A stretch of 29,303 bases of DNA, taken from contig JAUVNZ010000002.1 of NCBI GenBank assembly GCA_030599435.1, positions 1 through 29,303 of the forward strand, in the 5' to 3' direction. The notes below the pieces were generated by a model. The model made no database searches and was not told the origin of the DNA. It saw nothing but the letters and a program-made list of their open reading frames with translations. Below are positions 1-29,303 of this stretch, piece after piece; position 1 is the stretch's first letter, and each line of letters begins with the position of its first letter. A program made the position numbers and the translations under genes. The stretch is from Gammaproteobacteria bacterium. GTDB lineage: Bacteria; Pseudomonadota; Gammaproteobacteria; SZUA-152.

Positions 1-1
1 A

Positions 2-745
2 GGTCACTGTGTGCAAGCGGTAGAAGAGGACGAGCAGCTGTCAGCGCAATTACATTTACCGGTGGGCCGAACGCTACGCTACAAGATTGCTACTTTTGGT
101 GCAGGACAAGAAAAGAAAGAGGAAAAGGAAGTGGTATTACGTGTCGAACTGACATTGCTCGGTCAATTCAGGCTTGTTAGTGATAGCGGTGCTAGTGCCG
201 CGTTCGAAGAAATCAATGGCGTGCTTGCCTTCTATGATAGACAAGGTCCCAGGGACATGTTGTTGGACAGCTGGCTGTTGGCTAATGGATTGACACCGCT
301 GACTGACCGCGCCCACCGTTGGCACGATGCCCCATCTGTCAGCTTATTACCACTATCGATATTCAAGCACGTTTGGCTATGGCTATGGCGACCATTAGGT
401 TGCGGGCTAAAAACAATTTATCAACGCCAGTGGAATTATGAAAATGGGTCGTGGTTACAGGAAGGGGAGCACAAATTGCGCTTAGGTGGATGGGAGTTAT
501 CAGCAACAACACAATCAGTTCTGGATCCTGTCTATGGTTGTGTGCAGATAAAACTTGAGGTGGGTTTACAGCAATGGCTGGCAACACTAGTGGATACTGG
601 ACAGGTTGCAGACCAGGGCGTGCCTGGTTGGAATATGGATATGACTGAGGGAGAGTTACCTGAAAGATTGCTTGAAAAAAGCCCCACCCGATCTGACCCT
701 CGTTTTTTTAAACAGGCTTCAAATAGCAAAATCAAATACGGGTGA
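2..745 (+). CDS. Unknown protein, 5' end outside the window
   Basis: The frame is open to the left edge of the window, so the gene probably begins upstream; the first start codon inside is a GTG at 11. About 245 residues are visible and match no family I recognise. The middle has an aromatic stretch (FKHVWLWLWRPLGCGL, about residues 118-133) that could be a short membrane-associated segment but is too irregular to call a transmembrane helix. The rest looks like a mixed soluble protein ending in a basic tail. Its stop codon overlaps a GTG of the next gene and lies 5 bases before that gene's likely ATG, so it is probably co-transcribed with the outer-membrane and TPR proteins that follow. That context suggests an envelope-related role, which is inference only. 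Confidence 0.55.
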   Translation, partial: GHCVQAVEEDEQLSAQLHLPVGRTLRYKIATFGAGQEKKEEKEVVLRVELTLLGQFRLVSDSGASAAFEEINGVLAFYDRQGPRDMLLDSWLLANGLTPLTDRAHRWHDAPSVSLLPLSIFKHVWLWLWRPLGCGLKTIYQRQWNYENGSWLQEGEHKLRLGGWELSATTQSVLDPVYGCVQIKLEVGLQQWLATLVDTGQVADQGVPGWNMDMTEGELPERLLEKSPTRSDPRFFKQASNSKIKYG

Positions 746-750
746 CTGCG

Positions 751-1767
751 ATGAGAATTCTAAAATTAGGCTTTGTATTTATTGCGTTAATTTTTTCGAG
801 TCACGTTTGGTCTGATGGGGATTGGTATGGGAAAGGTGGAGTAGAGGCTTTAGAGAGATCCTACAGCAGTTCTGTGTATTACGATGATTTGGCCGGCTTT
901 GGTGTCTATGCCGCCGCAGACTATCTTGAGAAGGCATCATTTATCGCGGGTTATAATTATAACAAAAGACAATATAAGTCCGGTTTAGCAGGTGCACCCA
1001 GTGATATGAAGGAAAGTATTGTTTTTCTGGGTGCCAGTGGTAATTATTATCTGGACAATATTCCAGGCAAGCTAACATTACGTCTCGATGGTTATGTGGG
1101 TCAGGATAAGTACAATAATTATTCTGTACCTGCCCCCATGGGTGGCGGTACACAAAATGTTTCAATAAAAGATAAATTTACCGTATTAAATCCATCAGTA
1201 GCATTTCTCAATCACACTAAAACATTTTATCTTGACCTTGGGTTTGCGTATTCGACTTATAAATCAAACGATAGTGCAAACAATAATATTAATATCACAC
1301 ATCCCAAGAAGAATATTATTGTGGGTGGTAGTACAACAGATGACATTACAGTTACTCAGTGGACGCCAACTATTGGCCTTGGATTTAATCGTGCGGTGGA
1401 CTGGTTACAATTCCGCAGCTATTTGATTCACTATTCATCAAGTAATCGTGTTGATTTCAAAGATTCAACCAGCGCGTTAGAAACAAAATGGATCCACTGG
1501 TTTTCTTCAAACTCTTTTCTAGGTGTGGAAAGTGCCAGTTTTACTCTACTTGCTGGGGAGCGTATTTATGCGGTAGATCGTGATAGCTACTCATTGTATA
1601 GCTTTGCGGACATGCAAAAGTCCAGCCTCGCTTTGAGTGCGAAATGGAAATTAGATGACCAGCTCAGCCTTATTATTCAAGCTGGTTACGAAAATAATGA
1701 AGATATAATAGATAACAATAACTACAGCAGCAGTTATTTGTACGGTCAACTTTCTAAGAATTGGTAA
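751..1767 (+). CDS. Predicted outer-membrane beta-barrel protein
   Basis: A protein of about 338 residues with an N-terminal signal peptide (MRILKLGFVFIALIFSSHVWS, cleavage near residue 21). Beyond it the sequence is built of short amphipathic stretches rich in Tyr, Ser, Asn and Gly, with repeated patterns such as KLTLRLDGYVGQ, TFYLDLGFAYSTY and LSLIIQAGYENN. It ends in an aromatic residue (YGQLSKNW). This is typical of a transmembrane beta-barrel in the outer membrane, although the C-terminal residue is Trp rather than the commoner Phe. I prefer the ATG at 751 because it begins directly with the signal peptide; a GTG at 742 overlaps the previous stop and would add three residues. The next gene starts 12 bases after the stop. 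No specific family or ligand can be named. Confidence 0.6.
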   Translation: MRILKLGFVFIALIFSSHVWSDGDWYGKGGVEALERSYSSSVYYDDLAGFGVYAAADYLEKASFIAGYNYNKRQYKSGLAGAPSDMKESIVFLGASGNYYLDNIPGKLTLRLDGYVGQDKYNNYSVPAPMGGGTQNVSIKDKFTVLNPSVAFLNHTKTFYLDLGFAYSTYKSNDSANNNINITHPKKNIIVGGSTTDDITVTQWTPTIGLGFNRAVDWLQFRSYLIHYSSSNRVDFKDSTSALETKWIHWFSSNSFLGVESASFTLLAGERIYAVDRDSYSLYSFADMQKSSLALSAKWKLDDQLSLIIQAGYENNEDIIDNNNYSSSYLYGQLSKNW

Positions 1768-1778
1768 GGAGTATTGTG

Positions 1779-2387
1779 ATGCATATTCGAATTCTGCAAT
1801 TGTTTATTGCCTTCGCTGTTTCGCTTGGCAGCAGCATGATCTGGGCAGGTGTAGATCCATGGGCGGAGAGCTATCGACTGGAAGCTTTATCCCAGTATGA
1901 CAATGCTGCAAAAACCATGAGCCTGGTAATTAAAGGCAATCCTAAAAATGACTTTGCTATATCACGCCGTGGTTGGTTGAATTATTTACGTGGAGCGCAT
2001 AACGAATCGATTCGTGATTATCAGAAAGCGCTTGATATTAACCCGAAGTCGTTGGATGCACGCCTTGGGCTTCTATTACCGTTGATTGCCCAACAACGCT
2101 GGCGTGAGGTTTCCTCAAATGCAAACAAAGCATTGAGAATAGCACCGTGGAACTATTATGCGCATGTGCGCCTAATGATTAGCGAAGAGGGTGAGAAAAA
2201 ATGGGATACCCTGGCGAAGCATGCCAAAAAGGTGAGCCAACGTTATCCCAGTGATGCAACAGTATTAGTTTATCTGGCGCGAGCAAATGATTGGATGAAA
2301 AATAATAAAGAGGCGCGACGTGCCTATAAGAAAGTATTAGAGCGTGTTCCTGGTCATATTGAAGCAACACAGTTTTTGAATATATAG
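1779..2387 (+). CDS. Secreted TPR-repeat protein
   Basis: A 202-residue protein with a signal peptide (about residues 1-23, ending SSMIWAG) followed by tetratricopeptide repeats across the rest. Units with the TPR pattern include SRRGWLNYLRGAHNESIRDY, leading into QKALDINPKS, and a C-terminal unit RANDWMKNNKEARRAYKKVL. TPRs are protein-protein interaction scaffolds, and with export the protein should act in the periplasm or at the inner face of the outer membrane. The start is fixed by the Shine-Dalgarno sequence TAAGGAG at 1765-1771, which also contains the stop codon of the upstream barrel protein and lies 7 bases before the ATG. This tight coupling suggests that the TPR protein works with the barrel protein. 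The exact role is unknown. Confidence 0.75.
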   Translation: MHIRILQLFIAFAVSLGSSMIWAGVDPWAESYRLEALSQYDNAAKTMSLVIKGNPKNDFAISRRGWLNYLRGAHNESIRDYQKALDINPKSLDARLGLLLPLIAQQRWREVSSNANKALRIAPWNYYAHVRLMISEEGEKKWDTLAKHAKKVSQRYPSDATVLVYLARANDWMKNNKEARRAYKKVLERVPGHIEATQFLNI

Positions 2388-2412
2388 TTAAATCAGTAGA
2401 TAGGTTGGGGTG

Positions 2413-3028
2413 ATGAATGATCAAGGTGAAATAAAAGTTTGGGATATAGGCGTTCGAATATTTCATTGGTCCCTCGTTGTTTTATTTTTTATATCTTATG
2501 TAAGTGGAGATGAAGAAAGTCTTCTCCATGTTTATTCAGGATACGGAGTATTGGCTTTGGTTGTTTTTCGTGTTGTTTGGGGAGTTATTGGGACGAAGTA
2601 CGCTAGATTTAGCAATTTCATAGTTGGTCCAAAGGCAACTGGTTTATATGCAAGGTCACTGCTTACCGCCAGACCTATCCACTATCCTGGTCATAACCCC
2701 ATCGGTGGCTGGATGGTAATAATGCTTCTTATATTGTTAATAGCCACTAGCTGGAGTGGCCTTGTCTTAATATGGCGCTGAAGGCCATGGTCCTCTAGCA
2801 AATCAACAAATTATTATTGTGAGTCAGGCGTTCGCGAATGGCGATGACCATGAAGATAGAGATGATGATGGGGATGAGTTTTGGGAAGAAATTCATGAGG
2901 CTTTTGCTCAGATAACATTACTGCTTGTCTTTATTCATATAGCTGGGGTGCTCATTGGTAGCGTAATACATCGGGAAAACCTTATTAAAGCAATGGTGAC
3001 GGGTTATAAGGATAAAAAGGGACTTTGA
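2413..3028 (+). pseudogene. Cytochrome b561-type membrane protein, frameshifted
   Basis: Two adjacent reading frames together encode one cytochrome b/b6-type (b561, Ni-Fe hydrogenase b subunit-like) membrane protein of about 204 residues. The first runs from ATG 2413 and includes VWDIGVRIFHWSLVVLFF (His18) and SLLHVYSGYGVL (His39), both plausible heme ligands next to membrane helices. Near 2769-2770 the frame is lost and the product stops at 2781 as GLVLIWR. Skipping one A at 2770 restores the family sequence YGAEGHGPLANQQ, which continues into an acidic loop (NGDDHEDRDDDGDEF) and a last helix with His (LLLVFIHIAGVLIGSVIH). So a single extra base breaks the gene. It is either a recent pseudogene or a sequencing or assembly error. 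The intact protein would carry electrons between quinone and a periplasmic c-type cytochrome. Confidence 0.8.
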
Positions 3029-3139
3029 TTAAATTTGAGTGCAGGTAGTAAAGTCAAATAATATTGATTCAAGCAGTGAGATTTCTCTATTTTTGACTAC
3101 GCTTTAAATAATGGTGTTAGAACATGAAGGAGACAGCTC

Positions 3140-3640
3140 ATGATTAAACTAGCCTTAGTAAAATTGCGGTTCATCTATCAATACACAGTATTTTCAGCTT
3201 TTGTCACCTTGTCTATGTTGCTAACCGGCTGTGTGTATGACCCTTATTATTATGGCCCGCCATCACATTCTCATTATTCTCCGTATTACTATGATTATTA
3301 TTACTACCCGTCTGTTCAGGTTTACTTTCACTTCACTACAGGTTTTTATTTTTATCGAGATAGGGGTGTTTGGCTTAAGGTTCGAGTTTTACCGCCACAT
3401 ATCAACATTAATGCCCGTGATCGTGTAAAGCTCAAGATAGAGTCCGAGAAGCCTTACTTAAGGTTCCCGGATCATGCGAGTAAATACAAACCAAATCCAA
3501 AGTATCGTGTAGAAAAAGAGCAAAGTTTAAAAGAGCGGAATGCCAATAAAAGGTGGTTTGAAGATTATAAACAGAAAAAAGATAAGCCTAAAAAAGTGCC
3601 AAAGAAAAAGAAAGATAAGGAAAAGCGTGGTAGGTATTAA
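3140..3640 (+). CDS. Tyr-rich, Lys-rich outer lipoprotein
   Basis: A 166-residue predicted lipoprotein. The signal peptide ends in a lipobox (SMLLTGC, lipidated Cys31). It is followed by a striking Tyr/His/Pro-rich stretch (residues 32-60, with runs such as YDPYYYGPPSHSHYSPYYYD). A short folded part follows (VQVYFHFTTGFYFYRDRGVW, then a conserved-looking VLPPHI), and a highly basic Lys-rich tail begins at about residue 125. GAAGGAG at 3126-3132 is a strong ribosome site 7 bases before the ATG. The arrangement of short tyrosine stretches, a VWLKV-type core and a KKDKPKK tail resembles small envelope lipoproteins of unknown function in Proteobacteria. The basic tail could bind polyanions such as LPS or nucleic acid; this is inference. 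It is separated from the broken cytochrome b gene by 111 bases. Confidence 0.7.
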   Translation: MIKLALVKLRFIYQYTVFSAFVTLSMLLTGCVYDPYYYGPPSHSHYSPYYYDYYYYPSVQVYFHFTTGFYFYRDRGVWLKVRVLPPHININARDRVKLKIESEKPYLRFPDHASKYKPNPKYRVEKEQSLKERNANKRWFEDYKQKKDKPKKVPKKKKDKEKRGRY

Positions 3641-3783
3641 TAGACTAAATACAATAATATCAGGCTTTATTAACTTGTAGATGAGTAGTGCAGGTGTCTG
3701 CATTACCTGTCATTGTTACGAAGATTTTTTACTAAGAAAATAATCTTTAAAAGCGCCATCGATCCTGACAATGCCGGCAGATA

Positions 3784-6081
3784 TTAGGTCGACGATATGG
3801 TTCGTTCGTGGAAATATTTGTCGATAATCTGATTAATTTGTTTTATTTTAAAAGGCTTGCTGACAAATTTGTCCATACCATCAGTAATGCATTGTTCCCG
3901 CTCATCTCTTAAGGCATTTGCTGTTAGGGCAATTATCAATACATGGCTATCGGTTGATTTTTCAATGTCTCTTATGGCCTTAGTGGCATCGTTACCGCTC
4001 ATTCGTGGCATGCGGCAGTCCATCAAAATGGCGTCATATGTGTTGTTGCGAAAGGCTTCCAGTGCCTCGATACCATCAGTTGCGATATCAATATGTTGAT
4101 AACCACTTTTTTCAAGCATTCGTTTTTCCAGTACTAAATTTACTTCATTATCATCGACAAGCAGAATGCGAACACTACTTTTGTCAGTTTCAGAGATTGT
4201 TTCCTCATTGGAAGATGTGTCTAAAGTTTCTGTAGATTTCAATTTGGCTGACTCAAATTCAATATCGAACCAGAATGTCGATCCAATACCTTCGGTACTT
4301 GTTATGCCGATCTCACCACCCATGAGATCAACCAGGCGTTTGCATATAGCCAGGCCAAGCCCTGTTCCGCCAAACATGCGAGTTGTGCTGACATCAGCTT
4401 GTTCGAAATATTTAAACAGGTTTTTCTGGGCCTCTGCTGATATGCCTATCCCACTATCTTTTACCGAAAAATGAGTTTTAACGTGTGTCGCTGTTTGTGT
4501 TAAATACTCGTAAGATATTTCAATGGCTCCATTTTGGGTAAATTTTACTGCGTTGCTAACCAAATTTAGTAAAACTTGTCCTATCCTCGTTGGATCTCCT
4601 AATAAAATTAATTCATCATCAATATTTGTTTTATTGATAAATTTTATTCCTTTTTCATCGGCTTGATGTTTTATAACCTGTATTGTTCTCTTGATGATTT
4701 TACTGGGAAGGAAAGGCGTGTTTTCAATTTTTAGTTTACCCGCCTCAATTTTTGAAAAATCCATGATGTCATTGATTATATGTATTAGAGATTCCCCGGA
4801 TTCCTCGATGTTCTCACAGTAATGTTTTTGTTCGTCATTCAGGTCTGTTGATGCTAAGAGACTGGTCATTCCGAGCACGCTATTCATTGGCGTTCTTATT
4901 TCGTGCGACATATTGGCCAGGAATTCAGATTTTGCCTGTTTAGCAGCCATTGCTTTTTCTTTTTCTTCGTTAATGGTCCTGTAATTTTCCTGGAGTTTGT
5001 CGAGCATGTTGTCAAAGGCATTTGTTATATTGCTTATTTCATCCTTGCCTTTATAGTTTACTCTTACGTCGTAATTACCATTAGATACGGATTTTGCAAT
5101 TTTTGTGACACGTCTCAGGGGGTTTAAATAATAGAAAATAGTCAGTAACGTTAAGATACTAAAAATAATTGTAATGGCGGATACAATAAGGCGTAAATTT
5201 GTACTAATTGATTGAAGTGATTTATGTAGAATCTCACTTTGTATTAAAAGTATAAATTCAAATTCAATGTTTTTATTTTCATCGAAGTGTCTATTGTCCA
5301 GGTTGGAGCGAGATATTATATAGTGGCTTTCTACACCATTTTTGTCGATTCCGCTTACCGAGTTCAAATTGTTATAAATGCCATTTATTAGACTATTATT
5401 GAGTCCATCATGTACGATTTTTTCACCAATACGAATGGCAACATTGATCCCTGTTTTTTCTTTCATTCTTCTCAATACATTTTTAAAGTCAATCACTAAT
5501 AAGTGTGCATTTGAAATCTCTTCATTACTATCTTCAGATAATAATGCAATTCCCCAGTGAGGATTGTTATTTTCATCATAGATAATACGTTCACCATTTG
5601 ATTCACTTAATAGCGAGCCAGAAATTAGAGTCCCCACTTCTTTTTTATTTGTGTCAAACGATGGTGAGTTGGCATCAATTTTATAATCGCTGACCATGCT
5701 ACCGTTCATGTCAAATGTGATTATATTTGTCACACCGTATAAAATATTAAGTGAATTACCCAGGCCGAGTAGCAATTTCTCCCAGGCAATGATGCTGCTT
5801 TTAGTAAGTATAGGCTGTTGTTTTAACAGAGTTGGTTTTGTTGCGCCGAAAACAGAATCGTAGGTGTTATCCATAACGACGCGAAACAAGTGGCCTTGTT
5901 CAATCGAGATGGTATCAACCACAACGTCTGTTGTGGCTGTGTCGAGTTGTTTAAGTAATAACGGCGTTAAAGAAATAATGGTAATGACAATAATCGCCAT
6001 GGCAAGGGTAATTTTAAAAATTACCGATTGCCTAAACTCATACCATTTCTTTACCGAACTGGATAGCCTGCTGCTTTCCAT
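3784..6081 (-). CDS. Hybrid sensor histidine kinase with receiver domain
   Basis: A 765-residue membrane sensor kinase. In order: TM helix about 21-43; a periplasmic sensor region about 44-296 with no family I recognise; TM2 about 297-318; HAMP about 319-368; HisKA with the H-box [19 protein letters not shown] (phospho-acceptor His393); HATPase with N-box NLVSNAVKF and G-boxes DSGIGI and [13 protein letters not shown]; and a C-terminal receiver domain ([11 protein letters not shown], phospho-acceptor Asp688 in [12 protein letters not shown], Lys in SKPFKIK). This is the BarA/ArcB-like hybrid layout without a C-terminal Hpt domain, so a separate phosphotransfer protein and output regulator must lie elsewhere. 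The open frame extends to 6189, but the ATG at 6081 has GGAGG (6091-6095) nine bases upstream and starts just before TM1. It overlaps the 3' end of the upstream rhodanese gene by 31 bases, so the two are translationally coupled. Confidence 0.92.
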
Positions 6082-6602
6082 TCCGGAAATCCTCCGAGCA
6101 TTATGTATACGTTTTCTGCAGGTACGCCAATTTTTGTTCTCAATAGACACGCGCCATAGCTTGAGCGATGACATTTTTTGCCGTTGCAATAGATAATAAA
6201 TTTATAGTCGTGGGCCAGCGTCTCAATCGATAGTCTTTTGTTTACGCCCTGATATTTTTTGAGATATTTGTTTACTTTGCTTACAAAATTATTTGGTGTC
6301 AGTTCGTTTAATTTTGGATCTCGGTAATCGGCTGTCATTAAAACTGTTTTAGGTATTTTGCCGACTGACCGATCGTCCTGACCGCGGGCATCGATAAACA
6401 CCCAGCCCCTGGTTCGGTATTTATCTTTCATGAAGCCTGGTTCTACGGGTGTGCCCACTTCGGCATCAATATAGCTCTTATAATCTGGAACGAGTTGACC
6501 TAAAGGCCATGCCGGAACTTTATTGCAAAATTCGGTGACCGGTTCTGCCCATGCAGATGGTAAAGAAAAAAACATGGCAAGGACCAGGATGATATATTTC
6601 AT
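6051..6602 (-). CDS. Periplasmic rhodanese-domain protein
   Basis: A 183-residue exported protein with a clear signal peptide ([19 protein letters not shown], cleaved before EPV). The mature part has the rhodanese elements: the [11 protein letters not shown] strand near residue 69, the active-site loop [14 protein letters not shown] with a candidate catalytic Cys followed by a second Cys four residues later, and the C-terminal signature [18 protein letters not shown]. Rhodaneses transfer sulfane sulfur or bind anions. The C-x4-C spacing in the loop recalls exported rhodaneses with a paired cysteine, but the loop differs from PspE or GlpE. The ATG at 6602 is preceded by GGGAG at good spacing; an ATG further upstream (6635) would put hydrophilic residues before the signal peptide. 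The 3' end overlaps a hybrid histidine kinase, so the rhodanese may modulate or feed a signal to that sensor; this is inference. Confidence 0.85.
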
Positions 6603-6721
6603 TGTATGCTCCCGGGTTGTGCTGTATTGATACATATCGGCCTAAAATACGATAAATTAACGACAAAATTGCTCGTAAAAGGCGCGTAGGGAATCAGTCT
6701 TACGAGTTTCATGATGTACTG

Positions 6722-8311
6722 TTATGAAGAGTTCTTAGTGAGCAAATAATCTTCGTAAGTACTGTGAATATCGACAATACCAGTAGGTGTTAGTTCGATA
6801 ATGCGGGTTGCCAGTGAGGACACAAATTCCCGGTCATGACTAACGAAGAGTAGAGTTCCTGGGTAATTCTCCAGCGCCAGATTAAGGGATTCAATGGATT
6901 CCATGTCCATATGGTTAGTGGGCTCGTCCATCAATATAATATTTGGACGTTGTAACATTATTTTGCCAAACAACATCCGTCCCTGTTCGCCGCCTGAAAT
7001 CACATCTACGGTTTTTTCAATGTCATTTTGAGAAAATAGTAATCGTCCTAATGTGCCGCGTATGATCTGTTCATCATCACTTTCTTTTCCCCATTGGTCC
7101 ATCCAGTTGTACAGGGTTTTATGTTCCTCAAAGTCGGCTGCGTGATCCTGTGCGTAATAACCGATCGCCGCATTTTCGGACCATTTTATAGAACCTGTTG
7201 TAGGTTCTAAATCACCAACCAGACATTTTAATAAGGTAGATTTACCAATACCGTTAGGGCCTATTATGGCAATTCGTTCGCCGACTTCTACTGTGAGATT
7301 GAGCCCGGCAAATAGATCTTCGTCAAAATGTTTGCAAAGATTTTCTACTTCTAACGCAAGTCGGTGCAACTTTTTGTCTTGTTCAAAGCGGATAAATGGA
7401 TTTTTACGGCTGGAAGGTTTCACTTCCGCGAGTTGTATTTTATCAATTTGTCTGGCGCGTGAAGTCGCCTGTTTCGATTTTGATGCATTAGCGGAGAAAC
7501 GACTGACGAAGGTTTTGAGATCGGCTATTTGTGCACTCTTTTTGGCGTTATCCGCCAACAATTGCTCACTTACCTGCGTTGATGCGGTCATGTATTCATC
7601 ATACGAACCGGGGTAGATGCGTATTTCACCGTAATCCAGATCCGCCATGTGGGTACAAACGCTATTAAGAAAATGGCGATCATGAGAGATGATAATCATG
7701 GTGCAGTTGCGTTCGTTTAATATACCCTCCAGCCAGCTTATTGTGTTGATATCCAGGTTGTTAGTGGGTTCGTCTAACAACATGATGTCAGGATCGGAGA
7801 ACAAAACCTGGGCCAGCAATACCCTTAATTTCCAGCCCGGTGCAACTTCACTCATAGGACCGAAGTGTTGCTCAACAGGAATGCCCGCGCCAATTAGTAT
7901 TTCACCGGCACGTGCCTCAGCTGTGTAACCATCCATCTCAGCATAGTCATGTTCAAGATCGGCGGCCCTCATGCCATCTTCCTCGGTCATCTCAGGGTTG
8001 GCATAAATGGCATCGCGCTCTGCCTTAACTTTCCATAGTTCCTCGTGCCCCATAATCACTGTATCAATAACGCTATATTCTTCGTAAGCAAACTGATCCT
8101 GTTTTAATTTACCGATTCGTTCATTCGGGTCTTTTGAGACATTGCCAGCAGAGGGTTCCAGGTCGCCGCCCAGGATTTTCATAAAGGTCGATTTACCGCA
8201 CCCATTGGCGCCGATCAGGCCATAACGGTTGCCATCGCCAAATTTAACGGAAACATTTTCAAAAAGAGGCTTAGCGCCAAATTGCATGGTGATATTCGCG
8301 GTTGCTAGCAA
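6722..8311 (-). CDS. ybiT: ABC-F family ATPase, YbiT type
   Basis: A soluble protein with two ABC ATPase domains and no membrane segments. ABC-F proteins bind the ribosome E site and relieve stalled or antibiotic-bound ribosomes; the YbiT branch is a housekeeping translation factor. Visible motifs: Walker [10 protein letters not shown] (first domain) and GPNGIGKST (second); Walker [12 protein letters not shown] and [11 protein letters not shown]; signature [12 protein letters not shown] in domain 2; and between them the basic inter-domain linker with [20 protein letters not shown]. The match with E. coli YbiT is nearly continuous from TANITMQFG onward. I chose the TTG at 8311 because it gives 529 residues with the family N-terminus ([12 protein letters not shown]). 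No convincing Shine-Dalgarno precedes it. An ATG at 8410 would add 33 residues that do not resemble the family. Confidence 0.93.
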
Positions 8312-8496
8312 GGTTCTGTACCAAAGTAAGTCTATTAAAAAGTCGCAGGTTGAGCGGTATATAGGGCTGGACTGCAGAGTTGAGGCAAAATCTGGCGCGA
8401 ATAATGCCATAAATATTACTCAACATCACATCTTTTAGAGATTATGAAGGAGGTGTGTGGTGAGAGTGGCCTTAATACTGATCTGTAAATTTGGGC

Positions 8497-8530
8497 AAAT
8501 AAAAACCCCTGTCATAAAATGGCAGGGGTT
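8497..8530 (-). terminator. Rho-independent terminator of the Sel1-repeat gene
   Basis: A hairpin with arms AACCCCTG (8504-8511) and CAGGGGTT (8523-8530), extendable by CAT/ATG across one mismatch. On the minus strand it is followed by a T-rich tract (TTTTTATTT, reading 8505 down to 8497). It lies 22 bases beyond the stop codon of the Sel1-repeat gene and separates it from ybiT. Confidence 0.85.
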
Positions 8531-8552
8531 CATGAGTCGGGTTGATTTTTAT

Positions 8553-9542
8553 TTAACGCGTTAACTTAAATTTACGGGTTTTATTTTTTGTGCAGTTTAC
8601 TGTTTTGCTATTTTCAACCTGACATTTCAGTTTGTGTTCCGCATCTTGCCAGCCTAGTTTGACTGGCACTTTCTCGCCAGATTCTGCAAAATCCTCACTT
8701 GTCACTTTGATTGTTTTGACTTTGTTTCTATAAGAAACCTTAAATCGCCCGTCGGACTTAAAGCCAAAAACAATGGCTTTGGTTGTGTAGCTGATATCCG
8801 CCATGCCAATATTGCGCGTGAGAAGTTTTGATACACATTCCAGATTTTTCCCCGTGCGCTTACAATCATTTACAGAAGATGGAAGATATTCCACGGGCCG
8901 TTTTCGTTTTTTCCAGCCACCCTTAAGGACAGTTTCAATAGTTGGTGCGCGAGAATTATTTGTAACCGTAGGCGGGCGTTTTTGTTTGGATTTTTTACTG
9001 GAGGTGGATTTGCTTGAACTATATTTTCCTGCGGCAGCTCTTTTGATGCCTGCTGCTGCTGTGCCATAACCACCAGCCAGAGCACGTTTGTACCATTTTA
9101 AGGCAGTATTATTGTTTCGTGAGACTCCTCGGCCATTTTCATAAATTTCACCGAGGAAATATTCAGCTCGCGCATAGTTTTTGTTTGCAGACTTGTTAAA
9201 CCAGGTACGGGCTTTTTTATAATCTTTGGAAACACCAGTACCGTTGTAATAGAACAATCCAACCTTATAAGTCGCTTTTTTATCACCTTTGTTTGCAGCT
9301 TTTACATACCACTTAAATGCTTCTTTGGCATTGGGTTCAGTACCTTTGCCTTTTTCATACATTTCGGCGATAGCGTATTGGGATTTAGTATTACCCTTTT
9401 TAGCCTTAGGCAATTCTTTGGCAAATTTTGCTTCCCATACGTAGTCTCCAGCCGAAAAGACCTGGGGCGCAGCCAGCGACAATAAAAGCAGTACTGCAAA
9501 CTTGGCTAGTAAATTGGTTGGTAGATTGGACAGGAGATTCAT
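8553..9542 (-). CDS. Secreted Sel1-repeat protein
   Basis: A 329-residue exported protein. The signal peptide covers about residues 1-31 (hydrophobic core LLAKFAVLLLLSLAAPQVFSA). Residues about 45-160 hold Sel1-like repeats of 36 residues, for example AIAEMYEKGKGTEPNAKEAF, VGLFYYNGTGVSKDYKKART and LGEIYENGRGVSRNNNTALK. They are followed by a basic Ser/Lys-rich linker (SSSKSTSSKKSKQKR). The C-terminal domain of about 125 residues has four cysteines in two pairs (NDCKRTGKNLEC and LKCQVENSKTVNC) that could form disulfides in the periplasm. Sel1 repeats mediate protein contacts, and the C-terminal domain is unrecognised. Two ATGs are available: AGGGA lies directly against the one at 9548 and six bases before the one at 9542, so 9542 is preferred. 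The gene is monocistronic, with its own terminator downstream. Confidence 0.85.
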   Translation of the reverse strand: MNLLSNLPTNLLAKFAVLLLLSLAAPQVFSAGDYVWEAKFAKELPKAKKGNTKSQYAIAEMYEKGKGTEPNAKEAFKWYVKAANKGDKKATYKVGLFYYNGTGVSKDYKKARTWFNKSANKNYARAEYFLGEIYENGRGVSRNNNTALKWYKRALAGGYGTAAAGIKRAAAGKYSSSKSTSSKKSKQKRPPTVTNNSRAPTIETVLKGGWKKRKRPVEYLPSSVNDCKRTGKNLECVSKLLTRNIGMADISYTTKAIVFGFKSDGRFKVSYRNKVKTIKVTSEDFAESGEKVPVKLGWQDAEHKLKCQVENSKTVNCTKNKTRKFKLTR

Positions 9543-9702
9543 TTCCATTCCCTATAATTTTCAGTATTACCTGTTACATATATCGGATAAAACATGAGTA
9601 ATCTTTAACAAATAGGGGGTTATTTCTTTGATTTTATGAGTATTTTTGGCGTAATTCGTAGAACATTTAGCCATTTTGAACAGTAGGGCGAAAAAAACGC
9701 GT

Positions 9703-10182
9703 TTAGATGTCGAGAAGTTCTATATTACCGTGAAAATAACAGCGTTTTCGTAGGCAGTAATCCAGCCATTCTCCAAGAAACTGGTTGGTTTGCCACTTCT
9801 CGTTACGTTGATGCATTTTATGATTAGGGTAGGGATATCGTGCGCTAAGGCGATGTTGTTTCTGGAATGAAAGTACTTCAGTAACGCTGGCATCATAGTA
9901 ATTGCGAATTTTCATTTGCAAATTAGAAACCCATGGTTGCGTAACGCTTTGCTTTGTATTGCTATGGTTTAGGTGCAAGGAAAATGTTTTTGTGTACTTA
10001 CTGGTTTCAAGGATTCTAAGTTCTAATTGTGTGTCATTGGGCCCGCAGATAGAAACATGTCCTTGAAGATCGCGTAAACCGGGTACGACGCGTGCTAATT
10101 TCGCAAAATTAGCTTCGTGTAGTGCCGTTGCATTACGTCGTTGTCTTTTAATTATGGAAATATTGTTAGATAAATTTTGCAT
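9703..10182 (-). CDS. DUF1249 family protein (YqiB-like)
   Basis: A 159-residue cytoplasmic protein of the DUF1249 family, whose E. coli member is YqiB. The family fingerprint is near the C-terminus: ARYPYPNHKMHQRNEKWQ followed by NQFLGEWLDYCL. E. coli has a closely similar YPNKKLHQRDEKHQINQFL stretch. An N-terminal HEANFAKLARVVPGL segment matches the family's conserved ETNFAQL region. The function is not established; in enterobacteria the gene neighbours cpdA and nudF, which are not present here. Here it lies downstream of fliA in the same direction, separated by 90 bases. The ATG at 10182 has only an A/T-rich leader without a clear Shine-Dalgarno, so the start is moderately certain. Confidence 0.82.
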   Translation of the reverse strand: MQNLSNNISIIKRQRRNATALHEANFAKLARVVPGLRDLQGHVSICGPNDTQLELRILETSKYTKTFSLHLNHSNTKQSVTQPWVSNLQMKIRNYYDASVTEVLSFQKQHRLSARYPYPNHKMHQRNEKWQTNQFLGEWLDYCLRKRCYFHGNIELLDI

Positions 10183-10272
10183 GAATAAATTGTAATTTTT
10201 ATTTGCGCCAATCTTTTATTTGTTTTTTGTTGGGGCAGGAGCCTGTTGTAGAAACCAGTTGTATCGTAAGTA

Positions 10273-10992
10273 CTACCGTTGTGCAAGCCAGTCACGCATA
10301 CGCGCTCGTAATCGAATGTGGGCCTGACTTAATAATTGGCTTATGCGTGATTCGCTAACATTAAGAACAGACCCTATTTCGCGTAAATTAAGTTCTGACT
10401 CATAGTAAAGCGCCACAATCATTTTTTCCCGTTCGGGCAGTGAAGTTATTGCTTCGGAGAGACTGTCTTTGAAGCGTTGTTTTTCTAGTTCATCGTGTAA
10501 ACCGGGTTTGCCATCGCTCACGGTCTGGCCCCCAATGACATCTTCATCAATACCAAGGTCTTCCCAGCTCAGCACTCGATGCGTGGATACATCCTGTAAA
10601 GTTTTGAAATATTCATCTCGAGAAATACCCAGGCTTTCGATCACTTCTTCATCGCGGGCGTCACGGCCTTCACGATTTTCGATGTTACGGATGGCTTCAG
10701 TAATATCACGAACCTTGCGGTGAACAGATTTGGGCGCCCAGTCATTGCGGCGCAGTTCATCGAGCATGGCACCGCGGATACGAATACCAGCGTAGGTTTC
10801 GAAACTCGCACCTTGATTGGGGTCGTATTTGCCGGAGGCTTCCAGCAGGCCGATCATGCCGGCCTGGAGCAGGTCATCCACGATAACTGAGGCAGGCAGG
10901 CGAGCTTTCAAATGGTAGGCAATACGTTTCACCAAAGGTGCGTATTGCGTTACTAGTGCGTCATGTCCCGCATTTTCCAGGTTGTCGTACAT
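10273..10992 (-). CDS. fliA: Flagellar sigma factor FliA (sigma-28)
   Basis: A 239-residue sigma-70-family protein of the FliA class, which directs RNA polymerase to late flagellar and chemotaxis promoters and is inhibited by FlgM. Region 2 reads YAPLVKRIAYHLKARLPASV, DDLLQAGMIGLLEA and FETYAGIRIRGAMLDELR, then the FliA-typical NDWAPKSVHRKVRDI (region 3). Region 4 is LPEREKMIVALYYESELNLR with the helix-turn-helix LREIGSVLNVSESRISQLLS. It is very close to Pseudomonas FliA. GGAG lies 6 bases before the ATG. In most Gammaproteobacteria fliA sits beside fleN or flhF and cheY/cheZ; here its neighbours are a DUF1249 gene and recR, and no flagellar gene is in the window. FliA is far likelier than a general-stress sigma factor because of the length and the absence of region 1. 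Confidence 0.93.
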   Translation of the reverse strand: MYDNLENAGHDALVTQYAPLVKRIAYHLKARLPASVIVDDLLQAGMIGLLEASGKYDPNQGASFETYAGIRIRGAMLDELRRNDWAPKSVHRKVRDITEAIRNIENREGRDARDEEVIESLGISRDEYFKTLQDVSTHRVLSWEDLGIDEDVIGGQTVSDGKPGLHDELEKQRFKDSLSEAITSLPEREKMIVALYYESELNLREIGSVLNVSESRISQLLSQAHIRLRARMRDWLAQR

Positions 10993-11230
10993 GCTGTCTC
11001 CAGCGAATATTCTGTTGTTGGAACCGACAGGAAATACCTGTCTTTTGCTTATGAAACATTCGGCATTGGAGGGGTGAATCTTTAGTGGGCTTGCGCTTTA
11101 TACGCCATTTTGTGACGCAGTCGGCGAAGAAGAAACAGACCTAAATTAGATAAGCTAATTATGTCTGGCTGACGGTGTGTAGGTGGTTGTTTACCGGTTA
11201 GTTTCTACCCGGTTGGGATGCACAAAAGTG

Positions 11231-11827
11231 CTATAGCTGACGTCTACCCGAGAAGGCGTGAGAAAGAGTGCCTGAATCCACATATTCCAGTTCACCCCCG
11301 ATGGGAACGCCATGAGCGATGCGGCTGCTGGAGATATCGTAGTTCTTCACCATTTCGCTGATGTAATGCGCTGTGGCTTCTCCTTCCACCGTGGGGTTAG
11401 TGGCCAGAATGACTTCAGTGATATTGCCTTCATTTAAGCGCTTATCCAGTTGTTCCAGACCGATGTCAGCTGGGCCAATACCATCAAGAGGTGAGAGGTG
11501 GCCCATAAGAACAAAATATCGCCCCTGATAGTGGGTAGCCTGTTCAATAGCGCGGACATCTGCAGGTGATTCCACCACACATAGCAGGCTGCGATCTCGA
11601 TTGGCGCTGGCACACAGGGAGCAAATGTCAGTCTCACTGAGAGTACGGCATTGCTGGCAGTGGCCGACATGCTCTGCCGCTTCGTTGAGTGAAGCGGCCA
11701 GTCGTTTGGCTCCTTCACGGTCACGCTCTAGCAGGTGAAAGGCCATGCGCTGAGCTGATTTGGGGCCAACGCTGGGCAGGCAGCGCAGGTCTTCAATGAG
11801 TCGGTTGATTAGGGGACTAAATGCCAT
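11231..11827 (-). CDS. recR: Recombination mediator RecR
   Basis: A 198-residue protein of full family length. With RecF and RecO, RecR helps load RecA onto SSB-coated single-stranded DNA during gap repair. Features in order: an N-terminal helix-hairpin-helix ([20 protein letters not shown]), a zinc finger with Cys57, Cys60, Cys69 and Cys72 (CQQC...CSLC), a Toprim domain ([15 protein letters not shown], then [20 protein letters not shown]), and a C-terminal Walker-like stretch ([20 protein letters not shown]). The ATG at 11827 is preceded by GAGG. It is the last gene of the conserved dnaX-ybaB-recR block, 184 bases downstream of ybaB. Confidence 0.97.
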
Positions 11828-12011
11828 CTGGATACCTCAAAAATGGTCTATTTTCTTCTATGCTGTGTTGAATATCTTTTTTGCGATCCTCATTAACAGG
11901 TTAGTTAACTCCGGTCTCACTCTCTGTTTACAAAAAGGTCATCCGCCTTGCCTTGAAGAAAATATCCAGGTTTTCTAAACAACCAGATTTAGGCATCCAA
12001 AGCAAGGTGGG

Positions 12012-12335
12012 TTAGAACGGCAGTTTCATGCCGCCGGGAAGATTCATCCCTGTAGTCATGCCAGACATCTTGTCCTGACTGGTACGTTCTACCTGGCGTA
12101 CGGCGTCATTGACGGCAGCGGCCAGAAGGTCTTCGAGCATTTCCTTGTCATCGCCCATCAGGCTGTCGTCGATGGATACGCGTTTAACATCATGGCGCCC
12201 AGTCATCACCACTGAGACCAGCCCGCCACCCGATTCGCCGGTGACTTCCATATTGGCCAGTTCTTCCTGGGCCTTTTGCATGTTGGCCTGCATTTCCTGG
12301 GCCTGCTTCATGAGTTTGCCGATACCACCTTTCAT
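12012..12335 (-). CDS. ybaB: YbaB/EbfC nucleoid-associated protein
   Basis: A 107-residue protein of the YbaB/EbfC family, small dimeric DNA-binding proteins coating the nucleoid. The sequence has the usual N-terminal helix ([20 protein letters not shown]), the [20 protein letters not shown] strand region, and an acidic helix ([20 protein letters not shown]). The C-terminal tail is Met/Gly-rich ([14 protein letters not shown]), also typical. AGGAG lies at good spacing before the ATG. It is 55 bases downstream of dnaX, as in most Gammaproteobacteria, and is almost certainly co-transcribed with it. Confidence 0.96.
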
Positions 12336-12390
12336 CTTTTTACTCCTACATCAAAATACTATTAATTGTTGTCGGTCATTATACCCTAAG

Positions 12391-14040
12391 CTAGTCCACT
12401 GGCTGCACGCTATCGGGATTCACCTGAGCATCAAATGCGTCCTTGAAGGCCTGCACTGCGCTGTCGTCTTCAATAGTTGTGCGGGCCTGATCCAGACGTA
12501 TGTCATCCCGTGTTTGTTGCAGATTAGCAGGGGTAGCGCCTGGGTCATTTTCAACAGAAATGGTGAGATTTATATTTAAATCCAGGTGCTGGCCAAGGGC
12601 GGCTGCCAAAGACTTTTCACGACTTTTGCTCAGTAGATGTTTGTGGGTAGGCGCCATGTTGAGCTGGAAAGACTCTCCATCTCGTTTTCCTATGGTGCAA
12701 TGGATAGCCAACTGTTGAGTCATGCCCGACAGGTTGAGCGCGGTGACAATGTTTTCCCATTCGGTAGCACCTTCGTTGCTTACTGGTGCTGGTGCTGATT
12801 TCTGCGGGCTTGCTTCCACGGCGTTTGAAGGCTTGGGGGCATTAGGGGCCGGTGCCGAGTTTGCAGTTTTATTTGTAACAGGATTTGTAACAGGATTTGT
12901 AACAGGAGCTGTTTTTGCCGGAACGGCGTTAGTTAAGGGAACGGCATGAGTTGCATCGACAGGTCTGAAGGCGAGCATCCGCAGTAACACCATCTCAAAG
13001 CCGCCGCGGGCATCCGGCGCTATTGGTAAATCACGTCGACCAATAAGACCAACCTGGTAATAGAGCTGCACATCCTCTGGGCTCATGCTCTGTGCTAATT
13101 CCACGATGTTTTTGCGGTCACCGAGCCCGTCATCTACAGCATCCGGTGCAGTTTGCGCCAGGGCGATACGATGCAGGCTGGAGATGAGCTCTGCAAGTAC
13201 GCCCGCGAAATCCGGGCTTTGTTGTGCCAGTTCATTAATCCGGGCTAAAAGGCCGGGGGCATCGGCATCGTCCAGCAATTTCAATAGATCGATGACGTGA
13301 TCCTGGTCGATTGATCCGAGCATGCTCCTTACTTCGTCAGCATTCACCTGGCCGTCGCCGTTAGCAATGGCCTGGTCTAACAGACTGAGTGCATCGCGCA
13401 TGGAGCCGTCTGCTGCGCGCGCGATCAGGGCCAATGCGGTGTCTTCAAAGTTGATGTTTTCTTCATTCAACACACGACCAAGGTGGTCACGAATTTGTTC
13501 CAGTGGCAGGCGTTTAAGATTGAACTGCAGGCAGCGGGAGAGAATGGTCGCCGGTAATTTTTTTGGTTCTGTCGTGGCTAGCAGGAATTTTACATGGGGT
13601 GGCGGTTCTTCCAGCGTTTTCAACAGGGCGTTGAAACTGCTTTTGGAGAACATGTGTACCTCATCAATAAGGTAAACCTTGTAGCGGCCTCGTGTCGGTG
13701 CGTATTGCACATTTTCCAGTAACTCGCGGGTATCATCGACCCCGGTGCGTGAAGCAGCGTCTACCTCGATAAGGTCGATGAAGCGACCCTCGTTGACCTC
13801 AGTACAGGCTGAACATTCACCACAGGGTGTGGAGCTAACACCTTTTTCACAATTCAGGGATTTAGCCAGGATGCGGGCAATGGTGGTTTTGCCTACGCCC
13901 CGAGTGCCAGTAAACAGAAAAGCATGGTGCAGGCGGTCGTTATCCAGAGCATTGACCAGAGCCTTAAGCACATGCTCCTGACCGACCAATTCTTTAAATG
14001 TGCGGGGGCGCCATTTGCGCGCCAGAACCTGATAACTCAT
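12391..14040 (-). CDS. dnaX: DNA polymerase III subunit tau/gamma (DnaX)
   Basis: A 549-residue clamp-loader ATPase. It loads the beta clamp and, through the tau C-terminus, couples the polymerase cores to the DnaB helicase. The N-terminus is the conserved MSYQVLARKWRPRTFKELVG. Walker A is GTRGVGKTT (residues 45-53). The zinc module uses Cys64, Cys73, Cys76 and Cys79, the same spacing as in E. coli. Walker B and the SRC motif are VYLIDEVHMFS and ILSRCLQFNL. Domain III is followed by a Pro/Ala/Asn-rich linker (about residues 375-420) containing a VTNP repeat, then a tau-type C-terminal domain. It is about 95 residues shorter than E. coli tau (643). I see no A-AAA-AAG type slippery site near the domain III/IV boundary, so a programmed gamma product is not indicated. 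Confidence 0.96.
   Translation of the reverse strand: MSYQVLARKWRPRTFKELVGQEHVLKALVNALDNDRLHHAFLFTGTRGVGKTTIARILAKSLNCEKGVSSTPCGECSACTEVNEGRFIDLIEVDAASRTGVDDTRELLENVQYAPTRGRYKVYLIDEVHMFSKSSFNALLKTLEEPPPHVKFLLATTEPKKLPATILSRCLQFNLKRLPLEQIRDHLGRVLNEENINFEDTALALIARAADGSMRDALSLLDQAIANGDGQVNADEVRSMLGSIDQDHVIDLLKLLDDADAPGLLARINELAQQSPDFAGVLAELISSLHRIALAQTAPDAVDDGLGDRKNIVELAQSMSPEDVQLYYQVGLIGRRDLPIAPDARGGFEMVLLRMLAFRPVDATHAVPLTNAVPAKTAPVTNPVTNPVTNKTANSAPAPNAPKPSNAVEASPQKSAPAPVSNEGATEWENIVTALNLSGMTQQLAIHCTIGKRDGESFQLNMAPTHKHLLSKSREKSLAAALGQHLDLNINLTISVENDPGATPANLQQTRDDIRLDQARTTIEDDSAVQAFKDAFDAQVNPDSVQPVD
12872..12907. repeat. Three tandem 12-bp repeats in the dnaX linker
   Basis: The plus-strand unit TTTGTAACAGGA occurs three times head to tail with no mismatch (12872-12883, 12884-12895, 12896-12907). 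On the coding strand it encodes the repeated residues VTNP in the flexible tau linker. Perfect copies suggest recent slippage, so copy number could vary between strains. Confidence 0.9.
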
Positions 14041-14172
14041 CGAAATACTCAGCTAGAAATACGAAAAGAAGAGCAGAACAATACCATAAAGGCCGCCCTG
14101 ATTTGGAGAGGATGAGAGCTTTTTATAACTAAGAGTATTGAATGAAAGTAATAAGGATAATTGAGAAATAAA

Positions 14173-14287
14173 GGGTGGCAACCCGCACCAGCCACACCCC
14201 GCACACGAATCCACTGCTGCCGCTGCTCCCTTCCAGGCCTGACGGGGTTCACAATTTATCGTTGCAAGGGGACCCGCACGGGTCGCC
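14173..14287 (-). ncRNA. ffs: Signal recognition particle RNA (4.5S RNA)
   Basis: The minus strand carries the small bacterial SRP RNA that binds Ffh and targets membrane proteins. The diagnostic apical part GUCAGGCCUGGAAGGGAGCAGC (complement of 14222-14243) contains the GGAA tetraloop region and the symmetric and asymmetric internal loops recognised by the Ffh M domain. The ends pair well: 5' GGCGACCCG (14287 down to 14279) with 3' CGGGUUGCC (14185 down to 14177). This gives a mature length of about 111-115 nt, close to E. coli 4.5S. It lies 133 bases upstream of dnaX in the same orientation, the classical neighbourhood. Exact processed ends are not certain by a few bases. No clear terminator or promoter was identified around it. 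Confidence 0.95.
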
Positions 14288-14577
14288 ATAAAGCGATCGG
14301 CGAGATTGTCTCAAGAAAATATAAAACGATCAGCGCCAGAGGGCGGTTATTGTACCGAAAAAAGGTCTATAGAAAATAGCCGTGCCGAAAAATAGCTGTA
14401 CCGAAAACGGGCGTTGAAAGCAGGGCTCGAAAATAACCACATAAATAATGTAATCTTTAAAGGGGCGCCTTAAAGAAGGGTGGTTTATGCTATTCTGTTA
14501 TCCTACAATTTTTATCAGGTAATTTAGGTTAGCAATAGTAAGGTATTCAGTAAATAACATCATCATGTGTAAATTCT
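14288..14577. other. Intergenic region between SRP RNA and the heme-sensor kinase
   Basis: About 290 bases without a gene, holding the divergent starts of the SRP RNA (-) and the PAS kinase (+). A short motif, GTACCGAAAA or GTGCCGAAAA, occurs three times, near 14352, 14382 and 14398. A possible extended -10 for the kinase (TATGCTATTCT, about 14487-14497) lies downstream of a weak TTAAAG box. These are only suggestive. Confidence 0.4.
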
Positions 14578-17500
14578 GTGCATCAAGATAAAAAAAGAGG
14601 CATAAAAAAAACTGGCATACTGGCGGTCTGTTTCTGGTCGCTGGTCATAGCTCTTTCCCTGTACGCAAATATTCTTCATGAATATAAGACTGCCGAAAAA
14701 CAGGCGGCTCTTGTGGCGCGCGCGAACCTTGATAGAGACAGAGCGGTACGTCAGTGGGTTAGCGATCGCGGCGGACTCTATGTCAAAATTAATGAATTGA
14801 CCCAGCCATCCCCATACCTGGCGCACATCCCTACGCGCGATATTCACACACTTGTTGGTGATATGACTTTGCTCAACCCCGCTTACATACTGCGGTTAAT
14901 GATGGATGAGCATGAATTACTATACGGTATAAAGGGACGCATCGTTGGCCTTAAGGCGCTACGACCGGAAAATATCGCCGATGACTGGGAGAGAAATGCT
15001 CTTAGTCAATTCGAAGCGGATAGAGAACTGAAAGACTATACCGAGTTTGACGTAATCAACGGCGAATCGTACATCCGCATGATGGTTCCAATGTACATGA
15101 CGCCAGATTGCATGAAATGCCATGCCGTACTCGGTTACAAAGTGGGTGACCTGAGGGGAGGTGTAAACATCTCAGTTCCACTGAGTGATTACTATGCGTT
15201 GGCAAAGGAGGGTTCAATCCATCTAGGCTTTGCTCATGGTGGTATCTGGTTGCTTGGGTTGTTTGGTGTTGGTTTTGTCACAAAACGCAGTCTCAAGACA
15301 GAAAAATTACGGAGTCGTGATTTCCAGGAATTAAAAGAAACTGAAAAGGCATTAGCAGAAAGTGAATTCTTATTACAAAAAGCACAGGAAATTTCCCAGA
15401 TAGGTCACTGGAAATTGAATCCAGCAACGGGTGAAGTTATTGGTTCAGATGAATGGTTCCGTATCTTTGGATTAAAAGAATCCGAAGCAACACTCGAAGC
15501 ATTTGTCGATGTAGTGCATCCCGATGACAGGGAGCGTGATGTTGCTGCCATACAGCGAGGTGCAGAATATGGAGAAAGCTGGGATATAGAGCATCGAATT
15601 ATAACGTCAGATGGCACCGAAAAGTGGGTGCGTGCCATTGGCAGGGCTATTGTAGATGGTGATGACAAAGTCATTGAATTGATTGGTACAGTTCAGGACA
15701 TTACTGAACTTAAAGTTACAGGTAATGCATTACTCGAGTCTGAGTTATGGATGAAAAGTATCTACAATTCACTGGATGAGGCGGTATTGGTTGTGTCACC
15801 AGATCGAGAGATTGTGAATGTTAATAATGCGGCTGTAGAGATGTTTGGATATTCTCTCGAGGAAATATCCAGTAGTTCCACTGAACTGTTTCATGTTGAT
15901 CATCAGCATTATGTGGAATTTGGAGAGCGTATCAATCAGGCTTTCAGTAAAGGTCAAGCTGCAAAATTCGAATTTGAAGCAAAAAAGAAGAACGGTGAAA
16001 TCTTCCCCACCGAGCACACGGTATCACTTTTAAAAAATCCTGATGGTGAGATTAAAGGGATAGTTAGTGTTATTAGAGATATCGCTGAGCGCAAGTTAGC
16101 TGAGCAATCCTTGATTAAAAGTGAGGCACGTCTCAACGAAGCACAGCGACTCACCAAAGTGGGCGCATGGGAACTCGATTTGTTGGCCAACGAGTTGGTA
16201 TGGTCCGATGAAACCTTTCGTATATTCGAGATCGACAAGAATAAGTTCAACGCATCCTACAAGGGGTTTCTTAGCGTCATTCACCCAGAAGATCGGGGCA
16301 TGGTTGATAAAGCCTATTCCGATTCACTAATCGATAAAAAGCCTTATGAAATTATACACCGATTGCAAATGAGTGATGGAAGAGTCAAATACGTACACGA
16401 GAAATGCAAATCGTATTTTGATCTTGATGGAAAGGCCGTGCGTTCGGTGGGTACGGTTCACGAAATCACAGAGCGTAAACTAACAGAAGAGAAATTAGAC
16501 CGGGTTCAGAGGATGTTAGAGCAGGCAAACAAAATAGCTAAAATGGGTGCCTGGAGTTTTGATTTAATCTCAAACGAACTGGTGTGGAGTGATATAACCA
16601 AAGAGATTTATGAAGTAGAAGCAGACTATAAGCCAGACATCGAGGCGGGTATTAATTTTTACAAAGAAGGCATTCATAGGGACACGATAAACCGCATTGT
16701 AACGGAAGCTATGCAAAAGGGAGGGTCGTGGGACGAGGAATTGATTATCGTAAGTGCAAAAGGGAATGAAAAATGGGTAAGGGCTATGGGGCAGCCAGAA
16801 TTTGAAAATGGCGTCTGTATGCGCTTATATGGTTCGTTTCAGGACATCAGCGAACGTAAGCGAGTTAAAAGTGAGTTGGCTCAAAGTAGGGCCGAATTTA
16901 AGGCCATGTTCGATTCCATTCCGGATGCTGTGATGTTTGCAGATTTAGAAAGACGAATTCTCTTGATTAATCCGGCGGTGTCCAAAATGTTTGGATATAA
17001 AGATGAGGAGTTAATAGGAAATACTACTGAAATGCTTTATGCAGATAATGAAGATTTCATGAATCAGGGTAAAAAGCGATTTAAAAAAGGGAAAGCGGGA
17101 GAACAAGGTGCTTATGAGGTCAGATATAAACATAAGGATGGCACTGTATTTTGGACTGAAACTCGTGGAACGCAGGTTTTAGACGAAAGTGGTAAACCAA
17201 TTGGTTTTATTGGTTTGTTTCGTGATATTACTGAACGCAAAGAAAATGAATCCGAGCTCCAAAAATACCGCTATCAACTGGAGGGCCTGGTGGAAGATCG
17301 TACCGAGGAACTGCAGAAATCCCTGGCGGAAAAGGAAGTGTTGCTCAAGGAAGTGCATCATCGCGTGAAAAACAATATGGCTATGGTGAGCGCATTTATT
17401 CAATTACAGATGAATGGGGCTGATGATGTTTATTCTCTTGAAGCGTTAGGGGCATGCGAAAGTAGAATTCAAGCTATGTCAATGGTTCATAAGAGACTAT

Positions 17501-17943
17501 ATCAATCGAACGATTTCACAAACATTGACATGAAGACTTTGTTTGATGAGATAAGTAGTGCTCTATTTAAGGAATCTGACTTCGATAATATAGATCTGGA
17601 TATACAGGCCAATGAAATTTATCTGGAAATGGATGCGGCTATTCCCTGTGCAATGATCGTCAATGAACTACTTAGCAATTCATTAAAGTATGCATTTAAA
17701 GACGGACAGTCTGGTAAAATAAATATTCACATGGAATTAGTGGAAAGTGATTTATATCGTATTCGAGTTTCCGATAGTGGTGTAGGATTTCCTAAAGATA
17801 TGAATATAGAAAACGCTGAAACTCTTGGCTTGCAGTTAGTTAATGTTTTTGTAGATCAGCTCAATGGTGAGGTTAAAGTTTCCCGGAAGCGTGGCGCTGC
17901 TTTTGAGATTGTTTTCCCGGCCGGAAAAACCACTAATGTCTGA
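14578..17943 (+). CDS. Heme-binding DUF3365 multi-PAS sensor histidine kinase
   Basis: A 1121-residue sensor. TM1 (about 10-30, TGILAVCFWSLVIALSLY) and TM2 (about 215-236, GGIWLLGLFGVGFV) flank a periplasmic DUF3365 (Tll0287-like) domain. It carries a c-type heme motif CMKCH (Cys178, Cys181, His182) in PDCMKCHAVLGYKVGDLRGG. Five PAS units follow, starting near 266 (IGHWKLNPATGEV), 390 (YNSLDEAVLVVSPDR), 520 (VGAWELDLLANELVW), 650 (MGAWSFDLISNELVW) and 775 (FDSIPDAVMFADLERR). PAS3 and PAS4 look like an internal duplication. The kinase core is HisKA_2 type (LLKEVHHRVKNNMAMVSAFI, acceptor His at 927/928) with an ATPase N-box IVNELLSNSLKYAF. The expected role is sensing redox state or a ligand at the heme and passing phosphate to the overlapping response regulator. 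The start is a GTG without a clear Shine-Dalgarno; an in-frame stop at 14551 and no other start before TM1 support it. Confidence 0.93.
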   Translation: MHQDKKRGIKKTGILAVCFWSLVIALSLYANILHEYKTAEKQAALVARANLDRDRAVRQWVSDRGGLYVKINELTQPSPYLAHIPTRDIHTLVGDMTLLNPAYILRLMMDEHELLYGIKGRIVGLKALRPENIADDWERNALSQFEADRELKDYTEFDVINGESYIRMMVPMYMTPDCMKCHAVLGYKVGDLRGGVNISVPLSDYYALAKEGSIHLGFAHGGIWLLGLFGVGFVTKRSLKTEKLRSRDFQELKETEKALAESEFLLQKAQEISQIGHWKLNPATGEVIGSDEWFRIFGLKESEATLEAFVDVVHPDDRERDVAAIQRGAEYGESWDIEHRIITSDGTEKWVRAIGRAIVDGDDKVIELIGTVQDITELKVTGNALLESELWMKSIYNSLDEAVLVVSPDREIVNVNNAAVEMFGYSLEEISSSSTELFHVDHQHYVEFGERINQAFSKGQAAKFEFEAKKKNGEIFPTEHTVSLLKNPDGEIKGIVSVIRDIAERKLAEQSLIKSEARLNEAQRLTKVGAWELDLLANELVWSDETFRIFEIDKNKFNASYKGFLSVIHPEDRGMVDKAYSDSLIDKKPYEIIHRLQMSDGRVKYVHEKCKSYFDLDGKAVRSVGTVHEITERKLTEEKLDRVQRMLEQANKIAKMGAWSFDLISNELVWSDITKEIYEVEADYKPDIEAGINFYKEGIHRDTINRIVTEAMQKGGSWDEELIIVSAKGNEKWVRAMGQPEFENGVCMRLYGSFQDISERKRVKSELAQSRAEFKAMFDSIPDAVMFADLERRILLINPAVSKMFGYKDEELIGNTTEMLYADNEDFMNQGKKRFKKGKAGEQGAYEVRYKHKDGTVFWTETRGTQVLDESGKPIGFIGLFRDITERKENESELQKYRYQLEGLVEDRTEELQKSLAEKEVLLKEVHHRVKNNMAMVSAFIQLQMNGADDVYSLEALGACESRIQAMSMVHKRLYQSNDFTNIDMKTLFDEISSALFKESDFDNIDLDIQANEIYLEMDAAIPCAMIVNELLSNSLKYAFKDGQSGKINIHMELVESDLYRIRVSDSGVGFPKDMNIENAETLGLQLVNVFVDQLNGEVKVSRKRGAAFEIVFPAGKTTNV

Positions 17944-18319
17944 AGATATTTTTTCGATTTTGCTTGTTGAGGATAATCGCTTAATTGCCTTTCAGTTGAG
18001 CCAGGAGCTAACAAGTGCTGGATATCAAATAACAACCGCATCTTCAGGGGATGAGGCGATAAGGTCAGCAAATACCTGTAGCCCAGACCTTATTCTGATG
18101 GATGTAAATCTTGACGGGGAAAGAGATGGAGTTGAAATTATGAAAATAATTCATGAAAAAAATGGTTTTATTCCCAATATTTATCTTACCGGTTATACAG
18201 GGGATGAATTAACTAGCAGTGCTGCGAAAACAGCACCCACTGCTATTTTAGAAAAGCCGGTTAATAGCGCAGCATTAATGGAATTAATCGAGTCATTGAA
18301 ACCCGGGAAATTAAATTAA
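17936..18319 (+). CDS. Single-domain response regulator (CheY-like)
   Basis: A 127-residue protein consisting of one receiver domain. It has the acidic pair in FSILLVEDNRL (Glu12, Asp13), the phospho-acceptor Asp56 in LILMDVNLDGERDG, the switch Thr in YLTGYTGDEL and the Lys in LEKPVN. There is no output domain, so it acts by protein contact or as a phosphorelay intermediate, as is common for receivers paired with HisKA_2 kinases. The DGERDG insert after Asp56 is typical of that receiver subfamily. The ATG at 17936 overlaps the last eight bases of the kinase gene, so the two are translationally coupled and almost certainly cognate. Confidence 0.92.
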   Translation: MSEDIFSILLVEDNRLIAFQLSQELTSAGYQITTASSGDEAIRSANTCSPDLILMDVNLDGERDGVEIMKIIHEKNGFIPNIYLTGYTGDELTSSAAKTAPTAILEKPVNSAALMELIESLKPGKLN

Positions 18320-18343
18320 TCACTGTAATGAACCCTTTAGTTT

Positions 18344-19570
18344 TTAGTTCACCGTTTGTGACACATTTAATATTTTCTGGAAAACCGGATAATTTATAGG
18401 TTCCTTGTTTTCATAAGCAATACGCTTGCGCCTGGCTTCATCTAGCAAATGATAGCGTACCTCTGCATCGATCACTGTTGCAATTTCCATATTGTTTTTT
18501 GAAACATCGATTGTGAATTCACGTTGCTCGCCGTGCGCTAATCGAGTGTCCCATAGATCGACAATAATGGGTCGCCACATGATGGTACGTTTCAGGGTGT
18601 GGTTTTCTTCATTGAGAACGTTTCCCTGTTTATCCAGTACGCGTAATTGTACTGTCAAATGCCGATCCGGTGTGCCAGTGGGTATGTAATGGGCGGCGCC
18701 AGTATTTTTGAGTGCCAACGTGAAATGTCGTGTGTTTGAATCTTTACCTGTTGTTTCCTTAAAGCTAATCGTTAAGCCTTTTTTTACCATTTCGGGATCA
18801 TGTCCACCGCGCCATAGGTGTTGACGTGTAGGTCTGGTTTTTCCGCCAGGAACCAGAGGGCGTTCCAGTAAAGGCATGTGGCAGTCCACACAACCCAGAG
18901 CAGCGATTTCCTCTGTACTCATGTCACTACTTTCTTCTACGAAGGTTTTACCTTTGGTGGTTTGTATTTCTGCCACCGTGCCGCAGGGCGGGAACTTAAA
19001 AAAGGTATCCCAACGTTCACCGGAAACCACATGACAACGCACGCATATCTCATTGGCGCTTTCGATTTTTTCTACCGGGTGTGGTGCGTTAGTGTTACCT
19101 AATACACCCAGAATTTTACCGTCACCCTCCTTTCCGATACGAAAGTGGCAGACGTTACAGGTGACCCCTTCGTGTTGTAGTTTGGCATCAAAGTTTGGGT
19201 TGGGTTCGAGGATGGGGTCCCATTTTTCAGCATCGTTGAAGCCAAGCACCTTGTGTTTTTGCTGGCGGTCCAGGGGTATGTGACAGTTCTTGCAAATTTG
19301 TGGTGAACCATCGAAAACCCAGTCTATTTGAAAGTAGGGATCAGTCCATGCCTGGCTGTGAATGGTAGTGGACCATTCATCATTAAATTCACGATGGCAG
19401 GTTGCGCACTCTTCAGCGCGCAGGGTTGGAAACATGGCAGGGGCATTACTGGTGTCTGTTGGCAGTTCAAAGGCAGGAGAAACGATGAAGATTTGCATCG
19501 GCCGCACAAAACGCCAGCCGAGAAATGCCACCAATAGAATGACAAAAATAATGAGGATATTCCGTTTCAT
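18344..19570 (-). CDS. Five-heme c-type cytochrome
   Basis: A 408-residue membrane-anchored cytochrome. The N-terminus (MKRNILIIFVILLVAFLGW) is a signal anchor with no obvious cleavage site. Five CxxCH heme-attachment motifs follow: CATCH (55-59), CKNCH (93-97), CNVCH (138-142), CVRCH (176-180) and CVDCH (227-231). Other histidines that could be distal ligands are scattered between them (HSQAW, APHPVEK). The last 170 residues lack heme motifs and look like a beta-rich domain (TRHFTLALKNTGAAHYIPTG, with an HLTVQLRVLDKQG strand). This resembles the multiheme cytochrome c554/c552 group with a C-terminal immunoglobulin-like extension. It should carry electrons in the periplasm; partners are unknown. 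It ends 24 bases from the convergent response-regulator stop and lies 60 bases downstream of a same-strand fatty-acid hydroxylase gene, probably one operon. Confidence 0.9.
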   Translation of the reverse strand: MKRNILIIFVILLVAFLGWRFVRPMQIFIVSPAFELPTDTSNAPAMFPTLRAEECATCHREFNDEWSTTIHSQAWTDPYFQIDWVFDGSPQICKNCHIPLDRQQKHKVLGFNDAEKWDPILEPNPNFDAKLQHEGVTCNVCHFRIGKEGDGKILGVLGNTNAPHPVEKIESANEICVRCHVVSGERWDTFFKFPPCGTVAEIQTTKGKTFVEESSDMSTEEIAALGCVDCHMPLLERPLVPGGKTRPTRQHLWRGGHDPEMVKKGLTISFKETTGKDSNTRHFTLALKNTGAAHYIPTGTPDRHLTVQLRVLDKQGNVLNEENHTLKRTIMWRPIIVDLWDTRLAHGEQREFTIDVSKNNMEIATVIDAEVRYHLLDEARRKRIAYENKEPINYPVFQKILNVSQTVN

Positions 19571-19630
19571 GGCATGTTTATTAACAAAGTGAACTAATGA
19601 AGTGAGCTCATGAGCCCATATTGTGACCCA

Positions 19631-20527
19631 TTAATCTTTCTTTTCTACCTCCTTTTTCTTTTCCTTCTCGTTGTCGAGAGTGCTCCATTCCCGGCGGTTT
19701 ATGGCATAGCCTTTCACTTCTCCAGTCATTGGTAACATTAACATGCCGGGCAACCAACTAACCTGTTTGGGGTCACGATAAGTATGTATACCTATTGTCA
19801 TCTTCTCGTGACCTTCCCGTGGTTGATCAATATAAGTGCCGAAGATGCGATCCCATATAGACAAATTGAAACCAAAATTACTGTTAGTTTCGTTATCTTC
19901 TACGGAATGATGTACGCGGTGCATATCTGGCGTTACTACAATTTGGCGAAGCACGCGGTCTAACCCTAAAGGTAATCGCACATTGGAGTGATTGAACATT
20001 GCCATACCATTAAGAATAACTTCAAAAATGACAACTGCAACAACAGGTGGGCCAAGCACAACAATAGTGGCGAATTTAATCAACATAGAAAGAATAATTT
20101 CAACGGTATGAAAACGTGAGCCAGTGGTAACGTCAAAGTCGAGGTCGGCATGATGAACTCGGTGTAACCGCCAAAGAGCAGGAACCGCGTGCACTAATAC
20201 GTGTTGTAAATAAATAATGAAATCCATTGCGATAACAGATAACAGAACTGTCAGGAAAAAGGGCAGGGAATAATAGTTAAGCAATCCCCAACCATTTTCT
20301 GTGGCAAAAGCGGCAACACCGACAGCAGCAGCAGGGAATAATAGACGCAAAATAAAACTGTTGAGAAATACAAGGCCCAGGTTATTTGACCAGCGCACAA
20401 CTTTAGAAATGGTTAGTGCTCGGCGCGGTGCAATAAGTTCCCAAATTGCCATCACTGCAAAAATACCCAAAAAGAAACTGAGGCGGATGGTAGGCTCGTT
20501 TTGTAGTATGAACTCGTTGACTGTCAT
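19631..20527 (-). CDS. Fatty acid hydroxylase / sterol desaturase family membrane protein
   Basis: A 298-residue integral membrane di-iron enzyme. The histidine clusters of the family are present in order: HVLVH (His109, His113), HRVHH (122-126) and a later MHRVHH (203-207), with His140 and His180 in between. Hydrophobic segments at about 15-30, 48-72, 86-108 and 150-173 form the membrane part. Known members hydroxylate or desaturate lipid chains or sterols using O2 and electrons from a cytochrome or reductase. The substrate here is unknown. The last 13 residues are almost entirely charged (NEKEKKKEVEKKD). AGGA lies nine bases before the ATG. It precedes the five-heme cytochrome gene by 60 bases on the same strand; whether that cytochrome supplies electrons is speculation. 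Confidence 0.9.
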   Translation of the reverse strand: MTVNEFILQNEPTIRLSFFLGIFAVMAIWELIAPRRALTISKVVRWSNNLGLVFLNSFILRLLFPAAAVGVAAFATENGWGLLNYYSLPFFLTVLLSVIAMDFIIYLQHVLVHAVPALWRLHRVHHADLDFDVTTGSRFHTVEIILSMLIKFATIVVLGPPVVAVVIFEVILNGMAMFNHSNVRLPLGLDRVLRQIVVTPDMHRVHHSVEDNETNSNFGFNLSIWDRIFGTYIDQPREGHEKMTIGIHTYRDPKQVSWLPGMLMLPMTGEVKGYAINRREWSTLDNEKEKKKEVEKKD

Positions 20528-20744
20528 GCGCTGTTTTCCTAATTACCTGAATTTGTAGAAATTGGTTTATGTAGTTTGCCACATAATTAGTTGTGGGGTT
20601 ACGCATGTAACAGACGCAGGAGGCGGCAAAAAATTCCCTGAATATAGGAAACTTATTCATAATAAATAAGGAGGGATTACAAGATACGTCCATGTATAGC
20701 ACTTATCCCGAGGGAGGCCACTCTCGCACATCCTTGTACCCTCA

Positions 20745-20839
20745 GGGCATAAATGCTCCGCGGCACCTGCACATAACCCACAGGGATGTGGGGAATGCAA
20801 AAGGATTGTCTGGAACAATCCTTGCCCATGTGCATTGGG
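20745..20839 (+). repeat. Hairpin array of element A (variable part)
   Basis: A dense set of inverted repeats directly upstream of the conserved module. GGGCAT/ATGCTC (20745-20750 with 20753-20758, one G-U). A 7-bp closing stem TGCACAT/ATGTGCA (20768-20774 with 20828-20834) encloses two perfect hairpins: CCCACA/TGTGGG with loop GGGA (20777-20792) and AAGGATTGT/ACAATCCTT with loop CTGGA (20801-20823). Such a closed multi-branch layout suggests a folded RNA or a structured single-stranded DNA. No protein-coding gene is convincing here. Element B has the same plan with unrelated stem sequences. The strand given is that of the shared module's terminator reading; true transcription is unproven. 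Confidence 0.6.
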
Positions 20840-20844
20840 ATCCT

Positions 20845-21030
20845 TCACCCTCTGCTCGGGTTCGAAGACCTACTGAATCCGCATAAAACAAAAGGCCCCA
20901 AATTGGGGCCTTTTGTTTTATTGGCGGTGCATGCAGTCTGCTGCGAGACAGTCTCCAGAAATTCCCTGATAAATAGGAAAATACAGGGAAATCACTCATT
21001 TTTTCAGACCAAATCGGGCATCGTGTTGCA
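20845..21030 (+). repeat. Conserved module of direct repeat, copy A
   Basis: This stretch aligns along its whole length with 28352-28532 in the same orientation. Shared blocks in order: CTCGGGTTC (tRNA T-arm-like box), a GGCC-cored terminator hairpin, ATTGGCGGTG, GCAGTCTGC, CAGTCTCCA, then the inverted repeat TTCCCTG (20962-20968) and CAGGGAA (20984-20990) with AGGAAAATA between, and finally a CAAAT/GGCAT/TGTTGC block. Two further partial TTCCCTG/CAGGGAA motifs lie outside the module, near 20635 and at 21090-21107. The pair of copies brackets the nitroreductase-transporter-thioesterase segment. No transposase or integrase gene is present; this may be a non-autonomous element or a recombination scar. 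Confidence 0.8.
20885..20919. terminator. Bidirectional terminator inside repeat copy A
   Basis: A perfect 17-bp inverted repeat, AAAACAAAAGGCCCCAA (20885-20901) and its complement (20903-20919), centred on one base. It has a GC core and A/T-rich flanks, so it can act as an intrinsic terminator on either strand. It would insulate the hydroxylase promoter region from the accessory segment. Confidence 0.8.
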
Positions 21031-21140
21031 AGTATTCTGCAGAAATTGAACGGTTTTTTCGTGGTTTAGGCTCGTTACCAAAAAAGATAACAGGGAATTA
21101 TCAGGGAATCACGTTAGGCAACAGTTAATGATGTCTGCCT

Positions 21141-21329
21141 TGGAAAATGGCGCAGGGTGTTGCCATCGTCACTGATATTTGTCTCACCGATAGTGATAAG
21201 GTTGCCAGGATTCCTCTGAATGAATATTTTCCACAGCAGAGCTACGGTATTGTTTTGCGCAAGGGTGAATTTCTCTCACCCCAGGCCAAACGCTTTATTG
21301 CTATGATGGATTCAGAATTTTCAGTGTAG
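21141..21329 (+). pseudogene. 3' remnant of a LysR-type regulator gene
   Basis: About 60 codons (ATG at 21147) encode what looks like the end of a LysR substrate-binding domain: GVAIVTDICLTDSD, a RIPLNEYFPQQSYGIVLRKG strand pair, and the C-terminal helix LSPQAKRFIAMM. The DNA-binding domain and most of the effector domain are missing. An in-frame stop at 21129 and repeat-like sequence (CAGGGAAT twice at 21090-21107) lie immediately upstream, so the 5' part was apparently lost at the edge of repeat copy A. The fragment has no ribosome site and is unlikely to be functional. It stands in front of a nitroreductase gene, which the intact regulator may have once accompanied. Alternative: an unrelated small protein, less likely. 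Confidence 0.62.
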
Positions 21330-21419
21330 CCGCTCATGTGTGTTACACGAGTAAATCGAAATTACGTACTACAAATCTTTCCAAACAAGATAACTCATAC
21401 TAGAAAAAAGGCAGGTTGA

Positions 21420-22085
21420 ATGAACGTTAGTGATGCACTACTTGAACGGAAATCGACCCGAGCATTTTCCGAAAAAGAGGTTACATTAGATACCGTAAGA
21501 GAGATTCTTGGTATTGCCCGGCATGCTCCTTCGGGTGTTAACACCCAGCCCTGGAAGGTTGCGGTTGTCACAGGAGATAAGAAGCGTAGCCTGTGTTCGT
21601 TGATGGAGAAAAAGTTCCGTAACAGTGGTAAAGGGACGATGGATTACTCGTATTATCCTGATGAATGGATAGATCCCTACCGTACTCGGAGAAAGTCTTG
21701 CGGACTACAAATGTACTCTACGCTTAATATTGGTAGAGATGATAAACAGAAACAACTTGATCAGTGGGCTGCCAACTATCGAGCCTTTGATGCTCCTGTC
21801 GCGCTATTTTTCTTTATTGATCCTGTGATGAATACAGGCTCCTATATCGATTACGGTATGTTTCTTCAGTCCATAATGCTTGCTGCAGTTGAAAAAGGAT
21901 TGGCAACCTGTCCTCAGGCGGCCCTTGGAGAGTATCCCGAAATTGTGAAGGGAGAACTGGGATATACACAAGATAGCATTTTAATTGGCGGTATGGCGTT
22001 GGGCTATGAAGAAAAAGAGGCATTGGTAAACAGCTATCGCACTGATCGTATGGATGTGGATGAATTTAGCCGCTTCTTTGACTGA
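21420..22085 (+). CDS. Nitroreductase-family flavoprotein
   Basis: A 221-residue protein with the nitroreductase fold that binds FMN and uses NAD(P)H to reduce nitro compounds, quinones or related substrates. The N-terminal FMN-binding signature is clear: LLERKSTRAFSEKEV (Arg/Ser phosphate contacts) and ARHAPSGVNTQPWKVAVVTG. The C-terminal part has SIMLAAVEKGLATCPQAAL and the ILIGGMALGYEE flavin-contact strand. The length is normal for the family. GGCAGG lies just upstream of the ATG as a weak ribosome site. It is 342 bases upstream of the transporter operon, so probably separately transcribed. The physiological substrate cannot be deduced. Confidence 0.92.
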   Translation: MNVSDALLERKSTRAFSEKEVTLDTVREILGIARHAPSGVNTQPWKVAVVTGDKKRSLCSLMEKKFRNSGKGTMDYSYYPDEWIDPYRTRRKSCGLQMYSTLNIGRDDKQKQLDQWAANYRAFDAPVALFFFIDPVMNTGSYIDYGMFLQSIMLAAVEKGLATCPQAALGEYPEIVKGELGYTQDSILIGGMALGYEEKEALVNSYRTDRMDVDEFSRFFD

Positions 22086-22304
22086 GTCGGAGTAGAAAAG
22101 TCTGGAGAGCGGTGGCAATCGGTAACGACTAATTTACCAATTGACTAGGTTAAATTGCGCTTTACAGCCTTATCGAGAGTAACTAATGTTAGAGCTGATA
22201 TTACAGAAATCGACAGTATTGTGTTTCTCAATCTAATGTATTGAATTGTTTAATCAATAATTATTTGCGTAATTTAATGGGTAAATGATTTATTGGCTAA
22301 GTAG

Positions 22305-22326
22305 GTTGTAAGTAAGTTGTAAGTAA
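22305..22326. repeat. Tandem 11-bp repeat upstream of importer operon
   Basis: GTTGTAAGTAA occurs twice without a gap (22305-22315 and 22316-22326). The 11-bp period is about one DNA helical turn, so two protein subunits could bind on the same face. It lies 102 bases before the binding-protein ATG. Confidence 0.7.
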
Positions 22327-22339
22327 TTTAGTCAGGGTT

Positions 22340-22357
22340 TGTAACAATATTGTTTCA
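22340..22357. promoter_or_regulatory. Candidate operator palindrome of importer operon
   Basis: A perfect 12-bp palindrome AACAATATTGTT (22343-22354) extends to TG...CA outer arms with one mismatched pair, 18 bp in all. It is 71 bases before the binding-protein start and a good candidate for a dimeric repressor or activator. It does not resemble the GACCGATCGGTC site in front of the tetR gene, so a different regulator is implied. Confidence 0.45.
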
Positions 22358-22427
22358 GTGTGAGCTTGATATGAAACGCTAACCAGAGATAGAGCTGATT
22401 TACTAAAATGATAAGAGGAAAGTAATA

Positions 22428-23783
22428 ATGAGTAAAAAAGATGACGACTCAAAAGGTATATCCAGAAGAACAGTCCTGAAAGGGGGCGTTGCACTGGCAG
22501 CAGCCGGCGCCATGCCAACGTTTTTTATCAAAGATGCCTGGGCGGCCAATAAATTCCGTAACGATCCCAGTCGCACAAAGACTGTAACTCTGGGTTTCAA
22601 TGTTCCCCAAACCGGCGCCTATGCCGATGAGGGGGCCGACGAGCTGCGCGCCTTTAAACTGGCCGTTAAACACCTCAATGGCGAGGGTGATGGCGGTCTG
22701 ATGAATACCATGAAGCCGCTTTCTCTGAAGGGTAATGGCATCCTCGGCAAGAAGGTGGTCTATGTCACTGGTGATACCCAGACCAAGTCCGATGCGGCCC
22801 GCTCTTCAGCGAAGCGTATGATTGAGAAAGAGGGAGCGTTGATGATTTCTGGCGGCTCATCTTCGGGTGTGGCAATCGCTGTGCAGTCGCTGTGCCAGGA
22901 GATGGGCATTATCTTTATGGCCGGTCTGACCCACTCGAACGATACCACCGGTAAAGACAAGCGTCGTTACGGTTTCCGCCACTTCTTTAATGCCAAGATG
23001 TCGGGTTCGGCGCTCGGTCCTGTATTGAAAAAAGAGATGGGTACCGATCGTAAAGCCTACCATCTGACCGCAGACTATACCTGGGGCTGGACTCAGGAGC
23101 AGTCGATCAAAGAAACCACCGAAGGGTTGGGTTGGAAAACGGTCAAGGCCGTGAAAACCCCTGTAGGCGCCGGTGACTTCTCGCAGTACATCACCCCGAT
23201 CCTTAAGTCGGGTGCCGATGTCCTGATCCTCAATCACTACGGTAAGGATATGGTTAACTCGTTGACCCAGGCCGTACAGTTTGGGTTGCGTGACAAGATG
23301 GTCAACGGCAAGCAGTTTGAGATCATCGTGCCACTCTATTCGCGTCTGATGGCACAGGGTGCCGGTGATAACATGAAGGGTATTCTTGGAACCACCAACT
23401 GGAACTGGGCGCTGAAAGATGCCGGTTCTCAGGCCTTTGTTAAATCATTCGGTAGCGAGTACGGCTTTCCGCCTTCACAGGCGGCACATACCTGTTATGT
23501 GCAGACCCTGCTCTATGCCAACGCCTGTGAGATGGCGGGTACCTTCTACCCACCCGAGGTGATCAAGCAGCTTGAAGGCTTCAAGTTCGATGGTATGGGT
23601 AATGGTCCTACCGAGTATCGTGCAGAAGATCACCAGTGCTTCAAACCAGTACTTGTCGTACGTGGTAACCAGAATCCAACAAGTCAGTTTGACCTGTTGG
23701 AGATCGTCCAGGAGGTTCCGCGTTCTCAGGTTGAGTACGATGCCTCTATCTTTGGCGGTAAACTAGGCCCGTATAAGGTCTAA
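22428..23783 (+). CDS. Liv-type ABC importer substrate-binding protein, Tat-exported
   Basis: A 451-residue periplasmic binding protein of the branched-chain amino acid family (Peripla_BP_6). It begins with a twin-arginine signal (SRRTVLKGGVALAAAGAM, Arg13-Arg14; cleavage near AWA at 39), so it is probably exported folded by Tat. The mature protein starts KTVTLGFNVPQTGAYADEG, the first ligand-contact strand, and continues through GGSSSGVAIAVQSLCQEMGI and MAGLTHSND. Family members bind amino acids, urea, or aliphatic and aromatic acids. The sequence does not let me choose, although the linked thioesterase argues for an organic acid later activated to a CoA ester. The gene looks richer in G+C than the upstream sensors. 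A terminator-like hairpin follows the stop, which would leave this gene expressed above the permeases. Confidence 0.92.
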   Translation: MSKKDDDSKGISRRTVLKGGVALAAAGAMPTFFIKDAWAANKFRNDPSRTKTVTLGFNVPQTGAYADEGADELRAFKLAVKHLNGEGDGGLMNTMKPLSLKGNGILGKKVVYVTGDTQTKSDAARSSAKRMIEKEGALMISGGSSSGVAIAVQSLCQEMGIIFMAGLTHSNDTTGKDKRRYGFRHFFNAKMSGSALGPVLKKEMGTDRKAYHLTADYTWGWTQEQSIKETTEGLGWKTVKAVKTPVGAGDFSQYITPILKSGADVLILNHYGKDMVNSLTQAVQFGLRDKMVNGKQFEIIVPLYSRLMAQGAGDNMKGILGTTNWNWALKDAGSQAFVKSFGSEYGFPPSQAAHTCYVQTLLYANACEMAGTFYPPEVIKQLEGFKFDGMGNGPTEYRAEDHQCFKPVLVVRGNQNPTSQFDLLEIVQEVPRSQVEYDASIFGGKLGPYKV

Positions 23784-23798
23784 TTTTACCTATCAGCA

Positions 23799-23845
23799 AA
23801 CCGTGTCCAGATACATACCGTACTGGGCACGGTTTCTATTTTTTT
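23799..23845 (+). terminator. Leaky terminator between binding protein and permease genes
   Basis: A 12-bp stem AACCGTGTCCAG (23799-23810) with CTGGGCACGGTT (23823-23834), one G-U pair, a 12-nt loop, then a T-rich stretch ending in seven Ts (23839-23845). It lies 16 bases after the binding-protein stop. In ABC importer operons such hairpins partly end transcription and protect the upstream mRNA, giving excess binding protein. Confidence 0.8.
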
Positions 23846-23920
23846 CCTGGTTTACGAGTAGAAAGCTATTTCTACAATGCGTTGAACCGGAACAATATTC
23901 ATTGAGATACACAGCAAACG

Positions 23921-24937
23921 ATGGAATCATTATTCATCCAACTACTTAACGGCTTCGACAAGGGCGCCGCCTATGCATTGATCGCTCTCGGTTTGACTCT
24001 AACCTTTGGTACGCTCGGCGTGGTTAACTTTGCCCACGGAGCTATCTTTATGCTTGGCGCCTTCTGCGCAGTCTCCTTTCACCAACTACTGACGATCTCG
24101 AAAAAGGTGAAAGATGAGAGCATCACCTATTTTGATGCTTTCAAGGAACAGCCTTACCTGGAAATCTGGTGGGGCGACACCGGAACGATGATCATCGACT
24201 ATGCCGTTCCGCTTTCAATTTTGTTTGCGATACCCGTTATGCTTCTGATTGGTTTTGCTATGGAGCGCGGCCTGATTCGTTACTTCTACAAACGCACCCA
24301 TGCCGAGCAGATTCTGGTTACCTTTGGTCTGGCCATTGTCTTGCAAGAGGTGGTGCGTTCGGCTTTCGGCGCCAACCCAATTCCCACCCCGGCCCCTGAC
24401 ATCGTCGCAGGCAGTGCCCCGATTGGCGCATTTCTGGGCATGAGCGCCGATCTGGTTTATCCCTGGTGGCGTCTTATTTATCTGAGTTTTTCGATGATTG
24501 TTATTGCCATGGTCTTCGCCTTTCTGAAGTACACCACATTCGGCATGGTGGTTCGTGCCGGTATGCACGATAGAGATACCGTGGGCCTGCTCGGTATTAA
24601 TATTGAGCGACGATTTACCATCGTTTTTGGTTTGGCAGCCGTGGTCGCCGGGCTTGCCGGTGCGATGTACGCGCCGATCCTCTCTCCCGACTACCACATG
24701 GGGATGGATTTTCTCATTCTCTCCTTTGTGGTTGTGGTGGTCGGTGGAATGGGTTCACTTGAGGGGGCCGTTGCTGCCGGATTTCTGTTGGGGATCATGC
24801 AGTCGTTTGCCTCGATGAATGAAATCAAATCGATCATTCCCGGTATTGATCAGATCATCATCTATCTGATTGCTGTAGTCATCATCCTGGTTAGGCCGCG
24901 CGGTCTGATGGGACGTAAAGGGGTGATGGAGGATTGA
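23921..24937 (+). CDS. Liv-type ABC importer permease (LivH family)
   Basis: A 338-residue inner-membrane permease of the LivH family. The N-terminus has the family signature FDKGAAYALIALGLTLTFGT, with LGVVNFAHGAIFMLGAF after it. Further helices include VPLSILFAIPVMLLIGFAM, GLAIVLQEVVRSAFGANPIP and FSMIVIAMVFAFLKYT. The cytoplasmic ATPase-contact loop is GMVVRAGMHDRDTVGLLGIN, and the C-terminal helices are rich in Gly (VVVVVGGMGSLEGAVAAGFL). A hydrophilic insertion at about residues 57-85 (SKKVKDESITYFDAFKEQPY) is longer than in classical LivH and probably lies in the periplasm. The ribosome site is weak. The stop is three bases before the next ATG, so it is tightly coupled to the second permease. 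Confidence 0.94.
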   Translation: MESLFIQLLNGFDKGAAYALIALGLTLTFGTLGVVNFAHGAIFMLGAFCAVSFHQLLTISKKVKDESITYFDAFKEQPYLEIWWGDTGTMIIDYAVPLSILFAIPVMLLIGFAMERGLIRYFYKRTHAEQILVTFGLAIVLQEVVRSAFGANPIPTPAPDIVAGSAPIGAFLGMSADLVYPWWRLIYLSFSMIVIAMVFAFLKYTTFGMVVRAGMHDRDTVGLLGINIERRFTIVFGLAAVVAGLAGAMYAPILSPDYHMGMDFLILSFVVVVVGGMGSLEGAVAAGFLLGIMQSFASMNEIKSIIPGIDQIIIYLIAVVIILVRPRGLMGRKGVMED

Positions 24938-24940
24938 GTG

Positions 24941-26116
24941 ATGGAAAATAAGAAAACTTTTACTATACAAAACAATCTGACCATCATGGCTATCTTCTCG
25001 GTCGCTGTTCTTGCCATGCCGATATGGCTGAGTCCTATCGGCGCTGCCTATCCTGACCTGCTGCAGAAGTTTGCTATCTTCGGCATTCTGGCGATCGGCT
25101 ATAATATTCTCTTCGGCCTGACAGGTTACCTCTCGTTTGGTCATGCCGCGTTTCTCGGTATCGGCTCTTATAGTGCGATGTGGTCGTTTAAGCTGTTGAG
25201 CATGAATGTAATCCCGGCGATTATTTTCGCAACGCTGATTGCAGGTCTTTTTTCATTGCTTATCGGGATGTTAACACTACGCCGTTCGGGAATTTACTTC
25301 TCTATTCTAACGCTCGCTTTTGCGCAGATGTTTTACAACCTGGCTTACTCAGTACTGACCCCCATTACCAATGGTGAGACGGGTTTGCAGCTCAGGCAAA
25401 CTGATCCACGCATTATCGATGCGCTCTTTGTCGAGGCAGGTAATGGACTTCCATCAACCAATTTTTTTGGTATCGGGATGAGTGGTTACTCAGGCTTCTA
25501 CTTTTGTGCCGTGTTACTCATTGTCGCCTTTTATATTTCGCTGAAAATTTTTCGCTCCCCTTATGGCATGAAACTGAAGGCAATTAAATCAAACCAGAGG
25601 CGTATGTCCTATACGGGTTATAACACCCGGCCTTATCTTATTTCTTCCTTTGTGATCTCTGGAATGTTTGCCGGACTTGCGGGTGCGCTGATGGTAGTGA
25701 CCGATCCCCTTGCCGGAGCAGAACGGATGCAATGGACTGCCTCCGGTGAGATTGTGTTAATGACTATCCTTGGTGGTGTTGGCACATTAATTGGTCCGCT
25801 GATTGGTGTTGGCGTAATCAAGTACCTTGAGAATATTTTTTCTTCTTTTAATGAGCAGTTACTCCACAACACCTTCGCTTTTCTCCCCGGCTGGTTAGAA
25901 AACACCGCTGTATACATTACTTCGCATTTTGTAGGGGAGGGTTGGCATCTAACCCTTGGCATTCTCTTCATGGTCGTGGTGATTTTTTTACCCGGTGGAA
26001 TTATGGAAGGGGTTCAGCGCATTGCGAATCGTTACTCCAGCAAAGTCAGGGGAACTGAATCGCTTGCCCAGGATTCAAATCAGGCAACCGGCCTGACGCA
26101 AGGGGAGGACCAATAG
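24941..26116 (+). CDS. Liv-type ABC importer permease (LivM family)
   Basis: A 391-residue permease of the LivM family, the heterodimer partner of the preceding protein. Family features: [37 protein letters not shown], and the loop [20 protein letters not shown] that engages the ATPases. The last helices include [22 protein letters not shown]-terminal hydrophilic tail of about 25 residues ([20 protein letters not shown]) is unusual but has no recognisable motif. GGAGG lies eight bases before the ATG at 24941; a GTG directly upstream (24938) is an alternative. The stop abuts the next start with no gap. Confidence 0.94.
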
Positions 26117-26881
26117 ATGGAGAATAAAATTGTTCTCCAGATCGAGAGTGTCGATAAGACATTTGGCGGTTTACATGCACTTAATGATGTCAATCTCGCC
26201 ATCGAAGAGGGAAAGGTTCATGCGATTATCGGCCCCAACGGCGCAGGCAAGTCGACATTGCTTAATGTTTGCATTGGACGACTTCATCCCGATAATGGAT
26301 CGGTAACCTTTGATGGTGAAAACATCATTGGCAAAACACCCTATGAGATTAATCAAGCCGGTATAGCCCGAGTGTTCCAAACCCCGGAGATTTTTGCCGA
26401 TCTGTCTCTATTGCAAAATGTCATGATCCCCGCCTTTGCAAAACGTGATGGGGCATTCAAGTTCAGCCCTTTGAGGGCCCTAAGTGCTGAACACTCAATT
26501 ACAGAAGAGGCAGAGTCTATTCTGGAGGAGATGGGTCTTATTGATCAGAAAGATCACCATGCCGGCAGTATGTCACGTGGAGACAAGCGTCGTCTGGAAA
26601 TGGCGATGTGTTTAATTCAGCATCCACGCTTGTTACTACTTGATGAGCCAACGGCAGGAATGTCTCGACATGATACCAACAGAACAATCGAGACCATGAA
26701 AGAAATTAAAAAAGGCGGGATGACCAAAATCATCATCGAACATGATATGCATGTAGTCTTTAGTGTGGCCGACCACATCTCGGTTTTGGCGCAGGGAGCT
26801 ATAATCGCTTCAGGTACGCCGGAAGAGATAAAAGGAAACCCCGTGGTACAAGAAGCTTACCTTGGTGGGGCGCACCTGTGA
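26117..26881 (+). CDS. Liv-type ABC importer ATPase (LivG family)
   Basis: A 254-residue ATP-binding subunit. Walker A is GPNGAGKST (residues 40-48), the Q-loop region is ARVFQTPEIFADLS, Walker B LLLLDEPTAGMS, and the switch His is in IIIEHDMHVV. The ABC signature reads SMSRGDKRRLEM instead of the classical LSGGQ; this variant occurs in the LivG branch and should still be functional. It is shorter in the helical insert than the E. coli protein. The gene begins directly after the LivM stop and its last bases overlap the GTG start of the second ATPase, so the operon is translationally coupled. Confidence 0.94.
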   Translation: MENKIVLQIESVDKTFGGLHALNDVNLAIEEGKVHAIIGPNGAGKSTLLNVCIGRLHPDNGSVTFDGENIIGKTPYEINQAGIARVFQTPEIFADLSLLQNVMIPAFAKRDGAFKFSPLRALSAEHSITEEAESILEEMGLIDQKDHHAGSMSRGDKRRLEMAMCLIQHPRLLLLDEPTAGMSRHDTNRTIETMKEIKKGGMTKIIIEHDMHVVFSVADHISVLAQGAIIASGTPEEIKGNPVVQEAYLGGAHL

Positions 26882-27738
26882 GTGATGAAACATTGAATGA
26901 TGAAACTTTGAGTAATGAAACCGTGAACGATGAAGTAATAAACGATTCGGTAATGAGCGATAAGTTACTGAGCGATGAAATAAAAGGTGGACATGCCCCA
27001 GGCGTACCCGCTGTTAAAAGCAGTGGTTCATCACCCGCCTTCTTATCATGCTGGGATATGCATTCCTACTATGGTGAGAGTTATATTGTACAGGGCATCA
27101 GTTTTGATATTCACGAAGGAGAGATTGTTGCTCTGTTAGGTCGTAACGGTGCGGGCAAGACTTCTACCCTACGTTCAATAGCACGTATGGATGCTCCCCA
27201 GATGAATCATGGGGAGATATGGCTTGACCATCAGCCGCTGCACACCATGAAAGCCTATAAGGCTGCCCAGCTTGGTGTTAGCCTGGTACCTGAGGATCGA
27301 AGGATTATCCCTGGACTGACAGTCGAAGAGAATCTTCAACTGGCTCAGATTGAAAAACCGATTGGCTGGTCTATCGAGCGCATTTATGAGCATTTTCCCA
27401 AGTTGGGAGAGCGTCGTGAGCAAGAGGGCGTCACACTATCTGGTGGTGAGCAGCAGATGCTTGCTATCGGACGTGCACTCGCGCGCGATATTAAGCTGCT
27501 TTTGCTTGATGAACCTTATGAGGGGCTTGCGCCCGTCATCGTCCACGAGATCGAAAAGATACTGGAAAATATCAAATCGCTGGGAATAACCACGGTGATT
27601 GTTGAGCAGAATGCCATTGCAGCACTGCACCTGGCCGATCGTGCAATCATCCTCGATATGGGTCATATCGTTTTTGATGGTACCGCCCAGGAAGTGCTCG
27701 ATAACGAGGAGCTGCGTCAGCAGTATCTGGCAATCTAG
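26878..27738 (+). CDS. Liv-type ABC importer ATPase (LivF family) with repetitive N-terminal extension
   Basis: A 286-residue ATP-binding subunit. The conserved part starts near residue 55 (LSCWDMHSYYGESYIVQGIS) with Walker A GRNGAGKTS (88-96), Q-loop LVPEDRRIIPGLTV, signature VTLSGGEQQMLAIG, Walker B LLLLDEPYEGLAP and switch region VIVEQNA. Ahead of it are about 52 extra residues, beginning with seven 5-residue acidic units (SDETL, NDETL, SNETV and variants), probably disordered. Ordinary LivF proteins (about 235 residues) have no such extension. The GTG start overlaps the LivG stop by four bases; an internal ATG at 26953 could give a shorter form, so part of the extension may not be translated. 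Confidence 0.9.
   Translation: MSDETLNDETLSNETVNDEVINDSVMSDKLLSDEIKGGHAPGVPAVKSSGSSPAFLSCWDMHSYYGESYIVQGISFDIHEGEIVALLGRNGAGKTSTLRSIARMDAPQMNHGEIWLDHQPLHTMKAYKAAQLGVSLVPEDRRIIPGLTVEENLQLAQIEKPIGWSIERIYEHFPKLGERREQEGVTLSGGEQQMLAIGRALARDIKLLLLDEPYEGLAPVIVHEIEKILENIKSLGITTVIVEQNAIAALHLADRAIILDMGHIVFDGTAQEVLDNEELRQQYLAI
26881..26985 (+). repeat. Seven degenerate 15-bp tandem repeats in the second ATPase gene
   Basis: Units of 15 bases, consensus A(G/A)(T/C)GATGAAACNNTG, run head to tail in frame from 26881 to 26985. The first three units are nearly identical and the later ones diverged. They encode the acidic pentapeptide series at the N-terminus of the LivF-like ATPase. Confidence 0.88.
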
Positions 27739-27741
27739 ACT

Positions 27742-28188
27742 GTGAAAGAAACGCTTAAACCAGGAATCGAATACACTCACACCTTTCGCATAGGGAGTAA
27801 TAAGTGCGTTCCGGCACTTTATCCTGAAGCGGAAGAATTCGTTGCCATGCCTGAGGTCTTTGCCACGGGTTTTATGGTTGGCTTTCTCGAATGGGTCTGC
27901 ATCAAGGCACTTAATCCACATATTGACTGGCCGCATGAGCAAAGTCTCGGCACCCACATCAACATTAATCACATTGCAGCCACACCCCCCGGCTTTGAGG
28001 TTACCGCAAAGGTACGCCTGGTTGAGGTTGATGGTCGTAAACTCCGCTTTGAAGTTGAGGCGCACGATGGCGTGGATCTAATCTCAAAAGGCGAACATGA
28101 GAGAGTTGTTATCGAAAGGGTGCGATTCGATAAAAAGATGAGCAATAAAAAAACTACCAGCGGTACAGATATAAAAAGTGACCGTTAA
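27742..28188 (+). CDS. Hotdog-fold acyl-CoA thioesterase, FlK-like
   Basis: A 148-residue protein of the fluoroacetyl-CoA thioesterase (FlK)-like branch of the hotdog superfamily. The fingerprints are MPEVFATGFMVGFLEWVC (helix with a Thr/Glu pair), GTHININHIAATPPG (the His before AATPPG is the candidate catalytic His) and VRLVEVDGRKLRFEVEAHDG (the hotdog strand pair). Such enzymes cleave short acyl-CoA esters or act as housekeeping deacylases. The natural substrate here is unknown and fluoroacetate is not implied. The GTG start lies three bases after the LivF stop without its own good ribosome site, so translation is coupled to the importer operon. This location suggests removal of CoA from an intermediate made from the imported compound. 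The tail (MSNKKTTSGTDIKSDR) is hydrophilic. Confidence 0.85.
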   Translation: MKETLKPGIEYTHTFRIGSNKCVPALYPEAEEFVAMPEVFATGFMVGFLEWVCIKALNPHIDWPHEQSLGTHININHIAATPPGFEVTAKVRLVEVDGRKLRFEVEAHDGVDLISKGEHERVVIERVRFDKKMSNKKTTSGTDIKSDR

Positions 28189-28210
28189 CAGGAGAGAGGT
28201 GATTGACTCG

Positions 28211-28330
28211 GGCCATTCATGGCCTTCACCCTTCGGGCAGCCTACGGCTGTCCCAAATTGATCCAGTCAATTTGGTCGACCGTTTCGACTGCATCGAAAC
28301 GGGACGCACTTCAGTGCGCCCGCAGGGTGA
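28211..28330 (+). repeat. Hairpin array of element B (variable part)
   Basis: A series of perfect hairpins starting 22 bases after the thioesterase stop: GGCCAT/ATGGCC (28211-28224); then a 7-bp closing stem TCACCCT/AGGGTGA (28226-28232 with 28324-28330). It encloses CAGCC/GGCTG with outer GGG/CCC (28235-28254), CCAAATTGA/TCAATTTGG with loop TCCAG (28253-28275), CCGTTTCGA/TCGAAACGG with loop CTGCA (28280-28302) and CGCACT/AGTGCG (28305-28318). Two of the inner stems have 9 bp and a 5-nt loop, as one in element A does. The first and second inner hairpins share two bases (28253-28254), so they compete. A reading frame through this region is a by-product of the structure. Confidence 0.65.
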
Positions 28331-28351
28331 GTGCCAGGGAAGGCGCTCATC

Positions 28352-28532
28352 AACCCTCTTCTCGGGTTCAAATCCCTACTGATAATAAAAAAGGCCACCC
28401 ATTTGGGCAGCCTTTTATATTATTGGCGGTGGTTGCAGTCTGCAGCGAACCAGTCTCCAAAAGATTCCCTGAAAAACAGGAAAATACAGGGAAATCCTCC
28501 ATTTCCCATTCCAAATTTGGCATTATGTTGCT
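28352..28532 (+). repeat. Conserved module of direct repeat, copy B
   Basis: Same-orientation partner of 20845-21030. It shares AACCCTCTTCTCGGGTTC, the terminator, ATTGGCGGTG, GCAGTCTGC, CAGTCTCCA, TTCCCTG (28465-28471) and CAGGGAA (28487-28493) at identical spacing, and a CAAAT/GGCAT/TGTTGC end. The box GGGTTCAAATCCC resembles a tRNA T-arm, but no other tRNA arm can be folded around it. Copy B is cleaner in the T-arm box and copy A in the terminator stem. Confidence 0.8.
28389..28416 (+). terminator. Terminator inside repeat copy B
   Basis: AAAAGGC (28389-28395 approximately) pairs with GCCTTTT (28410-28416), with an inner CCC/GGG pair and a CA/CA internal loop, followed by TATATT. It would end transcription of the importer-thioesterase operon. 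Confidence 0.65.
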
Positions 28533-28917
28533 ATCAAACAGGGTAGAATCCCATCAGATTTATCGCTTGGCCGGTTTAAGAAAAATATTCCGCTGGATTG
28601 GGGTGAACAGCGGAGAATTTTTAGGTTCCCTTAATGGCGAACGTCTGCTTTGCAACGGTTGCAGTCATTCAACTATTTAAATCTAACGTCTGCTATTGGA
28701 TATTAGGAGACAGTCACAATAACTCTAAACTCCAGCAACTCAGATTTTGCTTACATTCACAAAGATTCCTAAATAACACTTTCGGCCTCTAGCTGACCTT
28801 CGTAACGGCGAATATCTACCTGCTATCTACCAAGCATCTGCAACTATTTAAAAAACCGCTTATACAAGGTGTTTCTAGGCTAACGCCACCCGGCCTTAAC
28901 AATATTTCCTTTATTGG
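28533..28917. other. Intergenic region right of repeat copy B
   Basis: About 385 bases without a convincing gene. It holds short direct repeats: AACGTCTGCT at 28640-28649 and 28685-28694, and CAACTATTTAAA at 28670-28681 and 28841-28852. This looks like decayed repetitive DNA between the accessory segment and the tetR promoter. Confidence 0.5.
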
Positions 28918-28964
28918 TTGCAAGAGCTGTAAATATCGCTATGATTAACACTGACCGATCGGTC
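28918..28964 (+). promoter_or_regulatory. tetR promoter with overlapping TetR-type operator
   Basis: A -35 box TTGCAA (28918-28923) and a -10 box TATGAT (28940-28945) are separated by 16 bp. The perfect 12-bp palindrome GACCGATCGGTC (28953-28964) begins about where transcription should start. Palindromes of this GACCGNNCGGTC type are common operators of TetR-family repressors, and the next gene encodes one, so autorepression is likely. Confidence 0.7.
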
Positions 28965-29085
28965 GGTTGTCATTAATAATACCAGGTGAATTGATTGAAA
29001 GTTCAACGACAAGCCACTTCGCCGTACAAAGCGTGCTGACCCCCGTGGTTGGTAGCCAGAACCTAGTAATGAGGAGACCCGGTCG

Positions 29086-29303
29086 ATGGCTCAAGCAGTA
29101 CACGCACCAGACTTACCCGCATCAGCAACCATGAGCGAGGGTGCCCAGACCATCCTTGCTGCAGCGGAGGAACTTTTCGCAGCAAAAGGATTCGCTGGCG
29201 CTTCGATCAGCCAAATTGCCAAGCAGGCGGGGATCAGCAAGGCCACTATCTTTCACCATTTCGAATCCAAGGAGGTCCTTTATCTTGCAGTGCTGCAAAA
29301 AGC
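29086..29303 (+). CDS. TetR-family transcriptional regulator, 3' end outside the window
   Basis: The first 72 codons of a TetR/AcrR-type repressor. After a 15-residue leader comes the helix-turn-helix domain: GAQTILAAAEELFAAKGFAG, ASISQIAKQAGISKATIFHH, then FESKEVLYLAVLQK, the canonical family pattern. GAGGAG at 29071-29076 is nine bases before the ATG. The ligand-binding C-terminal domain is not visible, so its effector cannot be guessed. It may control the importer-thioesterase operon, or unseen genes to the right; an autoregulatory site is visible in its own promoter. A second ATG (residue 16, MSEGAQ) is a possible alternative start. Confidence 0.9.
   Translation, partial: MAQAVHAPDLPASATMSEGAQTILAAAEELFAAKGFAGASISQIAKQAGISKATIFHHFESKEVLYLAVLQK

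Follow-up and report, generated by a model that had tools for sequence, protein, structure and literature searches.

The unit of a REP or REPIN is a single palindrome. The RtT RNA family (Rfam RF00391) represents repeats of the Escherichia coli tyrT operon. In PMC2965389, rtT-like elements of enterobacteria are counted among the BIMEs and are said to be possibly active in transcription. PMC4986893 already places RtT elements beside tRNA-Asn and tRNA-Lys genes, so the wider link to tRNA genes described below is not wholly new. Here we compare these systems with a hairpin cluster (cluster B, 28211-28330) in a 29,303-nt stretch of DNA, hereafter the window. It is highly probable that two RtT-type repeats stand head to head, as an inverted pair, at positions 28189-28363; the pair is most likely an orphan relic that would work at most as a palindrome in a 3' untranslated region (UTR) (Table 1).

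Cluster B has a minimum free energy (MFE) of -63.3 kcal/mol, against a mean of -36.2 (sd 3.64) for shuffled sequences (z -7.45), and none of 200 shuffles was as stable; the cluster pointed out in a first-pass annotation of this DNA is thus real. As described there, 28226-28232 (TCACCCT) pairs with 28324-28330 (AGGGTGA) around four hairpins. Of the two inner stems given as 9 bp with a 5-nt loop, one has this form; the other has 10 bp and a 3-nt loop at the MFE, and opening its last T-G pair gives the described 9 bp and 5-nt loop. A wider stretch, 28205-28420, which includes a terminator-like hairpin, reaches -93.4 (z -7.58). Because the whole stretch is an imperfect inverted repeat (28203-28238 against 28318-28353, 36 nt, 72% complementary), the fold extends outward to about 28205-28353. 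A simple terminator scan did not call the cluster itself, and found the T-run of the 28389-28416 hairpin on the minus strand only.

At gathering scores the window matched SRP RNA alone in Rfam, away from the cluster (14183-14278, minus strand, 67 bits), and ARAGORN found no tRNA in the window. The Rfam RtT model (gathering score 45 bits) gave no match to 28180-28400 (221 nt) even at E <= 10. At that threshold the stretch had weak matches to other families, headed by RsmW (18.2 bits; gathering score 52). The low-scoring Rfam matches of the analysis as a whole, to sX4, RsmW, sX7, leaders and others, lie far below gathering and were dropped.

A covariance model, R1, was made from 25 copies in other genomes (alignment A2; RF00391 matches above or below gathering) with the window sequence excluded; its E-values are rough, from a short calibration. 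Over the whole window, R1 matches 28189-28320 on the minus strand at full length (model 1-138, 37.8 bits, E 6.6e-8) and 28260-28346 on the plus strand (model positions 26-115, 28.0 bits, E 1.4e-5); the third and last match up to E 10 is a chance one of 6.0 bits. Since the two matches lie on opposite strands, overlapping at 28260-28320, cluster B consists of two units head to head. Matches on both strands at E <= 5e-4 were found at none of 83 loci of one order (some loci overlapping), which argues that the plus match is more than the mirror of a palindromic family; measured against those 83 loci, the inverted pair is known from the window locus alone.

Aligned from GTCGACC to the tail, each on its own strand 5' to 3', the two copies score 30.5, where the best of 1,000 shuffles reached 18.5. 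Read from the letters of this alignment, hairpin hp4 is CCAAATTGA-CTGGA-TCAATTTGG in one copy and CCGTTTCGA-CTGCA-TCGAAACGG in the other: four of nine pairs differ, all compensated, with nine of nine kept in both copies and a constant loop, CTG(G/C)A. In hp3, three of five pairs differ between the copies, again all compensated. The closing stem, first taken for a designed outer stem, is formed by the two inverted copies of the conserved CCCGnAGGGTGA motif, CCCGAAGGGTGA of one unit being paired with the corresponding stretch of the other. Both tails are Ser-like and lack GCCA, the minus copy having AATCACCTCTCTCC in place of AATCCCTCCCTCTCC and the plus copy CAACCCTCTTCTC. The minus-strand match ends at 28189, the first base past the TAA stop of gene 27742-28188. 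The hairpin at 28351-28376 is either hp5-like on the minus strand or the tail of the plus copy.

Table 1. Features of the inverted pair and its surroundings in the window.
Feature	Position	Strand	Description and basis
RtT-type repeat, minus-strand copy	28189..28281	-	Decayed tRNA-Ser-like tail (28189-28206), hp1-hp4, up to the shared palindrome; R1 and alignment to tRNA-Ser units
RtT-type repeat, plus-strand copy	28274..28363	+	Inverted relative to the first copy, Ser-like tail CAACCCTCTTCTC at its end; R1 and copy-copy alignment
Palindrome GGTCGACC, joint of the inverted pair	28274..28281		Family consensus GGTTCGAC
Closed cluster	28226..28330		hp3 and hp4 (minus copy), hp4' and hp3' (plus copy) inside the 28226-28232/28324-28330 stem; fold
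tRNA T-arm-like hairpin CAACCC-TCTTCTC-GGGTTCAAATCCC	28351..28376		Fold; comparison with units
Terminator-like hairpin between repeats and module M	28389..28416	-	12 pairs, T-run tail TTATTATCAG on the minus strand
Module M, TTGGCGGTGGTTGCAGTCTGCAGCGAACCAGTCTCC then TTCCCTG/CAGGGAA repeats	28422 to about 28560	+	Alignment of 11 copies; occupies the place of the tRNA at other RtT loci
Element A	20690..20890		Not RtT by model; core resembles another dispersed hairpin repeat; beside the second M (20920 onward)

The start pattern of the unit (cluster B begins GATTGACTCGGGC...), searched in 369 genomes of one class, gave 14 places in 13 genomes (loci L026-L039; L and G numbers are our labels for loci and genomes). 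Of the 14, 11 contain a tRNA-Ser according to ARAGORN (L026 overlaps L039, and L036 and L013 are one site); at these loci the unit lies directly behind the tRNA, and its antisense start is a copy or near copy of the tRNA's last 18 nt. A permissive search of six loci with RF00391 recovered units in four, on the tRNA strand, over model positions 1-130 and below gathering: L034 (40.5 bits, E 5.4e-5), L026 (35.1 bits, E 0.0012), L029 (32.7, E 0.0046, and 31.5, E 0.0091) and L033 (26.3, E 0.18). L028 and L031 gave no RtT match. The first-pass annotation had held that no known RNA family fits and had named a match to an Rfam family as the thing that would tell against this; the window copy's silence with the RtT model speaks for novelty, but its relatives match RF00391 at full length, and the claim is not supported.

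Under stricter filters, RF00391 matched 66 of the 369 genomes at E <= 1e-3 and 24 of the 369 above its cut-off; among 14 control genomes, E. coli was the sole match. We examined 34 RF00391 matches (30 best-match loci plus the units of L034, L026, L029 and L033), taking the neighbouring tRNA as partner where a locus had several. A same-strand tRNA-Gln, -Tyr or -Ser stands 5' of 31 of them; the exceptions are L058, with its tRNA on the 3' side, and L049 and L067, with none and both near a contig start. R1 matched 21 of 23 genomes of G363's order at E <= 1e-3. The fetched loci of that order gave 99 rows, or 92 once seven repeats from overlapping loci were dropped: 54 lie behind a tRNA of their own strand that is no more than 700 nt away (Gln 19, Ser 16, Arg 9, Glu 6, Tyr 4), six are too near a contig end, one lies beside module M by the strict motif and 31 are without a tRNA. 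All of these 31 score below 70 bits, and for 23 of them the 5' flank spans 250-699 nt, a farther tRNA being possible. An orphan RtT-type repeat is therefore not rare; one beside M is. Units also form tandem arrays behind tRNAs. A terminator-like hairpin lies between tRNA and unit in 11 of 31 spacers (counted without a shuffled control), where it would exclude the unit from the tRNA transcript, barring read-through. RtT-type matches at L123 (G391:C83, three copies in 2.6 kb), L126, L128, L095 and L142 carry tails such as ATCCTTCCGGGCGCGCCA, which resemble the end of another tRNA; no tRNA lies within 700 nt or the flank at hand.

RNAalifold on the 25 copies of A2 gave 30 pairs, 19 of them changed on both sides. 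In this alignment 92.2% of cells are paired (76.3% shuffled, 33.1-48.3% slid) and the covariation score is 0.442 against 0.160. The second alignment, of 22 further copies (21 distinct, L040 also being in A2) fitted to the model, leans to structure; it gave 88.7% paired (71.1% shuffled, 32.5-51.9% slid) and a score of 0.448 against 0.149. The closing helix with the tail is paired at 92.0% in A2 and 75.0% in the second set. In both sets related sequences are counted as if independent. Covariation thus supports the RtT-type structure across the family, and the statement of the first-pass annotation that the stems are constant in architecture and not in sequence holds across genomes.

The 3' end of a unit follows the tRNA in front of it. 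In 32 pairs, made up of high-scoring copies with an adjoining tRNA-Gln, -Ser or -Tyr, the last 18 nt of the unit are identical to the last 18 nt of the tRNA in 24, and at least 16 nt agree in 28; four match poorly (L042, L058, L061 and L066). The mean match is 16.6 to the unit's own tRNA, 15.3 to tRNAs from other loci that share its amino acid and 11.4 where the amino acid differs, and none of 10,000 trials with tRNAs shuffled within amino acid reached the observed sum. Among the 54 tRNA-linked matches of the one order, the best 18-nt match was at least 16 in 39 (Gln 15/19, Ser 10/16, Arg 8/9, Tyr 3/4, Glu 3/6), with the frame free to slide near the unit's end and no shuffled control. The opposite stem strand follows as well: in 31 pairs (L055, which contains Ns, left out), the 5' strand forms a duplex of mean energy -18.7 with its own tail, -16.6 with tails of the same amino acid and -14.9 with others, and none of 2,000 shuffles over all units paired as well. 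Eight units pair weakly, at -4.9 to -12.2 (Ser L033, L046, L054, L056, L058, L059 and L062; Gln L053), so the closing helix is not universal. Our literature search, which most subscription papers fell outside, found no report of RtT copying Ser or Gln tRNA tails.

In place of a tRNA, the window pair has a dispersed motif beside it, TTGGCGGTGG, which belongs to module M. The first-pass annotation was right that A and B have a 3' module in common: a long hairpin and TTGGCGGTG..TGCAGTCTGC come after each, and the second window copy of M lies at 20920-21110, beside element A. The reverse complement of M ends CCACCGCCA, and this end, CCGCCA, resembles the 3' end of tRNA-Ser. The module occurs in three Proteobacteria MAGs (L002, Rudaea; L003, K189A clade, two copies; L005), and a pattern allowing two mismatches hit eight places in seven of the 369 genomes of G001's class, four of which, in four genomes (L006, L013, L014 and L015), are true modules by eye and the other four chance matches. 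L001, L004, L012 and L016-L018 appeared by eye to be chance matches in coding sequence and were dropped from the module counts. The single match of a viral scan with the module lies within a phage ORF and is due to chance; plasmid BLAST found nothing with B and, with A, one record, a 39-bp match annotated argF. In 11 aligned copies, conservation starts sharply at TTGGCGG, and most copies have dissimilar sequence on the left of it, with the Rudaea copies L010 and L011 agreeing there. One Rudaea contig, JARLJU010000017.1, carries three M copies (1-3 mismatches to the pattern) within about 28 kb, and L002 has runs of CAGGGAA.

Of 16 M copies compared, four directly adjoin an RtT unit (window B, L005, L158, which is L013, and L159), and each time the unit stands behind M's CCGCCA as behind that of a tRNA. 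Some 55 nt to the left of TGGCGG are common to L013, L014 and L160; L013 is filled with an RtT unit, and L014 and L160 are empty. In L013 the unit and a terminator sit between the common flank and TGGCGGTGG, with TGGCGG on both sides; the extra sequence relative to L014, about 200 bp, runs TGGCGGAGAGGGAGGGATT, hairpins, GTCGAACC...GGGTTCGA, terminator, and cluster B starts with the same words as this insert. The order at L005 is M, one RtT unit, SRP RNA, and at L026 (G314) tRNA-Ser, two RtT units, SRP RNA, as if M had replaced the tRNA before the SRP RNA. As to M as a possible integrase attachment site, no intact integrase stands beside the copies examined, and two partial ones lie at 0.6-1.1 kb.

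Element A occupies the same place beside M as B does, and was first taken for the same thing with the same plan. R1 gives it at best 6.8 bits (E 0.051; 1 kb searched, filters off), and its core, 20769-20834, is similar to a different dispersed hairpin repeat (GGAAATGCAAAGGATTGTCnGGAACAATCCTTGCC and its variants), which occurs at eight places in 5 of the 369 genomes, at none of them with a tRNA in the locus. As the family model misses A and its core resembles a different repeat, the shared plan of A and B is not borne out by homology. The minus strand of 20650-20930, which takes in element A and a terminator-like hairpin, folds with z -5.93. The core repeat shares a 20-bp word with an array unit of L037/L046 that has the frame of RtT and not its hairpins. 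In that array (G025:C1, about 1340-1500) the unit has the same TGGCGGAGAGGGAGG frame and terminator with a different payload, as if payloads had been swapped within one frame.

An RtT unit, as the family shows, usually stands behind a tRNA gene on the same strand and forms a closing helix around about five hairpins, and its 3' strand often repeats the final ~18 nt of the tRNA. Given their tRNA-Ser-like tails, the window pair most likely descended from units of a tRNA-Ser gene. It is now an orphan, with no tRNA, adjoining M, its minus tail abutting the stop codon of gene 27742-28188. As the minus match ends just past this TAA, plus-strand transcripts from upstream would carry the composite hairpin as their 3' UTR, with the 28389-28416 hairpin coming after it. 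Such a very stable 3'-UTR hairpin may slow 3'-5' decay and transcription in the manner of BIMEs and REPs. Judging by its position, the pair most likely works, if at all, as a palindrome of that sort, with no RtT RNA released.

Several other explanations bear on the same observations. Chance palindromes, or a plain large terminator, might be suspected because folding is common in GC-rich intergenic sequence; with z -7.45, none of 200 shuffles as stable and a homologous family showing covariation, the chance of this is almost negligible. A new class of structured RNA or single-stranded DNA unrelated to known families would fit a window copy that has no Rfam match at gathering and weak matches to other families at E <= 10, but it is highly improbable in view of the R1 matches to the window, unless their E-values are wrong by several orders, and of the Rfam RtT matches to the copies behind R1. 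That the minus-strand copy still acts as an RtT-like RNA or a riboregulator, transcribed from M, seems improbable too, with at best a slim chance: both window copies keep their structure with compensatory changes, and PMC4986893 reports RtT RNAs on Northern blots in Actinobacillus pleuropneumoniae, but there is no tRNA in the window, the tail has decayed and a second, inverted copy favours the composite fold over the family fold. A strong terminator-like hairpin also stands on the minus strand between M and the repeats; its T-run would stop transcription from M before it reached them, which favours the relic reading. Hairpins of this kind also lie in 11 of 31 tRNA-RtT spacers (no shuffled control).

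RtT units might instead be mobile cassettes, set 3' of CCGCCA (the end of a tRNA, sometimes of M) by site-specific recombination or copying and carrying the tail along, with the window pair an insertion beside M. We hold this to be unlikely, though a serious candidate. The ~55-nt flank common to filled L013 and empty L014 and L160, with TGGCGG on both sides, points that way, but these loci come from different genomes and do not make a strict filled/empty pair. Pointing the same way are the sharp start of M conservation at TTGGCGG, the units that adjoin M in 4 of 16 cases, the minus copy's having the same relative orientation, and the duplication of the flank itself in L033 and L027. The tandem arrays behind tRNAs would also suit cassettes, but tandem duplication, slippage and gene conversion yield arrays with copied tails as well. 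In G267:C141 a partial match to the tyrosine recombinase family PF00589 (38.3 bits) lies ~1.1 kb away from the RtT units, but in the six genomes tested for PF00589 no intact recombinase gene stands beside units, and the matches fall on contigs other than those of the M and RtT copies examined, bar this one and a second partial match in G003:C19 (29.2 bits), ~0.6 kb from an M without RtT. A bolder version, which we think quite doubtful, is that RtT units are tiny non-coding mobile cassettes homing on tRNA 3' ends with a copied acceptor/T-stem strand, many using their own 5' strand to rebuild an acceptor-plus-T-stem minihelix that ends in GCCA or ACCA, lining up in arrays behind genes for tRNA-Gln, -Ser, -Tyr, -Arg and -Glu and able to jump to tRNA-mimic sites such as M, the window pair being one inverted jump.

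With the window pair read as an inverted, orphan RtT relic, an unexplained palindrome is placed, and the range of RtT widens to 66 of 369 genomes of one class and to several tRNA species. The RtT tail varies in sequence with the preceding tRNA, and in many units the opposite stem strand changes to match. The old question about the tyrT repeats, whether they are an RNA product or a tRNA-homing repeat, becomes testable by strain comparison.

Among known systems, RtT RNA (RF00391) is the closest. Relatives of the window copy share its ordered motifs GGnUGAGAA, GGUUCGAC, CCCGnAGGGYGAG and CGAGUnAAUCC together with the tRNA tail, and are matched over model positions 1-130; the window copies carry the family fold and motifs by R1. 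They differ in forming an inverted pair that lacks a tRNA, an intact tail and a reportable Rfam score, and copies in this class stand behind tRNA-Gln, -Ser, -Arg and -Glu besides tRNA-Tyr. Intrinsic terminators behind tRNA genes resemble the terminator-like hairpin between tRNA or M and the unit, which the window has in common with 11 of 31 spacers, whereas the hairpin cluster is a separate part with no terminator call in the scan. Like a BIME or REPIN, the window pair is extragenic, lies 3' of a gene and consists of two inverted palindromic units, but its type of unit is ~130 nt long with five hairpins.
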